Shown here piece by piece: positions 1-64,000 of a DNA stretch of 64,000 nucleotides (its first letter is position 1; the number at the start of each line of letters is the position of its first letter). The translations under genes were made by a program, and so were the position numbers. The notes under the pieces are model-generated. The model had not been told where the DNA came from, did no database searches, and worked only from the letters and a program-made list of their open reading frames with translations. The stretch covers positions 1-64,000 of the forward strand of contig NZ_CP084090.1 of NCBI RefSeq assembly GCF_020217425.1, in the 5' to 3' direction. The DNA comes from Halomicrobium urmianum. Its GTDB lineage: Archaea > Halobacteriota > Halobacteria > Halobacteriales > Haloarculaceae.

Positions 1-2
1 CC

Positions 3-2165
<2,163 letters not shown>

Positions 2166-2280
2166 CACCGCCGGGCGGGCGACCTCTCCGCTCGCCCTCT
2201 CACCGCCTCGCCCCTTCGCCGCCCGCGGCCGTGGTGTTTCGTGACTCACATTTTTGTCGGTCCGGGGGGTACTCGGTGGC

Positions 2281-3816
2281 ATGGCTCAGTCACCGAGCGA
2301 CCCCGGCGGCCACTACGTCGACGGCGAGTGGATCGACGGGGTCGGCGACGAGACGTTCGAGAGCGAGGACCCGGCGACCAGAGAGTCGCTGGCGACGTTC
2401 CGGCGGGGGACCGAGGCCGACGTCGAGCGGGCGGTCGCGGCGGCTGAAGAGGCGGCCGACGAGTGGCGTGCCCTCTCCTATATCGACCGCGCGGAGTACC
2501 TCTGGGACGTCTACCACGAACTGCGCGACCGGACGGACGAGCTGGGCGAGGTCGTCACGAAGGAGTGCGGCAAGGAGATCAGCGAGGGGCGGGCCGACGT
2601 GGTCGAGGCCGCGCACATGGTCGAGTGGGCGGCGGGCAACGCCCGCCACGGCCACGGCGAGGTGATCCCCAGCGAGATTGCCAGCAAGGACTCTTACACC
2701 CGCCGGAAGCCCAAGGGCGTCGTCGGCTGCATCACGCCGTGGAACTTCCCGGTCGCCATCCCCTTCTGGCACATGGCGGTGTCGCTGGTCGAGGGCAACA
2801 CGGTCGTCTGGAAGCCCGCCGAGCAGACGCCCTGGTGCGGCCAGATCGTTGCGGAGATGATGGTCGACGCGGGGATCCCCGACGGGGTGTTCAACATGGT
2901 GCAGGGGTTCGGCGACGCCGGCGCGGCCGTCGTCGACGACGAGCGGGTCGACACGGTCCTCTTTACCGGCTCAGCCGAGGTCGGCCACGCAATCGCCGAC
3001 CAGATCGGCGGCCAGCCCGGCCGCAACGCCTGCTGCGAGATGGGCGGGAAGAACGCCATCGTGATCACCGAGAACGCGGACCTGGACCTGGCCGTCCACT
3101 CGGCGGTGATGTCCTCGTTCAAGACCACCGGCCAGCGCTGCGTCTCCTCGGAGCGCCTGATCGTCCACGAAGAGGTGTACGACACGTTCAAAGAGCGGTT
3201 CGTCGACCTCGCGGCGTCCGTCTCCGTGGGCGACCCCCTCTCCGAGGACGCCTTCATGGGGCCCGTCGTCAGCGAGGCCCAGGTCGAGAAGTTCGGGCAG
3301 TACAACGACCTCGCCCGGCAGGAGGGCGCGGAGGTGCTGGTCGACCGCGAGGAACTCGACGCCGAGGAGGTCCCCGAGGGCTTCGGGGACGGCTTCTGGG
3401 TCGGCCCGTTCGTCTACGAGATGGACTACGACCCCGACGTCCGGGTCCTGAAGGAGGAGGTGTTCTCGCCCCACGTCGCCCTGATCGAGTACGACGGTAC
3501 GATCGAGGACGCCGTCGAGATACACAACGACGTGCCCTACGGGCTGGCCGGCGCGATCGTCTCGGAGGACTACCGGCAGATCAACTACTACCGCGACCAC
3601 GCCGAGGTCGGGCTGGCGTACGCCAACCTGCCCTGCATCGGTGCCGAGGTCCAGCTGCCCTTCGGCGGCGTCAAGAAGTCCGGCATCGGCCCCGCTCACG
3701 CCGCCGGAGTCATCGACGCCGTCACCGAGCGGACGGCCTGGACGCTCAACAACGGCGAGGACATCGCACTGGCCCAGGGTCTGTCGGCGGACATCAAAAC
3801 GGAGGACGACGAGTAA
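2281..3816 (+). CDS. NAD(P)-dependent aldehyde dehydrogenase family protein
   Basis: Oxidises an aldehyde to the acid with NAD(P)+; the substrate is unknown. The 511-residue protein has the ALDH landmarks: the cofactor region around TPWNFP, general base Glu253 in EMGGKN, and catalytic Cys287 in GQRC. The ATG at 2281 is chosen over an in-frame upstream GTG-type start because a T-rich TATA-like stretch (catttttgt, about 2247) lies about 30 nt before it, predicting a very short leader. It is monocistronic: 115 nt separate it from the Cdc48 gene and a long gap follows. Succinate-semialdehyde, glyceraldehyde or 2,5-dioxovalerate dehydrogenase are all possible, and the sequence alone does not choose. 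Confidence 0.92.
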   Translation: MAQSPSDPGGHYVDGEWIDGVGDETFESEDPATRESLATFRRGTEADVERAVAAAEEAADEWRALSYIDRAEYLWDVYHELRDRTDELGEVVTKECGKEISEGRADVVEAAHMVEWAAGNARHGHGEVIPSEIASKDSYTRRKPKGVVGCITPWNFPVAIPFWHMAVSLVEGNTVVWKPAEQTPWCGQIVAEMMVDAGIPDGVFNMVQGFGDAGAAVVDDERVDTVLFTGSAEVGHAIADQIGGQPGRNACCEMGGKNAIVITENADLDLAVHSAVMSSFKTTGQRCVSSERLIVHEEVYDTFKERFVDLAASVSVGDPLSEDAFMGPVVSEAQVEKFGQYNDLARQEGAEVLVDREELDAEEVPEGFGDGFWVGPFVYEMDYDPDVRVLKEEVFSPHVALIEYDGTIEDAVEIHNDVPYGLAGAIVSEDYRQINYYRDHAEVGLAYANLPCIGAEVQLPFGGVKKSGIGPAHAAGVIDAVTERTAWTLNNGEDIALAQGLSADIKTEDDE

Positions 3817-4240
3817 CGAACGCCGTCCGTCGAAGGCGGTGGCGCAAGGCGAGTGGCGACCGATAGGCGGAGGACGCAAGGCGAGAGAGGCGCCGAGGAT
3901 GGGCTGTCCGGACAGCCGTTGGCGCGCGTCGCCGTGGCCGAGCAGCGAGACGGGCGTTCGCCGACAGCGACGTGAAAAGCGCCGTGCCGGCAGACTTCTT
4001 TTGGGGGGTACTCGACCATAAAGGCACGGGTAGCGTCAGGCACGTGCAGCGTGGGCACGTACGACACGCCTGGAGCGGCTCCACCGGACTGGACGCGAAC
4101 GGAAAGACGAACCCGGAAACGGGGTGGGGGGATGGCAGTTTCCGGGTCAATGGGGGGAAGGGGAGTCACCGGGGGATTCGATCTACCCGGCAGAACAACG
4201 TTATGTACCCGGTTGAAAATACATCGTGCCTAACTATGTA
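3817..4240. other. Non-coding gap after the aldehyde dehydrogenase
   Basis: No credible gene on either strand. It holds a perfect 16-bp palindrome at 3902-3917 (GGCTGTCC/GGACAGCC) 86 nt after the aldehyde dehydrogenase stop, possibly part of its 3' end. Several small potential hairpins lie at 4040-4200: TGGAGC/GCTCCA near 4068, a GAAA-loop stem ACCCG-GAAA-CGGGGT near 4113, and a longer pairing of AACCCGGAAAC with GTTTCCGGGT. The density of hairpins suggests that a structured RNA may begin around 4030-4050, upstream of the SRP-like hairpin that follows. Confidence 0.4.
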
Positions 4241-4286
4241 GGCAGCGCCTGGGTCAGGTCTGGAAGGAGGCAGTGCGCGTTGTGCC
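4241..4286 (+). ncRNA. SRP RNA helix-8-like hairpin (candidate second SRP-type RNA)
   Basis: Positions 4252-4273 read GGTCAGGTCTGG then AAGGAGGCAG. This matches the universally conserved tip of SRP RNA (symmetric loop, GGAA tetraloop, AGGCAG asymmetric loop) and differs from the bacterial 4.5S sequence at only two positions. The flanks pair: GGCA and GCGC at 4241-4248 with GCGC at 4275-4278 and TGCC at 4283-4286. A TATA-like gaaaatacat lies about 26 nt upstream and a TGCCTA/TAGGCA hairpin directly precedes it. The window also contains the regular archaeal 7S RNA at about 27 kb, so this would be an additional, SRP-like RNA. Its ends are not defined: it could be a short hairpin RNA or the 3' part of a longer one starting near 4040. 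Confidence 0.45.
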
Positions 4287-4395
4287 GTCCGTATCCAGGA
4301 CGCCGGTTGCATCCCGCATCGTCTGACCACGGACCGGGCCACACGGGCGAAGCGAGCGCGAGCTCGAGAGATTCACCCCGTTCCGCTCCCGTTGA

Positions 4396-5286
4396 TCAGT
4401 AGCGGCGGTCGTCGAGTGCGGGGAACTCCTCGCGGACCGCCGCGACCCGTTCTGGATCGGCCGCGGCGGTCACCAGCGCCGGCTCGTCGCCCCCCGCCGC
4501 GATCCGCGTCCCCCAGGGATCGTAGACGGCCGAGCGACCCAGCAACTCGGCGTTCTCGAAGGTACCGACGCCGTTGACCGCGGCGACGTACACGAGGTTC
4601 TCCACGGCCCGCGCCCGCGGGAACAGCTTCCAGTGCTCGATCCGCGGGTACGGCCAGGCGCTGGGCACCAGGACGAGCGTCACTCCGCGGTCGACGAGCC
4701 GGCGGTACAGCTCGGGGAACCGCAGGTCGTAGCAGGTCGTGACGGCGACGGTGAACCCGCCGACGTCGGCCGTCGTCAGGCGCTCGCCCGGCGTCAACCG
4801 GTCGGGGGCCTCGGACCCGTAGCCGAAGAGGTGGTGCTTGCGGTAGACCAGGCGGCGCTCGCCGTCGGCGTCGAACAGCACCGCGGTGTTGGCGTACCCC
4901 TCGTCTGCGGGCGTCTCGAACCCCGCCGCTGCGCTCCCCGCCAGGTCCTCCACGACGGTGCCCGCGAGCAGGGCGACGCCGCGCTCGGCGGCCACCTTTC
5001 GCAGGCGCGTCAGTCGCTCGCCGCCGAGCGGCTGGGCGGTCCGCACGTAGCTGTCGAACGCGAAGTAGCCGACGTCGAATAGTTCCGGGAGCACGACGAG
5101 GTCGGCGCCGCGGTCGGCGGCGCGCCCGATTGCGTCTTCCGCCCGCCCGACGTTGCCCGACAGGTCGGCCGGTTCGACCGCTATCTGCGCGAGCGCCAGG
5201 TCGAGCGGGCCGTCGGCAGCGTCGCCTTCGGTGCCGCCATCACCGGCGCTCTCGGCGGCCGCGTCGCCGGCTCCCTCGCGGCTCAT
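4396..5286 (-). CDS. Carbon-nitrogen hydrolase (nitrilase superfamily)
   Basis: Hydrolyses a non-peptide C-N bond (amide or nitrile); the substrate is not known. The 296-residue protein starts with an acidic, alanine-rich tail of about 27 residues, then the nitrilase fold. The catalytic Glu-Lys-Cys triad is visible as E in VVLPELF, K in YRKHHLFGYG and C in TTCYDLRFPE. It resembles omega-amidase / predicted amidohydrolase branches. It is the downstream partner of the SRPBCC gene, whose stop overlaps its start by 4 nt (ATGA), so the two are probably translationally coupled. Confidence 0.9.
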   Translation of the reverse strand: MSREGAGDAAAESAGDGGTEGDAADGPLDLALAQIAVEPADLSGNVGRAEDAIGRAADRGADLVVLPELFDVGYFAFDSYVRTAQPLGGERLTRLRKVAAERGVALLAGTVVEDLAGSAAAGFETPADEGYANTAVLFDADGERRLVYRKHHLFGYGSEAPDRLTPGERLTTADVGGFTVAVTTCYDLRFPELYRRLVDRGVTLVLVPSAWPYPRIEHWKLFPRARAVENLVYVAAVNGVGTFENAELLGRSAVYDPWGTRIAAGGDEPALVTAAADPERVAAVREEFPALDDRRY

Positions 5287-5714
5287 GACTGGCTCTCGAT
5301 GTCGGACCGGAGCGCGGCGTCAAGGGCGTCCAGTTCGCGGTCGAAGTTGCGCTTGAAGAACCGCTCGACGCCGGGCAGGCGCCCCTCCACGACGAACCGG
5401 TTCGTCAGCCGCGTCCCGCCCTCGCCGTCGGGCTCCAGTTCGTGCTCGCCCTGGACGTGCATCACGCGGGACGTGCCGGTGAAGCGGACGTACTCGGGGG
5501 CACGGCGCTCCTGGTCGCGCGTCTCGATGGCGATCCGGCTGTCGATCACCGGGATCGGAAGCGAGAGGTACCAGGTCGCCGATCCGTCGTCGTGGACCTC
5601 CCACTCGTCGATGACGCTGAGGGGCTCGGCCCGCCGGTCCGGGTCGGCGATGAACTCCCAGACGCGGTCGGGGGGTGCCGGTACCGTGATCTCCCGCTCG
5701 ACCCGGACGGTCAT
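5283..5714 (-). CDS. SRPBCC (START/polyketide cyclase-like) family protein
   Basis: A 143-residue helix-grip protein. It begins MTVRVEREITVPAPPDRVW, the classic SRPBCC opening strand followed by EFIADPDRR, and ends in a long amphipathic C-terminal helix. The family binds hydrophobic ligands, and no catalytic residues are evident. It heads a two-gene operon with the nitrilase-family gene (4-nt overlap). Its own 5' region (5715-5883) has hairpin-prone repeats but no further gene. Confidence 0.85.
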   Translation of the reverse strand: MTVRVEREITVPAPPDRVWEFIADPDRRAEPLSVIDEWEVHDDGSATWYLSLPIPVIDSRIAIETRDQERRAPEYVRFTGTSRVMHVQGEHELEPDGEGGTRLTNRFVVEGRLPGVERFFKRNFDRELDALDAALRSDIESQS

Positions 5715-5883
5715 GAGGGCTAGTCGCGGTCGGGAGACGAAAAAGGCGCCGAACTATCGCTGCGGTCCGTCGTCACTGCCAGCCCCGGTCGACGGTCGCA
5801 ACGGGCGGTTGTTCGCTCCGTGTCGCTCCCTGCGGTCGCTCCCGCTCGCTGTTCCGAGGTTCCTCCCTGCGCTCGGAACCTCG
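5715..5883. other. Short intergenic region with hairpin
   Basis: Separates the SRPBCC gene and the small helix-turn-helix gene, both on the minus strand. It contains the inverted repeat GAGGTTC/GAACCTC (about 5855-5882) and repeated Cgctcc/cgctcg steps of the kind seen in other haloarchaeal spacers. No gene is seen. Confidence 0.5.
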
Positions 5884-6114
5884 CTACCCGCTGCTCGGTT
5901 CGACTCGCCACGTGGTCGAGCGCGACCGACCCCACTTCTCGATCTCGACCTCGTCGGCCTCCTCTGCGAGTCGTGGGAGCCTCGCGCCGACCTGCTTCGC
6001 GGAGAGCTCGAGCTGTTCCGCGATGTGCTTCGCCCTGAAGTAACTTTCGCCGCGGGCGACGCTGTCCCGGAGATAATCGAGGATGCGCCGATCCTCTTCG
6101 CTGAACTCACCCAT
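5884..6114 (-). CDS. Small winged-helix/HTH protein (haloarchaeal)
   Basis: A 76-residue protein with a predicted HTH: helix EEDRRILDYLRDSVA, then RAKHIAEQLELSAKQVGARL as the recognition helix pair, then a basic beta wing (EIEKWGRSRSTTWRV). It looks like a compact DNA-binding regulator of a type found across haloarchaea (DUF7123-like by memory). The target is unknown. It has its own start and a short 46-nt spacer to the divergently structured membrane gene upstream. Confidence 0.75.
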   Translation of the reverse strand: MGEFSEEDRRILDYLRDSVARGESYFRAKHIAEQLELSAKQVGARLPRLAEEADEVEIEKWGRSRSTTWRVEPSSG

Positions 6115-6160
6115 GTGTCACTGTAGGTGATTGACGACCTTAACGGTTCCTTTCGACGCG

Positions 6161-6388
6161 TCAGCCCTCGTAGACGTGGATTGCGACGATGGCGAGGCCA
6201 GCAGCGAGTACGGCCGCGCCGAAGGCCAATCCGGCGTTGATCTGGACCGCGTGGGCCGCTTCCTCGGCGGCGTGCCTGATCGCGTACACGTAGCCGAAGT
6301 ACGCCGTGGCCGCCGCAGCGGCCACGGATGCGATCGAGAACGCCAGCCCCAGCCCGATTCCCAGGTCCGAGGACGTTGCAGTTGCCAT
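6161..6388 (-). CDS. Small membrane protein, two TM segments
   Basis: A 75-residue protein with two hydrophobic helices (about residues 9-32 and 51-72) joined by a short charged loop (YAIRHAAEEAAHAVQ). Homologues of this size and layout are common in haloarchaea (DUF7525-like by memory), with no known role. It lies just upstream of the small HTH gene on the same strand and could share its transcript. It faces the LEA14-like gene divergently. Confidence 0.7.
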   Translation of the reverse strand: MATATSSDLGIGLGLAFSIASVAAAAATAYFGYVYAIRHAAEEAAHAVQINAGLAFGAAVLAAGLAIVAIHVYEG

Positions 6389-6495
6389 GGGAGAGGGTGT
6401 GGTGAGGGCACACTTAGTTCATGCGAAGGGGCGGCGAACACGTGACAGTCTAACTGAACAGTCGTCGACGGCCAAAGGGTACATACCGGCGCATT

Positions 6496-6512
6496 GCTAT
6501 CCCCCGGATAGC
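6496..6512. promoter_or_regulatory. Perfect inverted repeat abutting the start of the LEA14-like gene
   Basis: GCTATCC-CCC-GGATAGC: two 7-nt arms with a 3-nt spacer, ending one base before the ATG at 6513. It could be an operator or an mRNA hairpin controlling access to the start codon. Confidence 0.45.
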
Positions 6513-7661
6513 ATGGCCAGGATACTCTCGCTGCTAGCAGTGGCCGGCGTCGTGGTCGTCGGGACCGTCGGCGCCGGGTTCGCGGTCGGCGCGCTCGGCG
6601 CCCCGAGCGTGACCGGCATCCATAACCAGTTCGGCGACGTCAACGAGTCGACGACCGTGATCGAGTCGGAGCTGGGCATCCACAACCCCAACCCGATCGG
6701 CGTCTCCGTCGGCGACGTCGGCGTCGACTACACCGTCCGGATGAACGACGTTCCGATGGCCAACGGAACCAAGGAGGGCGTCTCGATCGGGACCGGCAAC
6801 AGCAGCGTCTCGCTGACGACGCGGATGGCAAACGAGCGCATCCCGGCGTGGTGGTACGCGCACGTCCGCAACGGCGAGCGGACGGCGGTGTCGGTCGACG
6901 CGACCGTTTCCGCGCCGCTGGTGGGCGAACGCGACGTCTCACTCGACCAGGCCCGGGAGATCGAGACGGACCTCCTCTCCGGGTTCGACTCCGACGAGAC
7001 GCGGCCGATCAACACGGACGGACCGATCCCCCGCGACCCGGCGCTGTACGTCAACAGCACGGACGGCGAGTGGGACCGCGAGAACCTCACCCGCGAGCGA
7101 ACCCCCATGGACCTCCGGTTCGACGTCCACAACCCCAAGCCGTACCCCTACACCGTGAGCAAGATCGGCTACACGATCACGATGAACGACGTGACCGTCG
7201 GCGAGGGCGAGACCGACCGCGGACAGGTGATCGCGCCCGGCGAGACCACGACGATCCGGGCCGACACGGCCATCCAGAACGAGCGCCTCGACGAGTGGTG
7301 GGTGACCCACCTGGAGAACAATCAGGTGACCGAGATGCACGTCGACTTCTACCTGATCTTCGAGTTCCAGGGCGAGCAGTTCCGCGTCAACCCCGACGAA
7401 CTGGGCTACACGACCACGATCGAGACGGACGTGTTCGGGACGAAAGAGAGCGATAGCGCCGACGCCGGAGCGAGGGGCGACGGTGCTGCGTCCGCGGAAG
7501 ACGGCGACCAGACGGCCACCCCGTCGCCCGAAGCGGGCCAGACGGCCACCTCGACGCCGACGTCCAGCGGGGACGACGCGACGGCAACGCCGACTCCCAC
7601 GCCGACTGGCGAGTCGACGCCCACGCCGACTGGCGGCGACGACGGCGGTATTCTGGGCTGA
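6513..7661 (+). CDS. LEA14-like (water stress/Hsp65-type) secreted or membrane-anchored protein
   Basis: A 382-residue exported protein. An N-terminal hydrophobic segment (RILSLLAVAGVVVVGTVGAG) is followed by two LEA14-type beta-sandwich repeats. Each has the pattern HNPNPIGVSVGDVGVDYTV / HNPKPYPYTVSKIGYTI and an 'NERI.A/D.WWxxH' ending. The C-terminus is a Thr/Pro/Ser-rich low-complexity tail (TPTPTGEST type) ending GGDDGGILG, typical of a glycosylated surface stalk, but without a clear sorting signal. The ATG at 6513 puts the signal segment at the N-terminus; longer in-frame starts would bury it. The role is probably a cell-surface or stress-associated protein. Confidence 0.85.
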   Translation: MARILSLLAVAGVVVVGTVGAGFAVGALGAPSVTGIHNQFGDVNESTTVIESELGIHNPNPIGVSVGDVGVDYTVRMNDVPMANGTKEGVSIGTGNSSVSLTTRMANERIPAWWYAHVRNGERTAVSVDATVSAPLVGERDVSLDQAREIETDLLSGFDSDETRPINTDGPIPRDPALYVNSTDGEWDRENLTRERTPMDLRFDVHNPKPYPYTVSKIGYTITMNDVTVGEGETDRGQVIAPGETTTIRADTAIQNERLDEWWVTHLENNQVTEMHVDFYLIFEFQGEQFRVNPDELGYTTTIETDVFGTKESDSADAGARGDGAASAEDGDQTATPSPEAGQTATSTPTSSGDDATATPTPTPTGESTPTPTGGDDGGILG

Positions 7662-7787
7662 CGACCGATCGCACTCGCGCCGGCCGTTTCACCCGCGAGA
7701 CGGCCGCAAACCGGCTTGTCCACTGCCGGTCGACCTACTGATCGGATTACTACCAAAGTCTTTAGGCGCGCTCCTCAACCGTGTCCC

Positions 7788-7805
7788 ATGTCTAGTGGAG
7801 AGTAA
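7788..7805 (+). CDS. Five-codon leader ORF overlapping the zinc-ribbon start
   Basis: ATG TCT AGT GGA GAG TAA encodes MSSGE. Its stop TAA shares an A with the ATG at 7805, and its GGAGAG forms the Shine-Dalgarno of the next gene. A TATA-like ctttagg lies about 27 nt upstream, so the mRNA may start at this ATG. It is possibly a translated leader that couples ribosome termination to the downstream start, or simply a chance ATG. Confidence 0.35.
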   Translation: MSSGE

Positions 7806-7993
7806 TGCTGGACATCGTGAGTCTCCTCCAAACAAAGCTCGGTCGCCAGTCCGCGTCGGAACTCGAATCGGACGCCGCCGAGACGGAGCAGAGCTCCGAC
7901 CTCTACGAGTGCTCGACGTGCGGGGAGGTCCTCATCGAACCGTCGTGTGAGACCTGTCCCAAGTGCGAGTCCGGCAGCCTCCAGAAGGTATAG
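7805..7993 (+). CDS. Small zinc-ribbon protein
   Basis: A 62-residue protein with an acidic N-terminal half and a C-terminal ribbon CSTCGEVL..SCETCPKCESG that offers two CxxC knuckles for Zn2+. It is preceded by a GGAGAG ribosome site. Such small CPxCG-type proteins are numerous in haloarchaea, and several influence motility or biofilm formation in Haloferax. The function here is unknown. It is convergent with the PhoU-type gene. Confidence 0.75.
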   Translation: MLDIVSLLQTKLGRQSASELESDAAETEQSSDLYECSTCGEVLIEPSCETCPKCESGSLQKV

Positions 7994-8115
7994 CGGTCGG
8001 ATCGGCGGCGCCGTCCGACCGAACGGGGGTCGTTCCGGGGAGTCACAGACGGGTCAGAGACGAGCCGACGGCCGTCGCTGGTCAGCGCCGAGGAGCGGCA
8101 CAGCCGGTCTGCCCG

Positions 8116-9150
8116 TCACTTGATCGTCGTGTGCTCGGACTCCTCGTTGAGGGCGAGGTTGGTCGCGATCTCGGCGTTCCGGACGGCGTACTCGCCGGTG
8201 TGCTGGAGGCTGACGAGCACCTCGCGCACCTCGAGGAGGCTCTCGTTGGTCATCTCGTCGAGGTCGTGGAGGATGTCGTGCTCGCGGTCGCCGATCTCTT
8301 CGTACAGCTCCCGGACCTCGATCGCGGTGTCGTAGTCCCGATCGACGGCAGCGCCGACGGCCATCTCGGTGATCTCGTTGATCTGGTCGGTGAACTCCCG
8401 GATGCGCCGCATCGTGGACTCGTCGACGACCAGCGAGTGGTCGTCCGCTTCGAGGGCGATCTCCGCGATGTCCTCGGCGTTGTCCGCCGTCAGTTCGAGG
8501 TTCTTGGCGATCGATCGGTAGCCGATCAGCGGGAAGCCGTCCTCCAGGCCGACCGCGCGGGCGAGGTTCGGGTTCTGGAACGACGTGAAGATCAGCCGCA
8601 GCAGGAGGACGAAGATCTTGTTCGCCTGCCGCTCGCGGTTGAGCGCGCGCTGGGCCAGGTCGGGGTTGCCGTGCGCCAGCGCCTTGACCGCCTCGTTACG
8701 CATCGTGGAGCCGGTCGACTCCAGGCGCTCCAGGAGGTTGTCGAGCGTGAAGTCCTCCGGGTCGACGGAGCAGCGGATCGTGATCCGCTCGGGCGTCTCC
8801 TCGACGACGCCCAGCCCCATCAGCTGGGTCTCTGCGTTGTAGACGGCGTTGATGTGTGACGAGGTGAGCGACCCCTCCTCGCCGGCGTCGACGTGGATGA
8901 TCCGTCGGCCGAGCACGTACTGCGCGACGATGGCGCGCTCGACGGACGACGCGTCGAGGTCGACGGCGTGGATGATCGCTTCCGATTCCTCGGACTGGAC
9001 GGACTCGGGGAGGACGGTCAGGGTCCCCTTGCCACCCAGGCGTAGCGACACCTCGTCGCCCTTCTCGACGTCGTGTGCGGAGGCCCACTCCGCGGGCAGG
9101 GTCATCGCGAGAGTCGACGGCCCCAGTCGCTGGACTTTCCTCGTTTCCAT
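8116..9150 (-). CDS. AbrB-PhoU fusion, phosphate-signalling type regulator
   Basis: A 344-residue cytosolic protein. Residues 1-48 form a swapped-hairpin AbrB/SpoVT DNA-binding domain (METRKVQRLGPSTLAMTLP ... EKGDEVSLRL). This is followed by two PhoU-type three-helix repeats (about 115-215 and 225-330) with the acidic helix pattern that binds metal clusters. PhoU proteins repress phosphate uptake under phosphate sufficiency; the fused AbrB domain is a common haloarchaeal form and suggests direct DNA binding. No pst genes are adjacent. An AT-rich promoter (attaatgtgtgtatag on the minus strand) lies just before it. Confidence 0.9.
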   Translation of the reverse strand: METRKVQRLGPSTLAMTLPAEWASAHDVEKGDEVSLRLGGKGTLTVLPESVQSEESEAIIHAVDLDASSVERAIVAQYVLGRRIIHVDAGEEGSLTSSHINAVYNAETQLMGLGVVEETPERITIRCSVDPEDFTLDNLLERLESTGSTMRNEAVKALAHGNPDLAQRALNRERQANKIFVLLLRLIFTSFQNPNLARAVGLEDGFPLIGYRSIAKNLELTADNAEDIAEIALEADDHSLVVDESTMRRIREFTDQINEITEMAVGAAVDRDYDTAIEVRELYEEIGDREHDILHDLDEMTNESLLEVREVLVSLQHTGEYAVRNAEIATNLALNEESEHTTIK

Positions 9151-9246
9151 ATGTCCTTTGTTTGTCGCTCCAGACCTTAATCTTGTCTATACACACATTA
9201 ATGACGAGAGCGATCTTAGAACCCGTCGGTAGCCGCCCCGCGGCGC

Positions 9247-10317
9247 TCACACGACTTCCATCAGCCGCCGCTCGAACGCGCCCACGCGGACGCGCAGCCA
9301 CCCCCGCAGCCCCTCGTCGAGGGCCGGATCGCCGGTGTCGACCCGGAGCGCCCCGACGGTGTCGAGCTTTCGCCGGGAGGCCACCACCTCGACCTCGCAC
9401 TGCCGGATCACGGCGGGCGAGAGCTGCTGGTTGCCGCGGCCGAACACGAACCCCTGCCCGCCGATGGGCGAGACGACGACGACGTTCTCGTCGCCCAGGG
9501 CGTCGAGAATCTCGGACTCGCTGGCGTCCGCGACGATCACCTCGCCGTCGCGCCAGACGTCCACGCCCAGCGTCGTCCCGTCGAAGCCCAGTTCCGCCTC
9601 GATCGCGCCGACGGTGCTGCCCGGCCCGAGGACGTACGTGACCCCCTCGCGGACGTCCTCGGCAACCGCCTCGGCCAGCGCCTCGACGGACCCGCCGCCG
9701 AGCTGCTTGGCCGACTGGCGCTGGTCGGCCGCCGGTACGGTGGCGACGCCCCGTAGCTCCGTCTCGACCTGGCCCGCCCGGAACTCGTCCTCGTCGACGT
9801 CGTTGACCTCGGCGCGCTCGACGTCCGCGAACGTCGCCGCCACCTGGCCGGCGGCCCGCGGCGAGACGCCGAACACCGACGAGTAGACCTTCACGCCCGC
9901 CGGGACGCCCAGCATCGGGACGTCGGCGTCGCCCAGCGCCTCGACCACGTCGACTGCAGTCCCGTCGCCCCCAACGAACAGGATCAGGTCGACGTCCCGC
10001 TCCAGAAAGGCACGGACCGCCGCTCGCGTGTCCTCGACGGTCGTGTCGCCGCCCGCGCCCGCGGCCGGTTCGCCCAGCACCTCGGGATCGAACCCGGCCT
10101 CGCGGGTTATCTCGGCGCCCATCGGGTCGCCCCAGGTCAGGAGTTTTACGTCGTCGCCGTAGTCGGCGAGCGCGTCCAGCGCCGCCCGCGCCCGGTCGGG
10201 GGCCCGCTGCTCGGCGCCCCGCTCGCGGGCCTCCTCGACCTTGCCGTCTGTACCCTTCAGCCCGACGCGACCGCCCATGCCGGCGACGGGGTTGACGACG
10301 AACCCGATGGTTCGCAT
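9247..10317 (-). CDS. ATP-NAD kinase family protein (COG3199-like)
   Basis: A 356-residue protein with a diacylglycerol/NAD-kinase fold. N-terminal GFVVNPVAGMGGRVG and the nucleotide motif VGGDGTAVDV near residue 118 match ATP-NAD kinase relatives that are longer than ordinary NadK and have an extra C-terminal domain. The physiological substrate is uncertain. The start is placed at the ATG giving MRTIGFVVNP; the in-frame upstream ATG adds nine residues not expected in the family. It is monocistronic, facing the 38-residue membrane protein divergently. Confidence 0.85.
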   Translation of the reverse strand: MRTIGFVVNPVAGMGGRVGLKGTDGKVEEARERGAEQRAPDRARAALDALADYGDDVKLLTWGDPMGAEITREAGFDPEVLGEPAAGAGGDTTVEDTRAAVRAFLERDVDLILFVGGDGTAVDVVEALGDADVPMLGVPAGVKVYSSVFGVSPRAAGQVAATFADVERAEVNDVDEDEFRAGQVETELRGVATVPAADQRQSAKQLGGGSVEALAEAVAEDVREGVTYVLGPGSTVGAIEAELGFDGTTLGVDVWRDGEVIVADASESEILDALGDENVVVVSPIGGQGFVFGRGNQQLSPAVIRQCEVEVVASRRKLDTVGALRVDTGDPALDEGLRGWLRVRVGAFERRLMEVV

Positions 10318-10395
10318 AGCGGCGGATTGGACCGGCGGCGGCAAAAGCGGACCGGGAACGAATGCTTGAAGCCACAGGGCTCGAAACGCCCGCCC

Positions 10396-10512
10396 ATGTT
10401 CGTCCTACTGCAGGAAGGGGTCAACGCGGGCGTGATCAGCGCAGCGGGCTGGATCGTCGGGCTCGGCGGCCTCCTGCTCACCGCCGTGTGGCTGCTGTAC
10501 CTGTACCGCTGA
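10396..10512 (+). CDS. Very small single-TM protein (38 aa)
   Basis: A 38-residue product beginning MFVLLQEGVNAGVISAAG, followed by one strongly hydrophobic helix ending LLYLYR. A tiny membrane protein with this 'EGVNAGVISAAGWIVGLGG' layout recurs in haloarchaeal genomes, which supports it as a real gene. It sits between two divergent/convergent minus-strand genes with its own start. No function is known. Confidence 0.65.
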   Translation: MFVLLQEGVNAGVISAAGWIVGLGGLLLTAVWLLYLYR

Positions 10513-10536
10513 CGGGCAGTCGCTTCGAAAGTCCGG

Positions 10537-11214
10537 TCACTCGACTCGCTCGTCGAGCCACGCGGCCGCTTCCTCGACCGCCTCGGCGTCGGTCCCCTGA
10601 ATCTTCACGCTGACCGAGTCGCCGGGGTAGCTCCCCACGGTCACGGGGAACCGCTCGCGCAGTTCGCGGAGCCGGTCGAGCAGCGCGCTCTCCGGCTCGT
10701 CGGCCTCGACGACGGCGACGTGACGGACCTCGCCGGCGAACTCCTCGTCCACGTCCTCGAACATCCGCTTCATCTCGTCTGGGACGCCCGGCAGGACGTA
10801 GCAGTCCTCGACGACGCAGCCCGGCGCGACCCCCTCTCGGTTCGGTAGGACGCGGGCCCCCTCGGGCACGTCGCCCGTGCCCTCGGTGAGGTCGTCCCGC
10901 GAGTAGCCGTCCTCCTCCAGCCAGCGCAGCGCCTCCTCGGACTCGACCACGTCGCGGTCGAACGCGGCCGCGACCCCCTCCATCGTGACGTCGTCGTGGG
11001 TCGGCCCGAGCCCGCCCGTGACGATCACCGCGTCGTAGCCGGTGTGGTAGTCCCGGACCACGCCGGCGATGTCCTCGACACGGTCGGGCACGACCGTCGT
11101 TCGCTCGACGTCGACGCCCCGCTCGGCGAGTTCCCGCCCCAGCCAGGCGGCGTTCGTGTTGACGGTGTCGCCGGCCAGAATCTCGTCTCCCACTGTTACC
11201 AGCGCGACCTGCAT
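10537..11214 (-). CDS. Molybdopterin-binding domain protein (MoaB/CinA N-terminal type)
   Basis: A 225-residue protein with the MoCF-binding fold: MQVALVTVGDEILAGDTVNTN at the N-terminus and GGLGPTHDDVTMEGVA near residue 67. It resembles the N-terminal half of CinA (competence/damage-inducible) rather than MoaB, because the C-terminal part carries the LPGVPDEMKRMFEDV segment. CinA N-terminal homologues hydrolyse nucleotide-diphosphate-ribose-like compounds or bind molybdopterin; the role here is not established. Confidence 0.85.
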   Translation of the reverse strand: MQVALVTVGDEILAGDTVNTNAAWLGRELAERGVDVERTTVVPDRVEDIAGVVRDYHTGYDAVIVTGGLGPTHDDVTMEGVAAAFDRDVVESEEALRWLEEDGYSRDDLTEGTGDVPEGARVLPNREGVAPGCVVEDCYVLPGVPDEMKRMFEDVDEEFAGEVRHVAVVEADEPESALLDRLRELRERFPVTVGSYPGDSVSVKIQGTDAEAVEEAAAWLDERVE

Positions 11215-11282
11215 AGGCGGAGGTTAGCGCCCGGCGACAAAAAACTCCGCCGCCGACTGAAACAGCCTGTACCGTTCCCCGG

Positions 11283-12056
11283 TCAGCGCATCCCGGGCGG
11301 CGGTCCGCGGTCCCGGGGGTCGTCGTCGTCGCCGACGTCGATGCCGCTCTCCTCGCGGCGGCGCTTCAGCCGCTGGATCTGGCGGTAGTAGTACAGCGCG
11401 CCGCCGCTTCCGATGACGACGGCCGCGACGACCACGGCCCCGAAGATGAGCAGGTCGCGCTGGAGGTAGTAGCGCACCCGGAGCCGCTCGCCGGAGATCT
11501 CGTCCCAGCGGATCGTCATGCGCTCGCCGTCGACATCGGTCTCGTAGCCGCCGGGGTCGACCTGCGAGAGCAGCGGCACGCCCACGCGGGCGTTCGGCGG
11601 CAGCGTGACGGCGTGGGACCCGTCGACGAACACGGGCGTCACGAACTGCTTGCCGTGGCGGGGGGCGACGAAGGCGACCCGGCCGTCGCTGCCGTTGGGG
11701 ACGTGGACGATGGTCCGCTGGCGCGTCTGCTCGGCCGACAGGCCGTCGTGTTCGGCCGGCGTCACGACGGTCCCGTTCGGGAAGCGGTACCGCAGCGACT
11801 CGATGGGGAGGTGACGGTCGCGTCCGAGGTCGTCGGTCCGGTAGGCCTCGAGGGTATCGTTGTCGGAGACGTCGTAGACGCCCTTGAACGACGACCGGTT
11901 GACGACGATGTACGTGTCGGCCTCGTCGCTCCAGTCGTAGGTGGCGTTCCTGTTGAGGTCCTCCGGGTCGGGGTCGCCCGGGCCGAGTATCGACCCGCAG
12001 CCCGCCAGCGCCGCGAGAACCGCCAGCAGCCCCAGGATCGCCAGCCGTCGCCTCAT
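11283..12056 (-). CDS. Lipoprotein with C-terminal TM (DUF5803-like)
   Basis: A 257-residue protein. The start is set at the ATG at 12056, which gives a clean lipoprotein signal (MRRRLAILGLLAVLAALAGC, Cys20 as lipidation site) and overlaps the preceding DUF2110 stop by 4 nt. A beta-rich extracellular domain follows, then one TM helix (LLIFGAVVVAAVVIGSGGAL, about residues 190-213) and a basic/acidic cytoplasmic tail ending GPPPGMR. It is third gene of the tfe operon. The function is unknown; the conserved link with tfe is noted in haloarchaea. Confidence 0.8.
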   Translation of the reverse strand: MRRRLAILGLLAVLAALAGCGSILGPGDPDPEDLNRNATYDWSDEADTYIVVNRSSFKGVYDVSDNDTLEAYRTDDLGRDRHLPIESLRYRFPNGTVVTPAEHDGLSAEQTRQRTIVHVPNGSDGRVAFVAPRHGKQFVTPVFVDGSHAVTLPPNARVGVPLLSQVDPGGYETDVDGERMTIRWDEISGERLRVRYYLQRDLLIFGAVVVAAVVIGSGGALYYYRQIQRLKRRREESGIDVGDDDDPRDRGPPPGMR

Positions 12057-12733
12057 GGCACGACGCAGAGCAGCTCCGACGGGAGATATTGCCCGATGCT
12101 CGCGAGCAGTCCCGGCGGGTCCGTGTCCTCGCGGCAGACGATGGACTGCTCCAGCAGCCCCAGCCGCTCGACCGTGACGATGTCCTCGGCGTGGCCGGCG
12201 CGGTTGACCGTCGCCCGGACCTCCGAGCGGGTCGCGCTGTTGACATTCACGCGCCCGGTCCCCCGGGTCCACTCGTACAGTTCGTCCCGGGCGTCGTCGC
12301 TGAGGCGGGCCGGCTCGTCCCCGTCGCCCGCGACGAACTCCAGCGGGACGTGCTGGACGAGGCCGAAGCGCGTCCGGATCTGCTCGGGCGACCCCTGCCC
12401 GAGGCCGATCTCGTCGGTCGGCACCTGCACCTGATTCCCGAATCCGGCGTCGAGGACGAACCCGTCCTCGTCCCAGGCCTCGAGGGTACCCACGTAGGTC
12501 TCGCCGGCCTCGTGCTCGGGGACGACCTCGCCGAACTCCTCCCCGAGGAGGTTCCGGGCGGCCGTGGCGTCGTCGCCCTCGACGGTCACCGAGGGGAAGT
12601 CGTCCTCGCGCACCCCGACATCGACGTCGGCGTCGAGGTCCGCCAGCCGGTCGGCGACCAGCGACGTCAGCGAGTCCAGCGCCCGCTCGCGGGCGTCGCC
12701 TTCGACGTACAGCTTCGTCGCGAGTACGACCAT
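12053..12733 (-). CDS. DUF2110 family protein, partner gene of TFE
   Basis: A 226-residue archaeal protein starting MVVLATKLYVEGDARERALD. It has an N-terminal alpha/beta domain, a central OB-like part (GTLEAWDEDGFVLDAGFGNQVQV) and a C-terminal NINS/NVNSATRSEVRATV stretch. The ATG overlaps the TFE stop and its stop overlaps the next ATG, so it sits in a tightly coupled three-gene operon with tfe. DUF2110 genes accompany tfe in many euryarchaea, suggesting a role in transcription or RNA metabolism, but no function is proven. Confidence 0.85.
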   Translation of the reverse strand: MVVLATKLYVEGDARERALDSLTSLVADRLADLDADVDVGVREDDFPSVTVEGDDATAARNLLGEEFGEVVPEHEAGETYVGTLEAWDEDGFVLDAGFGNQVQVPTDEIGLGQGSPEQIRTRFGLVQHVPLEFVAGDGDEPARLSDDARDELYEWTRGTGRVNVNSATRSEVRATVNRAGHAEDIVTVERLGLLEQSIVCREDTDPPGLLASIGQYLPSELLCVVP

Positions 12734-13266
12734 CAGACCTCGGCTTCCTCGATGTCGACGTTCAGTTCGTCGCGCAGCTGCGCGATGCGGCCCTCCATCG
12801 CCTCGACGAGGCGCGTGTTCTCCATCGCCTCGACCTGGTTGCCGCACTCGGGGCACTCGAAGCCGAACTCCATGGCCTCGTCGAACTCGAAGCGGATGCC
12901 GCAGGTCTCACAGAGGTAGAACTCGTTCTCCTGCTCGTAGGCCTGGCGCGCCTCGAGCGCGTCGAGCAGGCGGTGCATCTCCTCCTCGAGCTTCTCCGGG
13001 ATGTTCTCGTAGTGGAACGTCCAGAGGTAGGTGAGCCACCCGGAGTCCTCGTCGCGCAGGCGGCGGTAGGAGGCCAGGTCGTTCTCGTAGAGGATGAACA
13101 GCGCCCGGCGGACGTCGTTCAGCTCCAGTCCGAGCTCCTCGGCCAGTTCTTCGTCCGTCACTTCCCCGTCCGGCGGTGCCGCCGCCACGGGCATCCCCTT
13201 CGGGCCGACGAGTTCGTGGAGGTACTTCTGTATCACCGGGTCCTCCAGGAGATCCTCAAAAGCCAT
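12733..13266 (-). CDS. tfe: Transcription factor E alpha subunit
   Basis: A 177-residue archaeal homologue of TFIIE alpha that stabilises the open RNA-polymerase complex. Residues about 1-95 form the extended winged helix (ELGLELNDVRRALFILYENDLA). An alpha-helical linker follows, then a zinc ribbon with two CxxC pairs, CETCGIRF and CPECG, near residues 121-144, and an acidic tail. It is the first gene of the tfe-DUF2110-lipoprotein operon, with 4-nt ATGA overlaps. Confidence 0.95.
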   Translation of the reverse strand: MAFEDLLEDPVIQKYLHELVGPKGMPVAAAPPDGEVTDEELAEELGLELNDVRRALFILYENDLASYRRLRDEDSGWLTYLWTFHYENIPEKLEEEMHRLLDALEARQAYEQENEFYLCETCGIRFEFDEAMEFGFECPECGNQVEAMENTRLVEAMEGRIAQLRDELNVDIEEAEV

Positions 13267-13299
13267 TGTGTGGGTTTCGGTCCGTCGCCCGGTTAAGTT

Positions 13300-13854
13300 T
13301 TAGCTTTCCCGCCGATGCTCGCGAGCGTCCTCGACGCGCTTGCCGCTCTCCTGCGGGACGACCACCTGGTCGGCGTCCGCCCACTCGCGGTCCAGTTCGC
13401 GGCCGTCGAAGAGCCGGTCGAGGAACACGGCCAGCGCGGCGATCTCGGAGTGGGGCTGGCTGGTCACGCCGACGTTCCAGTCGGCCCGCTCGTACACCTC
13501 GAAGGGCACCTTCTCGGCGCCGACGACGACCAGCAGCGGCTCGTCGTGGTGGGCCTCGCGAATCTCGCCCTCGACGTCCTGGACGGGCAGCCCGTACATG
13601 GTCAGGTGGACGACCCGACCGTCCCAGCCGCGGACCGTCCCCAGCGGCGAGTCGGTCACCTCGACGTCGAAGGGGCCGCCGAAGCGGTCGGTGATGTCGA
13701 CGACTGTCTCCTCGCGGCCGGACGCGACGTCCTCGAGTACGACCCTGTCGGCGCCGAGCGCGCGGGCCGTCAGGCCGACGTGGGTCGTCGTGCGCTCGTC
13801 GCGGCCCGGCCGGTGACCCAGCCTGAGCACCGCGACCTCGGGTTCGTCCTGCAT
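13300..13854 (-). CDS. tRNA (cytidine-56-2'-O)-methyltransferase, Trm56 type
   Basis: A 184-residue SPOUT-class methylase predicted to 2'-O-methylate C56 in the T-loop of tRNA using SAM. It starts MQDEPEVAVLRLGHRPGRDER and has the LGHRxxRDxRxTTHV opening typical of Trm56. The knot part contains LLVVVGAEKVPFEVYERADWNVGVTSQPHSEIAAL. Trm56 replaces the box C/D-guided modification in most euryarchaea. It is downstream of, and on the same strand as, the cyclophilin-like gene; the 33-nt gap to tfe leaves room for the tfe promoter only. Confidence 0.9.
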   Translation of the reverse strand: MQDEPEVAVLRLGHRPGRDERTTTHVGLTARALGADRVVLEDVASGREETVVDITDRFGGPFDVEVTDSPLGTVRGWDGRVVHLTMYGLPVQDVEGEIREAHHDEPLLVVVGAEKVPFEVYERADWNVGVTSQPHSEIAALAVFLDRLFDGRELDREWADADQVVVPQESGKRVEDAREHRRES

Positions 13855-13927
13855 GGCCGGTGCGAGTGGGGCCAGCGGGGTACCCGTTTCGATCCGACCG
13901 GAGCCGGCGCGAGCGATTCGCCGGCGA

Positions 13928-14299
13928 CTACCGCTCCTCGACGCGGACGGTCGCGCCGCCGTCCAGATCCTCCAGCGGCGAGACGTCCGCTACTTCCGCG
14001 ACGACCGCCACGTCCTCTGCGGCCCGCGGTTCGTCGTCCACGCTGGCCGGCGTCGGCCCCCAGAACAGGCACAGGACGTCGCCCGCCGGCCAGTAGGCGA
14101 CGGCGCCCTCGGGGACCTCGGTCCGGGTCGACGCGGGCGACGCGTCGAGCGACACCGAGAAGTACAGTTCGTCGCCCCAGCGCGTGGCGTTGCCGGCGGC
14201 GGGCAGGGCGTCGGCGAGGGCGTCGCTGACGGCGGGGTTCTCGTCGGTCCACTCCGCGGCGAGTTCGCGGCCGTCGACGGAGACGGTGAGGTCGGCCAT
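13928..14299 (-). CDS. Cyclophilin-like fold protein (TM1367/DUF369 type)
   Basis: A 123-residue all-beta protein starting MADLTVSVDGRELAAEW. The GDELYFSVSLD and PEGAVAYWPAGDVLCLFWGPTP segments match the small cyclophilin-like family (Pfam Cyclophil_like). Prolyl-isomerase residues are not evident, and the family has no defined activity. It is followed 73 nt later by the Trm56-like gene. Confidence 0.75.
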   Translation of the reverse strand: MADLTVSVDGRELAAEWTDENPAVSDALADALPAAGNATRWGDELYFSVSLDASPASTRTEVPEGAVAYWPAGDVLCLFWGPTPASVDDEPRAAEDVAVVAEVADVSPLEDLDGGATVRVEER

Positions 14300-14370
14300 A
14301 CGCCGCGGTTCAGTTCCGTCTCACTCTGTCTTTGCGGTGTGGGCAGCGGCCGTATCGACGACCGGCCGCG

Positions 14371-15078
14371 CTACTCCGACGAACCCTCTCGACGCGCGGA
14401 CTCGATGGCGGCACTGACCGTCTCGAAGTCGTTGCCCTCCGTGGCCTCGCCGTTCACCCAGACGGTCGGCGTCCCCTGGACGCCGTTGTCGATGCCGTGT
14501 TCGCGGTCGCGCTCGACGGTGGAATCGTACCGGCGCTCCTCGGCGGCCGAGCGCACCGTTTCGGCGTCGACGTCGAAGTCCTCGGCCAGCGAGGCGTAGG
14601 TGTCCGGCTCCAGCGAGCCCTGGTTCGCGAACAGGGCTTTGGCGTACTCGAAGAACGCCGCCTGGCCGACCTCGTCCTGGATCGCCCGGGCGGCGCTGGG
14701 CGCCTGCCAGGAGATCGTGTCGTCGACCGGGATGGGGAAGTCGCGGTGCTGGTAGGTGACGACACCCCCCGAGATGTACTCCTCCCGAATCTGCGGGAAG
14801 ACGTCCTCGTTGAAGGTCCGACAGTGCGGGCAGGCGAAGTCCTCGAAGACGGTGACGGTCACCGACGCGCCCTCCTCGCTCAGCGCCGGGACGGGCAGCG
14901 TGGCCTGTCGGCCGCCGGCCCCGTCGCCGTCCGTGCCGTTCCCGCCGCCGGACTCATTCCCGTCCCCGCCGCCGTCCGGCTCGGCACCGCCGTCGCCACC
15001 CAGACAGCCGCTCCATCCCGCGAGAGCGCTCGTCCCCGCCGCTGCGAGCAGCGAGCGCCGTGACAGCCGTTCGTCCAT
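14371..15078 (-). CDS. DsbA-family thioredoxin-fold lipoprotein (Tat-exported)
   Basis: A 235-residue extracellular thiol-disulfide oxidoreductase. The start at 15078 gives a Tat signal MDERLSRRSLLAAAG and a lipobox ending in GC (Cys26 or so), followed by a Gly/Asp linker. The active site is FACPHC (CPHC, as in DsbA) in VTVFEDFACPHCRTFNEDVFP. A cis-Pro segment GTPTVWVNG lies near the C-terminus. Its role is probably folding or redox maintenance of secreted proteins. The longer in-frame starts would destroy the signal. Confidence 0.88.
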   Translation of the reverse strand: MDERLSRRSLLAAAGTSALAGWSGCLGGDGGAEPDGGGDGNESGGGNGTDGDGAGGRQATLPVPALSEEGASVTVTVFEDFACPHCRTFNEDVFPQIREEYISGGVVTYQHRDFPIPVDDTISWQAPSAARAIQDEVGQAAFFEYAKALFANQGSLEPDTYASLAEDFDVDAETVRSAAEERRYDSTVERDREHGIDNGVQGTPTVWVNGEATEGNDFETVSAAIESARREGSSE

Positions 15079-15172
15079 GTCACGTGGTGGCCGCCGGAGG
15101 CCCATAACTGCGTTGAGTTGACGGCGAGCCGACACCGGAACGACCAACTGGGACCCCTGCGCACGACGCTCC

Positions 15173-16099
15173 ATGGAACTGCGGAACAAGACGGTGGTGA
15201 TCACGGGTGGCGCGGGGTTCGTCGGCTCTCACCTGGCCGACCGCCTCGTCGCCGACAACGAGGTGCGCGTCGCGGACGACTGCTCGAACGGCGACCCCGG
15301 CTGGGTCCCCGACGACGCCGAACTGCTGCGCGGCGACCTGACTGACCCCGACGTCGTCGGCGGTGCCATCACGTCCGACGTCGACGTCGTCTTCCACTTC
15401 GCCGCCGACAAGGACCCGGCGCGGGACGACGTCGAGCAGTACCGGTTCAACAACCGCCTCACCGAGAACGTCCTCGAACGGATGGACGAGGTCGGCGTCG
15501 AGAACGTCGCGTTCACGTCGTCCTCGACCGTGTACGGCGAGGCCCCGCGGCCCACGCCGGAGGACTACGCGCCCATGGAGCCGATCAGCATCTACGGCGC
15601 CAGCAAGCTCGGCGAGGAGTCGCTGCTGTCGGTGTACGCCAACACCCACGACTTCACGGCGTGGGTGTTCCGCTTCGCCAACATCGTCGGCCCGCGCCTC
15701 CAGAAGGGCGCCGTCATCCCGGACTTCATCCACAAGCTCCGCGCGGACCCCGAGACGCTGGAGATCCTCGGCGACGGCCGCCAGGAGAAGTCCTACATGC
15801 ACATCTCCGAGTGCGTCGACGCGATGTGCCACGTCGTCGGACACGCCGACGCGCCGTTCAACGTCTACAACCTCGGGACGCGGACGACCACGTCGGTCAA
15901 CGCCATCGCCGACATCGTGGCCGACGAGATGGGCGTCAACCCGGACTACGAGTACACCGGCGGCGACCGCGGCTGGACCGGCGACGTCCCGCGGATGCGC
16001 CTCTCCATCGAGAAGCTCTCGGCGCTGGGCTGGGAGCCCGAGCAGTCCAGCGACGACGCCGTCCGGCAGGCGACGCGGGAACTGCTCGAAGAGCACTGA
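15173..16099 (+). CDS. NAD-dependent sugar epimerase/dehydratase (extended SDR)
   Basis: A 308-residue extended short-chain dehydrogenase. The NAD motif GGAGFVGSHLAD lies at residues 12-23, the catalytic Ser/Thr in SSSTVYGEA and the YxxxK pair in YGASK near residue 142-146. Related proteins are UDP-glucose 4-epimerases and GDP-mannose dehydratases acting in surface polysaccharide or N-glycan synthesis. The exact sugar is unknown. It is monocistronic, divergent from the DsbA-like gene. Confidence 0.88.
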   Translation: MELRNKTVVITGGAGFVGSHLADRLVADNEVRVADDCSNGDPGWVPDDAELLRGDLTDPDVVGGAITSDVDVVFHFAADKDPARDDVEQYRFNNRLTENVLERMDEVGVENVAFTSSSTVYGEAPRPTPEDYAPMEPISIYGASKLGEESLLSVYANTHDFTAWVFRFANIVGPRLQKGAVIPDFIHKLRADPETLEILGDGRQEKSYMHISECVDAMCHVVGHADAPFNVYNLGTRTTTSVNAIADIVADEMGVNPDYEYTGGDRGWTGDVPRMRLSIEKLSALGWEPEQSSDDAVRQATRELLEEH

Positions 16100-16118
16100 A
16101 AGGGCACTCGGCGCCCGC

Positions 16119-16613
16119 TCAGGGCGCGTACGTGCCCTCGAGTTCCGCCTTCTCGACGAGGTGCCCCTCCGCGGCGTCGTAGAGGTCGTCCTTCTTCGCG
16201 CCGCGCTGGAGGTCCAGTTCGTCGTCCAGGGCGTAAACCAGGAACCGGTAGGCGTGTTCGCGGTCCGGCGGGTTCGGGCCGCCCCAGCCGACTTCCCCGA
16301 AGTCGTTCTGTCCCTCGACCGCGCCCTCGGCGTCCTGACGAGCCCGCGAGTCAGGGCTCGACGAGCCCCGCTCGTCGGCGTCCCAGCCTTCGGGGATCAC
16401 CGTCCGGTCGGGGTCGACGTTCCAGACGACCCAGTGGTCCCACACCTTCCCCGCGGGATCGCGGGCGTCCGGGTCGTCGACGACGATGGCCAGCGTCTCC
16501 GCCTCGTCCGGCACGTCGGACACCTCCAGCGGCGGGTTCACGTCCTCCTCGGCGTATCCGTGGCGCTCGGGGATCGGCTCGCCGTCCTCGAACGCCGGGC
16601 TGGCGAGTTCCAT
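16119..16613 (-). CDS. YbhB/YbcL family (PEBP/Raf kinase inhibitor-like) protein
   Basis: A 164-residue phosphatidylethanolamine-binding-protein fold, starting MELASPAFEDGEPIPERHGYA. The ligand-site strings DDPDARDPAGKVWDHWVVWN and GGPNPPDREHAYRF are present. A loop around residues 80-100 carries an insertion, RGSSSPDSRARQDAEGA, that interrupts the usual family pattern. It matches a short repeat also found in the genes near 28.2 and 45.6 kb. Confidence 0.85.
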   Translation of the reverse strand: MELASPAFEDGEPIPERHGYAEEDVNPPLEVSDVPDEAETLAIVVDDPDARDPAGKVWDHWVVWNVDPDRTVIPEGWDADERGSSSPDSRARQDAEGAVEGQNDFGEVGWGGPNPPDREHAYRFLVYALDDELDLQRGAKKDDLYDAAEGHLVEKAELEGTYAP

Positions 16614-16736
16614 GGCCGTTCGAAAGTGGTCGCGCCCGCGTCAAAAAATCGACCCCGGCGCGCGACCGCCGTCCAGACCGTCCCCGCCGGGAGGAGAACG
16701 ACAGCGTATTTCCCCCCGGGTCGCTTACGCCGGGCC

Positions 16737-17492
16737 GTGCAGATAGTGGGCTATCGCTCCCGCGTCGAGGAGCCCGCGGCCCTCCTCGTCGCGGAGGACG
16801 GCAGCGTCCGTCGCGAGTCGCTGGCGCCCGGCGACGAACTCGCCTACACGCTGGAGCGACGCCACTGCGCGGGCGTCGTCAACGGCGACGACCACACGCC
16901 CTGCTCCAACGAGCGGGCGCCCTACTGCGACGTCCACACCGACCGGTGGCCCTGCGCCCGCTGTACCGGGAACTGCGACCTGCCGCTCGAGAGCTGTCGC
17001 GAGGAGCACGCCGTCTACCTGGCCGCGTTCGCACCCGACGAGTTCAAGGTCGGCGTGACCCGCTCGTGGCGACTGGAGACGCGCCTGCGCGAGCAGGGCG
17101 CCGACCGCGCCGCCCACCTCCGGACCGTGGCCGACGGGCGCGTCGCCCGGCAGATCGAGGCCGATATCGCGACCGAGATCGGCGACCGCGTGCGCGTCCC
17201 GACCAAGATAGCCGGCCTCGGAGCCGCCGTCGACGAGGACGCCTGGTCGGGCCTGCTGTCCGGGTTCGATCCGATCGAGACCTACGACTTCGACTACGGA
17301 CTGGACCTAGCCGAGCGGCCCGTCAGCGAGACGCTCGCGACGGGCACCGTCGTCGGCGCGAAGGGCCGGATCCTCGTCCTGAAGAACGGGGGCAGCACGT
17401 ACGCGGTGGACCTCCGGGACCTGGTGGGCCGGGAGGTCTCCGGCGGGGCGACCGACCGCGACCTCCAGTCGAGCCTCGGTGCCTTCGGGTGA
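16737..17492 (+). CDS. DUF2797 family cysteine-rich protein
   Basis: A 251-residue protein. The GTG at 16737 (MQIVGYRS) is chosen because it starts right at the conserved region and a tatttc TATA-like box lies about 28 nt before. The N-terminal half has a metal-binding set (RHCAGV, HTPC, YCDVH, PCARCTGNC). The middle (VYLAAFAPDEFKVGVTRSWRLETRLREQGA) resembles a GIY-YIG-like module; that similarity is my reading, not an established assignment. The function is unknown; the Cys-His spacing suggests zinc. Confidence 0.8.
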   Translation: MQIVGYRSRVEEPAALLVAEDGSVRRESLAPGDELAYTLERRHCAGVVNGDDHTPCSNERAPYCDVHTDRWPCARCTGNCDLPLESCREEHAVYLAAFAPDEFKVGVTRSWRLETRLREQGADRAAHLRTVADGRVARQIEADIATEIGDRVRVPTKIAGLGAAVDEDAWSGLLSGFDPIETYDFDYGLDLAERPVSETLATGTVVGAKGRILVLKNGGSTYAVDLRDLVGREVSGGATDRDLQSSLGAFG

Positions 17493-17579
17493 TTTCGACG
17501 ACCACAGGCGGCATCAGCGGATATTTCGTCCGTTCTGTCGAGCACAAAATACTTGTAACACCGTGCGAGTCTCTCCGGC

Positions 17580-18620
17580 GTGCAGCGAGAGACAGCTTTC
17601 GCGGGTGGCGTGGTGGCGATCGTCGCCGTCATGTTGCTCAGCGCCGCCCTGGTCCCCGGCGTCGTCCCCGAGCAGGACGACGGGCCCGACGTCAGGGCGA
17701 GCCACCTCGACATCCGCGAGGACGACTCGACGATCCGTACCGCGGCGGTGCCCGGGGACACCGTCGTCTTCGGGCTAGACATCCGGCTGCGCCACCGCGG
17801 CGGGCCGGCGGAGAACGTCACGGTCGAGGGCCGGGCGTTCGACGAGGAGACGAACCTGCTGGCGACGAGCGAGCGCGTCGACGCCGGAACCATCAACGGC
17901 GACCGCGAGGTCTCTGTGCCCGTGAACCTGACCGTCGACCGCGAGGGCGGATACAGGTTCGAGACGATCGTCTACGAGAACGGGACTCGCGTGGCCCAGG
18001 CGTCGCAGTCCATCGGCGGCGTCGATGCGCTCACGCCCGACTACTCGCGCTCGCCGATCGGCTTCCAGCGGTTCGACGGCGGCGACGGAGCGCGGACCAT
18101 CGCGCCGCGCGACCCGCGCGTCGAGGACGGCCGCGCCACGCTGAACGTGTCGACGTTCCTCACGAACTCCGGGTCGGCGTCGGCCGGCGACGTGACGCTG
18201 CTCGTGCAGGCCCGGCAGGCCGACTCCAACCTCATCGCCGACGAGATCCGTCGGTCGGTCGACTCGATCCGGCCGGGTCGCTCCGTCCAGACTAACGTCG
18301 AACTGACCGTCCCGGACGGCTACAACTACTGGCTCGACGCCATCCTGTTCAAGGACGGCGTCATCATCGACACGGCGCGCGGACCGGCGGCGCTCGACCC
18401 GCCGATGAACGAAAGCGAGGGCACCACCGACGGCGGCACCGAGTTCGAGGCGTCCGACTTCGAGGGCGACAGCGTCACGGACGAGCCCGAGCGGGACGCG
18501 GGCGCCGGTGACGGTGGCGAGCCCACGTACACCGAGGGACAGGGCCCCGGCTTCGGCCTCACCGCGGCGCTGGCCGGACTGCTCGCGACCGCACTCCTCA
18601 TCGCACGCAATCATGACTGA
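17580..18620 (+). CDS. Secreted protein with PGF-CTERM sorting signal
   Basis: A 346-residue cell-surface protein with a GTG start. It has an N-terminal signal (AFAGGVVAIVAVMLLSAAL) and two beta-sandwich domains with N-glycosylation sequons (NVT, NLT, NGT, NVS). An acidic Thr/Glu/Gly-rich linker leads to a C-terminal GPGFGLTAALAGLLATALL helix followed by ARNHD. The PGF-TM-charged layout is the PGF-CTERM signal processed by archaeosortase A, which removes the helix and attaches lipid. The ligand or role is unknown (DUF7490-like by memory). It overlaps the next membrane gene by 8 nt. Confidence 0.8.
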   Translation: MQRETAFAGGVVAIVAVMLLSAALVPGVVPEQDDGPDVRASHLDIREDDSTIRTAAVPGDTVVFGLDIRLRHRGGPAENVTVEGRAFDEETNLLATSERVDAGTINGDREVSVPVNLTVDREGGYRFETIVYENGTRVAQASQSIGGVDALTPDYSRSPIGFQRFDGGDGARTIAPRDPRVEDGRATLNVSTFLTNSGSASAGDVTLLVQARQADSNLIADEIRRSVDSIRPGRSVQTNVELTVPDGYNYWLDAILFKDGVIIDTARGPAALDPPMNESEGTTDGGTEFEASDFEGDSVTDEPERDAGAGDGGEPTYTEGQGPGFGLTAALAGLLATALLIARNHD

Positions 18621-18945
18621 CACGGACGACACCACGGCGGTCGAATCGACGGTCGACGCCGACGACGGCGGCGTCGAGACGAACTACCCGGCCGGCGACC
18701 CGGGTATCGAAGCGGACGACGGAGACGACGACGCCGACCTCGTCGACTACGTCGAGTGGAGCCTGCTGGCCATCCTGCTGCTGGTGGCGCTGGTCGCGAC
18801 CTTCCGGTTCTACTTCGCGATGTCCACAGCGATCGACAACTTCGTCACGCGGGAGTTCCGGCCGCTGTTCCAGGCCGCGTTCAACCTGGCCATCCTGCTG
18901 GCCTGCGGTGCCGGCCTCACGGCCCTGGTCCGCCGGATCAGGTAG
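18613..18945 (+). CDS. Small membrane protein, two TM, acidic N-terminus
   Basis: A 110-residue protein. A strongly acidic cytoplasmic N-terminus of about 45 residues precedes two TM helices (WSLLAILLLVALVATFRFYF and AAFNLAILLACGAGLTALV) and an RRIR end. The start ATG lies inside the end of the PGF-CTERM gene, so the pair is probably co-expressed and may act together at the membrane. No named family is recognised. Confidence 0.7.
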   Translation: MTDTDDTTAVESTVDADDGGVETNYPAGDPGIEADDGDDDADLVDYVEWSLLAILLLVALVATFRFYFAMSTAIDNFVTREFRPLFQAAFNLAILLACGAGLTALVRRIR

Positions 18946-18984
18946 ACGACAATCCTTTTCCGGCGGCCATTCCAACCCCGAGCC

Positions 18985-19416
18985 ATGGCAGACGACGACA
19001 CTGACGAGACGGACGCACCCGAGGAAGCCACCGACGAGTCGGCCGAGAGCGGCGACGACGAGGAGAAGTCCTTCCGCGAGCGAGTCGAGGAGATTCGCCA
19101 GGAACGCGCCGAGGAGCGCGAGGAGGGCGAGGGCGGCATGAGCCGCGAGGAGCGCATGGAAGAGATGATGGGCGGCGAGGGCGGCCCCGGCGGCATGGGC
19201 GGCAACCCCTTCGCCCAGATGATGGGGGGCATGATGGGCGGCGGCCCCGGCGGCGGCATGGGCCCCGGCGGCGGTCCCGGCGGACCCGGCGGCCGCGGCC
19301 GCGAGGAGTCGGGCGGCGACAACGAGGAGCTCACCCGCGAGGTCCGCAAGCTCCGCGACGAGGTGCACGACGTCCGGCGGACGCTCGAACGCATCGCCGA
19401 GGCGCTCGAGGACTGA
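18985..19416 (+). CDS. Gly/Met-rich low-complexity protein with C-terminal coiled coil
   Basis: A 143-residue protein with an acidic N-terminus, a charged helix (RERVEEIRQERAEEREEGE) and a central stretch of GGMGG / MMGGGPGG repeats (about residues 58-108). A C-terminal heptad helix (ELTREVRKLRDEVHDVRRTL) probably oligomerises. It looks like a condensate- or scaffold-type protein. Function is unknown, but orthologues of this form occur in haloarchaea. It lies 39 nt after the small membrane gene and could be in its operon. Confidence 0.65.
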   Translation: MADDDTDETDAPEEATDESAESGDDEEKSFRERVEEIRQERAEEREEGEGGMSREERMEEMMGGEGGPGGMGGNPFAQMMGGMMGGGPGGGMGPGGGPGGPGGRGREESGGDNEELTREVRKLRDEVHDVRRTLERIAEALED

Positions 19417-19434
19417 GATCCGGCGGCACAGCGA

Positions 19435-19911
19435 CTATCTTCTCGCAGCGACGTAGCACGTCGCCTGCTCGTGTAGCTTCGGGTGTGGAACTGCAGGCGG
19501 CCGCGCCGCGCTCGCTATCGACAGCGCGTCGGCGAGCGACCGGTCCTCACTAACTGCGATGGCCGCTGCGGCCACGGCCGGGCTCCGGGAGATCCCGTGC
19601 GAGCAGTGGATCAGCAGCGAGCCCCCATCGCCAACGAGACGACAGGCCGCGTCGGCGGCCGCCTCGAAGTCCGCCCAGTCGTTCTCTGACCCGTCGACCA
19701 GCGGGCGGTGGTGGGTAGTCGCCGGCAGAGAACCGCACGTCAGCGACAGCACGGACTCGAACGAGCGGTCGCACCGCTCCGGATCGGCCGCGTGGACGTT
19801 CCCGACGAACAGGTCGCGGTCGCCGATCCGGCGGGTGATCGGTCCGTCGTGGCAGTGGCCGAACGGCCGGACGATAGCCGATCCGTGTCGACGCCAGTCG
19901 GGCCCAACCAT
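19435..19911 (-). CDS. Dual-specificity protein phosphatase-like protein
   Basis: A 158-residue cysteine-based phosphatase domain. The signature loop HCSHGISRSPAVAAAAI (HCx5R; nucleophile Cys, Arg six residues on) and an upstream Asp region are present, in a protein of the size of archaeal DSPs (about 150). It hydrolyses phospho-Tyr/Ser/Thr or small phosphates; the substrate is unknown. It is convergent with the Gly/Met-rich gene and ends about 19 nt from it. Confidence 0.85.
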   Translation of the reverse strand: MVGPDWRRHGSAIVRPFGHCHDGPITRRIGDRDLFVGNVHAADPERCDRSFESVLSLTCGSLPATTHHRPLVDGSENDWADFEAAADAACRLVGDGGSLLIHCSHGISRSPAVAAAAIAVSEDRSLADALSIASAARPPAVPHPKLHEQATCYVAARR

Positions 19912-19953
19912 GGCTGTGGGACCCGGAGAGAACGCGCGAAGCGAGAGAGCGGG

Positions 19954-20304
19954 CTACTCCTCGTAGGCGAGGTTCATGACCCACTGCGAGAAGGCGTCGC
20001 TGCGGGCGTCGATCTCCTCGTCGCCGATGAACGGGGAGAGCATGTCGCCGGCCATCAGCAGCGAGAAGTTCAGGTCGCGTGGCGCGGGGGTCAGGTAGTA
20101 GGTGTTGTGACCGTCGTAGACCGTCTCTTCGCGCTGGATCAGCCCCTGCTCGGCCAGCGAGTCGACGATGCGGCTGCCCTTCCGCGACGAGACGTCGAGC
20201 TCCTTCCAGAAGTCGCTCTGGTGGATGCCGCCCGTCTCGCGGATGAGTTCGAGCCCGGCGCGTTCGTCCTCCGAGAGGTTCTCCTCGGCGGCTGCCATGC
20301 TCAT
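19954..20304 (-). CDS. Winged-helix transcriptional regulator
   Basis: A 116-residue cytosolic protein with a MarR/ArsR-like winged helix (ERAGLELIRETGGIHQSDFWKEL, then SSRKGSRIVDSLAEQGLI as recognition helix and a wing). A C-terminal helical extension ends MNLAYEE. Two ATGs are possible, 20304 (MSMAAAEE) and 20298 (MAAAEE); the first is kept. Related haloarchaeal regulators act on surface or stress genes; no target is seen. Confidence 0.75.
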   Translation of the reverse strand: MSMAAAEENLSEDERAGLELIRETGGIHQSDFWKELDVSSRKGSRIVDSLAEQGLIQREETVYDGHNTYYLTPAPRDLNFSLLMAGDMLSPFIGDEEIDARSDAFSQWVMNLAYEE

Positions 20305-20331
20305 ATACCCGTTAGTGGGACGGTCGGCGGT

Positions 20332-21069
20332 TTAAAGTTGGCCTTCGACCGGCCGGTAGGCCGTCTCGCACGGCGGCCCGTCGGCGAAGCGGTAGCGGCG
20401 CTCGTCGTCACCCAGGACGAAGAGCGAGGACGAACGAGTCCCGAAGCCGTCGCCGTGGACGCAGACGCCGTACTCGTGGTCGGCGACGACCGTCGCCGCG
20501 CGGTCGAGCCACTCGGCCGCCGACTCGCCGGGCTCCGGCTGGAGCGCCTCGTGGACCCGACCGGCGTTGTCGGCCTGCTCTTCCGCGGCCGCTTGCCGGA
20601 ATCCGGGAATGCGGTAGTCGCCGTCGGCGCCGACGTTGACGACGACATGGACCCCGGGCTCCAGCGGCTTGAAAGACAGCTGGCCGTCCCACTCGAAGTA
20701 CAGCGCGGCGTTCTCGTCGGCCACGACGAGGTTGAACCCCTGGTACTCGTCCTCTCGGACGGCCCGTTCGACTCGCCGGGCGGCGTCCTCGGCCGTCTCG
20801 GCGCCCAGCACGTCGCGGACCAGCAGGCCGCGCGAGCGGTCGCCGGCGAGGTCACTGTCCGTCCAGCGGTTCGTTATCGCGGCGAAGACGCCGTGCTCGT
20901 CGTACCCGACCCAGGTCCCGCCGGCCTCGCCGTCGACCGGGGCGACCGCGCGGGCGTCCCACTCGCGGACGGCGGGCGGTTCGGACGGCCGCTCGTCGCT
21001 CTCGTCGCGGTTGGCCGCCGCCACGAGGTACGGCTCGAAGACCTGCCAGGCGAACACCAGCGTACACAC
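20332..21069 (-). CDS. NRDE/TANGO2 family protein
   Basis: A 245-residue protein with a GTG start immediately followed by Cys (MCTLVFAW), which places Cys2 as the N-terminal residue as in the NRDE/TANGO2 family. The NRDE sequence itself appears (AAANRDESDERPS) near residue 19. Distant relation to Ntn hydrolases (acyl-coenzyme A:6-aminopenicillanic acid acyltransferase-like) is known; TANGO2 is linked to heme/lipid handling. The function in archaea is open. It is placed convergently with the HTH gene's end. Confidence 0.85.
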   Translation of the reverse strand: MCTLVFAWQVFEPYLVAAANRDESDERPSEPPAVREWDARAVAPVDGEAGGTWVGYDEHGVFAAITNRWTDSDLAGDRSRGLLVRDVLGAETAEDAARRVERAVREDEYQGFNLVVADENAALYFEWDGQLSFKPLEPGVHVVVNVGADGDYRIPGFRQAAAEEQADNAGRVHEALQPEPGESAAEWLDRAATVVADHEYGVCVHGDGFGTRSSSLFVLGDDERRYRFADGPPCETAYRPVEGQL

Positions 21070-21119
21070 GTCACCTCGTACGCGCACCCGTGGATTAAAG
21101 GGCGCGCCTCGTCCCGGGA

Positions 21120-22616
21120 TTACTTCGAGAGCTCCCGCGCGCGCTCGCGGTCGACGGTCCCAGAGGGCGTCCGGGGCAGCGTCTCGACCAGCCGAACCGT
21201 CTTCGGGACGGCGAAGGCGGGCAGTTCGTCGCGGGCGTGTGCACGGAGCGCGTCGACGGTCGGGTCGCCGTCGGGGACGACCAGCGCGGCGACGCGCTCG
21301 CCCCACTCCTCGTCCGGGACGCCGACGACGGCGGCGTCGTCGACGTCGGGATGCGCGCGCAGCGCTGCGGCCACGTTCGCCGGTCGGACGTTCTCCCCGC
21401 CGGTGACGATCACGTCGTCGGCCCGCCCCAGGACCCACAGCCGACCGCCCTCGTCGCGGTAGCCTCGATCGCCGGTGCGCAGGCCACGGTCGCCGAACGC
21501 CGCCGCGGTCGCCGCGTCGTCGAGGTAGCCCGGCGTCACCGTCGGCCCGTCGACGACGACCTCGCCGGTCTCGCCCGGCGGCTGGTCCACTCCGTCGGCG
21601 ACGATGGAGACCGACGTGTCGCGGAGGGGTCGCCCGACGGTGCCCTCGTGGGCGAAGGCCTCCTCGGGCGTCGCGGTGGCGACCTGCGATGCCGTCTCCG
21701 TCAGCCCGTAAGTGGGGAAGACCGGCACGTCGCGGCGCTCGCAGCGCTCGATCAGACCCTCGGGCGCGGGACCGCCGCCTAGCAGGACGAAACGGAGAGC
21801 ATCGGTCAGCGTCCACCCCGAATCGAGCAGGCGCGTCAGCGTCGTCGGGACGAGCGAGACGCCGGTGACGTCGTGTTCCCGGAGGACGCGGGCCGTCTCG
21901 TCGGCGTCGAACTCCCGCTGGAGGACGGCTCTCGTGCCGTACAGCGTCGACCGGACGAGCGGCGCCAGCCCGCCCATGTGGTACATCGGGAGGCAGATCA
22001 GCCATCGGTCGTCCGGGTCGACGCCCAGTCGCGCCGCGGACGCGCTGGCGCTGGCGACGAGGTTCGCCGTCGTCAGCCGCACCCCCTTCGGGCGGCCCGT
22101 CGTCCCCGAGGTGAACATGACGAGCCGCTCGGCGTCGGGGTCGCGCGGGTTGCTCGGCGCGCCGCTGTCGCCGGAGGAATCGTCGAGCGCGCCGACGTCG
22201 GTCACCGTCACGTCGTCGGACGCCACCGCGCGCGCCAGCTCCTCGGTGTCGTCGTCACAGAGCAGGGTATCGATCCCCGCTCGCTCGACCTGATCGGCCA
22301 GCGTCTCGCGGTCCAGCTGGACGTTCAGCGGGACGAGCGACCGTCCGAGTCGCGGGACGGCGAAGGCGACCTCGGCGAACGCGACGCCCGTGGGGAGCAG
22401 CGTCCCGACGCGGCCGTCGCCCGGGAGCGCGTCGATCCCGGCGGCCGCCCGCGCGACGCGCCGGTCGAACTCGGCCGCAGTCCACCGCTCGTCTTCGTCG
22501 GCGTCTATCAGGAGCGTGCGGTCCGGCGTGCGCTCGGCACGCGCCCGGAGGAGGTCGGTCACGGCGACCGAGCGGTCGGCGTCCACCGGCCACTCGTCGG
22601 GGCCGGGGAGCGTCAC
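21120..22616 (-). CDS. menE: o-Succinylbenzoate--CoA ligase
   Basis: A 498-residue acyl-adenylating enzyme that activates o-succinylbenzoate with ATP and CoA on the way to menaquinone. It contains the AMP-binding P-loop FTSGTTGRPKGVRLT near residue 168, the TYGLTETAS motif, and the C-terminal hinge GRADDVIVTGGENVRPANV. Its last gene position after menC (stop/start overlap 4 nt) and menA identifies the substrate class. A 4-methyl-type acyl-CoA ligase would have the same motifs but not this context. Confidence 0.92.
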   Translation of the reverse strand: MTLPGPDEWPVDADRSVAVTDLLRARAERTPDRTLLIDADEDERWTAAEFDRRVARAAAGIDALPGDGRVGTLLPTGVAFAEVAFAVPRLGRSLVPLNVQLDRETLADQVERAGIDTLLCDDDTEELARAVASDDVTVTDVGALDDSSGDSGAPSNPRDPDAERLVMFTSGTTGRPKGVRLTTANLVASASASAARLGVDPDDRWLICLPMYHMGGLAPLVRSTLYGTRAVLQREFDADETARVLREHDVTGVSLVPTTLTRLLDSGWTLTDALRFVLLGGGPAPEGLIERCERRDVPVFPTYGLTETASQVATATPEEAFAHEGTVGRPLRDTSVSIVADGVDQPPGETGEVVVDGPTVTPGYLDDAATAAAFGDRGLRTGDRGYRDEGGRLWVLGRADDVIVTGGENVRPANVAAALRAHPDVDDAAVVGVPDEEWGERVAALVVPDGDPTVDALRAHARDELPAFAVPKTVRLVETLPRTPSGTVDRERARELSK

Positions 22617-23650
22617 GGCGACACCTCCGCGGGATCGATCCCCAGTCCGGGGTCGTCGGGGACGCGAACGCGACCGTCCTCCACGGTCGCCGGATCCGGG
22701 CCCAGATCGTCCGCGAGCATGTCCGCCGTGGCCAGTCCGCAGGGCTCGATGCCGGGGACGGCGGCCGCGACGTGGACCGCCGCGGTCCGGGCGACGACGC
22801 CGTCGATGGTGGTCGATATCACGGGCTCGACTCCGGCCTCGCGGGCGCGTTCGGCGATGGCGTGCGCGTCGCCCGGCCCGCCCAGCGCCATGGGCTTGAG
22901 CACGAGGTACTCCGCGACGCCGGCGTCGAGGACGTCCGCCGCCGGGTGTTCGACCAGCGCCTCGTCAAGCGCGACGGCGGGCTCACCGGGCAGGTCGGCG
23001 TGGCCGTCGAGGTGGGCGGCGGCCAGCGGCTGCTCGACGTACTGGAGGTCGAACTCGGCCAGCGCGTCCATCGCGCGTTCGGCAGACTCGCGGTCCCAGG
23101 CGCCGTTGGCGTCCACCCGGATGGCCGCGTCGTCACCGACGGCCCGTCGGACCGCGGCGACCCGCTCGACGTCATCCTTGACGGGCCGGGCGCCGACCTT
23201 GAGCTTCAGGCAGTCGAAGCCGCGGTCGACGGCCGCCTGTGCGCGCTCCACCGTCGTCTCGCGGTCGGCGTCGCCGACGGTGGCGTTGACCGGGACCGAC
23301 GACGCCGGGCGGTCCCCGCCGAGCCAGCGGGCGAGTGGGACGCCCTCGGCCCGCGCGTCGGCGTCGAGCAGCGCCGTGGAGAGCCCGTGGCGGGCGGCCG
23401 GAACGTCCTCGCCGGCGAGGTCGCGCAGCGCGGGGCGGTAGTCGCCCTCGTCGCGTCCCGTCTCCAGAGCGGAGTCGAGGGCCGTCCGGCACTCCTCGCC
23501 GGACTCCGTCCAGCCCGGCAGCGGCGTGGCTTCCCCGATTCCGGCGGTCCCGCGGTGGGACACCTGAATCAGGAACCCGTCGCGGCGCTCGATGGCGCCG
23601 TCGGCGGTCGACAGCGGTTCGGCCAGCGGGAGCGAGAACGCCTCGATCAT
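22613..23650 (-). CDS. menC: o-Succinylbenzoate synthase
   Basis: A 345-residue enolase-superfamily enzyme that dehydrates SHCHC to o-succinylbenzoate in menaquinone synthesis. The start ATG (MIEAFSLPLAEPLSTADG) at 23650 overlaps the menA stop. The catalytic lysine pair is in CLKLKVG (KxK), metal ligands follow in RVDANGAW (Asp) and FDLQYVEQPL (Glu), and the acid/base Lys is in LVLKPMALGG. All key residues are present. Confidence 0.92.
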   Translation of the reverse strand: MIEAFSLPLAEPLSTADGAIERRDGFLIQVSHRGTAGIGEATPLPGWTESGEECRTALDSALETGRDEGDYRPALRDLAGEDVPAARHGLSTALLDADARAEGVPLARWLGGDRPASSVPVNATVGDADRETTVERAQAAVDRGFDCLKLKVGARPVKDDVERVAAVRRAVGDDAAIRVDANGAWDRESAERAMDALAEFDLQYVEQPLAAAHLDGHADLPGEPAVALDEALVEHPAADVLDAGVAEYLVLKPMALGGPGDAHAIAERAREAGVEPVISTTIDGVVARTAAVHVAAAVPGIEPCGLATADMLADDLGPDPATVEDGRVRVPDDPGLGIDPAEVSP

Positions 23651-24597
23651 AGCAGTGCGGGGACCGCCAGACCGGCGGCGAACAGAATCGAGTGGGCGAA
23701 CAGCGTCTGGCCGACGCGCTCCAGCGCCGGGTTGAGCGCGTCGCCGTCGGTGCGCGTCAGGACCGTCCGGGAGACCGAGGCGGCCAGCGGCAGCGACGCC
23801 AGCGGCGCCAGCGCCCACGCGCCGTGGCCGGGGTCGAGGGCGAAGGCCACCGGGACGGCGTAGGCCAGCACGACCAGCGCGAGGAACTCGACGCGGCTCC
23901 AGCGGTAGCCCAACATCACGGCCAGGGTCCGCTTGCCGGTCGCGGCGTCGGTCTCCCGGTCGCGGACGTTGTTGACCACGAGGATGCACGTCGACAGGGC
24001 CGCCGGCGGGAGGCTCGCCAGGAGCGGTTCGACGACGGGGAGTCCCGACGGGAGCCCGAGCGGGAACGCACCGACGCCCGTCGCGGCCACCCACTGGACG
24101 TAGTAGGTGCCCGTCACGGCGACCAGGCCGAAGTAGACGAACACGAAGAGGTCGCCAAGGCCGCGGTAGCCGTAGGGGTACGGTCCGCCCGTGTAGAGGA
24201 CGCCGGCGAGGATACTCGACAGGCCGACTGCGACGATCGGCACGCCGCCGACGGCCACGAGGTAGACCCCGACGGCCATCGCCAGCGCGTAGGTACCGAT
24301 CATGGCGAGTTTGACCTGGCCGGGCGGGATCAGCCCGCCGGCAGTCACCCGCGTGAACCCCTCGCGGTCCTCGGTGTCGGCTCCGTTGACAAAGTCGTAG
24401 TAGTCGTTCGCGAAGTTCGTTCCCACCTGGATCAGCAGCGCGCCGACCAGCGCCGCCAGCCAGGGGAGCGGGGCGAAAACGGCGTCGTGGAGCGCCAGCC
24501 CCGCCCCGACGATCACCGGCGCGCTCCCGGCCGGTAGCGTCTGCGGACGCGCGGCCATCACCCAGGCGCGTCGCTTCGACACCTCGGCAGTGCTCAT
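23647..24597 (-). CDS. menA: 1,4-Dihydroxy-2-naphthoate polyprenyltransferase
   Basis: A 316-residue UbiA-superfamily membrane prenyltransferase with about eight or nine TM helices. It attaches the isoprenoid chain to DHNA, giving demethylmenaquinone. The two Asp-rich motifs are seen: NDYYDFVNGADTEDREG (about residue 65) and NNVRDRETDAATGKR (about 210). It leads the menA-menC-menE operon with 4-nt overlaps. Menaquinone is the quinone expected for the DMSO-reductase-family enzyme encoded downstream. Confidence 0.93.
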   Translation of the reverse strand: MSTAEVSKRRAWVMAARPQTLPAGSAPVIVGAGLALHDAVFAPLPWLAALVGALLIQVGTNFANDYYDFVNGADTEDREGFTRVTAGGLIPPGQVKLAMIGTYALAMAVGVYLVAVGGVPIVAVGLSSILAGVLYTGGPYPYGYRGLGDLFVFVYFGLVAVTGTYYVQWVAATGVGAFPLGLPSGLPVVEPLLASLPPAALSTCILVVNNVRDRETDAATGKRTLAVMLGYRWSRVEFLALVVLAYAVPVAFALDPGHGAWALAPLASLPLAASVSRTVLTRTDGDALNPALERVGQTLFAHSILFAAGLAVPALL

Positions 24598-24668
24598 CGT
24601 CGAATAGTCGCGACCGGATCAGTGTCAAGGTTGGCATCCGTCGCCGCGGCGGCCCCGGCCGGGTCCGA

Positions 24669-25196
24669 TCACAGGGGAAGCGACACGGAGAACCGCTCGT
24701 CGACCAGTTCGGCGAGGTGGGCGGCCTTCCGGTGGAGGATCGACTCGTGGTACGTGTCCCTGTCCATTCGGTCGAGGTGCCCCCGCATCCGGCGGCGTCC
24801 CTCCTCGTGGCGGATGTCCCGCTGGAGCGCGTGGGCGACCGGGTGCCGGAGCCAGTTGTACTCGTAGTGGGCGTACAGGTCGACCCGGTCCACGCTCTGG
24901 GCGAACAGCACGACGTGGAGCTGTCGGTCCGCCAGCGGCGACTCGCGGTACACCCAGCTCCCGTCCGTGCTCGTCCCCATGGGCGTGTAGTGATACAGGC
25001 TGAGCGGGTCCCAGTCGAACCCCGCCGCCGACAGCTCCGCCTCCAGGTCGTCGATCCGACAGCGGACCGTGCCCGCGTACTCCGACGCCCGGATGTGAGT
25101 GACCGGCTGTCCCACGGCGCGCGCCGCGCGGTCGATCCACGGGCCGACGGCGCTCCGGACTCGGTGTGTGATACGGCGCTGGACGTCGATCGGCAT
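24669..25196 (-). CDS. Uncharacterised haloarchaeal protein
   Basis: A 175-residue protein not recognised from any family. It has no signal or TM segment, aromatic-rich strands (LYHYTPMGTSTDGSWVY, HYEYNWLRHPVAHALQ) and C-terminal charged helices (EEGRRRMRGHLDRMDRDTYHE). It is probably a soluble cytosolic protein. The codon pattern fits the surroundings. It sits upstream of the men operon on the same strand with a 71-nt gap. Confidence 0.65.
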   Translation of the reverse strand: MPIDVQRRITHRVRSAVGPWIDRAARAVGQPVTHIRASEYAGTVRCRIDDLEAELSAAGFDWDPLSLYHYTPMGTSTDGSWVYRESPLADRQLHVVLFAQSVDRVDLYAHYEYNWLRHPVAHALQRDIRHEEGRRRMRGHLDRMDRDTYHESILHRKAAHLAELVDERFSVSLPL

Positions 25197-25373
25197 CCTG
25201 GTCGACCTAGGTTCTCGCGACGGGATAGCGTTTCGTCGCCGCGGGCCGACGGCTCGACGGTCCGGCTACGCCTCGAGCTCGAACCGGTAGCATTCCGGAC
25301 CCTGGCCAACTGACGGCCGGATATCGCCGCCCAGACGAGCCGTTACGACAGCTCCCGCCGTAGCGGCCGGCAG

Positions 25374-26738
25374 ATGGTCGAGACCTACCACCTCGCCTAC
25401 GTCATCCTGGGGCTCGCGATCTTCGGCGCCGCCGTCCTCCCGCGGCTGCTGACCCACCGGCCGCTCTCGCTGCCGATCATCTACGTCGCAGGGGGATACG
25501 TGCTGTTCTCCCTCCCCCACGGCGTGGGCCCGCCGGACATGGTCGGCAACTCCGAAGTCGTGGAGATCCTGACCGAGCTCGTCGTCATCATCGCCCTGAT
25601 GGGCGCGGGCCTGAAGATCGACCGTCCCTTCTCCTGGCGCGGCTGGAGCGTGACGTGGCGGCTCCTGGCGGTCGTGATGCCGCTGACCATCGCCGTCGTC
25701 GTCCTGCTCGGGTACTGGATCATCGGGCTCCAGATAGCGACGGCTGTCCTGCTGGGGGCCGTCGTCGCGCCCACCGACCCCGTTCTGGCTGCGGACATCG
25801 AATCAGGCCCGCCGCTGACGGAGCTCGAGGAAGACGAGGCGTCCGGCGAGGAGCCCGAGGACGTCCAAGAACACACCGTCAGGTTCGCACTCAGCTCCGA
25901 GGCCGGGCTCAACGACGGCCTGGCTTTCCCGTTCACGCATCTGGCCATCCTCCTGGCCGCGGCGTCGGCGCCGGCCAGTTTCGCCTGGCTGACCGAGTGG
26001 ACGCTGTACTACGTCCTCTACAAGATCGTCGTCGGCGTCGTCGCCGGCATCGTCCTCGGCTACCTCGGCGGCGTCGTCATCTTCAGGCTGCCCGCCTCCT
26101 CGCGGGTCGCCCAGGCGATGGCCGGCGCGGAGGCGCTCTCGGGCACGCTGATCATCTACGGCCTCACGGAGGCAGTGGGTGGGTACGGGTTCATCGCCGT
26201 CTTCGTCGGCGCGCTCGTCGTCCGCCAGTTCGAGTGGGAGCACCACTACTATCGGACGCTCAACGACTTCGCCGTCATGGTCGAGCGCCTGCTGATGGCC
26301 GTCGTCCTCGTGCTGTTCGGCGGCGCCGTCGCCGGCGGCCTCCTGCGGCCGCTGACCCCGGCCGGGATCGGCATCGGCCTGGCGATCCTGCTGCTCGTGC
26401 GCCCGCTGGCCGGCGTCGTCGGCCTGTGGGGCACCGGCCTCGCGTGGCCCTCGCGACTCGTCATCGGCTCCTACGGGATCCGCGGGATCGGCTCGTTCTA
26501 CTACCTCTCGTACGCCCTCAACGAGGCGACCTTCGAGGAGTTCGAACTGGTGATCGCCGCCGACCGGCTGTGGGCGCTGCTTGGGTTCGTCGTCCTCGCC
26601 TCGGTCGTTCTCCACGGGATCACCGCCAGCCCCGTGATGGACGCCTTCGATCGGTGGGAGGACCGACGGCAGGCGCGCACGACGGCCGACGCGGCGAGCG
26701 CCAACCCCACGCCCGAAGGACCAGAGGAAGGGGAGTGA
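25374..26738 (+). CDS. Na+(K+)/H+ antiporter, CPA1 family (NhaP-like)
   Basis: A 454-residue integral membrane antiporter with about 12 TM helices. It exchanges protons for Na+ or K+ and is central to salt homeostasis. Signature residues are the TDP motif in VVAPTDPVLAADI and the EAGLNDG motif (Asp of the ND pair carries the ion), with an acidic loop (ELEEDEASGEEPEDVQEHT) between them. The C-terminus is a short polar tail rather than a large regulatory domain. It is monocistronic. The start at 25374 gives a normal N-terminus. Confidence 0.92.
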   Translation: MVETYHLAYVILGLAIFGAAVLPRLLTHRPLSLPIIYVAGGYVLFSLPHGVGPPDMVGNSEVVEILTELVVIIALMGAGLKIDRPFSWRGWSVTWRLLAVVMPLTIAVVVLLGYWIIGLQIATAVLLGAVVAPTDPVLAADIESGPPLTELEEDEASGEEPEDVQEHTVRFALSSEAGLNDGLAFPFTHLAILLAAASAPASFAWLTEWTLYYVLYKIVVGVVAGIVLGYLGGVVIFRLPASSRVAQAMAGAEALSGTLIIYGLTEAVGGYGFIAVFVGALVVRQFEWEHHYYRTLNDFAVMVERLLMAVVLVLFGGAVAGGLLRPLTPAGIGIGLAILLLVRPLAGVVGLWGTGLAWPSRLVIGSYGIRGIGSFYYLSYALNEATFEEFELVIAADRLWALLGFVVLASVVLHGITASPVMDAFDRWEDRRQARTTADAASANPTPEGPEEGE

Positions 26739-26985
26739 GAGGGACGCCTGTCGAATCCCGGAGCGTGAGCAGAGGGGTGCCGGTGTCGGTAGAGGCGGGC
26801 CGGCATCCGCGCGAGCGAAGCGAGGCGCGGTTCACTCGCGAGGTCGTTTTTCGCCCACGTTTTTACGAGGAGCCTTCCAGCAGCGTCGTTCGAAAGACTT
26901 TCGTGATGACGAGAGAGCTTCGCTCTCTCGGACCAAGCCGAAGGCTCGCGAGGGAAGGCGACGAAGTAAAATGGTGGTAATGAAT
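26739..26985. other. Spacer between antiporter and SRP RNA
   Basis: No credible gene. It contains short inverted repeats typical of this genome's spacers, for example GAGAGAGC..TTCG..GCTCTCTC near 26910-26930 and CGCGAGCGAAGCG near 26810. The antisense ORFs here are low-quality. The 3' end of the 7S RNA and its T-rich end (cattttac on the minus strand) fall near 26965-26990. Confidence 0.6.
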
Positions 26986-27296
26986 GGGAAACGGACACCG
27001 GGATTGCCCGGCGTTCGGGCGCGGGTAGTCCCGTTTGCCTCCTCCACCCCGCGGCCCGACGAGCGACGGGTGTCCGAGGGTCCGCTGCTCGCTTCCGCGC
27101 CTGACGGACTGCCCTCGATCAACCGCGTGAGAGCACCCCTGCAGGTGCGCTCACGCGGACCGCCGTCCCCGGCGGACGAGGCTTCGACGTTGGCTCACGG
27201 GGTCCGCGTCCGTCTGACCGGACGCCCCCGGGTTCGGTCCCCGCTGAAGGCCATACTGCGGGCGAGGGAGGGGGGCCTAACCCCCCGACCTAGTCC
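26985..27296 (-). ncRNA. ffs: Archaeal signal recognition particle RNA (7S RNA)
   Basis: About 310 nt. The 5' end starts GGACTAGGTCGGGGGG and forms the Alu-like helix 3 (GGGGGG-TTAGG-CCCCCC). Helix 6 is a long perfect-looking hairpin (CCGCGTGAG..CACC TGCAG GGTG..CTCACGCGG) at 27123-27160. Helix 8 at about 27077-27116 has the conserved tip GTCAGGCGCGGAAGCGAGCA, with a GGAA tetraloop closed by GC pairs, enclosed by GAGGG/CCCTC. The RNA scaffolds SRP19 and SRP54 for co-translational protein targeting. The 3' end is approximate. Confidence 0.88.
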
Positions 27297-27314
27297 GTGT
27301 GAATCTGGGCGGGC

Positions 27315-27326
27315 ACCCCTTAAGGA
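27315..27326 (-). promoter_or_regulatory. TATA-like box of the SRP RNA gene
   Basis: CCTTAAGG on the minus strand lies 23-30 nt upstream of the predicted 7S RNA start, the normal distance for an archaeal TATA box. Confidence 0.5.
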
Positions 27327-27369
27327 CCTTACGGACCGGGCACCTCGATGCGGGACGGCGACACGGCGG

Positions 27370-27783
27370 TCAGAGCAGACGCTGGGCGCGCGCGTACCAT
27401 CCAGCGGCGACGGGGATAACGATAGTCAGCGCCACGACGAGCCACCGGTGGCTGTTGAGCCAGGTGGCCGTCGTGAGCTGCGTCACCAGGCTCTGGGGGA
27501 CAGTGAACGCCCACAGCAGTCCCATGACGGCGGCGAACAGGCCCAGCACGATGGTCACGCCGGCGATGGTGTCTGGCGCGGAACGGCCCTCGCGGCCGGC
27601 GGCGAAGGCCACGAGCGCAACGGCGGCGAACAGCCCCACGGAGAGGCCGTTGACGGCGCCGGCGCCGTAGTAGGTGCCGACGGCGCTGCCCTGTTCGACC
27701 GCGAGGAACGGGGCCAGGAGCGCGACGAGGACGGCCAGCGAGGCGACGATTCCGACGGTCGGGGCGAGCCGCAGGGCGTCCAT
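27370..27783 (-). CDS. Four-TM membrane protein (DUF7548-like)
   Basis: A 137-residue integral membrane protein. The four hydrophobic helices are about residues 10-28, 40-60, 74-94 and 112-130, with little outside them. No motif is recognised; haloarchaeal orthologues of unknown function exist. It is transcribed from the same strand as the SRP RNA gene and ends about 45 nt upstream of its promoter. Confidence 0.7.
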   Translation of the reverse strand: MDALRLAPTVGIVASLAVLVALLAPFLAVEQGSAVGTYYGAGAVNGLSVGLFAAVALVAFAAGREGRSAPDTIAGVTIVLGLFAAVMGLLWAFTVPQSLVTQLTTATWLNSHRWLVVALTIVIPVAAGWYARAQRLL

Positions 27784-27812
27784 GCGGCCGTCTGCGACCG
27801 GCCGCGCCTTAA

Positions 27813-27870
27813 CGACGGCGTTCTCCTGAGCGTCAGCGAAGGAGAGCTCGTCGAGCTGTGCTCGACGGCG
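27813..27870 (-). repeat. Short repeat, intergenic copy of the SSSPRSASPREDA element
   Basis: On the minus strand, GTCGAGCACAGCTCGACGAG, then CTCTCC..TTCGC, GCTCAGGAG and AACGCCGTCG line up with the copy in the histidine-kinase gene (45.6 kb) with only scattered substitutions. It lies between two genes, outside any reading frame I trust, so the element is not strictly a coding repeat. Confidence 0.6.
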
Positions 27871-27937
27871 GTCCAGCAGGGCGGTAACTCACCAGCGAGC
27901 CGAAAAGTCCACGTGCACGTGTGCCGAACGCGATGAC

Positions 27938-28315
27938 ATGGGATTCGGCAGCACCGCGAAGAAGGTCCAGAAGCTGGCCGACGTGGCGGACAAAACCTAC
28001 GACAAGATCAACGAACTGCGCGACCAGCTGACGGAGCTTCGGGGGACGGTCGAGGAGACCGGCGACAGGGTGGAACAGCTCGAGCGGGAACTGGAGGACC
28101 AGCGCGCGCTCCTGGAAGCCATCGCCGAGGAGCACGACGTCGACGTCGACGGGGCCGTCGCGGACGCCGTCATCGAGGACGCAGAAGGGGGGTCCATCGC
28201 CGGTGAGCGAAGCTCATCGAGCCCTCGTTCGGCGTCGCCTCACGAGGACGCCGCCGACGCCGAGGAGTCGGGCGGCGCGAGCAGCGCGGGCGACGCGCAG
28301 TCCGCCGGGGAGTAA
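27938..28315 (+). CDS. Coiled-coil protein (DUF5798-like)
   Basis: A 125-residue protein beginning MGFGSTAKKVQKLADVADK. Residues about 10-75 form one long amphipathic heptad helix (DKINELRDQLTELRGTVEET and the VEQLERELEDQRALLEA part), predicted to be a parallel coiled coil. The tail is acidic and low-complexity and includes the repeat-like segment RSSSSPRSASPHEDAADA also seen elsewhere in the window. The function is unknown. Confidence 0.75.
   Translation: MGFGSTAKKVQKLADVADKTYDKINELRDQLTELRGTVEETGDRVEQLERELEDQRALLEAIAEEHDVDVDGAVADAVIEDAEGGSIAGERSSSSPRSASPHEDAADAEESGGASSAGDAQSAGE
28203..28257 (+). repeat. Short repeat copy inside the coiled-coil gene
   Basis: GCTCATCGAGCCCTCGTTCG, then GCGTCGCCTC, ACGAGGACGCCG aligns with copies at 16.3, 27.8 and 45.6 kb. 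It is in frame and adds SSSSPRSASPHEDA to the acidic tail. Confidence 0.65.
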
Positions 28316-28349
28316 CGGGAGACGCGATGCTGCGGCCGATCGACGGGCC

Positions 28350-28766
28350 TCAGCTACCGCCGACGAGCCGCTGGTGTTCGACCTTCATGCACCTGTCCTG
28401 GACCACGTCGAGGCCGGCCTCCTCCGCGCGGCCGGCAGCGTCGTCGTGGCGGATACCCTGCTGAAGCCAGATGGCCGCCACGTCGTCACGTTCCAGCGTC
28501 TCGTCGACGATGTCGGGCACTTCCTCGCTCGGCCGGAACACGTCCACCACGTCCACCTCGTCTGGGACGTCCGTGATCGAGTCGTAGGACTGCTCGCCCA
28601 GCACCTCGTCGGCGAAGGGGTTGACGGGGATGACGCGGTATCCCTGCTGCTGGAGGTACTTCGGGATCTCGTGGGCGGCCTTCCCCTCCGTCGTCGAGCT
28701 CCCGACCACGGCGACGGTGTCGTAGTCGAGAATCTCGCGGAGTTCGTCGTCGGAGTCGACTGGCAT
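28350..28766 (-). CDS. CoA-binding domain protein (YccU-like)
   Basis: A 138-residue Rossmann-fold protein of the small CoA_binding family. It starts at MPVDSDDELREILDYDTVAVVG, with the nucleotide loop VVGSSTTEGKAAHEIPKYLQQ and the family's VDVVDVFRPSEEVP and WLQQGIRHDDAAG segments and C-terminal DRCMKVEHQRL. It binds CoA; biological role is unknown. The ATG at 28766 is favoured over upstream starts because it begins at the conserved region. Confidence 0.88.
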   Translation of the reverse strand: MPVDSDDELREILDYDTVAVVGSSTTEGKAAHEIPKYLQQQGYRVIPVNPFADEVLGEQSYDSITDVPDEVDVVDVFRPSEEVPDIVDETLERDDVAAIWLQQGIRHDDAAGRAEEAGLDVVQDRCMKVEHQRLVGGS

Positions 28767-28819
28767 ACGTGAACGAACGCCCGGCGCGGAGAAAAGCGTG
28801 CTGCCGGCCGGTGGGGTGT

Positions 28820-29422
28820 TCAGGCCTCCGGTAGCGACGCCTCGACGCTGCCGTCGACGTCGGTCTCGATCACGCCGTCGAAGAGCCCGCGCAGCGTGGA
28901 CAGCGTCTCCTCGTCGTGGGCCGTCGACTCGGCGACGTGGATCCCGACGCCGCCGATGCACTCCACGCGGGACGTGATCGACGACTCGATCTCGTAGGTC
29001 CGGCGCAGGTTCGAGTACAGCAACAGCGTCGTCACCGAGTCGACGACGATGCGCGTCCGGTCGATCCCGTGGTCGCGGTAGAAGTGATCCAGCAGCTCGG
29101 ACAGCCCCTGTCGGATCCCCCGGACGTCGGTGGGCCCGGACGGATATTTGACGGTCTCCGTGTCGGTGGCCGAGCCGCCGATGTGGCTCGTGACGCAGTC
29201 GACGACGCCGAGCAGTCCGGGACCGTCCGCGTACGTCGCCCGAACCTGCTCGGCGCAGTCCCGCGTCGACAGGACGACGCCAGCCTCCCCGTCGGCGATC
29301 CCCCGGTCCACGATGGATCGCGCGATGCGTTGCTTGCCAGTCAGCGGCGGCCCCACCACGAGGACGTTCGTCCCCGGCGAAACCCTCCCGTCACCGAACT
29401 GCGCCCCAAGTTCGTACATCAC
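28820..29422 (-). CDS. KaiC/RadA-like P-loop ATPase (RAD55 family, short)
   Basis: A 200-residue ATPase with Walker A GPPLTGKQRI near residue 24, a Walker B-like strand RIVVDSVTTLL near 122, and a C-terminal ECIGGVGIHVAEST strand pair. It is much smaller than KaiC and belongs with haloarchaeal RAD55/GvpD-like proteins of signalling or gas-vesicle type. The partner is unknown. A second ATG follows immediately (29419). Confidence 0.75.
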   Translation of the reverse strand: MMYELGAQFGDGRVSPGTNVLVVGPPLTGKQRIARSIVDRGIADGEAGVVLSTRDCAEQVRATYADGPGLLGVVDCVTSHIGGSATDTETVKYPSGPTDVRGIRQGLSELLDHFYRDHGIDRTRIVVDSVTTLLLYSNLRRTYEIESSITSRVECIGGVGIHVAESTAHDEETLSTLRGLFDGVIETDVDGSVEASLPEA

Positions 29423-29518
29423 TCAGTGTCCCCCGTCTCGGCCTGACCCCCGTCGGTACCTGCCGCCTTCGTCGGGTTCCTATTTCGCCTTTGGGGTCTC
29501 ACGCCTGTCCGGAACCGG

Positions 29519-29528
29519 GGAGTTTAAA
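29519..29528 (+). promoter_or_regulatory. TATA-like box of tRNA-Arg
   Basis: AGTTTAAACC centred about 32 nt before the tRNA 5' end. Confidence 0.5.
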
Positions 29529-29555
29529 CCCGAACGTCGAATTAGAAATGCCTGA

Positions 29556-29630
29556 GGGCGCTTAGCTCAGCCTGGACAGAGTGCGTGGCTTCGGACCACG
29601 TTGCCGGGGGTTCAAATCCCTCAGCGCTCG
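29556..29630 (+). tRNA. tRNA-Arg (anticodon TCG)
   Basis: A 75-nt cloverleaf. The acceptor GGGCGCT pairs with AGCGCTC plus discriminator G. The D-arm includes TAGCTCAGCCTGGACA. The anticodon stem CGTGG/CCACG holds the loop CTTCGGA, so the anticodon TCG is at 29591-29593. The T-arm is GGGGG-TTCAAAT-CCCTC. No intron is seen and CCA is not encoded. It reads CGA/CGG-type arginine codons. Confidence 0.92.
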
Positions 29631-29708
29631 TTTCTGCGGGGTCCTCGCGAACGGAGTGACCGGCTCGAGGAAGGCCAGTACCGACCACGCCGCTCGGGTA
29701 ACAGCGGA

Positions 29709-30398
29709 CTAGTCCGCACCCCGAGTGCCGCGTTCGGCGCGGGCCTCGATCCCGCGCATCATCCCGCGTTCCATGACGAAGTGCGGGAGTTCGTAGGACA
29801 GGTATCGGACGGCGTATCCGAGGGTCGTTCGGGCCGCCGGTTTCCGCCCGCGGACGATAAAGCGGGTCGTCGCGTCGTCGATCCGGTCGAGGTGGAACGT
29901 CCACGTCCCGCCGTCGTGGCCCCGGAGGACCAGCGTGCGGTCGAGTTCGATCCGGGCGACGGTCATCGACGTGACCGGGCTCTGCGACCAGTAGTCCTCG
30001 CAGACCATCCGGATCGTGTCGCCCTCCGTCAGGTCCTGATACTCCGGGACGACGCGGTCGACGTTGTTGATGCCCGCGCCGGCGAGGTTCTCGAGCTAGG
30101 CGTAACTATAGAAACCGCCGCGTCCCTGGCCGAGCTGGACGAGCCACGGCCAGACCTGCTCGCGAGGGGCGTGGACCGGGATCGCCCGGGTGGTTTCGTC
30201 GACCGGGTCCGCGACGGGTTCGTCGCCGGGTAGCCGTCAGGCGACCTCCTCGCCCGTGGCTCCCCACGTCCGGTGCAACGGGCGGAGAACGAGGTGATAC
30301 GTCGCGATGACGGCGACGACGAAGACGGCGAGCCAGCCCCGCGTACGCCGACGGACCGATGCGGGGTGCGATTCCGATTCGAGGCCGTTACGTTCCAT
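29709..30398 (-). pseudogene. SRPBCC family membrane-anchored protein, two in-frame stops
   Basis: One continuous frame on the minus strand from MERNGLESESHPA at 30398 to ERGTRGAD at 29709. It has an N-terminal TM (GWLAVFVVAVIATYHLVL), then an SRPBCC domain ([56 protein letters not shown]). It is broken by TGA at 30239-30237 (between EEVA and RLPGDEP) and TAG at 30098-30096 (between FYSYA and LENLAG). In relatives I recall these positions as Arg and Trp, so each would be a single-base change (CGA to TGA, TGG to TAG). The downstream ATG at 30008 would give only a fragment. A MITE lies 23 nt upstream of the start. Confidence 0.8.
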
Positions 30399-30420
30399 GT
30401 CGAGTAGTACGCCGTCGGGG

Positions 30421-30508
30421 GCTATAGTAGAAATTGAACGCACTGACACACTCGAAGGGCACCCGTAATGCCCTTCGATGTGTAAATAGTTTCAATTTCT
30501 ACTATAGC
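30421..30508. mobile_element. MITE, 88 bp, 18-bp perfect terminal inverted repeats
   Basis: The left end GCTATAGTAGAAATTGAA (30421-30438) is the exact reverse complement of the right end TTCAATTTCTACTATAGC (30491-30508). The inside is also self-complementary (CTCGAAGGGCA/TGCCCTTCGA), so the whole element folds into one hairpin. It is AT-rich against a GC-rich background and codes for nothing. The outermost bases contain TATA, compatible with a TA target duplication as made by IS630/Tc1-type transposases; the parent IS is not in the window. Confidence 0.85.
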
Positions 30509-30687
30509 TGGGAGGGCCGCTGGACGGCCTCGACGAGCGAGAGGGCGGCCCCAGCGAGGAAGGCGAGTCCGAGGAGGACGAGTGCCAGGCGGACCACCGG
30601 GCAGAACACGCCGAACGCCGCGCCGACGGCGGCGAGCGCGACGAGACCGGCGACGGCCGCGACGGTCGCGCCCGCGAGTCGCTACAT
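30502..30687 (-). pseudogene. Small membrane protein fragment, stop after start codon, C-terminus in MITE
   Basis: The frame reads RLAGATVAAVAGLVALAA, then a second hydrophobic helix (VVRLALVLLGLAFLAGAALSLVEAV), i.e. a two-TM protein of about 60 residues. The only upstream ATG in place (30687) is followed directly by TAG; a C-to-T change from CAG would explain this. The C-terminus ends QRPSQL-stop where the final codons come from the right end of the MITE. The MITE probably truncated the gene. Confidence 0.6.
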
Positions 30688-30920
30688 CGTACGGGATGCC
30701 TGCGGGGGCTGGCTTGTGGCTTCTGGCCGGGGGAACAGCGACCGGCACCTCCGGCGCGGACGTTACTCGCTAGCTTCCGACCTCAACGCCGAAGGTAAAC
30801 GGACCCTATCCGGACGCCTTACTGTAAATCAGTTAACCTGTTTCCTCGCCCAACCCGTGACACGGCAAGACGGTCCCCGCGCCGGTCTCCCGGCGCGGAC
30901 AACGCTTCCCAGATCTACCT

Positions 30921-31772
30921 ATGGAGATAGACATCGCAATGCCGACAAAGGAGTCGGCCGACGTCATCGAGCAGACACTGGAACGAGCAGCGGCGGCGAT
31001 CGACCGGTCGGCGGCGTCGGTGAACCAGTTGATCGTCGTCGACGACGAGAGCGTGGACGAGACTCGCGAGCTGGCCCGCGAGGCCGCCGAGACGCACGGC
31101 TGGGACGCGACCGTCGTCTCGGAGTCGATGCCGCTCCCCGCGGCGCGCAGGCGGGCGATCGACCTCGTCGAGACGGAGTGGTTCTGGTTCCTCGACGACG
31201 ACGTGCGCGTCCGGGCGGACTACGTCGAGCGGTTGCTGGACGCGGTCGCGCCCGCGGTCGGCGCCGTCCAGGGGCGGAAGGCGTCCCGTTCCGAGCACCC
31301 CAGCGACTGGGTCCACAGCCGCTCCCGGCGCGGGGGGACCCACGCGACGCTGATTCGTCGCGAGGCCGTGGCCGACGTCCAGATCCCGTCGGACGTCGCC
31401 GTCCTCGAGGACGAGTACCTCCGGCGGTGGATCGAGTCCGGCGGGTACGCGTGGTTCTTCCACGCGCACGCCCGGTTCGTCCACGACTGCCAGGAGCGCC
31501 ACCAGATCGGGTGGACCGAGGGGTACGTCGGCGGGAAGTACGGGCTCCAGTCGTTCCAGACAGTCGCGATGAACGTCCCGTACGCCGCCGCGACGGGCCG
31601 GGATCCGATGCCGCACCTGAAGCGCGCCGCCGGGTGGATAGCCGGATCGATCGTCGGGGACGGCGAGCGGCCGGAACCGTCCGGTGAGATCGTCGACGTG
31701 ACCGAGCGGACCGCGGAGCAGTCGGACGAGACCGCCGAGCCGTCCGGGCGGACGGCGGAGGTGGCGGAATGA
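30921..31772 (+). CDS. Family 2 glycosyltransferase
   Basis: A 283-residue GT-A fold enzyme starting MEIDIAMPTKESADVIEQTL. It has the nucleotide-sugar Asp in LIVVDDESVDETR and the DxD-type metal site WFLDDDVRV near residue 94. The catalytic-side segment VAVLEDEYLRRW carries an ED(E)-type base. The C-terminus is an acidic/Thr-rich tail. It probably transfers a sugar to a lipid or glycan on the cytoplasmic face. It overlaps the phosphatase-fold gene by 4 nt, suggesting the two act in one surface-polymer pathway. Confidence 0.88.
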   Translation: MEIDIAMPTKESADVIEQTLERAAAAIDRSAASVNQLIVVDDESVDETRELAREAAETHGWDATVVSESMPLPAARRRAIDLVETEWFWFLDDDVRVRADYVERLLDAVAPAVGAVQGRKASRSEHPSDWVHSRSRRGGTHATLIRREAVADVQIPSDVAVLEDEYLRRWIESGGYAWFFHAHARFVHDCQERHQIGWTEGYVGGKYGLQSFQTVAMNVPYAAATGRDPMPHLKRAAGWIAGSIVGDGERPEPSGEIVDVTERTAEQSDETAEPSGRTAEVAE

Positions 31773-32755
31773 CGACCGTCGTGCTGGGCTGGGACGGCCT
31801 CGACCACGAGGTCGCCACGTCGATGGGCCTCGCCGACCGGTTCGTCCCCCACCACCGCGAGATCGAGACGATCGACAACCCGGTGCTCGGCGTGCCCCAC
31901 ACCCAGGAGCTGTGGCCCTCGATCATCACGGGCGCCCACCCGTCAGAGACCGGGATTCGGTCGGCGACGGAGGAGGGCGGCGCCGACTGGGGCGACCCGC
32001 GAATCGACAGGCTGTCGTCCGCCGCGGCCGGCATCGTCCCCGAGGAGGTGCGGACGCGCATCGGCCGGTGGCTCCGGAACCGCGGGGCCGAACTGGACGC
32101 CTACGAGCCGGCCGACTACGAGGAGCGCGGGCTGTCGACCATCTTCGACGGCCGCTCGGCGCTCCCGATCGCCGTCCCGAACTACCGGACGGAGACCGAC
32201 GCCGAACTGGACATCGTGTACGACCGCGGCGCCCAGCTCGCCGACTACCTGAACGTCGAGGAGGGCGAGGACGGCGAGTTGCACCACAATCCGTCGGTGC
32301 CGCTGCCGGTGCTCGAGCAGCGGATCGCGTCGGAGGCGGCGTCGAAGATCGGCGTGGTCGAGACGGCGCTGCACCGCGAGTACGACCTCGTGTTCGTCTG
32401 GCTCGGCTACCTCGACACGGTCGGTCACCTCGCGCCGACCGTCGGCGACGACGAGTGGCGGCGCCGCCACTACGAGCAGGCCGCCCGGTGGACGGAGGGC
32501 GTCCGGGACCAGCTCGGGCCCGACGACGCGCTCGTCGTCGCCGCGGACCACGGCCTCCAGGCGGGCGAACACAGCCACTCGACGTTCTACGGCGCGACCG
32601 AGCCCGAGGCGGTCGAGGGCGTCGAGTCGGTGCTCGACGTCGCAGCCGCCGTCGAAGCGCTCACCGAGCAGTCCTCGGGCGCCGACGTCGAGGAGCGACG
32701 GGCGGGCGAGGTCGAGTCGGTGCGGTCGAACCTCGAGGACCTCGGGTACATCTGA
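31769..32755 (+). CDS. Alkaline phosphatase-superfamily protein (phosphodiesterase/sulfatase fold)
   Basis: A 328-residue protein opening MTTVVLGWDGLDHEVA (first metal-ligand Asp), with LGVPHTQELWPSIITGAHPSE (the nucleophile Thr/Ser region) and VVAADHGLQAGEHSHSTFYG (DHG and H metal ligands) near residue 255. It ends SNLEDLGYI, common to haloarchaeal members. No signal peptide is present, so it is probably cytoplasmic. It is co-translated with the glycosyltransferase, and may act on nucleotide-sugar or lipid-linked substrates. Confidence 0.85.
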   Translation: MTTVVLGWDGLDHEVATSMGLADRFVPHHREIETIDNPVLGVPHTQELWPSIITGAHPSETGIRSATEEGGADWGDPRIDRLSSAAAGIVPEEVRTRIGRWLRNRGAELDAYEPADYEERGLSTIFDGRSALPIAVPNYRTETDAELDIVYDRGAQLADYLNVEEGEDGELHHNPSVPLPVLEQRIASEAASKIGVVETALHREYDLVFVWLGYLDTVGHLAPTVGDDEWRRRHYEQAARWTEGVRDQLGPDDALVVAADHGLQAGEHSHSTFYGATEPEAVEGVESVLDVAAAVEALTEQSSGADVEERRAGEVESVRSNLEDLGYI

Positions 32756-32910
32756 TCGGCGGAGGGGTTCCGGCGCGGCGACCGTGCCGGACGACCGCTA
32801 GACTGCACCGAGCCGAACTGCCATAAAAAAGGTCGGTGAATATCTTCGCTTCGGTTCTCAGCGGACAGGAATCAACGGGTGCTTGAGGGTGGCAGGGGGT
32901 CGACTCGTCG

Positions 32911-32931
32911 GGTATGCATCGACAGCATACC
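32911..32931. promoter_or_regulatory. Perfect inverted repeat before the molybdoenzyme operon
   Basis: GGTATGC-ATCGACA-GCATACC: 7-bp arms with a 7-nt spacer, 30-50 nt upstream of the GTG at 32961. The candidate operator would sit over or just downstream of the promoter. A GGAGGGG ribosome site follows at about 32948. Confidence 0.5.
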
Positions 32932-32960
32932 GCGTTGTCAGGTCTCCGGAGGGGTGTACC

Positions 32961-35900
32961 GTGACGCTGACGCGGCGCGACTTCCTGACTGCGGCGGGGA
33001 CTGGCGCCGTCGGGGCGATGGTCGGCGGTGCCTGGGGCGCCACGCAGGCGACGGAGCCGATCACGAGCGTCGAGAACCCGCTCCGGTCGTACCCCAACCG
33101 TGACTGGGAGGAGGTGTATCACGAGATATACGCGTACGACGAGGTGGACTGGACGGTCTGTCACCCGAACTGCACCCAGTCGTGCGCGCTGAACTTCTAC
33201 ATGAAAAACGGGGTACCGATCCGGGCCGAGCAGATCTACCACGAGGAGGAGGGGAGTCCCGGACCGGGGAGTCCGGGCGGCTACGAGCAGGCCGACGTCA
33301 CCCAGCACTGGAACCCGCGCGGGTGCATGAAAGGGCTGTCGCTGCACCGCCGGACGTTCGAGCCCTCGCGGATCAAGTACCCGATGGTCCGCAAGGGCTG
33401 GGACCCCGAGGACCCGAACCAGGAGGGCCGCGGCGAGGACGAGTTCGAGCGCGTCTCCTGGGCGGAGGCGTTCGACCTGATCGCCGAGAAGATGGCGAAC
33501 CTGGAGGACAACAAGCGGTTCCACATCTTCAACGCGATCAAGTCCGACGGGCTGATCACCCGCCACGGCGCGGGGCGTCGGCTGGCGTCCATCTTCGGCG
33601 GCTGCGAGTGGACGGAGTACGACTGGTACGCCGACCTGCCGCCGGGACACGTCATCACGACGGGCTACCAGACCAGCGACGCCGACGCGTCGGCCTGGCG
33701 ACAGGCCGACTACACGATCATGCAGGGGAAGAACCTGATCCACAACAAGCTCGCGGACAACCACTTCCTGCAGGAGACCCGCGAGCGGGGCGGCAAGATG
33801 GTCGGCGTCTATCCCGACTACTCGCCGACGGTCCAGAAGTGCGACCGCTGGCTCCCCGTCCGCCCCGGCTCCGACCCGGCGTTCGCGCTGGGCGTGGCCC
33901 ACGTGATCATCGACGAGGAGCTGTACGACGCCGACTTCATGCGGCAGTTCACGAGCCTGCCGCTGCTCGTGCGCGAGGACGACGGGAAATACCTCCGCGC
34001 ACACGAAGTCTTCGAGGACTACGAGGCCCCGCCCGAGGACGTCGACCACCAGAACGAGGAGCGCGACTGGGGCGACTTCGTGGCGCTCGGCCGGGACGGC
34101 GACCTCGTGGCGGTCGACCGGGAGTCGGTCGGCTCGGAGACGCCCGACGAGCCCCGGCTGGACGTCGATCGCGAGGTCGAACTGGCCGACGGGTCGACGG
34201 TGGCCGTCCGGTCGGACTTCGCGCGCCAGCGCGACAACGTCGTGGAGAACTACGACCCGGAGACGGTCGAGGACATCACGACCATCCCGGCCAACAAGCT
34301 CCGCCAGACCGCCCGGGAGTTCGCCGACGCCGAGAAGGGCCAGTGGTTCACCGGCGAGGGGATCAACCACTGGTTCCACTCCAACGACTCGCTCCAGCGG
34401 ACCATCTTCTTCGTCCAGTCGATGCTGGGCAACATCGGCGAACGGGGCGCGGGCTACTACAACTACTCCGGCCAGTACAAGATCGAGCTGCTGGACGGCT
34501 ACCCGGAGTACGTCAACCCCGACGGCCACTCCGCCCACGGGATGTACCCCGGCTACGCCTTCGCCTTCTTCGGCGGCGAGTCGCTGGACCCCCACGAGCT
34601 CCGGGGCGACTTCGACGAGGAACTGGACCTCACTCCCCAGGAGGACGCCGAGGAGCCGGTCGTGCCGGAGGGCGCGGACACCTACACGATGTCCAAGCCC
34701 CGGATCCTCTGGACGATGAACTGCAACCTCCTGAACCAGACCAAACACCAGCAGCACGTCGTCGAGAACTTCGTCAAGCACCCCGAGACGGAAAACGAGC
34801 TGTTCGTCGTCTCGGACATGCACATGACCTACTCGGCGCGCCACGCCGACATCGTGCTGCCGGTCCCCTCCTGGCTGGAATGTGAGTACCCCGACATCAC
34901 GGTCGGACCGGAGAACCCCTTCCTGCAGATGGACAGCGGGGTGATGGACCCCATCTACGACACCATGCAGGACGGGGAGGCCGTGGCCAGGGTCGCCGAG
35001 AAGCTCGACGAGAAGACCGACCCCGCGGAGCGCAACGTCGACTCCTACCGGGAGTACTTCGCGGAGTTCCTCGACGAGGACGGCGACCCGAAGGAGTACA
35101 TCCAGCAGGCGCTCGACGCCGGCATGACGACCCGGGACATCGACGTCGAGGACCTGGAGGACGGCCCCGAGCGCCTCCAGCTCAAGACCTACCCGCGGGT
35201 CCCCTTCTGGGGGCAGATCCACGAGGATCGACCGTTCTACACCAAGACCGGCCGGATGGAGTTCCACAAGGAGGAGGACCGCTTCCTCGAACTGGGCCGC
35301 TCTGACCTGGATCACATCGAGAGCGTCGAGGGGACGCCCTACGGCCGGAACAAGACGTGGGACGAGGCCAAGGACGAGGAGAACCCGATCTACCACGACC
35401 AGGAGTACCAGTTCTACTACAACACGCCGCACCCGAAGTACCGGACCCACTCCTCGTGGGGGATGACCGACTGGAACCTCGTCTGGTCGGCCCGGGACTT
35501 CGGCAGCGTCAGCGCCGACCCCGAGGGGACCGACCGGCTGGTCGACGACTTCTCGTTCCCGACCGGCGACGGCGAGAGCGAGGACGCCGCGCCGCTGGGC
35601 GAGGCGTTCGTCGAGATCCACCCCGAGGACGCCGCGGACATGGACGTCGATAACGGCGACTACGTCCGGATCGGGAACGACCGCGGGAGCCTCGTCGTGC
35701 GCGCGATGATCAGCGAGCGCCAGCGCCCGCGCTCGGCCGGCGACATGGGCCAGCTGACCATCTGGCACGGCTGGTGGCCCCAGCACTTCCCGGAGGACGA
35801 GGAGGCCGACGAGGACGCCGAACGCGGCTACAACGTGACGACGAACCTGTGGCTGGACCCGCTGCAGGAGACCGACGACCTCGTCCACAAGGCCGTCTTC

Positions 35901-36140
35901 GGCGACCCCAACATCTCCGAGGCGGTCGAGGAGGAGATCGCCTGGCACGGGGCGGAACTCGAACACGGCTACGAGGAGACCGTCTGGGCCCCGACCGGGA
36001 CGAACCGCGACGACCTCGTCGAGGTCGAGAAGTACGAGGAGGCGGACTGGTGGCCCGGCGACGCCCGCCGGGACGACCTGATCGAGGACTACATCGGCGG
36101 ATCGCTGCAGCCCGGTTCCCCGACCGGAGGTGACGACTGA
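32961..36140 (+). CDS. Type II DMSO-reductase-family molybdopterin oxidoreductase, catalytic subunit (DdhA/SerA/ClrA/NarG-like)
   Basis: A 1059-residue Mo-bisMGD enzyme. The GTG at 32961 yields a twin-arginine signal (MTLTRRDFLTAAGTGAVGA), so the folded enzyme is exported to the cell exterior. FeS cluster FS0 ligands are Cys67-x3-Cys71-x3-Cys75 and Cys122; NarG has His where Cys67 stands (His68 is adjacent). The Mo-ligand loop EYDWYADLPPG (Asp221) is diagnostic for type II enzymes. The C-terminal MGD-binding domain includes VEIHPEDAADMDVDNGDYV. The ABDC gene order downstream fits DMS dehydrogenase, selenate or chlorate reductase rather than NarGHJI. The substrate is not identifiable by eye. 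Confidence 0.9.
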   Translation: MTLTRRDFLTAAGTGAVGAMVGGAWGATQATEPITSVENPLRSYPNRDWEEVYHEIYAYDEVDWTVCHPNCTQSCALNFYMKNGVPIRAEQIYHEEEGSPGPGSPGGYEQADVTQHWNPRGCMKGLSLHRRTFEPSRIKYPMVRKGWDPEDPNQEGRGEDEFERVSWAEAFDLIAEKMANLEDNKRFHIFNAIKSDGLITRHGAGRRLASIFGGCEWTEYDWYADLPPGHVITTGYQTSDADASAWRQADYTIMQGKNLIHNKLADNHFLQETRERGGKMVGVYPDYSPTVQKCDRWLPVRPGSDPAFALGVAHVIIDEELYDADFMRQFTSLPLLVREDDGKYLRAHEVFEDYEAPPEDVDHQNEERDWGDFVALGRDGDLVAVDRESVGSETPDEPRLDVDREVELADGSTVAVRSDFARQRDNVVENYDPETVEDITTIPANKLRQTAREFADAEKGQWFTGEGINHWFHSNDSLQRTIFFVQSMLGNIGERGAGYYNYSGQYKIELLDGYPEYVNPDGHSAHGMYPGYAFAFFGGESLDPHELRGDFDEELDLTPQEDAEEPVVPEGADTYTMSKPRILWTMNCNLLNQTKHQQHVVENFVKHPETENELFVVSDMHMTYSARHADIVLPVPSWLECEYPDITVGPENPFLQMDSGVMDPIYDTMQDGEAVARVAEKLDEKTDPAERNVDSYREYFAEFLDEDGDPKEYIQQALDAGMTTRDIDVEDLEDGPERLQLKTYPRVPFWGQIHEDRPFYTKTGRMEFHKEEDRFLELGRSDLDHIESVEGTPYGRNKTWDEAKDEENPIYHDQEYQFYYNTPHPKYRTHSSWGMTDWNLVWSARDFGSVSADPEGTDRLVDDFSFPTGDGESEDAAPLGEAFVEIHPEDAADMDVDNGDYVRIGNDRGSLVVRAMISERQRPRSAGDMGQLTIWHGWWPQHFPEDEEADEDAERGYNVTTNLWLDPLQETDDLVHKAVFGDPNISEAVEEEIAWHGAELEHGYEETVWAPTGTNRDDLVEVEKYEEADWWPGDARRDDLIEDYIGGSLQPGSPTGGDD

Positions 36141-36175
36141 TGAGCAACTGCGAGACCGGAGGAGGTGACGACTGA
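36140..36175 (+). CDS. Eleven-residue ORF from a tandem duplication between subunit genes
   Basis: ATG AGC AAC TGC GAG ... GAC GAC TGA encodes MSNCETGGGDD. Its ATG overlaps the catalytic-subunit stop (TGATG) and its TGA overlaps the beta-subunit ATG in the same way. The block ACCGGAGGTGACGACTGATG at 36123-36142 recurs at 36155-36177 with one extra GGA, so a short tandem duplication created two ribosome-site/stop/start cassettes. It may simply be a passive relay for translational coupling. Confidence 0.5.
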   Translation: MSNCETGGGDD

Positions 36176-37350
36176 TGGCAAATGTCTACAACCCGCAACT
36201 CGGCCGCGATCACAGCTACCCTTATGAGCACCGCGAGGAGGAGCGGGACTACCACTGGGGGATGGTCGTCAATATCAACCGCTGTATCAACTGCAACACC
36301 TGCTCGTTCGCCTGCAAGTCTACCTGGACCAGCGGCGAGGGCGAGGAGTACATGTGGTGGATGAACGTCGAGACCGAGCCCTACGGCGGCTACCCGCTGG
36401 GCTGGGACATGCGCCTGCTGGAGGACCTCGGCTCCGACGAGACCATCTTCGACGCCGCCGGGGACGGCGAGCAGGTCCGCGGTTACATCGCCGAGAAGGG
36501 CGCATGGGAGTACCCCGCGCTGGGCGACGATCAGGTCCACGGCGAGTACCCCGAGGGCGACGTCGTCGAGTCCGACGTCGAGGAAGGCGAGTACCACGAC
36601 ATGTGGCAGTTCTACCTGCCGCGCCTGTGCAACCACTGCAAGAACCCCGCCTGCCTCGCGGCCTGTCCGCGCCAGGCCATCTACAAGCGCGAGGAGGACG
36701 GCATCGTCCTGCTCGACCAGGAGCGCTGCCGCGGCTACCGCCGCTGCGTCAAGGGGTGTCCCTACCACAAGCCGATGTACAACCCGGAGACGGGCATCAC
36801 CGAGAAGCCCGTCGGCTGTTACCCACGCATCGAGGAGGGTAACGTCCCCCGCTGCGTCTCCTCCTGCATCGGGAAGACACGCCTGCACGGCAACATCAAC
36901 CGCGGGCCCGACGCGCCCTCGCCCGGCGGCGACGCTCCCGGCGGTCGCTCGCCGATCAACTACCTCGTCCACTCCGACGAGAAGGTGGCGCTGCCGCTGT
37001 ACCCGCAGTTCGGCACGCGGCCGCAGGTGTTCTACATGCCGCCGTACCACGTGCCCCCGGAGTTCCTGACCCAGATGTTCACGCCCAACGAGGAGGAAAA
37101 GCGCAACGACTGGCCGGGCGACACCTACGAGGAGTCCGTCCGCATCGTCCAGAAGCGGGTCCGGAACCCCAGCCACGAGGTGCTGGGCATCCTCCAGCTG
37201 TTCGGCGCGACGACGCGGCTCATCGAGACCTACGAGGTCACCGAGGACCGCGCGAGGGGCTGGGACCGCACCGGCGAGAAAGTCGCGGACGTCCCCATCG
37301 AGGAGCCCATGGAGGTCCGCGAGGGCGAACAGTGGACCAACCAGCCCTGA
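36175..37350 (+). CDS. Iron-sulfur (beta) subunit of the molybdoenzyme
   Basis: A 391-residue electron-transfer subunit, exported by hitch-hiking with the Tat-signalled alpha subunit since it lacks its own signal. Four cysteine motifs: NRCINCNTCSFACKSTW near residue 40, CNHCKNPACLAACP near 153, CRGYRRCVKGCPYHK near 184 and CVSSCIGK near 223. In the third motif one Cys is Tyr (CRGYRRC), as Trp in NarH, so that cluster should be [3Fe-4S] with three [4Fe-4S] clusters. It is NarH/DdhB/SerB-like. Confidence 0.92.
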   Translation: MANVYNPQLGRDHSYPYEHREEERDYHWGMVVNINRCINCNTCSFACKSTWTSGEGEEYMWWMNVETEPYGGYPLGWDMRLLEDLGSDETIFDAAGDGEQVRGYIAEKGAWEYPALGDDQVHGEYPEGDVVESDVEEGEYHDMWQFYLPRLCNHCKNPACLAACPRQAIYKREEDGIVLLDQERCRGYRRCVKGCPYHKPMYNPETGITEKPVGCYPRIEEGNVPRCVSSCIGKTRLHGNINRGPDAPSPGGDAPGGRSPINYLVHSDEKVALPLYPQFGTRPQVFYMPPYHVPPEFLTQMFTPNEEEKRNDWPGDTYEESVRIVQKRVRNPSHEVLGILQLFGATTRLIETYEVTEDRARGWDRTGEKVADVPIEEPMEVREGEQWTNQP

Positions 37351-37359
37351 GGTGATACC

Positions 37360-38073
37360 ATGGAGGATCAACAGTTCCACGCGCGCCGCGCCGCACTGTA
37401 CGGCTACGCCGCCGCGGCGCTCCAGTTCCCGGACGAGACGACCGTCGCCGACCTCACCGACGGCGAGGTGCAGTCGGCCGTCCGGGCGGCCGGCGACGCC
37501 GTCGGCCCCCGCGAGGAGGTCGACCGGCTCATCGAGGCCCTCGACGGCGTCGACAGAGACGGGCTCGAATCGGCGTACAACGACCTGTTCGGCGTCCCCG
37601 GCGCGGACGGCACCTACCCCGTCGTTCCCTACGAGGCCGAGCACACCGTCGAGGGCGACGTCGGCGAGAAGCAGCGCCGGATCGCCACCGTCGTCGGCCT
37701 GCTGGAGCAGTTCGGCCTCGAACCCGGCTCCGAGTTCGACGAGCGCCACGACCACGTCGCGGTCGAGCTCGAACTGCTGCAGGTGCTGGCCGCCCAGCGA
37801 GCCGCGGCGCTGGCCGACAGCGACGAGGAGGCGGCCGACCGGCTGGCGCGGGCCACCGCGACGGCCGTCGACGAGCACCTCGTCGCCTTCGTCCCCGACC
37901 TCGCCCACGCCGTGACGGCGGAGGTGGGCAACGGCCCGGATGATTCGGACGCCGCTGACGGCGCGCACGAGGTCTACGCACGCGCGGCCGAACTGGCCGC
38001 CGCGCTGGTCGAGCGCGACGCGGCGAGTCACCCCGACCCGGCGTCGACCCAGGGGGTGACGACCGATGCCTGA
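37360..38073 (+). CDS. TorD/NarJ-type molybdoenzyme chaperone (DdhD-like)
   Basis: A 237-residue, all-helical acidic protein between the Fe-S and heme subunits. It contains the family's YNDLFGVPGADGTYPVVPYE (compare Y..LF.GP..PPYES of TorD-like proteins). It would insert the molybdenum cofactor and hold the alpha subunit until Tat export. No signal or cofactor sites are seen, which fits a cytoplasmic, non-subunit chaperone. It overlaps the next gene by 8 nt. Confidence 0.85.
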   Translation: MEDQQFHARRAALYGYAAAALQFPDETTVADLTDGEVQSAVRAAGDAVGPREEVDRLIEALDGVDRDGLESAYNDLFGVPGADGTYPVVPYEAEHTVEGDVGEKQRRIATVVGLLEQFGLEPGSEFDERHDHVAVELELLQVLAAQRAAALADSDEEAADRLARATATAVDEHLVAFVPDLAHAVTAEVGNGPDDSDAADGAHEVYARAAELAAALVERDAASHPDPASTQGVTTDA

Positions 38074-39076
38074 GTTCGACCGCGGGGCCGCCCGGCGAGC
38101 CACCGCGGCGGCCGCCGTCGTCGCCGCCCTGCTCGTCGTGGCCCAGGGAGCCGTGACGGCCGCTGTCACGGGCGGCCAGCAGCCGATAGTCGCGACCGAT
38201 CAGGTGCCCCAGGCCGCGGCCAGCCAGCAGTGGAGCGACGCGCCCTCGCGGACCGTCTCGCTGTCGAAACAGCAGATGGCCCTGCCCTACGGCGGCGGGA
38301 GCGTCGACGAGATGGAGGTGCAGGCGATGACTAACGACTCCCACGTCGCCTTCCGGCTGACCTGGGACGACCCGACGAACGACACCAGCCTCGCCTCGCC
38401 CGAGAGTTACAGCGACGCCGCGGCGATCATGTTCCGCAGCGGCGAGCAGCCGCCGATCACGATGGGCGCGGCCGGCACCCCGGTCAACATCTGGTACTGG
38501 CGTGCCCAGTGGCAGTACGGCGCCGACGACCACGCGGAGTGGACCGGCGACATGTACGCGTACCCCAATCCCGACCGGGAGACGAAGCCCGGTCTGGCCG
38601 CCGGGAACCCCCTCTCGCAGGGCGAGTACGACGACTACGGGCAGAACTACTACGCAGCCGGCTTCGGCTCGCTGTCCCACGCGCCCGCCCAGAACGTCGA
38701 CGCCACCGCGACGCGCGACGGCGACCAGTGGTCGGTCGCGTTCGTTCGCGAGCACGCCACGGACGGGACCCACGACGCCGTCTTCCGCGCCAACGAGTCG
38801 ATGTACCTCGCCTTCGCCGCCTGGAACGGTAGCGCCGACGAGGTCAACGGGAAGAAGTCGATCACGCTGCAGTTCAGCACGCTCGACACCGAGACGGGCG
38901 AACTGTCGGCGGCGAACCCCGGTGGCAGCGACGGCGACGGCGGCGACGGCAGCGGCGAGGGAAGCGGCGGTGGCGGCGGCAGCGGCGGCCTCCCCCAGCC
39001 CTTCGGCTACCTCGGCGGCCTCGTCGCGGCCGTGATCGTCAGCTGGGCGGCCGTCTACTGGAGGGCCGTGGAATGA
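38066..39076 (+). CDS. Heme-b gamma subunit (ethylbenzene dehydrogenase/DdhC-like), membrane anchored
   Basis: A 336-residue exported beta-sandwich. The N-terminal signal is RRATAAAAVVAALLVVAQGA. The conserved core has AAIMFRSGEQPPITMG and GTPVNIWYWRAQWQ, the heme-binding segment of EbdC/DdhC/SerC/ClrC (axial Met/Lys type). Unlike the soluble bacterial proteins it ends in a Gly/Ser/Asp linker and a single TM (GYLGGLVAAVIVSWAAVYW), tethering the complex to the membrane. It is the likely electron port to or from a quinone partner or small redox protein. Confidence 0.85.
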   Translation: MPEFDRGAARRATAAAAVVAALLVVAQGAVTAAVTGGQQPIVATDQVPQAAASQQWSDAPSRTVSLSKQQMALPYGGGSVDEMEVQAMTNDSHVAFRLTWDDPTNDTSLASPESYSDAAAIMFRSGEQPPITMGAAGTPVNIWYWRAQWQYGADDHAEWTGDMYAYPNPDRETKPGLAAGNPLSQGEYDDYGQNYYAAGFGSLSHAPAQNVDATATRDGDQWSVAFVREHATDGTHDAVFRANESMYLAFAAWNGSADEVNGKKSITLQFSTLDTETGELSAANPGGSDGDGGDGSGEGSGGGGGSGGLPQPFGYLGGLVAAVIVSWAAVYWRAVE

Positions 39077-39981
39077 GCCACGAGAACTGGAGCGCGCTGG
39101 GTCGCGCCCCCGCGGAGACGGAGGACGGCCTCCGCGAGGTCCTGTCCGGCGACGCGGCCCGGACGCGCCGGGAGGCCGCGCTCGCGCTGGTCGACGGCGC
39201 CGAGGAGAGCCTCGACGACGCGACGGTCGCGGCGCTGACAGAGCGCGTCCGCGGTGACGACGACGCCGACGTCCGGCAGTTCGCCGTCGAGGCGCTGGGC
39301 GTCGCCGGCACGGGGAGGGAGGCCATCGAGACCGCGCTCGACGACCCCGAGCCGTGGGTGCGGGCCGAGGCCGTCGTCGCCCTCTCCAGGGCCGGCGGCG
39401 ACGCCGACCGCCTCCGCGAGGCGCTGGGAGACGACAGCGGCTGGGTCCGTCGCAACGCCGTCATCGCGCTGGGCAAGCTCGACGCGGCCGATCAGGACCT
39501 GCTCGTCGAGCGCGTCAAGTCCGATCCCCATCCGGCCGTCCGCGAGTACGCCGCGCAGTTCCTCGGGCGCGACCCGACCGACCGCGAGGAGGCCGAGCGG
39601 ATCCTCGCGGCGCTGCTGGCCCGCGAGGCCAACGCCTTCGCCCGGGCGAAGGCCGCCGAGGGGCTGGGCCGGATCGGCACCGACCGCGCCGAGGAGGCGC
39701 TGGAGACCCACGGCCTGACCGACCGCAGCGAGGACGTCGCGCGGACGGCCAGGCACGCGCTGGCCGACGCCCGCGGCGTCGAACCCGATCGGCTCGACGC
39801 CGACGTCGACCCGCCGACCGCGCCCGGGAGCGGTCCGGACACGCCCGGTGACCAGGCGGTCGAGGGCTTCCGGCCGGACCCGTCGGACCCCACCGGCTGG
39901 TCGGAGGAGTCGACCGCGCCGGGCGGGGCTCCCGGGTTCGACCCGCGGCGCGACCTCGACTCCGACATGACCGACCGATGA
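39073..39981 (+). CDS. HEAT-repeat protein in the molybdoenzyme operon
   Basis: A 302-residue protein made of PBS-lyase-type HEAT repeats: LRGDDDADVRQFAVEALG, DPEPWVRAEAVVALS, DDSGWVRRNAVIALG, DPHPAVREYAAQFLG and DVARTARHALADA, so about six repeats over residues 20-245. A proline/acidic tail follows. No signal peptide or TM, so it is cytoplasmic. It overlaps the gamma gene by 4 nt. Repeat proteins of this kind often serve as assembly scaffolds; an assembly role is inferred from the operon. Confidence 0.8.
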   Translation: MSHENWSALGRAPAETEDGLREVLSGDAARTRREAALALVDGAEESLDDATVAALTERVRGDDDADVRQFAVEALGVAGTGREAIETALDDPEPWVRAEAVVALSRAGGDADRLREALGDDSGWVRRNAVIALGKLDAADQDLLVERVKSDPHPAVREYAAQFLGRDPTDREEAERILAALLAREANAFARAKAAEGLGRIGTDRAEEALETHGLTDRSEDVARTARHALADARGVEPDRLDADVDPPTAPGSGPDTPGDQAVEGFRPDPSDPTGWSEESTAPGGAPGFDPRRDLDSDMTDR

Positions 39982-40616
39982 CCTACGAACTCGACGCCAC
40001 GGACGACCGCGAGGCACCGGACGCGAACGACAGCGGCGACGGCGACGACGGAGCGAGCGACCCGGGCGGCTCCGGCGGGACGCTCGACTCGTCGCTCGGC
40101 GTGACCGTCCCCGACGAACACGTCGGCGCGTTCGTCGCGCAGGCGCTGGAGGACCCCGAGCGCGCGACGACGTGGGACGACGTGGTCGACGCGATGGTCG
40201 CGCCGGCCGCCCGCGACGCGTGGGCGAACCTCTCCCGCGTCGAGCGGGCCGCCGAGATCCTCTCGAAGGCCGCCGACTACGACGAGCGCGCCATCGAGCG
40301 GTTCGAGGCCGTGCCACTGGACGCCGGCGAGGCCGACGTCCGGGACGGCGTCGACGAGGGGCTGCGCTGCCGGCGCAACGCCGACACGTTCCGCGACGGC
40401 GTCGCCGCGGCCTACGGCGACGGTCTACTGGACGACGAGGCGATCGTCGCCGCCCTGAAGCAGTCGGCGTTCGAGACGGACCTCGTCGGCCGCCGCGAGG
40501 ACCTGCTGGAGCGGATCGACGAGGTGTACGACGTCGAGTACTGCCCCTACGGCGGGACGCTGATGGACGCCGAGGAGGGGCCGGAGCCGGAGACCGACCA
40601 CGGGGAGACCTGGTGA
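39978..40616 (+). CDS. Unrecognised acidic protein in the molybdoenzyme operon
   Basis: A 212-residue acidic, probably cytoplasmic protein of no recognised family. The first 45 residues are a disordered Asp/Gly/Ser stretch. Then helices (DDVVDAMVAPAARDAWANL, VERAAEILSKAADYDERAI) follow, two Cys sites (LRCRRNA and YCPYGG) that might bind metal or a cluster, and ETDHGETW at the end. It overlaps the HEAT gene by 4 nt and the Mrp-like gene follows 5 nt later. It is a good candidate for a new maturation factor. Confidence 0.75.
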   Translation: MTYELDATDDREAPDANDSGDGDDGASDPGGSGGTLDSSLGVTVPDEHVGAFVAQALEDPERATTWDDVVDAMVAPAARDAWANLSRVERAAEILSKAADYDERAIERFEAVPLDAGEADVRDGVDEGLRCRRNADTFRDGVAAAYGDGLLDDEAIVAALKQSAFETDLVGRREDLLERIDEVYDVEYCPYGGTLMDAEEGPEPETDHGETW

Positions 40617-40620
40617 CAGC

Positions 40621-41880
40621 ATGAGCGAGCACGAGAGCGGCGACGCGGAACCGACCCCCGACGACGTCCGGGCGGCGCTGCGCGAGGTGACGGACCCGGC
40701 GAGCGGGACGGACGTGGTCGACGCGGGCGCCGTCGGCGGAATCGACGTGACCGGCGGGGCCGTCGCCGTCGACGCCGCCCTCGACGGGCGCGACCCCGAG
40801 ACGGCCGACCTGCTGGCCGACCGGATGCGCTCCGCCGCGCTGGAGCTACCCGGCGTCGAGGACGTCCGCGTCGACGCCGACGCGGCGGGGCCGGACCACG
40901 GGATCACGCTCGACGGCGTCGACCGAGTGGTCGCCGTCGCCAGCGCGAAGGGCGGCGTCGGCAAGACCACCGTCGCGACGCAACTGGCCCGCGGGCTGGC
41001 CGCCGAGGGCGAGTCCGTCGGACTGTTCGACGCCGACGTGTACGGCCCGAACGTCCCCGACCTCCTCGACCTGGAGGGGCCGCTGGAGACGACCGCCGAC
41101 GGCGCCGCGAAGCCGGTCGAACGGGACGGGGTGCAGGCAGTCAGCGTCGGCCTGATCGCCAACGACGAGCCGCTGGCCTGGCGCGGCTCGATGGCCCACG
41201 AGGCCGTCGAGGAGCTGCTGACCGACGCGGCGTGGGACGTCGACACGCTCGTCGTCGACCTGCCGCCGGGGACGGGCGACGTCGTCCTCACGGCGCTGCA
41301 GTCGTTCCCGATCGACGGCGTCGTGCTGGTGTCGACGCCGTTCCCGACCGCGGCCGGGGACACCGGCCGGTCGGAGACGCTGTTCCGCGAGCAGGGCGTG
41401 CCCGTCCTCGGGGCCGTCTTCAACATGGCCGGCTACACCTGCCCCAGTTGCGGCGACGAGCACGCCCCCTTCGGCGAGCCGCCCGAGGTCCGGGCGGAGG
41501 TCCTGGCGGAGCTGCCCGTCGACGAGGACCTGCGGTCGACCGACGGCGACGTGCCCGACCCGTTCCGGTCGATCGCGGGCGCGGTCCGTGAGACGCTGGA
41601 CGAGGCCGACCGCATCGCCGCCGGGCCCGACGCGCTGGACCTTCGCGGCGTCCCGGAACGGGCCCGCCGCGATCAGGTCCGGACCGAGTACGACGCACTC
41701 GACCCGGGCGAGTCGCTGGACGTGCTCGTCGATCAGCCCCCGGCGCCGCTGCGCTCGGCCGTGGCGGACGCCGTCGACGACGAACCCGAGACCGCGACGG
41801 CTCGACGCGATGGGAGCACGTGGGCGGTGCGGTTCTCGAAGCCCGCGCGCGGCCGGGCTGGCGAGGCAGCGGCAGAATAG
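40621..41880 (+). CDS. Mrp/ApbC (NBP35-type) P-loop ATPase with N-terminal MIP18 domain
   Basis: A 419-residue Fe-S cluster carrier ATPase. Residues about 5-90 form a DUF59/MIP18 domain. The deviant Walker A ASAKGGVGKTTVATQLARG lies near 103, VVDLPPGTGDVVLT near 216 carries the switch/Asp site, and the CxxC dimer motif YTCPSCGDEHAPFG is near 278. A C-terminal domain follows (about 350-419) that is not in bacterial Mrp. As last gene of the operon it suggests cluster supply to the molybdoenzyme, but this is inference. Confidence 0.9.
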   Translation: MSEHESGDAEPTPDDVRAALREVTDPASGTDVVDAGAVGGIDVTGGAVAVDAALDGRDPETADLLADRMRSAALELPGVEDVRVDADAAGPDHGITLDGVDRVVAVASAKGGVGKTTVATQLARGLAAEGESVGLFDADVYGPNVPDLLDLEGPLETTADGAAKPVERDGVQAVSVGLIANDEPLAWRGSMAHEAVEELLTDAAWDVDTLVVDLPPGTGDVVLTALQSFPIDGVVLVSTPFPTAAGDTGRSETLFREQGVPVLGAVFNMAGYTCPSCGDEHAPFGEPPEVRAEVLAELPVDEDLRSTDGDVPDPFRSIAGAVRETLDEADRIAAGPDALDLRGVPERARRDQVRTEYDALDPGESLDVLVDQPPAPLRSAVADAVDDEPETATARRDGSTWAVRFSKPARGRAGEAAAE

Positions 41881-41903
41881 AGGAGGGGCGGAGCCGCGAC
41901 GGC

Positions 41904-43826
41904 TCAGACGAGTCGGAACGTCTCCAGGTTCTTCGGGTTGAACGTCCGCATGTTGAAGTTCTGGTAGAGCGCCGAGGAGAGCTGGTTGGTCGAGGACTCG
42001 TCGCCGTGGACGCAGAGGACCTTCTCGGGGCGGGGGTGCATGGTCTCGACGAACGTCTCCAGCCCCTGGCGGTCGGCGTGGCCGGAGAAGCCGTCGACCG
42101 TCTCGACGTTCAGCTTCAGGGAGACGCGCTCGGCGCGGGGGCCGGTGCGGTCCGAGAGAGTGATCTCGTCCTGGCCGCGCTGGATCTGCCGGCCGAGCGT
42201 CCCCTCGGCCTGGTAGCCGACGAATGCCATCGTGTTGTCCGGGTCGCTACCGAGCAGGCGGAGCCACGACATGACGGGCCCGCCGGTGACCATACCGGAC
42301 GTGGTCAGGACGATGCAGGGCCCCTCGTCGGCGATGTCCTGGCGCATCTCGTCGCCGCCGTCGACCTGCTGGAACTGCTCGGCGAGGAAGGGGTTGTCGT
42401 CCTCGTAGAGGATGCGCTGGCGCAGCGACTCCCGGAGGTACTCGGGGTAGGCGGTGTGGATCGCCGTCGCCTCGCGGATCATCCCGTCGAGGTAGACGGG
42501 CATCTCCGGGATCTCGCCGGAGCTCATGGCCTCCTCGAGGACGAGCATCAGCTCCTGGGAGCGGCCGACCGCGAAGGCGGGGATGAGGACCTTGCCGTCG
42601 CGCTCGTGGGCCTCGTTGATGACGCGCTTGAGGACGCGCTCGGAGTCCTCCTGGTCGGTCTGGTAGTCGTTGCGACCGCCGTAGGTCGACTCCAGCACGA
42701 GCGTCTCGACGCGCGGGAAGTCGTTGACCGCGCCGTCCAGCAGCCGGGTGTCCTTGTAGTGGATGTCGCCGGAGAAGGCGACGTTGTACAGCCCCTCGCC
42801 GACGTGGAAGTGACACACCGCGGAGCCGAGGATGTGGCCGGCGTTGTGCATGGTGAGCTTCACGTCCGGCGCGATGTCGGTGACGTTGCCGAACTCGACG
42901 GGGATGGTGTGCTTCAGCGCGTCACGGACCTGCTGGCTCTCGTAGGGCGGGGTGCGGCCCTCCTTGGCGGCGACGTCGAGGTAGTCGAGCTGGAGCAGAC
43001 CCATCAGGTCGCGGGTCGGCTCGGTGGTGTAGATGGGGCCGTCGTAGCCGTACTTGAACAGGATGGGGATCAGGGCGGAGTGGTCGAGGTGGGCGTGGGT
43101 CAGGACGACGGCGTCGATGGAGTTCGGACCCGCAGCGAGCGCCTCGGGCGCCTGGAGGTAGGGCACCTCGTCGGCGGCGCCGGGCTTGTCGCCGCAGTCG
43201 ATGAGGATGCGCGACTCGGGCGTCTGGAGGAGGAACGAGGCGCGGCCGACCTCGCGACAGCAGCCCAGCGTCGTCAGGCGGACCCAGTCCTCGCCGTCGG
43301 AGACGGGGCGGTTGATCTGACGACCGACCCGTTCCAGGATGTCGCGGCGTTCGTCGCGCTCCTGCTTGAGGAAGTTCCGGACGTTCGAGACGGTCGAGGA
43401 CTCCATCGGCGGCGTCCGGACGACCTCGGCGGTCCAGCCGACGGCGGCCGAGATCTCGTCCAGCGTCTCGCCGTGGCGGCCGATCACGAGGCCGGGCTTC
43501 TCGGCCTCGATGAACACCTCGCCGGTCTCGCTGTCGAAGTCGAGGTTCTGCACCCCGGCGTCCTCGGGGATCAGGCTGCGGATCGTGTCGCGGGCCTCGC
43601 GCTGCGGGACCAGCGCGTCCGGCGTCGGCCGGACGGTGATCCGCTTCTGGAGGCGCTGCGCCAGGTCGCGCACGATGCCGTTCCTGTCGGCGACTTTGCG
43701 CGCGTCGGGCGTGTAGACCACCAGTTCGGGCCCCTCGAAGGTGACCGACGCGATCTCGACGTCGTCTGGCGTCTCGTCCTCGACCTGTGTCCGTATCGTC
43801 TCTAGGGTCTCGTCTGCGGAACTCAT
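41904..43826 (-). CDS. aCPSF1-type KH-MBL-beta-CASP ribonuclease
   Basis: A 640-residue archaeal cleavage factor, homologous to CPSF73, implicated in 3'-end processing and transcription termination in archaea. Residues 1-150 hold two KH-like domains. The metallo-beta-lactamase metal motif is VVLTHAHLDHSALIP near residue 240, and the beta-CASP part has ESTYGGRNDYQ and the later HADRQGLETF site. The ATG at 43826 is used; an upstream in-frame start would add six residues. It is convergent with the molybdoenzyme operon. Confidence 0.94.
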   Translation of the reverse strand: MSSADETLETIRTQVEDETPDDVEIASVTFEGPELVVYTPDARKVADRNGIVRDLAQRLQKRITVRPTPDALVPQREARDTIRSLIPEDAGVQNLDFDSETGEVFIEAEKPGLVIGRHGETLDEISAAVGWTAEVVRTPPMESSTVSNVRNFLKQERDERRDILERVGRQINRPVSDGEDWVRLTTLGCCREVGRASFLLQTPESRILIDCGDKPGAADEVPYLQAPEALAAGPNSIDAVVLTHAHLDHSALIPILFKYGYDGPIYTTEPTRDLMGLLQLDYLDVAAKEGRTPPYESQQVRDALKHTIPVEFGNVTDIAPDVKLTMHNAGHILGSAVCHFHVGEGLYNVAFSGDIHYKDTRLLDGAVNDFPRVETLVLESTYGGRNDYQTDQEDSERVLKRVINEAHERDGKVLIPAFAVGRSQELMLVLEEAMSSGEIPEMPVYLDGMIREATAIHTAYPEYLRESLRQRILYEDDNPFLAEQFQQVDGGDEMRQDIADEGPCIVLTTSGMVTGGPVMSWLRLLGSDPDNTMAFVGYQAEGTLGRQIQRGQDEITLSDRTGPRAERVSLKLNVETVDGFSGHADRQGLETFVETMHPRPEKVLCVHGDESSTNQLSSALYQNFNMRTFNPKNLETFRLV

Positions 43827-44013
43827 GTATGGAAACGTCTGCACCTGTCAGCGCCGTCGCGAAAATCACGAGTGACGGCTGACTATGTCTGAAGCCAGAC
43901 CGACGTCGCTTAAGAATCTTTGCTTCTGGTCGCCGGACAGTCACGTCCGTCCCGGGGCCGGCCCGGGTGCCGGACGCAAATGCTTTCCGTGAGCGCGTCA
44001 CACACCCAGCCCC

Positions 44014-45195
44014 ATGACGTCGGCACCCGAGACCGAGGAGTTGACGCCGCCGGATCGGACGCTGATGGGCCCTGGCCCCAGCGACGTACATCCGCGCGTG
44101 CTGCGAGCGATGAGCACGCCGCTGGTCGGCCACCTGGACCCCTCGTTCATCGAGATCATGGACGAGGTCCAGGAGCTGCTCCGGTACACGTTCCGGACCG
44201 ACAACCAGTGGACGATTCCCGTCAGCGGGACCGGATCCGCGGCGATGGAGGCCGCCATCGGCAACCTCGTGGAACCGGGCGACACGATGCTGGTCCCGAC
44301 GAACGGTTACTTCGGCGGCCGGATGGAGAGCATGGCCGAGCGCGCGGGCGGCGAGGTCGTCCACGTCGACGCGCCCTGGGGCGAGCCGCTGGACCCCGCC
44401 GCCGTCGAGGAGGCCTTCGCCACCCACCAGCCAGACGTGTTCGGCTTCGTCCACGCGGAGACGTCGACGGGGGTCCTCCAGCCCGACGTGCCCGAACTGA
44501 CCTCGATCGCCCACGAGCACGACGCCTACGTGATCGCCGACACCGTGACCTCGCTGGGCGGCGTCGAGCTCCGGGTCGACGACTGGGGCGTCGACGTCGC
44601 CTACGCCGGGCCCCAGAAGTGCCTCTCCTGTCCGCCCGGCGCCAGCCCGCTGACGCTGAACGACCGCGCGATGGACAAGGTGCTCTCCCGCGACGAGCCG
44701 GCCCGGTCGTGGTACCTCGACCTCAGCCTGCTGGAGGGGTACTGGGGCGAGGACCGCTCGTACCACCACACCGCGCCGATCACGGCCGTCTACGGTCTCC
44801 GCGAGGCGCTCCGGCTGGTCGCGGAGGAGGGCATCGAGGAGCGCTGGGACCGCCACCGCCGCGTCGCCGGCGCGCTGAAGGCCGGCGTCGAGGCGATGGG
44901 GCTGGAGATGAACGCGCCGGACGAGTACTGGCTGCCCAGCCTCAACGCCGTCCGCGTGCCCGACAGCGTCGACGACGGGCAGGTCATGGAGTATCTGCTG
45001 GAGACGTACGACCTCGAGATCGCCAGCGGCCTCGGCGACCTCGAGGGCGACATCTTCCGCATCGGTTGCATGGGTCACTCCGCACGGGCGAAGAACGTGT
45101 CTTACCTCCTGTCCTCGCTGGGCGACGCGCTCGACCGCCAGGGAGCCGCCGTCGACCCCGACGCCGGCGTGGCGGCGATGCGTGACTCGCTCTAG
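44014..45195 (+). CDS. Alanine/serine--glyoxylate (pyruvate) aminotransferase family
   Basis: A 393-residue class V PLP enzyme. GLGP-type opening (MGPGPSDVHPRVLRAMSTPLVGHLDP) is characteristic of the alanine-glyoxylate/serine-pyruvate family. The PLP Asp lies in VIADTVTSLGG and the Schiff-base Lys in YAGPQKCLSCPPG near residue 205. The substrate pair (alanine or serine with glyoxylate) cannot be decided from the sequence. It is divergent from aCPSF1 and convergent with the histidine kinase, overlapping its end by 4 nt. Confidence 0.9.
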   Translation: MTSAPETEELTPPDRTLMGPGPSDVHPRVLRAMSTPLVGHLDPSFIEIMDEVQELLRYTFRTDNQWTIPVSGTGSAAMEAAIGNLVEPGDTMLVPTNGYFGGRMESMAERAGGEVVHVDAPWGEPLDPAAVEEAFATHQPDVFGFVHAETSTGVLQPDVPELTSIAHEHDAYVIADTVTSLGGVELRVDDWGVDVAYAGPQKCLSCPPGASPLTLNDRAMDKVLSRDEPARSWYLDLSLLEGYWGEDRSYHHTAPITAVYGLREALRLVAEEGIEERWDRHRRVAGALKAGVEAMGLEMNAPDEYWLPSLNAVRVPDSVDDGQVMEYLLETYDLEIASGLGDLEGDIFRIGCMGHSARAKNVSYLLSSLGDALDRQGAAVDPDAGVAAMRDSL

Positions 45196-46454
45196 GGGGC
45201 ACGCGGTAGCTCCACTGTGAACACGGCACCCCGCGGGTCGTTGTCGGAGACGCTGATCGACCCGTCGAAGCGCTCGACCAGCGTCGCGGCGAGGTGGAGG
45301 CCGCCGCCGTGCGCCTCGTCGCCGCGGGGCTCGAACAGCGATGCCTTGCGCTCGTCCGGGACGCCGACGCCGTCGTCCGCGACGCGCAGCGTGACGACGT
45401 CGCCGTCGACCGCCACCGAGACGTCGACGGTGAGGTCTCCCACGCCGGCGCGTCGCGCTGCGACCCGACTCGCCCCCGTCTCGTGACTCGCAGAGCGCCC
45501 GTCCGGACTGCGGACCGAAGCGTCGACGGCGGCGGGTTCGCCGGGCCCGTCTTCGAGAGCCTGCGAGCCGGGGCTCGTGGAACCGTGCTCGACGGCGTCC
45601 TCGCGAGGCGAAGCCGAGCGAGGGCTCGTCGAGCCGTGCTCGACGGCGTTCTCGACGAGGTTGCTGACGACCGACTGGAGCGACTCGTTGCCACGGACCA
45701 TCGCGGAGTCTGGTAGATCGCAGTCGACGGTCGCCCGGTAGCGCTCGTCGGCGCGCTCGCAGACGGCGGCCGCGACGGCGGCGAGGTCGACGGCGTCGCC
45801 CTCGGTGTCCCCGAGGAGCGTCTCGGCCATGGTGCCCGTCGAATCGATGAGGGTCTCGGACTGGTCGACGGTCTCGGACACGTCCGCGGCCCACTCGCGG
45901 ATACGGGCCGGGTCAGTCGACCCGGCCGCGTCCTCGATGACGTCGGCTCGGCCCCTGACGACAGTCAACTGGTTGCCGAGGTCGTGGCGGAGCGCACGGT
46001 TGACGAATCCGAGTGCCTGCCGTGCCCGTCGGCTCTGCCGTGCGTCACGCCTGGCGCGAGCGTTGTAGAACCCGGCGACGAAGCCGGCCAGGGCACCCAC
46101 CTCGACGGTGACCAGCGCGACGAAGACCGGTTCAGAGAGCTCCCGGTGCTCGATCAGCCGCACTGCGACGGTCGCGCTGTGGGCCAGTGAGAGCAGCGCG
46201 CCGCCCGCGACCGTCCACGCGACCACGCGCCACTCGTCCGCCGGTCGCAGGTCGGCGTCCGCCAGCACCGACCCCGCGAACGCGAGGATCAGCGCCAGCA
46301 GGCCGTCGACCGCCAGAGCGAGGAGGGGACCACCGCTCGCGTCGAGCGCACGGCGCTCTACCCGGAGGTGATAGAGGAGGGAGATCACGAGGAGCGCACT
46401 GCCGAGGGCGACGAGTACCGACGGCCCGGCGCTCCGGACCCGCTGGTGAGACAT
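45192..46454 (-). CDS. Membrane sensor histidine kinase with inserted repeat
   Basis: A 420-residue kinase. The N-terminal half has about six TM helices (VLVALGSALLVISLLYHL onward). The phosphoacceptor region is NRALRHDLGNQLTVVRG (H-box His near residue 154), and the N-box is SNLVENAVEHGS near 270. Directly after the N-box an extra stretch of about 60 residues follows (STSPRSASPREDAVEHGSTS, then Ser/Ala/Gly-rich) before DLTVDVSVAVDGDVVTLRVADDGVGVP (G1 box). The insertion includes a duplicated VEHGSTSP. Activity may be affected, since the insert lies in the ATP-lid region; no response regulator is adjacent. Confidence 0.85.
   Translation of the reverse strand: MSHQRVRSAGPSVLVALGSALLVISLLYHLRVERRALDASGGPLLALAVDGLLALILAFAGSVLADADLRPADEWRVVAWTVAGGALLSLAHSATVAVRLIEHRELSEPVFVALVTVEVGALAGFVAGFYNARARRDARQSRRARQALGFVNRALRHDLGNQLTVVRGRADVIEDAAGSTDPARIREWAADVSETVDQSETLIDSTGTMAETLLGDTEGDAVDLAAVAAAVCERADERYRATVDCDLPDSAMVRGNESLQSVVSNLVENAVEHGSTSPRSASPREDAVEHGSTSPGSQALEDGPGEPAAVDASVRSPDGRSASHETGASRVAARRAGVGDLTVDVSVAVDGDVVTLRVADDGVGVPDERKASLFEPRGDEAHGGGLHLAATLVERFDGSISVSDNDPRGAVFTVELPRAP
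45558..45660 (-). repeat. Short repeat with internal duplication in the histidine-kinase gene
   Basis: On the minus strand, GTCGAGCACGGCTCGACGAG-CCCTCGCTCGG-CTTCGCCTCGCGAGG-ACGCC is followed at once by a second, partly diverged GTCGAGCACGG..CACGAGCCCC. It lines up with copies at 16.3, 27.8 and 28.2 kb, keeps the frame, and starts exactly at the conserved N-box. Confidence 0.7.
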
Positions 46455-46593
46455 AGGTCGATTAGTCCCCTGTCTTATTTATCTTCCATACCAAATACAT
46501 GTAGTCTGTCTGAAATCTGCGCCCGTTCCTCGCTGACGTGGCGCGAAAACCTCGAGTCGTTCCGCGATACCCGGCCCGTCCGCCGGCGATCGG

Positions 46594-47622
46594 TCACTCG
46601 GTCAGCGCATCGCGGATCCGCTCGATCGCTTCCTCGACGTCCGACCGCGAGACGTCCCTGTGGGTGCAAAAGCGGGTTCTGTGCTCGTCGAACGCTCCCG
46701 CGCGCACGCCGTCGTCCTCACACGCGGCCACGAATTCCTCCGCGGTGAGCCCCCGCTCCGACGTGTCGGCGACCACGACGTTCGTGTCCGGTTCGGGCGC
46801 TCTGACGCCCGCCAGTTCGTCCAGCGCGTCGGCCAGCAGGGCGGCGTTGTCGTGGTCCTCGGCGAGTCGGTCGACCGAGTCGAGGGCTTTGAGCCCGGGG
46901 GCCGCGATCAGCCCGGCCTGGCGCATCCCGCCGCCGAACAGCTTTCGGACGCGGCGGGCCTCCTCGACGAACGCCTCGGGCCCGGCGAGGACTGAGCCGA
47001 CCGGCGCGCCCAGGCCCTTCGAGAGGCAGAACATCACGCTGTCGACGGGGGCAGTCAGTTCGCTCGCGGGGACGTCCAGCGCCACGGCGGCGTTGAACAG
47101 CCGCGCCCCGTCGAGGTGGACCGGTACGTCCAGGCCGTGGGCCGCCTCGGCCGCAGCGGCGATGCGCTCCGGCGGGACGGCGACGCCGCCCCGGTAGTTG
47201 TGCGTGTTCTCCAGCGCCAGCAGCCCGGTCCCGGGACGGTGGAGGCTCTCGGGGACGTGCGCCTCGCGGACCTGCTCGGGCGTGGGGACGCAGCGCTCCC
47301 CGGCGTCGATCGGTCGGGACTGGACGCCCGATAGCTGCGCCGGGCCGCCGAGTTCCCACCGGTAGACGTGGGACTCCCGGTCGAGGATCACCTCGTCACC
47401 GCGCTCGGTGTGAGTGCGGACGGCGATCTGGTTGCCCATCGTGCCGCTGGGAACGTACAGCGCGGCCTCCGTGCCGACGGCCTCGGCGGCGCGCCGCTCG
47501 AGCTCGTTCACGGTGGGGTCCTCGCCGTAGACGTCGTCGCCCACTTCGGCGTCGCGGGCGGCCTCACGCATCCGTTCAGTCGGGCGCGTCACCGTGTCCG
47601 ATCGGAGGTCGATGGCGTCCAT
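46594..47622 (-). CDS. Low-specificity L-threonine aldolase
   Basis: A 342-residue PLP enzyme cleaving L-threonine/allo-threonine to glycine and acetaldehyde. It starts MDAIDLRSDTVTRPTERMREA, the family hallmark, with DDVYGEDPTVNELE and the Schiff-base Lys in MFCLSKGLGAPVGS near residue 203. It might alternatively serve as beta-eliminating lyase, but the motifs fit GLY1-type aldolases. It is divergent from the CBS-domain gene. Confidence 0.92.
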   Translation of the reverse strand: MDAIDLRSDTVTRPTERMREAARDAEVGDDVYGEDPTVNELERRAAEAVGTEAALYVPSGTMGNQIAVRTHTERGDEVILDRESHVYRWELGGPAQLSGVQSRPIDAGERCVPTPEQVREAHVPESLHRPGTGLLALENTHNYRGGVAVPPERIAAAAEAAHGLDVPVHLDGARLFNAAVALDVPASELTAPVDSVMFCLSKGLGAPVGSVLAGPEAFVEEARRVRKLFGGGMRQAGLIAAPGLKALDSVDRLAEDHDNAALLADALDELAGVRAPEPDTNVVVADTSERGLTAEEFVAACEDDGVRAGAFDEHRTRFCTHRDVSRSDVEEAIERIRDALTE

Positions 47623-47736
47623 GGCCTCCGGAACGGGGTCGTAGCTGTTAGACTCTGGGGTCGCGGGCCGACTCCGGAGCGATCGGGGGTGTGTGGAGAG
47701 GTAACAAATAAATGGGGGCCACTCCACTACCCGTCT

Positions 47737-48138
47737 ATGAACGACATCTTCGTCAGTCGCATCATGACGGCTGCCCCGGTAACCGTCTCGACGGACACGT
47801 TCGTCGAAGCGGCCGCGAACCGCATGCTGGACGGTGACATCGGCTCCCTGCTCGTCACCGACGAGGACGGCCTCGCGGGTATCCTCACCACGACGGACTT
47901 CGTCGCTATCGTCGCCGCGAGCAAGCCCAAGGCGGAGACCACCGTCAAGCGGTACATGTCCACGGACCTGGTGACCGCGACCGCCCAGACCACTGTCGCC
48001 GAGGCCGCGGAGACGATGGTGGAGGAGAACATCCACCACCTGCCGGTCGTCGACGACGACGGCAGCGTCATCGGCATCGTGACGACGACCGACCTCGCCG
48101 GCTACGTCTCGAGCCCGGAACTGCAGTCGACCGCGTAG
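47737..48138 (+). CDS. Tandem CBS-domain protein
   Basis: A 133-residue protein consisting of one pair of CBS domains (MNDIFVSRIMTAAPVTVSTD and VKRYMSTDLVTATAQTTVAE repeats) that together bind an adenine nucleotide such as AMP, ADP or SAM. A TATA-like aacaaataaa lies about 28 nt before the ATG, so the mRNA is probably leaderless. No partner domain is fused; the target protein is unknown. It is convergent with the HxlR gene, with stop codons abutting. Confidence 0.9.
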   Translation: MNDIFVSRIMTAAPVTVSTDTFVEAAANRMLDGDIGSLLVTDEDGLAGILTTTDFVAIVAASKPKAETTVKRYMSTDLVTATAQTTVAEAAETMVEENIHHLPVVDDDGSVIGIVTTTDLAGYVSSPELQSTA

Positions 48139-48486
48139 CTACTCCTCGTCGCCGAGCCACTCCTCCGCCCAGTCCTCGATCTCGTCGAAGACGGGACACA
48201 GCGAGCGGCCCTTGTCGGTGAGAGCGTAGAAGGTAGCGACGGGGGCGTCCTCCTCGAGGCGGCGAGTGACGAAACCCGTCTCCCGAAGGTCGTCCAGCAC
48301 CCGCGAGAGGGTGCGCGAACTGGCTCCCGTCGAGCGCTTGAGTTCGTTGAACCGCTTCTCGCCCTCCTGGAGGTCGTGGAGGACGACCAGCCGCCAGCGC
48401 GAGCCGATCTGTTCCAGCGAGTCGACGACGTAGCAGGTCTCCTCGCTGTGCTGGTCCGACGCCTGCTGCCGCTCTTCCACTGCCAT
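48139..48486 (-). CDS. HxlR-family winged-helix regulator
   Basis: A 115-residue MarR-like DNA-binding protein. The HxlR start ETCYVVDSLEQIGSRWRLVV carries the usual Cys near residue 18, followed by RFNELKRSTGASSRTLSRVLDDL as recognition helix and a wing with TFYALTDKG. Many HxlR regulators sense electrophiles or oxidation through this Cys. The dehydrogenase pseudogene lies upstream on the same strand. Confidence 0.9.
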   Translation of the reverse strand: MAVEERQQASDQHSEETCYVVDSLEQIGSRWRLVVLHDLQEGEKRFNELKRSTGASSRTLSRVLDDLRETGFVTRRLEEDAPVATFYALTDKGRSLCPVFDEIEDWAEEWLGDEE

Positions 48487-48616
48487 ACCCGTCCGTACTG
48501 CGCCGCCCCTGAAGTAGGTTCGTATTCGAACCGGGTATCGCGACGCAACCAGATGTATCCGCGACAGCCAGGTGGGCGGACGCCGCCGGAGTGCCAGCGG
48601 TCCCCCGGGAGCCCGC

Positions 48617-49538
48617 CTACCAGGCCGCTTCGAGCACCTCGCGGACCTCCGCGGGCGTGGGGTCGAGCCCCGCGGGAGCGTCGGCCGTCATCGCGTCGTC
48701 GACGACGGCGCGGGCCACGTCGTCGAGCTCGCCGGGTTCGGGACCGTCGACGTCCCGGAGCCGGTCGGGCAGGCCCAGCGCGTCGGCCACCTCGCGGACG
48801 GCGTCGACGACCGCCGCCGCGGGGTCGTCGGCGTCGCCGACGCCCAGGGCCTCCGCGAGCAGGGCCCGGCGGCCGTCGACCGCGTCGAAGACGTACTCGA
48901 GGACGTAGGGCGCGAGGACGCCGTGGGCGCGACCCTGCTGGACGGGATAGGGACGCGAGACGCCGTGGCCGAAGGCGTGGATCACCGAGAGCGTACCGGC
49001 GTCGGGGCGCGAGACGCCGTACTGGACGAGCGCCAGGCCCTCGACGGCCCGGTCGAGGTCCTCGGGTCCGGGGTCGCCGTCGGCGAACCCCAGCAGGCCC
49101 GCCCGGAACTGCCGGAGGCCGCGCCGGGCCGTCGCGTCCGTGATCGGCGTCGACGCCCGCGCGTACAGCGTCTCGATCCCCTTGTCGAAGCCGTTCATCG
49201 CCGACGCGGCGAGGACGCTCCGCGGGGTCGTCTCGATCAGTTCGGGGTCGTAGACGACCGCCGCCGGCATCAGAGCCGGATCGGAGACGCCGCCGTCGAC
49301 CGGCCGGTCGACGAGCCCCCCGTCCGGCGTCGCGGTGATCCCCGCCGCATCGGTGTGGTCGGCGCCGGCCATCGTGGTGGGGACGGCCACCACGGGCGTC
49401 GGTCGAGCCGACCGTCCCGCCGGTCACCACGAGCGCCCGCTCGTGGCCCAGCGCGTCCAGTTCCGCGCCGAGGTCCGCGACGGCGCCGCGGCCGCACCGG
49501 AGCACCGCGGGGTCGTACTCGAATCGAAAGGCGGCCAT
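48617..49538 (-). pseudogene. Iron-containing alcohol dehydrogenase, internal deletion plus frameshift
   Basis: The N-terminal piece in one frame (MAAFRFEYDPAVLRCGRGAV .. RALVVTGGTVGST, about 49538-49390) runs out of frame exactly where the C-terminal piece begins in another (TPVVAVPTTMAGADHTDAAG to EVLEAAW, ending 48617). Intact family members need the roughly 80-100 residues that lie between, including the NAD-binding GGGS loop, which is absent. So a deletion removed the nucleotide site and shifted the frame. The metal-ligand region (HAFGHGVSR) survives. Sequence error could cause the frameshift but not the missing loop. Confidence 0.8.
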
Positions 49539-49592
49539 GGACGACGTTGGATCGAGCATAGCATATATCTGGGGCGTGAGCGAACGAACAAC

Positions 49593-50438
49593 ATGGACGA
49601 ACTACCGCCGTCGACGCGCGTCGGACGGGTCGCGCTCCGGGTCGGCGACGTCGAGGGAGCCGCGGACTTCTACGAGCGGGTCGTCGGGCTCCGCGTCCAC
49701 GAGCGGACTACCGACCGGGTCGTTCTCGGTGCGGACGAGCCACTGCTGGTACTGGAATCCGCGCCGGACGTGCCCGAACGACGGGCCGACGAGGCCGGGC
49801 TCTACCACGTCGCGTTCAGGGTGCCGACGCGCGCTGCGCTCGGCGACGCCCTGCGCCGCGTCGAGGCCGAGTGGGAACTGACGGGCGCCTCCGATCACCT
49901 CGTGAGCGAGGCGCTGTATCTCACCGACCCGGCCGGCAACGGGGTCGAGATATACGTCGACAAGCCCCGCGAGGAGTGGCCGGTGACGGCCGACGGGCGC
50001 GTCCGGATGGAGACCCGCCCGCTGACGCTCGACGACCTCCGCGACGCGGCCGGCGACGGCGAGGCGATGCCCGACGGGACCGACGTCGGGCACGTCCACC
50101 TGGCGATCACGGACGTCGACCGGTCCCGCCGGTTCTACGTCGACGAGATCGGACTCCGCGTCCGGCAGGAGTTCGGTACCGCGGCGCTGTTCGTCGCCGC
50201 CGACGACTACCATCACCACGTCGGGCTGAACACGTGGGAGAACCGGTCGAGACCGGCGAGCGACCGCGGGCTCGCGTGGTTCGAGCTGGTGGTGCCCGAC
50301 GCCGACGCGCTGGCGGGCGTTCGCGAGGTCGCGAGCGAGGGGCGGGACCTCGAAGACGCGAGCGGGAGCGAACGGGACGGCGGCCTCGAGGTGACGGATC
50401 CGGACGGTATCAAACTCCGCTTGCGCACCCCGGAATGA
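49593..50438 (+). CDS. VOC-superfamily protein with two glyoxalase-like domains
   Basis: A 281-residue protein with two betaalphabetabetabeta modules, RVGRVALRVGDVEGAADFYE at the start and VGHVHLAITDVDRSRRFYVD near residue 165. A His in the second module (HVHL) and Glu in IYVD/FELV supply possible metal ligands. Extradiol dioxygenase, glyoxalase or bleomycin-resistance-type roles are all possible. It is divergent from the dehydrogenase pseudogene. Confidence 0.88.
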   Translation: MDELPPSTRVGRVALRVGDVEGAADFYERVVGLRVHERTTDRVVLGADEPLLVLESAPDVPERRADEAGLYHVAFRVPTRAALGDALRRVEAEWELTGASDHLVSEALYLTDPAGNGVEIYVDKPREEWPVTADGRVRMETRPLTLDDLRDAAGDGEAMPDGTDVGHVHLAITDVDRSRRFYVDEIGLRVRQEFGTAALFVAADDYHHHVGLNTWENRSRPASDRGLAWFELVVPDADALAGVREVASEGRDLEDASGSERDGGLEVTDPDGIKLRLRTPE

Positions 50439-50560
50439 CCGGACGCGGGCGTGGTGAAGCGAGCGACGCGACCGGTCCGGCGCCGTAGTCGACGCCTACC
50501 GACCCCCCGAGCGAGTTTTACTGGTCTATACTGATTACCGTCGTGCGGGAACGCCGTAGC

Positions 50561-51760
50561 ATGACGCAGTCCAGGGGGGCCGACGAACGCGTGTTGATTC
50601 CGACGGGGCACGACGCTGCGAGCTACGTCTGCGTGCGGTCGCTGGCGGACCGGGGCGTCGGGGCCGTCGTGGCCTCGGACAAGGACGGCGTCCCGGCAGG
50701 TGCGTCCCGGTACTGCGCCGAGTCCGTCTCGCTCCCGCCCCCGCGGGACGATCTGATCGCCTACCGCGACGCGCTGCTGTCGCTCGCCGAGCGGCCGTCG
50801 ATCCGGACCGTGATCCCGGTGCGGCCGGAGGACTGCTACGTGCTCTCCAGGTATCGCGACGAGTTCGAGGAGCACGTCTCGCTGCCCGTCCCCTCGCTGG
50901 ACCAGCTCCGGGCCGTTCAGGACCGGCTTCAGCTGGCGGCGGTCGCGGAGTCCGCGGGCGTCCCCGTCCCCGAGACGCAGCGGCTCTCGGCGGTCGACGA
51001 CTGGGAGGGGCAGCGGATCGTCAAGTCCAGGTACAACGTCCTCGCCGACGCCTTCGTGGAGGGGATGAGCCCCTCGGAGGTGGACGTGGTCAAGGACGTC
51101 CACCACGTCGAACCGGGCGACGTCCCCGACGCCGACGCGCTCCGCGAGGAGATGGACCACGACCCGATCGTTCAGGAGTTCGTTCCCTACGACGACGAGT
51201 ACATGTTCGCCGGCATCTACGACCACGGCGAGCCGCTGGCGACCTTCCAGCACCGCCAGATCCGTGGCACCTCCTACACCGGCGGGGGCGGCGTGTATCG
51301 GCGGTCGGTGTACGTCCCCGAACTGGAACAGGTCGCCCGCGCGCTGCTGTCGGAACTGGACTGGCACGGCCTCGCCTGCATCGAGTACATGCACGACGCC
51401 GATACGGGCGAGTTCGTCCTCACGGAGATCAACCCCCGGATGTGGCAGTCGCTGCCGTCGACGGTCCGGGCCGGCGTCGACTTCCCCTATCACTACTGGC
51501 TGCTCGCGACCGGTCGGGCGGACGAGATCAATCCGGACTACGAGCTTGGCGTCGGGAGCCACTTCCTCCACGGCGAACTGGCGTATCTCACCAGCGTCCT
51601 GAACGAGGACTCCCCGCTGGTCGAGCGGCCGTCGGTCGCCGGGTCGCTGTGGGCCGTCGCGATCTCCATCCTGACCGAGCCGCACTTCGACTACTTCGCG
51701 ATCGACGACCCCGGGCCGTTCCTCCGGGGCGTGCTGAACACCCTCCCCGTCGAGGTCTGA
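50561..51760 (+). CDS. ATP-grasp enzyme (carboxylate-amine/thiol ligase type)
   Basis: A 399-residue ATP-grasp protein: N-terminal pre-ATP-grasp Rossmann part (RVLIPTGHDAASYVCVRSLA), ATP-binding lysine and GxGG-like loop (TSYTGGGGVYRRSVYV) and the metal-binding ACIEYMHD and TEINPRMWQSLPSTVRAG near the C-terminus. Such enzymes ligate a carboxylate to an amine through acyl-phosphate; the substrate is unknown. An in-frame GTG at 50543 sits about 25 nt from a TATA-like gttttact and may be a leaderless start adding six residues. Confidence 0.85.
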   Translation: MTQSRGADERVLIPTGHDAASYVCVRSLADRGVGAVVASDKDGVPAGASRYCAESVSLPPPRDDLIAYRDALLSLAERPSIRTVIPVRPEDCYVLSRYRDEFEEHVSLPVPSLDQLRAVQDRLQLAAVAESAGVPVPETQRLSAVDDWEGQRIVKSRYNVLADAFVEGMSPSEVDVVKDVHHVEPGDVPDADALREEMDHDPIVQEFVPYDDEYMFAGIYDHGEPLATFQHRQIRGTSYTGGGGVYRRSVYVPELEQVARALLSELDWHGLACIEYMHDADTGEFVLTEINPRMWQSLPSTVRAGVDFPYHYWLLATGRADEINPDYELGVGSHFLHGELAYLTSVLNEDSPLVERPSVAGSLWAVAISILTEPHFDYFAIDDPGPFLRGVLNTLPVEV

Positions 51761-51981
51761 ATCCGCCGGACACCGGTTGTTCCCGGTCGCTGTGGCCGTC
51801 TCGCTCGGCGCGTTCGACGGCATCGACGGCGTGAAGCGCACCGCGCCGAACGCCGACGTCGAGTCGGGCCGAGACGGACTGTCGTCGGTCGATACCGGGA
51901 CGACTGCCCGACGGCGGGCGGTCCGACTGAGACGGGGCTACGACGGTCCGCGTGACGCGGTCGAGCGGATCGTGGCGCTTC

Positions 51982-52782
51982 TCAGGTCAGGTCGACGACC
52001 TCGTAGGCCACGTTCTGATTCCTGAGGCCGTCCGTGTGCGCGGCGAGCCGGTCGCCCACGGCCAGCAGGAGGACGTCCAGACCGCGCGTGGCGGCCTCCG
52101 TGACGGCCTCGTCGGTGGCGAAGCGGACGTCGGGATCGAGACCGGCCGCGTCCGCGAGCGCTACCGCCTCGTTGCCGGCGACGGCCACGAGGTCGTGGTC
52201 GGACGCTCGCTCCGCGACCGCGTCGGCGTCCACCTCCGCGCTGCCGCCGTCGCGGATGGGCGGGACCGTCACCACGGTCACCGCGCCGTAGTCGTAGTCG
52301 ACGACGCCGTCGAAGTCGGTGATGCCGACGTCGCGGCCGGCCTCGGCGTCGGAGACGGCGACGGCCGTCGCGCCTCCGGTCTCGCCGGGCGTGGCGCGGA
52401 GCACGCCGTCCCGCATCGTCAGCGACACCGTGGCGCCCTCCGAGACGTCCGCGGTCGCGATGGCGGTGTCGACCTCGACCTGGCCGATCACCTCCTCGGA
52501 GACGTGGGAGACGAACTCGCGGAGGCCGTCCGTCTGTGAGATGAGCCAGTCGACGCCCTCCTTGGTCACCTCGTAGCGCCCGCGTCCGTGCTTGCGGACG
52601 TACTCCCGCTCGACGAGGTCCTGTAGGTAGTTAGAGACCGCTTGCGAGGTGATGCCGATCTCGTCGGCGATCTCCCGCTGGCTGACCGCCGGCTGGCGCT
52701 CCGCGATCTCCACCAGGATCTGGTACTGGGTCGCGTTGCGCTTGCTCCGGAGGACGCTCGCGTCGTCGGCGTCGTCGGCCAT
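51982..52782 (-). CDS. Winged-helix regulator next to the cobalamin cluster
   Basis: A 266-residue protein. The N-terminal MarR-like wHTH is RNATQYQILVEIAERQPAVS / QREIADEIGITSQAVSNYLQ. A C-terminal sensor-like part (DTAIATADVSEGATVSLTMR, VGITDFDGVVDYDYGAVTVV) follows. It is transcribed away from the cbiT operon and shares its upstream region; inverted repeats between them are candidate operators. A TATA-like aagatattt puts the transcript start at about the ATG. By position it probably regulates the cbi genes, but this is not proven. Confidence 0.82.
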   Translation of the reverse strand: MADDADDASVLRSKRNATQYQILVEIAERQPAVSQREIADEIGITSQAVSNYLQDLVEREYVRKHGRGRYEVTKEGVDWLISQTDGLREFVSHVSEEVIGQVEVDTAIATADVSEGATVSLTMRDGVLRATPGETGGATAVAVSDAEAGRDVGITDFDGVVDYDYGAVTVVTVPPIRDGGSAEVDADAVAERASDHDLVAVAGNEAVALADAAGLDPDVRFATDEAVTEAATRGLDVLLLAVGDRLAAHTDGLRNQNVAYEVVDLT

Positions 52783-52836
52783 TGGCCGTGGCTCGGGAGT
52801 CCTCGTGCAAATATCTTTGCCTTACTGACGACGTAG

Positions 52837-52854
52837 TTGCCGAGTTACCGGCAA
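52837..52854. promoter_or_regulatory. Inverted repeat between regulator and cbiT
   Basis: TTGCCG-AGTTAC-CGGCAA, 6-bp perfect arms. It lies just upstream of the regulator's TATA-like box (52809-52817), about 50 nt from the cbiT box. Confidence 0.45.
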
Positions 52855-52884
52855 TTCGGAGCATAACCATCAATCAGGATTTCC

Positions 52885-52907
52885 CTAATACAACCAAAAT
52901 TGTTTTA
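52885..52907 (+). promoter_or_regulatory. Promoter/operator block of the cbiT operon (copy 1)
   Basis: CTAATACAACCAAAA-TTGTTTTA, 21 of 23 positions identical to the block before cbiH. It includes a TTTTA TATA-like element 26 nt from the cbiT ATG (near-leaderless) and a 6-2-6 inverted repeat AACCAA-AA-TTGTTT with one mismatch. Confidence 0.7.
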
Positions 52908-52932
52908 GGGCTCACGAGAGTTGTCCTGGTCG

Positions 52933-53523
52933 ATGAGCCGCGTTGCACTCCCCTACGACGCGAAGGCCGGTCCGACCAAGCCGGAGGTCCGGGCCGTCCT
53001 CCTGCAGAAACTGGGCCTCGGTCCCGACGACCACTTCGTCGAGGTCGGCTCCTGCACCGGCGCGGTCACCGTCGGGGCCGCTCGCCGGGCCGGCCGCGTG
53101 ACGGCGCTGGAGCGCGACCCCGACCGCCTGGAGACGACCGAGCGGAACCTCTCCGCCAACGACGTCGACGCCGACGTCGACCTGCGCGCGGCGGAGGCGC
53201 CCGACGGCCTCCCCGACGACGCCGACGCCCTGTTCCTGGGCGGCAGCCGCAACTACGAGGCCGTCCTCGACCACGCCGTCGAGACCGGCGTCGACCGCGT
53301 GCTCATGAACGTCTCCCGGCTCGAGGTCGCCGGCGCCGCGACGGAGACGTTCCGAGAGCGCGACCTGCTGGACGAGGTCGTCCAGTTCCAGGTCAGCCGC
53401 GGCTACGAGCTGGCCGGTGCGACGAGCTTCGACTCGGACAACCCCGTCTACATGCTGGTTGGCGGCGTCAAAAGCGGCGAGGCGGTCGCCGCTGACGGCG
53501 GAACTCGGGGTGAGCCCCGATGA
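52933..53523 (+). CDS. cbiT: Cobalt-precorrin-6B C15-methyltransferase (decarboxylating)
   Basis: A 196-residue class I SAM methylase: C-terminal-CobL equivalent, methylating C15 (decarboxylating) of cobalt-precorrin-6B. It starts MSRVALPYDAKAGPTKPEVRA, the SAM-binding DHFVEVGSCTGAVTVGAA lies near residue 36, and LFLGGSRNYEAVLDHAV follows. The ATG at 52933 is chosen over the TTG at 52921 because it is 26 nt from the TATA-like TTTTA. It is the first gene of the cbiT-L-F-G unit; its stop overlaps cbiL by 4 nt. A low-complexity tail (ADGGTRGEPR) extends beyond the domain. Confidence 0.9.
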   Translation: MSRVALPYDAKAGPTKPEVRAVLLQKLGLGPDDHFVEVGSCTGAVTVGAARRAGRVTALERDPDRLETTERNLSANDVDADVDLRAAEAPDGLPDDADALFLGGSRNYEAVLDHAVETGVDRVLMNVSRLEVAGAATETFRERDLLDEVVQFQVSRGYELAGATSFDSDNPVYMLVGGVKSGEAVAADGGTRGEPR

Positions 53524-54368
53524 CGCTCTACGGCGTCGGGCTCGGTCCGGGCGACGCGGACCTCGTGACCGTCCGCGGGAAGCGGGTTCTGGCGGAGGCC
53601 GACGTCGTCTTCTCGCCCGGTCGCCTGTCGCGCTCCGTCGCGACCGAGCACGTCCCGGAGGAGCGCATCGGCGACCTCGACTTCCCGATGACCCGCGACG
53701 AGGAGCGGCTCCGGGCCGCCTGGAAGGAGGCGGCCGCGGAGATCGCGCCACGCGCCCGCGGCGGCGACGCCGCCTTCGTGACGCTGGGCGACCCGAACGT
53801 CTACTCCACGTTCGGCCACCTCCGGCGGACGATGCGCGCGTTCCACCCCGACGTCGACCTCGAGATCGTCCCCGGCGTCAGCGCGGTGACGGCCTTCGCC
53901 ACCGCGCTGGGCGTCGAGATCCCTGCCGGCGCCGGCATCGCGCTCCGGGAGGCCGACAAGGGGGCCTCGCCCACCGGTCCCGACCGGATGGTCCTGTTCA
54001 AGGTGACCGACGCGCCGGCGACCCACGGGGGCCTCGTGGAGGCCGGCTACGACGTGGTCTACGGCCGCCGGCTCTACATGGAGCAGGGCGAGACAGTGGT
54101 GACGGACGACCCGACCGACGTCGCCGAGCGAGACTACTACACGCTGGCCTACGCCGAACGCCCCGACGCCCGCGTCGAGAAGGCGACCGACGCGTTCCTC
54201 GAGGGCGCGGACGAGGCCGGCGTCGTGACGGACGGGGGTGAGCACTCCGAAGGAGTGCGATCCTCGTCAGACCGCAGATCTGACGGCGGGGACCACAGAC
54301 CAGTCAGCGCCCGCGCCCGTCAGGAGCGCTCCGAGAGCGAACTCTGCGGCGACGAGGTGCGGCGATGA
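53520..54368 (+). CDS. cbiL: Cobalt-precorrin-2 C20-methyltransferase
   Basis: A 282-residue tetrapyrrole methylase. N-terminal GVGLGPGDADLVTVRGKR (SAM pocket), the FVTLGDPNVYSTFGHLRR segment near residue 87 and VPGVSAVTAFATALG near 118 identify CbiL. The domain ends near residue 238; the last 45 residues are an odd Arg/Ser/Glu-rich tail (VRSSSDRRSDGGDHRPVSAR) encoded by palindrome-rich DNA (GTCAGA/TCTGAC at about 54269-54287), apparently added by a spacer-like insertion. Confidence 0.9.
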   Translation: MTLYGVGLGPGDADLVTVRGKRVLAEADVVFSPGRLSRSVATEHVPEERIGDLDFPMTRDEERLRAAWKEAAAEIAPRARGGDAAFVTLGDPNVYSTFGHLRRTMRAFHPDVDLEIVPGVSAVTAFATALGVEIPAGAGIALREADKGASPTGPDRMVLFKVTDAPATHGGLVEAGYDVVYGRRLYMEQGETVVTDDPTDVAERDYYTLAYAERPDARVEKATDAFLEGADEAGVVTDGGEHSEGVRSSSDRRSDGGDHRPVSARARQERSESELCGDEVRR

Positions 54369-55264
54369 GCGACGCGCCCGACGACGCGGGAGCCGCCGAA
54401 GACCCGCAGGCCGCCATCGACGAGGCAGCGGGCGATCGAGACCGGCGCGTCGACGAACACAGCGCCGGCGACGAGCAGGAGGGGATTCCGTTCGTGGGTG
54501 CGGGTCCCGGCGATCCGCGCCTGCTGACCGTCGCCGGCCGCGAGCTGCTCGCCGACGCCGACCTCGTGGTCCACGCGGGCTCGCTGGTCAACAGCGAGCT
54601 CCTGGAGGAGTACTGCGCCGACGCGGAGACGGTCTCCTCCATCGGCAAGGACCTCGAGGAGCTGATCCCGCTGCTGCGTGACGCCTACGAGGGCGGCCGC
54701 GAGGTGGTGCGCCTCCACAGCGGCGACCCGGCCATCTACGGTGCGGCGCTGGAGCAGATGGACGCGCTGGAGCACGAGGGCGTCCCCACCTACGTCGTCC
54801 CCGGCGTCACGTCGGCGTTCGCCGCCAGCGCGACCCTGCACACGCAGTTGACGCTCAACGAGGTCGCCAACCACGTCGCCTTCACCCGACCGCAGGGCGA
54901 GACGCTGGACCCCGACGAGGACCACATCTCCGAGTTCGTCGAGATGGGCGACGTGACCACCTGCGTCTACCTCGGGACCCACGCCGTCGCGGACACGATG
55001 GACCGCCTGCTGGCGGACGGCCACGATCCAGAGACGCCTGTCGCCGTGGTCTATCACGCCTCCTGGCCCGACGAGGACGTCATCGAGGGGACCATCGGGA
55101 CGATCTCCGAGAAGGTCGAGGAGGCCGGCTACCGTGCCTCCGCGCTCGTCCTGATCGGCGACGCCGTCGGCGGCGACGGCTACGAGCGGTCCTACCTCTA
55201 CGGCGACTGGGCGAACCGGGGATCAGACGGGGACGACGCTGCCTCGCAGGAGGCCGACGACTAG
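54365..55264 (+). CDS. cbiF: Cobalt-precorrin-4 C11-methyltransferase
   Basis: A 299-residue tetrapyrrole methylase. After an acidic N-terminal extension of about 40 residues comes PFVGAGPGDPRLLTVAGREL. The motif RLHSGDPAIYGAALEQMDAL is the CbiF/CobM signature, with VPGVTSAFAASATLHTQLT following. It overlaps cbiL by 4 nt. The cysteine/His residues expected in homologues are compatible. The acidic N-terminal addition is not typical of bacterial CbiF. Confidence 0.92.
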   Translation: MSDAPDDAGAAEDPQAAIDEAAGDRDRRVDEHSAGDEQEGIPFVGAGPGDPRLLTVAGRELLADADLVVHAGSLVNSELLEEYCADAETVSSIGKDLEELIPLLRDAYEGGREVVRLHSGDPAIYGAALEQMDALEHEGVPTYVVPGVTSAFAASATLHTQLTLNEVANHVAFTRPQGETLDPDEDHISEFVEMGDVTTCVYLGTHAVADTMDRLLADGHDPETPVAVVYHASWPDEDVIEGTIGTISEKVEEAGYRASALVLIGDAVGGDGYERSYLYGDWANRGSDGDDAASQEADD

Positions 55265-55634
55265 GATGCGCGACTCACCGTACGGAGAACAGCCAGAAAG
55301 CCCCCGGATCGTCGACTCCCGCGGCTCGCTGTCGTTCGAGAGAGCGAAGCTCTCTCGTGATGTCGTCAGATTCCGACGGAATCTGACTGCAAGCGGCAAA
55401 TCTCTGATTTCCCGCAATGACGAAAGCTTCGGCGTCTTTCGAACCACGACCTTCGGCCTTCGGCCTGCGGTGCTTACGTCGCCGGGGTTCGTCGACGATC
55501 CGGCCCCTTTCATTCCCGAAGGACGCCTCCGGCGTCCTTCGACCCTCGCGGAGGCTTCGCCTCCGCTCAGTCCCACCCTCGTGGCTGATAGGCCGGCAGT
55601 CACGGGCGGCTGCTTCACCGGCCGACACGCGATC
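55265..55634 (+). repeat. Palindrome-rich spacer between cbiF and cbiG
   Basis: About 370 nt filled with short perfect hairpins: GAGAGAGCGAAGCTCTCTC (55339-55357), CAGATTC..GAATCTG, GAAGGACGCC..GGCGTCCTTC near 55518-55540 and GCGGAGGC-TTC-GCCTCCGC near 55550. It happens to stay open in the cbiG frame from 55266. Similar hairpins lie near 26.9 kb, so this looks like accumulated small repeats rather than coding sequence. No gene is called. Confidence 0.6.
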
Positions 55635-56636
55635 ATGAGCACGGACACAGACGACGCGGAGACTGACGCATCGACCGACGACAGCGGCGGGCACTGCTCG
55701 ACGCCGGACAGCGACGGCGAGGTCGCCGAGGACGTCGCAGTCGTGGCGTTCGAGCGCAAGATGGACACCGCCGAGGAGATCGTCGACGACCTCGTCGACC
55801 GCTACGAGTCCGTCGAGATCCTGGAGTACCGCGGCGACGTGTTCGCCGAGCACTGGGGCGAGTACGACTGCTTCGTCGGTCTGATGGCCAGCGGCATCGC
55901 GATGCGCAAGACCGCGCCGCTGCTGGACGACAAGTGGGACGATCCCGCCATCGTCGTGGTCGACGAGGAACTGACGTGGGCCATCCCGATCACCGGCGGC
56001 CACCACGGCGCCAACCAGGTCGCCGACGACCTCGCGTCGATGGGCGCGGTGCCGGCGATGACCACCGCCAGCGAGGCGGCGGACGAGCAGGGCGTCGAGA
56101 AGCAGGCGAAAGCGCTGGACGCCCACGTCGTCAACGGCGACTCGACGGTGGCGACGAACCTGGCCGTGCTCGACGACGAACTCGGGCCGGTCGAGCGCCT
56201 CGACGGGCCGAGAGCAGTCGTGGTGGGCGACGACGTGACCGTGCTGAAGCGGAACGGGGATTCGGACGACGGCGGTGTCGTCCTCGGCACCGGCAGCGTC
56301 TCCGGCGCGAGGAGCGAGCAGTTCCTCGCAGCGTGGGAGGAAGCCCTCGACGAGGTCGGGAAGGACTGGGACGACGTGGAGTTCGTCGCCACGGGGACGC
56401 GCAAGGAGGACGAGGAGGGGCTGTTGGAAGCCGCCGCTGAGAAGGACCTCGGCGTCGTCGCGCTGGCGAAGGAGGACCTCGAGGAGTTCGAGGGGCCGAC
56501 CCCCTCGCGCTCGAAGGAGCTGATCGGCTGGCCCGGCATCGCGGAGGCCGCGGCCATCGCCGCCGGGCGCGAGCACGACCTGCTGCTGGAGAAGCGCAGC
56601 CACGACGACGCCGTGACCGTGGCGATCGGGCGCTAG
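55635..56636 (+). CDS. cbiG: Cobalt-precorrin-5A hydrolase
   Basis: A 333-residue enzyme opening the delta-lactone ring of cobalt-precorrin-5A. The start MSTDTDDAETDASTDD is an acidic tail; then VAVVAFERKMDTAEEIVDDL, FVGLMASGIAMRKTAPLL, ITGGHHGANQVADDLA and the C-terminal GTGSVSGARSEQFLAAW and TGTRKEDEEGLLEAA segments match CbiG. An in-frame start at 55266 would include the palindromic spacer and is rejected. The 369-nt spacer means it may need internal initiation. Confidence 0.9.
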   Translation: MSTDTDDAETDASTDDSGGHCSTPDSDGEVAEDVAVVAFERKMDTAEEIVDDLVDRYESVEILEYRGDVFAEHWGEYDCFVGLMASGIAMRKTAPLLDDKWDDPAIVVVDEELTWAIPITGGHHGANQVADDLASMGAVPAMTTASEAADEQGVEKQAKALDAHVVNGDSTVATNLAVLDDELGPVERLDGPRAVVVGDDVTVLKRNGDSDDGGVVLGTGSVSGARSEQFLAAWEEALDEVGKDWDDVEFVATGTRKEDEEGLLEAAAEKDLGVVALAKEDLEEFEGPTPSRSKELIGWPGIAEAAAIAAGREHDLLLEKRSHDDAVTVAIGR

Positions 56637-56672
56637 GGCGACGGCACGCCCGGGCCGGCAACCAGCGTTACG

Positions 56673-56695
56673 CTAATGCAAACAAAATTGTTTTA
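56673..56695 (+). promoter_or_regulatory. Promoter/operator block of the cbiH operon (copy 2)
   Basis: CTAATGCAAACAAAA-TTGTTTTA, near-identical to the block before cbiT. It holds a perfect 6-2-6 inverted repeat AAACAA-AA-TTGTTT overlapping the TTTTA TATA-like element. The nearest ATG (56720) is 25 nt from that element, as at cbiT. Confidence 0.7.
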
Positions 56696-56719
56696 CCTGA
56701 AAGCGACGTTGTAGACGAT

Positions 56720-56773
56720 ATGCGACGCACCGACTCGACGGCCGCGCCGGCGACGGAGGTGACGCGGTCGTGA
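56720..56773 (+). CDS. Seventeen-residue leader ORF before cbiH
   Basis: ATGCGACGC..CGGTCGTGA encodes MRRTDSTAAPATEVTRS. It starts 25 nt from the TATA-like element, exactly where the cbiT start is relative to its box, so it is predicted to be the first, leaderless start on the mRNA. Its stop TGA overlaps the cbiH GTG. Translation of cbiH would then depend on reinitiation. Whether the peptide itself matters is unknown. Confidence 0.55.
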   Translation: MRRTDSTAAPATEVTRS

Positions 56774-57606
56774 CGGACGACCTCGGAACGCTGTACGTGG
56801 TCGGTATCGGTCCGGGACTGCCCCACGCGATGACCCAGCGGGCGAAGGACGTGATCCGGACGGCCGACTGCGTCATCGCGTCGAACCTCTACCAGGAGTT
56901 CCTCCGGCACGACGGGACGCTCTCGCCGGAGACGGCGGCGGACGGGGGGACAGCGACTACGGCCCGGGGCCGCCCGGAGCAGGAGGTCGTCCGGTCGTCG
57001 ATGGGCCGCCAGATCGAACTCGCCCGCGAGGCGTTCGAGCGCGTCCGCGACGGCGAGGACGTCGCCCACGTCTCCGGCGGCGACCCGAACGTCTACGGGA
57101 AGTCCGACCTCCTCTTCCTGATGGCACGGGAGGACGAGGCCACGGACGTCCCGATCGAGATCGTCCCCGGCGTCACGGCGGCGCTGGGCGGCGCGGCCGC
57201 CCTCGGCGCGCCGCTGTCGAACGACTTCTGCACGGTCTCGCTGTCCGACAAGTGGCGCGGCTGGGACGAGATCGAGGAGAAGCTCCGCGCTGCGGCCATC
57301 TCGGGGTTCGTGATCGTCCTGTACAACTGCTGGCGCAACTACGAGCGCGCCGTCGAGATCGTGCGCGAAGAGCGGGCCGACGACGTGCCCGTCGCCATCG
57401 TCAACGACGCCGGTCGCGGCGACGCCGGCCGCAACGGCGAGGGCCAGACGATCACGACGCTCGGCGAGGCCACCGAACACGACGACGAGGTCGCCGGCAT
57501 GGGCACCTCGCTGATCGTCGGCAACCACGAGACCGAGACCTGGGACAACGACTACGAGCAGTTCCTCGTCACCCCGCGCGGCGGGCGTGACGTCGACGAC
57601 TTCTGA
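56770..57606 (+). CDS. cbiH: Cobalt-precorrin-3B C17-methyltransferase (first copy)
   Basis: A 278-residue tetrapyrrole methylase with GTG start. It has GIGPGLPHAMTQRAKDVIRT, HVSGGDPNVYGKSDLLFLMA near residue 99, VPGVTAALGGAAALGAPLS, and the CbiH-specific SDKWRGWDEIEEKL and YNCWRNYERA. CbiH methylates C17 with ring contraction. It is the first of two related neighbouring genes; the two-copy arrangement is usual in haloarchaea, and the division of labour is unknown. It may be translationally coupled to the leader ORF. Confidence 0.9.
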   Translation: MTDDLGTLYVVGIGPGLPHAMTQRAKDVIRTADCVIASNLYQEFLRHDGTLSPETAADGGTATTARGRPEQEVVRSSMGRQIELAREAFERVRDGEDVAHVSGGDPNVYGKSDLLFLMAREDEATDVPIEIVPGVTAALGGAAALGAPLSNDFCTVSLSDKWRGWDEIEEKLRAAAISGFVIVLYNCWRNYERAVEIVREERADDVPVAIVNDAGRGDAGRNGEGQTITTLGEATEHDDEVAGMGTSLIVGNHETETWDNDYEQFLVTPRGGRDVDDF

Positions 57607-57609
57607 ACC

Positions 57610-58539
57610 ATGAGCACCGACAGCGACACCACGGACGCGAGTACAGACACAGAGTCGAAGTGCGGAGCGAGCGAGGCGAGCGACTCGTCGAGTTCCTCCG
57701 CCTGCGGCGCGTCGTCGAGTGACGACGAGGAGGAGATCGGCGCCACGGTCGACGACTTCGACGCCGAACCCGGGCGGCTGGTCGCGGTGGGCCTCGGTCC
57801 GGGTCAGCCCGAGGGGATGACCCAGCGGGCGCACGCGGCGTTGCAGGAGGCCGAGCACGTCGTCGGCTACACCACCTACGTCGACCTCCTGCCCGACGAG
57901 ATCACCGACGACGCGGAGGACGTCTACGACACGCCGATGTGCGGCGAGGTCTCCCGGACGGAGGAGGCCATCGACCGCGCGCTCGCGGGCAACCACGTCG
58001 CGATCATCGGCAGCGGCGATCCCAACGTGTACGCGCTGGCGGGGCTCGCCCTGGAGATCCTCGAATCGAAGGGCGCGACGGCGTCGACGGTCGACTTCGA
58101 CGTCGTCCCGGGCGTCCCGGCCGCGCAGTCCTGCGCCGCCCGGGTCGGCGCGCCCCTCGTGAACGACACCGTCTCCATCTCGCTGTCGGACCACCTGACG
58201 GACATGCCGACCATCGAGTCGCGGCTCCACGCAGCGGCCAAGGAGGGGTTCACGATCGCCGTCTACAACCCCTGGAGCCGCAAGCGCCGGGACAACTACG
58301 AGAAGTGCTGCGAGATCCTGCTGGAGCACCGCGACCCCGAGACGCCCGTCGGCGTCGTCCACGCCGCCGGCCGCGAGGACGAACGGGTCGAGATCGTCGA
58401 ACTGGGGGACCTGCCCGACCTGGGCGAGACCGACCTCGTGGACATGACCACGACGCTGCTGGTCGGCAACGAGGACACGTACGTCTGGGACGACCGGATG
58501 GTCACGCCGCGGGGCTACGAGACGAAATACGAGTACTGA
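57610..58539 (+). CDS. cbiH: Cobalt-precorrin-3B C17-methyltransferase (second copy)
   Basis: A 309-residue paralogue of the preceding gene. An acidic, Ser/Cys-rich extension of about 55 residues (ESKCGASEASDSSSSSACGA) precedes VAVGLGPGQPEGMTQRAHAA. It shares IGSGDPNVYALAGLALEIL, VPGVPAAQSCAARVGAPL, SLSDHLTDMPTIESRL and YNPWSRKRRDNYEKCCEIL, the closer match to bacterial CbiH. The Cys-containing extension could bind metal. It is separated from copy 1 by 3 nt. Confidence 0.9.
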   Translation: MSTDSDTTDASTDTESKCGASEASDSSSSSACGASSSDDEEEIGATVDDFDAEPGRLVAVGLGPGQPEGMTQRAHAALQEAEHVVGYTTYVDLLPDEITDDAEDVYDTPMCGEVSRTEEAIDRALAGNHVAIIGSGDPNVYALAGLALEILESKGATASTVDFDVVPGVPAAQSCAARVGAPLVNDTVSISLSDHLTDMPTIESRLHAAAKEGFTIAVYNPWSRKRRDNYEKCCEILLEHRDPETPVGVVHAAGREDERVEIVELGDLPDLGETDLVDMTTTLLVGNEDTYVWDDRMVTPRGYETKYEY

Positions 58540-58541
58540 CA

Positions 58542-58817
58542 ATGTATACAGTTTCCGTCGACCGCGAGGCCTGCGACGGCGTGTTCGCCTGCCTCGTCCG
58601 GGACGACCGCTTCGTCGAGGACGACGACGGCCTGGCGACGTTCGACGCGGAGGCAGCCGTGGAACTGGAACGAACAGAGGAGTCAGTCACCGCGACGTTC
58701 GACGATGACCGGCGAGACGACGCCGAGCAGGCCGCCGCGGCGTGTCCGCTGGACGCGATCAGCGTCGAGGAGGCGGCCGCCAGGGACGACGCCGAGACGG
58801 CGGAGGCGGAACCGTGA
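58542..58817 (+). CDS. Three-cysteine ferredoxin-like protein
   Basis: A 91-residue acidic ferredoxin-like protein beginning MYTVSVDREACDGVFACLVR. It has Cys-x5-Cys in place of the CxxCxxC set and a later AACPLDAI (CP), three Cys in all. That pattern is known from [3Fe-4S] ferredoxins (cytochrome P450 type), so a [3Fe-4S] cluster is likely. It probably supplies electrons for cobalt or ring reduction in the cbi pathway. It starts 3 nt after the second cbiH. Confidence 0.85.
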   Translation: MYTVSVDREACDGVFACLVRDDRFVEDDDGLATFDAEAAVELERTEESVTATFDDDRRDDAEQAAAACPLDAISVEEAAARDDAETAEAEP

Positions 58818-59488
58818 GCATCGAGACGGGCACGCCCGACGACATGCTGGCGTCCCATCCCGAGACGGCGTACTTCTGGGGTCGGGTCGCCGCCGACGGC
58901 GAGTGCGAGCGCGACTGCGTGACCGTCCGGACGAACGACGAGACGGCGGCCCGTCGGCTCGCGGCCGTCGCGGGCGCCGAGCAGGTCGACCAGCGCATCC
59001 GCGAGCGCGACTACGCCCACGACACCTCGATCACGCGCCGCGAGGAGGAGTTCACGGTGCAGGTGTTCGGGTCGCTGGCCGACCGCGCGAGCGCGGCCCT
59101 GGGTCTGCCGTACGACGGCGAGATCGGGGGCTACCGACTCGACGCCCTTCGCGACCACGAGCGGGAGCTCCTGCGCGGCCTGCTGGAGGGCTGCGGGACG
59201 GTCTGCTACAAGTCGGCAGAGGGAGACGGCGACGACGCCGTGGGAGTTTCCTTCGTCCACGAGGACGAACACCTGTTGCGGACCGTCCAGACCCTCCTCG
59301 ACGACATGCCCGTCGACGCGCCTCACGGCGACCTCTCGGACGCCTCCTCGGGCTACTGGTTCGGGCTGGACGACGACGCCGCGCCCGACTTCGGCCGGTG
59401 GGTCTACGAGGGCAGCGACGATACGGGCCTGTTCGCGCCGAGTCGCCGGCGGAAGCTCCGGCAGTCGATCGAGCGCGTGGAGCCATGA
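58814..59488 (+). CDS. Cobalamin-cluster protein of unknown function
   Basis: A 224-residue soluble protein whose GTG start overlaps the ferredoxin stop. It is Cys/His-poor except for GECERDCVTVRTNDE and EGCGTVCYKSAEG; an internal repeat-like form is possible (DDMLASHPETAYFWGRVAAD, then GLLEGCGTVCYKS), resembling a LAGLIDADG-type fold in outline. No family is recognised. It is embedded between the ferredoxin and cbiX with overlaps on both sides, so it probably acts in cobalt insertion or redox handling of the corrinoid. Confidence 0.75.
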   Translation: MSIETGTPDDMLASHPETAYFWGRVAADGECERDCVTVRTNDETAARRLAAVAGAEQVDQRIRERDYAHDTSITRREEEFTVQVFGSLADRASAALGLPYDGEIGGYRLDALRDHERELLRGLLEGCGTVCYKSAEGDGDDAVGVSFVHEDEHLLRTVQTLLDDMPVDAPHGDLSDASSGYWFGLDDDAAPDFGRWVYEGSDDTGLFAPSRRRKLRQSIERVEP

Positions 59489-60708
59489 GCCGGACCACGA
59501 GCGCGCCGGACAGCCTCGACGACGAGGCCGTGCTGCTCGTCGGCCACGGATCGCGCCGCGAGAAGTCCAACGAGCAGGTCAGGGAGCTGGCGGCGGACCT
59601 GGAGGCGCGGCTGGGCGTCCCCGTCGACGCCGCGTTCCTCGAGCTCGCGGAGCCGGCCATCGACAAGGCCATCGACGGGCTGGCACCCACCGTCTCGTCG
59701 ATCGCCGTCGTCCACCTGTCACTGTTCGCCGCCAGCCACGTCAAGAATGACGTGCCGCTGGCCGTCGAGCAGGCCCGCGAGCGCCACCCGGAACTGACCA
59801 TCGACAGCGGTGCGCACCTTGGCGTCCACCCCGCCATCCTCGACCTGCTGGACGACCGTGCGGCGGCAGTCGAGGCGGAACTCGGCGTCGACCGCGAGGA
59901 CGGCGACGTAGCCGTGGTGCTGTGTGCGCGCGGCTCCAGCGACCCGGACGCCAACGCGGACGTCCACAAGCTGGCCCGCCTGCTGTACGAGGGTCGCGCC
60001 TTCGACCGCGTCGAGGCCTCGTTCGTCGGCGTCACGGAGCCGCGACTCGACGAGACGCTCCACGACCTCGCGAAGACCCGCCCGGACGCCGTGGTCGTCC
60101 TGCCGTACATGCTCGGCGACGGCGTCCTCACGGGCCGGATCAGGGACGACGCTCGCGTGTTCGACGAGGAGTACCCCTACGTCGACGCCGCGCCGGGCGA
60201 GCCGCTGGGGACGGACCCGCGCCTGCTGGACGTGCTCGGCGACCGCTGGCAGGAGGCCCGCACGGGCAGCGTCGACATGTCCTGCGACACCTGCAAGTAC
60301 AAGGTCGAACTCGACGGCTACGAGGACGATCGGGGCGGCGCCCGCGCGATGCTGCGGGCGCTGACCCACCAGGCGGAGCACGCCGACCGCGAGGATGTCG
60401 GCGACGACCCGCACGGCCACGACGCGCCGGAGAAGCACGTCGCCGTCTGCACGAACCAGACCTGCGCCGCCGACGGGTCGCCCGCCGTCCTCGAACGGCT
60501 GCGTCAGGCCGCCCGCGACAGCGACGACTGCGACGCCCGCATCACGCGCTCGTCCTGTCTCGGCCGCTGCGGCGACGGTCCGATGGTCGCCGTCTACCCC
60601 GACGGCGTCTGGTACGGCGGCGTCGAGAGCGACAACGCCGATCGCATCGTCTCGTCCCACCTCGACCGGGACCGCATCGTATCGGATTTAGTCGATCAGA
60701 CGCTCTGA
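59485..60708 (+). CDS. cbiX: Sirohydrochlorin cobaltochelatase fused to a [2Fe-2S] ferredoxin-like domain
   Basis: A 407-residue fusion. The CbiX part (about 1-260) has two copies of the chelatase fold, with VLLVGHGSRREKSNEQVREL and the metal-binding His in VVHLSLFAASHVKNDVPLA. A Cys segment (VDMSCDTCKYKVEL) and charged linker connect to a C-terminal thioredoxin-fold ferredoxin with four Cys (VCTNQTCAADG and SSCLGRCGDGP). CbiX inserts Co2+ into sirohydrochlorin to start the anaerobic pathway. The fused Fe-S domain may manage cobalt redox state. Confidence 0.92.
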   Translation: MSRTTSAPDSLDDEAVLLVGHGSRREKSNEQVRELAADLEARLGVPVDAAFLELAEPAIDKAIDGLAPTVSSIAVVHLSLFAASHVKNDVPLAVEQARERHPELTIDSGAHLGVHPAILDLLDDRAAAVEAELGVDREDGDVAVVLCARGSSDPDANADVHKLARLLYEGRAFDRVEASFVGVTEPRLDETLHDLAKTRPDAVVVLPYMLGDGVLTGRIRDDARVFDEEYPYVDAAPGEPLGTDPRLLDVLGDRWQEARTGSVDMSCDTCKYKVELDGYEDDRGGARAMLRALTHQAEHADREDVGDDPHGHDAPEKHVAVCTNQTCAADGSPAVLERLRQAARDSDDCDARITRSSCLGRCGDGPMVAVYPDGVWYGGVESDNADRIVSSHLDRDRIVSDLVDQTL

Positions 60709-60714
60709 TAGAAC

Positions 60715-61086
60715 ATGAGCTGCTACGAGATCGAAGCGCTGCGACTCGGCCTGCTGAACGTCCTCGGCACCGACGACGACCACGCCCGCGAGCACGCGGT
60801 GCAGGAACTGGAGGGTCACCTCGACGGACCGATCGAGGGGCTGGCGAACGCGGACACCCTCACCGAGATCGAGCGCCACCTCGACGCGGCGCTGGTCGAC
60901 CTCGAGGAGGAGATCGCACGGGCGGACGAGAGCGACCCGGAGTACGACTATCTCCGGGGCCGCCTCGTCGCCGTCCGCGACGCCGAGCGGGCGGTCGGGC
61001 GGCTGACGACCCAGGGCGAGGACGTCCTCGCGGGGCTGGGCGAGGCCCACGACGTCCTCCACGAGGCCTTCCCCGTCGACGAGTAG
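60715..61086 (+). CDS. DUF3209 family protein
   Basis: A 123-residue all-helical acidic protein starting MSCYEIEALRLGLLNVLG. It occurs next to cbiX in haloarchaeal cobalamin clusters. It looks like a small helical bundle (EIERHLDAALVDLEEEIARA) with no obvious cofactor site other than Cys3. The role in cobalamin synthesis is inferred by position only. It is the last gene of the cbiH unit, 6 nt after cbiX. Confidence 0.8.
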   Translation: MSCYEIEALRLGLLNVLGTDDDHAREHAVQELEGHLDGPIEGLANADTLTEIERHLDAALVDLEEEIARADESDPEYDYLRGRLVAVRDAERAVGRLTTQGEDVLAGLGEAHDVLHEAFPVDE

Positions 61087-61139
61087 CCGGTACCCCTCGA
61101 CCGTTTTCATCGGTAGCGCGAGAAGAGCAAGTGGCCCGG

Positions 61140-61850
61140 TCAGTCCGCTGTCGACGGGTAGCCGGCGTCGGCCGCTGTGAGCTCCGGTTCGCCGAGCCGG
61201 GCGTGGACGACAGCGATGGTCGCCCACAGCGTCGCCTGCCCGAAGACGACCGTCCAGCGGTAGGCCGCGGCCAGCGCGGCGGGCACGTGCCCGTGGGTCG
61301 GATTCGCCGGCGCGAGGACGACCGGGGCGGACAGTAGCGCGAGCGGGGCGAGCGCGGCGACCGCCCTGACGGCCCCGTGTCGCCCGGCGGATCGGCGATA
61401 GGTCAGCCCGGCCAGCACCGCGACCGCGGCGCCCGCGACCATCATCCCGCCGTACCAGAGCATCCTCGCCTCGGTGCCCAGTGCCTGTTCGACGCCCGGC
61501 GGCTGCGGCGGCAGGACGAGCCACGGCGCGCCGGAGACCGTCAGGAACCCGGCGGCAGCCAGCGCGATGCGGCGCGTCGCGCCGGTCCCCGGCAGCGCCG
61601 GTTCGAGGAAGTAGTACGCGACGCCGAAGACGGCCACCCCGAACAGCAGGCCCCAGAGGACGCCGCCGAAGACGCTGGCGGCGGCCGTGGTCAGCTCCGT
61701 GACGGCCGGGCCGCCGCCGTGGTCGTGCCCGTGCTCGAACGCCTCCAGCCCGGCCGTGAAGGCGTTGCCGACCGTCGCCACGAACAGGCCGTAGACGAGG
61801 CCACCGGCAACGCCCGCGAGCGCGCCGCGTTCGAGGTGGTCGGTCGCCAT
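61140..61850 (-). CDS. cbtA: CbtA, cobalt transporter subunit
   Basis: A 236-residue membrane protein with six TM helices. The start is set at the ATG at 61850 (MATDHLERGALAGVAGG), directly after cbtB. The loop FEHGHDHGGGPAV holds the His-rich metal site typical of CbtA, with GFLTVSGAPWLVLPPQPPGV further on. With CbtB it forms a B12-regulated cobalt importer. It is convergent with the DUF3209 gene. Confidence 0.9.
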   Translation of the reverse strand: MATDHLERGALAGVAGGLVYGLFVATVGNAFTAGLEAFEHGHDHGGGPAVTELTTAAASVFGGVLWGLLFGVAVFGVAYYFLEPALPGTGATRRIALAAAGFLTVSGAPWLVLPPQPPGVEQALGTEARMLWYGGMMVAGAAVAVLAGLTYRRSAGRHGAVRAVAALAPLALLSAPVVLAPANPTHGHVPAALAAAYRWTVVFGQATLWATIAVVHARLGEPELTAADAGYPSTAD

Positions 61851-62038
61851 CAGTGGCAGGTGACGCCAGCCGAGTGTCGGAAGTTGTGCAGCGCGTCGTG
61901 CGCCAGCGGTTCCTGCAGGAAGAGCAGCGCGAAGCCGAGCGCGGCCACGAGGCCGACGGCCAGCGCCAGTTGCGTGCCCGAGAGCGTCTCCGCGGCGAGG
62001 TCGACCCGATCGCGGACGGTGTCGGTCTCTGTCTTCAT
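61850..62038 (-). CDS. cbtB: CbtB, small cobalt transporter subunit
   Basis: A 62-residue protein with one TM (LSGTQLALAVGLVAALGFAL) and a C-terminal His-rich tail (LAHDALHNFRHSAGVTCH) that fits metal binding. CbtB always pairs with CbtA. The stop overlaps the cbtA start by one base. An inverted repeat sits over its promoter. Confidence 0.88.
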   Translation of the reverse strand: MKTETDTVRDRVDLAAETLSGTQLALAVGLVAALGFALLFLQEPLAHDALHNFRHSAGVTCH

Positions 62039-62060
62039 TGTAATCTCGATTGCTGTTTAG

Positions 62061-62080
62061 ACAAATGAATTTGTAAAACT
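62061..62080 (-). promoter_or_regulatory. Palindromic promoter element of cbtBA
   Basis: ACAAAT-GA-ATTTGT (62061-62074), a 6-2-6 repeat of the same geometry as those at the two cbi promoters, followed on the minus strand by TTTTAC. It lies 23-42 nt before the cbtB ATG. Confidence 0.5.
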
Positions 62081-62117
62081 GTCGCCTCACCGGTTCCCGT
62101 CTGCGCCCGTGACGGGG

Positions 62118-64000
62118 CTACTCCCGGGCGAGTTCGTCCACGCTCTCGGCCGACAGCGCGGACAGCGGAACGACCGACGCGCCGGTCTCCGTGGCGACCA
62201 CGTCGATCAGACCTGCCCGGCCGTCGCCGGCGTCGACGACCAGCGTGGCGTCCGCCGTCTCGGCCAGGCCCCGGGCCGCGTCGCGCGTCGCCTCGACGGG
62301 GCTCCCGTCGGCGGCGTTCGCCCTGCCGTCGGTGACGAGCACGACGATCCCCGCGTCCGGCTCCGCGCGGTCGAGGACCTCGCTCGCGGTCGAGAGGCCC
62401 GCGGGCAGCGGCGTCCGGTCGCCGGTCGGCAGGTCCTTGAGGTGGCGGGCGGCCAGCGAGACGCTGTCGGTCGGCGGGAGCACCACATCGGCCCCCTCGC
62501 CGGCGAACGCCACGAACGCCACCTCGTCGCGCGCCTGGTAGGCGTCCTCCAGCAGTTCGAGGACCGTCCCCTTGGCGGCGCGCATCGCGGGCCGCATCGA
62601 TGCGCTCGCGTCGACGGCGAAGGCGACGAGCGCGTCGGCGTCGCCCGCCCGGACGGACTTCCGGAGGTCGCGGGACTCGACGCCGTCGGCGCCCCTGCTC
62701 GCCGCGGCGCGGACGGACGCCGCGGCGTCGACGTCGTCGGTCGCGTCGGCTCGCTCCGTCCGGACTCGCGCTCCCCTGTCCGCAGTCGGGGCGTTCGCGC
62801 GCCCGCTCGCGACGCCGTCGGCGTCGACGGACGGCGCGCCCACGTCGGGAGCGCCGCTGTCACCGACGCCCGCTCGCGACTGGCCGGGCACCAGCGGCGT
62901 CGCCTCGTCGTCCGCGTCTCCGTCGGCGTCGCCGTCCGAGGGGTCGCTCCCAGCGTCCCCGCCCGACCCGTCGCTGTCGTGGTCCGCGCCGGCGGGCGCC
63001 GGCGAGTCGGTCGAACCGTCCTCGCTCTCACCGGGCTCGCCGTCTGTCCCCGGATCCGCGTCCACGCCGTCGGAGTCCGGGTCGTCGTCGCTCTGGTCGG
63101 ACTCGCCCAGTTCGTTGCCCTCGGTCCCTCCTCGCGACTCGCCACCGCCCGAGCACTCGCCGTCTTCGGCCGCCGCTTCGGCCTCACTGCCCGCACCGTC
63201 GCCGTCGGGCTCGTCCCCTTCGGCGTCGTCCTCGAAGTGGTCGTCGAGCACGTCGTCGACGTCGGGCGCGTCCTCGAACGGCTTCGACTTCAGGCGGTGC
63301 GGCAGTGCGAACTCGGCGGCCCGTTCGACGTCCGACTCGATCACGGTCGTTCGGCCGTCGAGCGCGGCGAAGGTGCGCGCCGCCCGGGCGGTGGCGATGT
63401 CGCCGCGATGGCCGTCGAGACCGGCGTCGCGGCAGAGTTCGGCTATCTCCTCCCGGAACTCGGCGGGCAGTTCGGCGTCAGCCAGCCGGTCGCGGGCGTC
63501 GCGCAGGCGCTCGCCCGGATCTGCGTCGGGCTCGTCCCCTCCGGCGTCAGCTTCCCCATCGCCCAGCGCCTGGTCGATCACTGCGACCCGTTCCTCGATG
63601 TCCTCGCACGCGGTCACCTCCGTCTGGAGCGCGAAGCGGTCGCGCAACTGCGGGCGGAGGTCGCCCTCCTCGGGGTTCATCGTCCCGATCAGCGTGAACT
63701 CGGCGGGGTGGGTGACGGTGACGCCGTCGCGCTCGACGCGGTTGGCTCCGCTCGCGGCGGCGTCCAGCAGGACGTCCACGAGGTGGTCGTCCAGCAGGTT
63801 CACCTCGTCGACGTAGAGGACGCCGCGGTTGGCCCGCGCCAGCAGTCCGGGGTCGAACTCGTGGTCGCCGTCGAGCGCGTCGGCCACAGAGAGCGTTCCG
63901 ACCACGCGGTCCCGCGTGGCGCCCAGCGGGAGCGTGACGAGGGGCACTGATCGCTCCTCGACGGGCGGATCGGTCCGCTCGCGGCACTCGTCGCACTGGC
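62118..64000 (-). CDS. ChlI/ChlD-like chelatase subunit (AAA+ plus VWA), N-terminus outside window
   Basis: At least 620 residues are seen; the 5' end lies beyond the window edge. The frame continues upstream of the GTG at 63947 through QCDECRERTDPPVEERS, so that GTG is not the start. It has an AAA+ part with Walker B-like RGVLYVDEVNLLDDHLVDVLL and the sensor GTMNPEEGDL. A long Asp/Ser/Gly-rich linker (about residues 230-420) follows, then a VWA domain with the MIDAS FAVDASASMRP and VVLVTDGRANAADG. Together with CobN this type drives ATP-dependent cobalt or magnesium insertion. The cbt/cbi context favours cobaltochelatase. Confidence 0.88.
   Translation of the reverse strand, partial: QCDECRERTDPPVEERSVPLVTLPLGATRDRVVGTLSVADALDGDHEFDPGLLARANRGVLYVDEVNLLDDHLVDVLLDAAASGANRVERDGVTVTHPAEFTLIGTMNPEEGDLRPQLRDRFALQTEVTACEDIEERVAVIDQALGDGEADAGGDEPDADPGERLRDARDRLADAELPAEFREEIAELCRDAGLDGHRGDIATARAARTFAALDGRTTVIESDVERAAEFALPHRLKSKPFEDAPDVDDVLDDHFEDDAEGDEPDGDGAGSEAEAAAEDGECSGGGESRGGTEGNELGESDQSDDDPDSDGVDADPGTDGEPGESEDGSTDSPAPAGADHDSDGSGGDAGSDPSDGDADGDADDEATPLVPGQSRAGVGDSGAPDVGAPSVDADGVASGRANAPTADRGARVRTERADATDDVDAAASVRAAASRGADGVESRDLRKSVRAGDADALVAFAVDASASMRPAMRAAKGTVLELLEDAYQARDEVAFVAFAGEGADVVLPPTDSVSLAARHLKDLPTGDRTPLPAGLSTASEVLDRAEPDAGIVVLVTDGRANAADGSPVEATRDAARGLAETADATLVVDAGDGRAGLIDVVATETGASVVPLSALSAESVDELARE

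Follow-up and report, generated by a model that had tools for sequence, protein, structure and literature searches.

A seven-gene operon of Halomicrobium urmianum, located in a 64,000-nt stretch of contig NZ_CP084090.1 that was analysed as a whole (the window), probably encodes a respiratory nitrate reductase that descends from the nitrite oxidoreductase (NXR) lineage and works outside the cell membrane, and it would represent a third haloarchaeal kind of this enzyme. The substrate was regarded as unknown in the original prediction made from this DNA, which need not stay so, as the evidence on it points to nitrate/nitrite. Judged against open PubMed Central papers, the seven-gene set looks like an unrecognised nitrate-respiring enzyme.

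Organization and distribution of the operon

The genes A-B-D-C-HEAT-ORF6-Mrp were read from the open reading frames of the window, with start and stop codons checked, and all lie on one strand (Table 1). A MopB alpha subunit with an Asp Mo ligand, a four-cluster beta subunit, a haem-b gamma subunit and a TorD/NarJ chaperone identify a type II DMSO reductase family operon, and both families and coordinates agree with the predicted A-B-D-C order followed by three coupled genes. The coupling itself had been described as overlaps or 5-nt gaps; overlaps are indeed present (8 nt for D/C, 4 nt for C/HEAT and 4 nt for HEAT/ORF6), while ORF6 and Mrp are spaced by 4 nt instead of 5. No signal peptide was found in B, and none of HEAT, ORF6 and Mrp contains a hydrophobic segment, in line with the expected lack of export signals in these three proteins. 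Mrp matches PF10609 with 213.9 bits and carries a CPSC sequence, and by its P-loop and CPxC motif it is classified as a NUBPL-type Mrp/ApbC Fe-S carrier with predicted cluster binding.

Table 1. Features of the operon and its promoter in the window.
Feature	Position	Strand	Description
Promoter element	32822-32848	+	TATA-like CATAAAAAAGG (32822-32832), then semi-palindrome TGAATATCTTCG (32837-32848), 124 nt before A start
A	32961-36140	+	GTG start; Mo-bisMGD catalytic alpha subunit, MopB, twin-arginine TRRDFL
B	36175-37350	+	beta subunit, 4Fe-4S iron-sulfur (Pfam/NCBIfam; NxrB match)
D	37360-38073	+	NarJ/TorD-type chaperone; PF02613; TIGR03482 score below cut-off
C	38066-39076	+	haem-b gamma subunit, EB_dh/NxrC type
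HEAT	39073-39981	+	HEAT_2 repeats; accessory protein homologous to HEAT of canonical nar operons
ORF6	39978-40616	+	acidic, predicted all-helical, specific to this operon type; no Pfam/NCBIfam family
Mrp	40621-41880	+	FeS_assembly_P + ParA/NUBPL (with CPSC) + DUF2249; P-loop iron-sulfur carrier

Window-type alpha subunits occur in 35 of 391 sampled haloarchaeal genomes, including that of the window, and are 76-85% identical to the window protein; the next relatives below this family in the same search reach only about 35-37%. Carriers in named collections belong to Haloarcula, Halosimplex, Natrinema, Halostella, Halobaculum, Halorussus, Halomicroarcula and Natrialba. A search covering two peptide patterns and a plasmid collection yielded no close alpha homologue outside haloarchaea. 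By tblastn, the order A-B-D-C-HEAT-ORF6-Mrp is kept almost everywhere in 34 related loci; two of them have Mrp upstream of A instead, and in L059 and L064 it was not found downstream within the stretch read. As this order recurs across several haloarchaeal families, the arrangement reflects more than chance, and the 4-nt overlaps are likewise seen again in relatives. In agreement with the original prediction, the three extra genes are not scattered in relatives with the same enzyme.

A, B and C resemble NXR

Among solved structures, A scored 416 bits against NXR, 262 against PcrA and 193 against NarG, B preferred NxrB (283.5 bits) over PcrB (198.7) and NarH (191.9), and the best PDB match of C was the Kuenenia NXR (99.9 bits; PDB 7b04; PMC8387239), which shares its EB_dh-type gamma subunit. 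Being closest to NxrA, NxrB and NxrC, the three proteins are assigned by sequence to the periplasmic NXR lineage (NxrABC), and not to the DMS, selenate and chlorate enzymes that had been suggested. The canonical haloarchaeal pNarG gave 773 bits with PcrA, 507 with NarG and 144 with NXR, and the long haloarchaeal NarG gave 737 with NXR and 178 with PcrA.

An IQ-TREE alpha tree, in which the NxrA and PcrA rows are partial stretches from PDB alignments and which leaves out SerA, DdhA, further NxrA and thermophilic archaeal NarG, placed the window family in one clade with the long haloarchaeal NarG and NxrA (support 100/99), and the remaining join was kept in quick trees without NxrA or without the long NarG (SH-aLRT 99). 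The window family lies outside NarG/pNarG/PcrA/ClrA, with ClrA grouped with PcrA/NarG, and it branches outside NxrA plus the long haloarchaeal NarG. Because of long branches, its exact place in the NxrA-containing clade is less certain than its exclusion from NarG/pNarG/PcrA/ClrA. The alpha subunit falls in no known pNar group of this tree (SerA and DdhA not included), as predicted, and with an alpha outside the pNarG clade the operon is taken to be distinct from canonical haloarchaeal pNar. Assignment to DMS dehydrogenase, chlorate reductase or ethylbenzene dehydrogenase found no support in this alpha tree or in family cut-offs; A scores 166.5 bits against an Ebd equivalog model with a cut-off of 2000. 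Its match to TIGR03479 has 411.8 bits, below the cut-off of 984.75.

The soluble Clr/Ser/Ddh/Ebd enzymes share the A-B-D-C order, a type II alpha and a haem-b gamma, whereas their FS0 includes His and the clr locus read lacks HEAT, ORF6 and Mrp. Canonical haloarchaeal pNar operons (Haloferax larsenii, Halarchaeum) read Rieske-cytb-NarG-NarH-EB_dh-TorD-TMprotein-HEAT-Mrp; they have in common with the window operon a Tat motif on alpha, a NarH-like beta, an EB_dh haem subunit, TorD, HEAT and a three-domain Mrp, but differ in a PcrA/NarG-like alpha with His at FS0 and about 35% identity to A, in their own NarB/NarC, in a G-H-C-J instead of A-B-D-C order and in a multi-TM protein in place of ORF6. 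NarB Rieske and NarC cytochrome b genes are absent from the window operon. The H. urmianum genome also encodes such a canonical pNarG (contig C3), again about 35% identical to A, and 11 of 20 named carriers possess one alongside the window-type alpha. Long haloarchaeal NarG proteins (~1200 aa; Natronococcus and other Natrialbaceae) belong to the same wider clade with NxrA, and an Mrp-type gene adjoins in the one annotated locus read; this Mrp is upstream, however, and without a DUF2249 match, the FS0 is 3Cys/1Asp as in NxrA, and HEAT, ORF6 and an EB_dh gene are absent from the loci read.

Active-site and haem residues

Residue roles in A were assigned via alignment to Kuenenia NxrA, where FS0 is bound by three Cys and Asp71, and Asn70 and Asp275 are at the Mo site (PMC8387239). 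In the window family, C67, C71, C75 and C122 (FS0; 15 sequences aligned), N70 (substrate Asn) and D225 (Mo ligand) are invariant. Since all four cysteines are retained, with Cys71 in place of Asp71, the FS0 of this family should carry four Cys ligands. For NXR and NAR the states 3Cys/1Asp and 3Cys/1His have been described (PMC8387239), and the predicted four-Cys FS0 would be a state so far undescribed for either; the haloarchaeal DmsA sequences aligned with the family have a four-Cys FS0 likewise. At the gate of the substrate tunnel, PcrA has Trp and NarG has Glu (PMC6650914), and the aligned residue is Tyr in both the window family and NxrA. The haem ligands of Kuenenia NXR are Met155 and Lys305 of subunit C (PMC8387239), which align with M133 and K264 of the window C, and this residue match argues for Met/Lys ligation of its haem b.

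The Mo-Asp, Asn70, the Cys67 position, the gate Tyr and the haem Met/Lys positions are thus shared with Kuenenia NxrABC. Apart from FS0, the window system differs in a shorter alpha, in a C-terminal hydrophobic segment of C, in the additional HEAT, ORF6 and Mrp-DUF2249 genes, and in its denitrification context. C has one N-terminal and one C-terminal hydrophobic segment (the latter at 313-331). Membrane anchoring of the haem subunit had been considered a distinguishing mark, which is not supported, as a C-terminal hydrophobic segment is equally present in the haem subunits of canonical haloarchaeal nar operons.

HEAT and Mrp are shared, ORF6 is specific

The three accessory genes had been viewed as dedicated to this enzyme, and this applies to ORF6 only. 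Haloferax larsenii and Halarchaeum have HEAT and a P-loop NTPase in the downstream part of their canonical nar operons; HEAT of the window is 41% identical to its counterpart, and Mrp shares the FeS_assembly_P + ParA + DUF2249 architecture of this NTPase. A fully supported branch separates the operon Mrps from housekeeping Mrp, and window-type and nar-type Mrps are interleaved within this nitrate-reductase-associated clade. The Mrp-DUF2249 of the Haloferax mediterranei nar operon is induced in denitrification (log2FC 3.60; PMC11218638). HEAT and Mrp-DUF2249 are hence a module common to haloarchaeal nitrate reductases, and ORF6 alone is specific to the window operon type.

ORF6 was detected in all 35 alpha carriers versus 2 of 356 other genomes, both as fragments. 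In one of these two genomes (G168), ORF6 and Mrp are kept and alpha was not found. The protein is predicted to be all-helical with a confident core at approximately residues 50 to 190; no fold match in the PDB was obtained at E<=0.001, and Pfam gave noise only. A role as a Cys-based metal carrier was rejected, as the two Cys sites pointed out in the original prediction are not conserved, and so was equivalence to the hypothetical gene of canonical nar operons, which is multi-TM and unrelated. The consistent tie of ORF6 to alpha suggests that it handles something specific to the window-type enzyme, for which the four-Cys FS0 is one candidate.

Link to nitrate respiration

nirK is present in 31 of 35 alpha carriers versus 179 of 356 other genomes (p 9e-6, genomes counted without phylogeny correction), and seven genomes, belonging to three genera, have it at a distance of 2.8-7.3 kb from the operon. 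In Halobaculum roseum an annotated nirK adjoins the operon; genes for an FNT transporter and a halocyanin are nearby as well, and both occur in each of the two Halobaculum islands. Adjacency of nor was not used as evidence, as the neighbouring haem-copper-oxidase-like protein has no NCBIfam match.

The promoter palindrome resembles CGAAYATDKTYG, a denitrification motif common to narGH, nirK, nor and nosZ promoters (PMC10062603). The window copy has one mismatch to CGAA-N4-TTCG and two to the published consensus, and is not significant alone (P 0.097). Across relatives, the best CGAA-N4-TTCG match lies at -105 to -132 upstream of A in 15 of 16 non-Natrialbaceae promoters, covering 7 of 7 genera with that of the window included; with genera as the units counted, the probability of this is ~1.6e-6 under a uniform null, with a band picked after viewing the data and genera that are not fully independent. 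The published motif was not found in the Natrinema and Natrialba promoters (Natrialbaceae).

Nitrate respiration without NarG has been reported for seven haloarchaea, including Natrinema altunense and N. versiforme, and its mechanism was left open (PMC8400030). These two species contain the window-type alpha and neither canonical pNarG nor long NarG, which makes it their only NarG-like enzyme; N. altunense encodes a single additional alpha, which is DmsA-like (187 bits). The family is absent from a probable Natrinema saccharevitans genome (G193), so the operon is not the explanation for every NarG-less nitrate respirer.

Proposed function and alternative explanations

For the proposed nitrate reductase, we infer that the accessory genes act as a maturation module. 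On their motifs, Mrp would load Fe-S clusters in the cytoplasm and D would guard apo-alpha and its Mo-bisMGD insertion, while HEAT and ORF6 may provide a platform on which this complex is assembled, or control its quality. Folded A-B may then be exported jointly via Tat, given the twin-arginine motif in A, and C, putatively a haem-b protein with Met/Lys ligands and a membrane segment near its C-terminus, would dock to B and anchor the complex to the outer face. Electrons would pass from the C haem through the B clusters and the four-Cys FS0 to Mo, where nitrate would be reduced to nitrite, a product open to further reduction by NirK. None of the 8 Natrinema/Natrialba genomes tested has a NarC-type cytochrome b. 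The NarBC route that has been put forward for canonical pNar is therefore unavailable there, and C, which combines a haem and a membrane segment, would have to draw electrons from another donor; halocyanin or another quinol route may be the source, at least in these genera.

NXR-type enzymes work in both directions, and the catalytic direction is therefore not fixed by sequence; we infer the nitrate-reducing one from genomic context. A physiological nitrite oxidoreductase, feeding electrons from nitrite via C to halocyanin and an oxidase as supplementary aerobic energy in heterotrophic haloarchaea, would fit the structural kinship of A, B and C to NXR, the shared gate Tyr, the lack of a NarBC-type quinol complex from the operon and of NarC from Natrinema/Natrialba genomes, the halocyanin and FNT transporter near the operon in Halobaculum, and the coexistence with canonical pNar in many genomes, where nitrate reduction by the window-type enzyme would be redundant. 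We nevertheless see only a slim chance for it, since the operon is near nirK and under a denitrification-type motif, provides the sole NarG-like enzyme of two reported nitrate respirers and has an alpha outside NxrA proper, and no nitrite-oxidising haloarchaeon is reported in the open PubMed Central literature searched. Slimmer still is the chance of an archaeal NXR with a four-cysteine FS0 that runs from nitrite to nitrate in vivo, lets some haloarchaea conserve energy and has ORF6 as its lineage-specific factor.

We consider it unlikely that the enzyme reduces another oxyanion (chlorate, perchlorate, selenate or iodate) or is a dehydrogenase of the Ddh/Ebd kind: its alpha goes with the NxrA lineage and not with ClrA/PcrA, annotated chlorite dismutase is absent from the flanks read, and the neighbours are nitrogen-cycle genes, against which stand the same gene order in clr, the promiscuity of type II enzymes, and a TIGR03479 score below the cut-off that leaves the substrate unreadable from family membership. 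Compatible with any reading of the enzyme, yet quite improbable to us, is that the accessory genes have merely hitchhiked into the operon, serve general Fe-S or stress functions and are dispensable for the enzyme. HEAT and Mrp do belong to broad superfamilies and the position of Mrp varies in the loci mentioned above, but ORF6 accompanies alpha in every carrier and is found elsewhere as two fragments only, the operon Mrp stands apart from housekeeping Mrp, and the 4-nt overlaps are repeated in relatives.

Implications

As a probable nitrate reductase, the window-type operon offers a concrete candidate for N. altunense and N. versiforme, two of the seven NarG-less respirers of PMC8400030, and surveys probing with canonical NarG would undercount nitrate reducers in brines. 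It would add a third FS0 coordination to the 3Cys/1Asp and 3Cys/1His of NXR/NAR, and the shared HEAT/Mrp-DUF2249 module can now be told apart from the enzyme-specific factor ORF6. The family further extends the NXR lineage by a putative, deeply branching archaeal group, which bears on the origin of periplasmic NXR.

The long haloarchaeal NarG resembles NXR

Judged by its sequence, the long haloarchaeal NarG of Natrialbaceae (approximately 1200 aa; L074, L075 and L109) is NXR-like, as the L075 protein matches NxrA with 737 bits vs 178 for PcrA. In the loci where the motif region is covered (L074 and L075), it also carries the 3Cys/1Asp motif at the alpha-subunit Fe-S site FS0. Both features contrast with the published description, in which no special feature was reported for the longer Natrialbaceae NarGs (PMC8400030).

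Signs of operon decay

Signs of repeated loss of the operon enzyme are seen in L092, L069, L122, and L123, although sequencing error may lie behind this apparent decay. A frameshift splits the alpha gene in Natrinema pallidum, a stop codon lies inside that of G091, and ORF6 remains without alpha in G168 and G298.

Genes flanking the operon and other Mrp genes

Beta-propeller genes with weak cytochrome d1 similarity precede the operon in five related loci (L048, L049, L057, L069, and L070), all from the Natrinema genus group. A probable HemA-like gene is likewise located upstream in these loci, and most of them also have a radical SAM/SPASM gene there. Downstream of Mrp, MobB is encoded in L045, L047-L049, L052, L054, L056, L057, L069, and L070. 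Most of these loci also have genes there for a substrate-binding protein and permease of the molybdate/tungstate type, and for a Bat-type HTH regulator. In the window, the FttA/aCPSF1 gene ends 23 nt beyond the operon stop codon.

Features outside the operon
Feature	Location	Strand
FttA/aCPSF1 termination factor gene	41904-43844	minus
Additional Mrp-like protein, window's genome (L127)	G000:C3:240058-240765	
Type II alpha locus, Alisedimentitalea plasmid	L099:7542-13387	

The additional Mrp-like protein has GTST in place of GKTT in its P-loop. On the Alisedimentitalea plasmid, genes for chlorite dismutase, TorD, cytochrome c, and Mrp/NBP35 occur with a type II alpha that forms a long branch in the alpha tree. 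Since Mrp/NBP35 accompanies this alpha, the association of Mrp extends to a bacterial type II enzyme.
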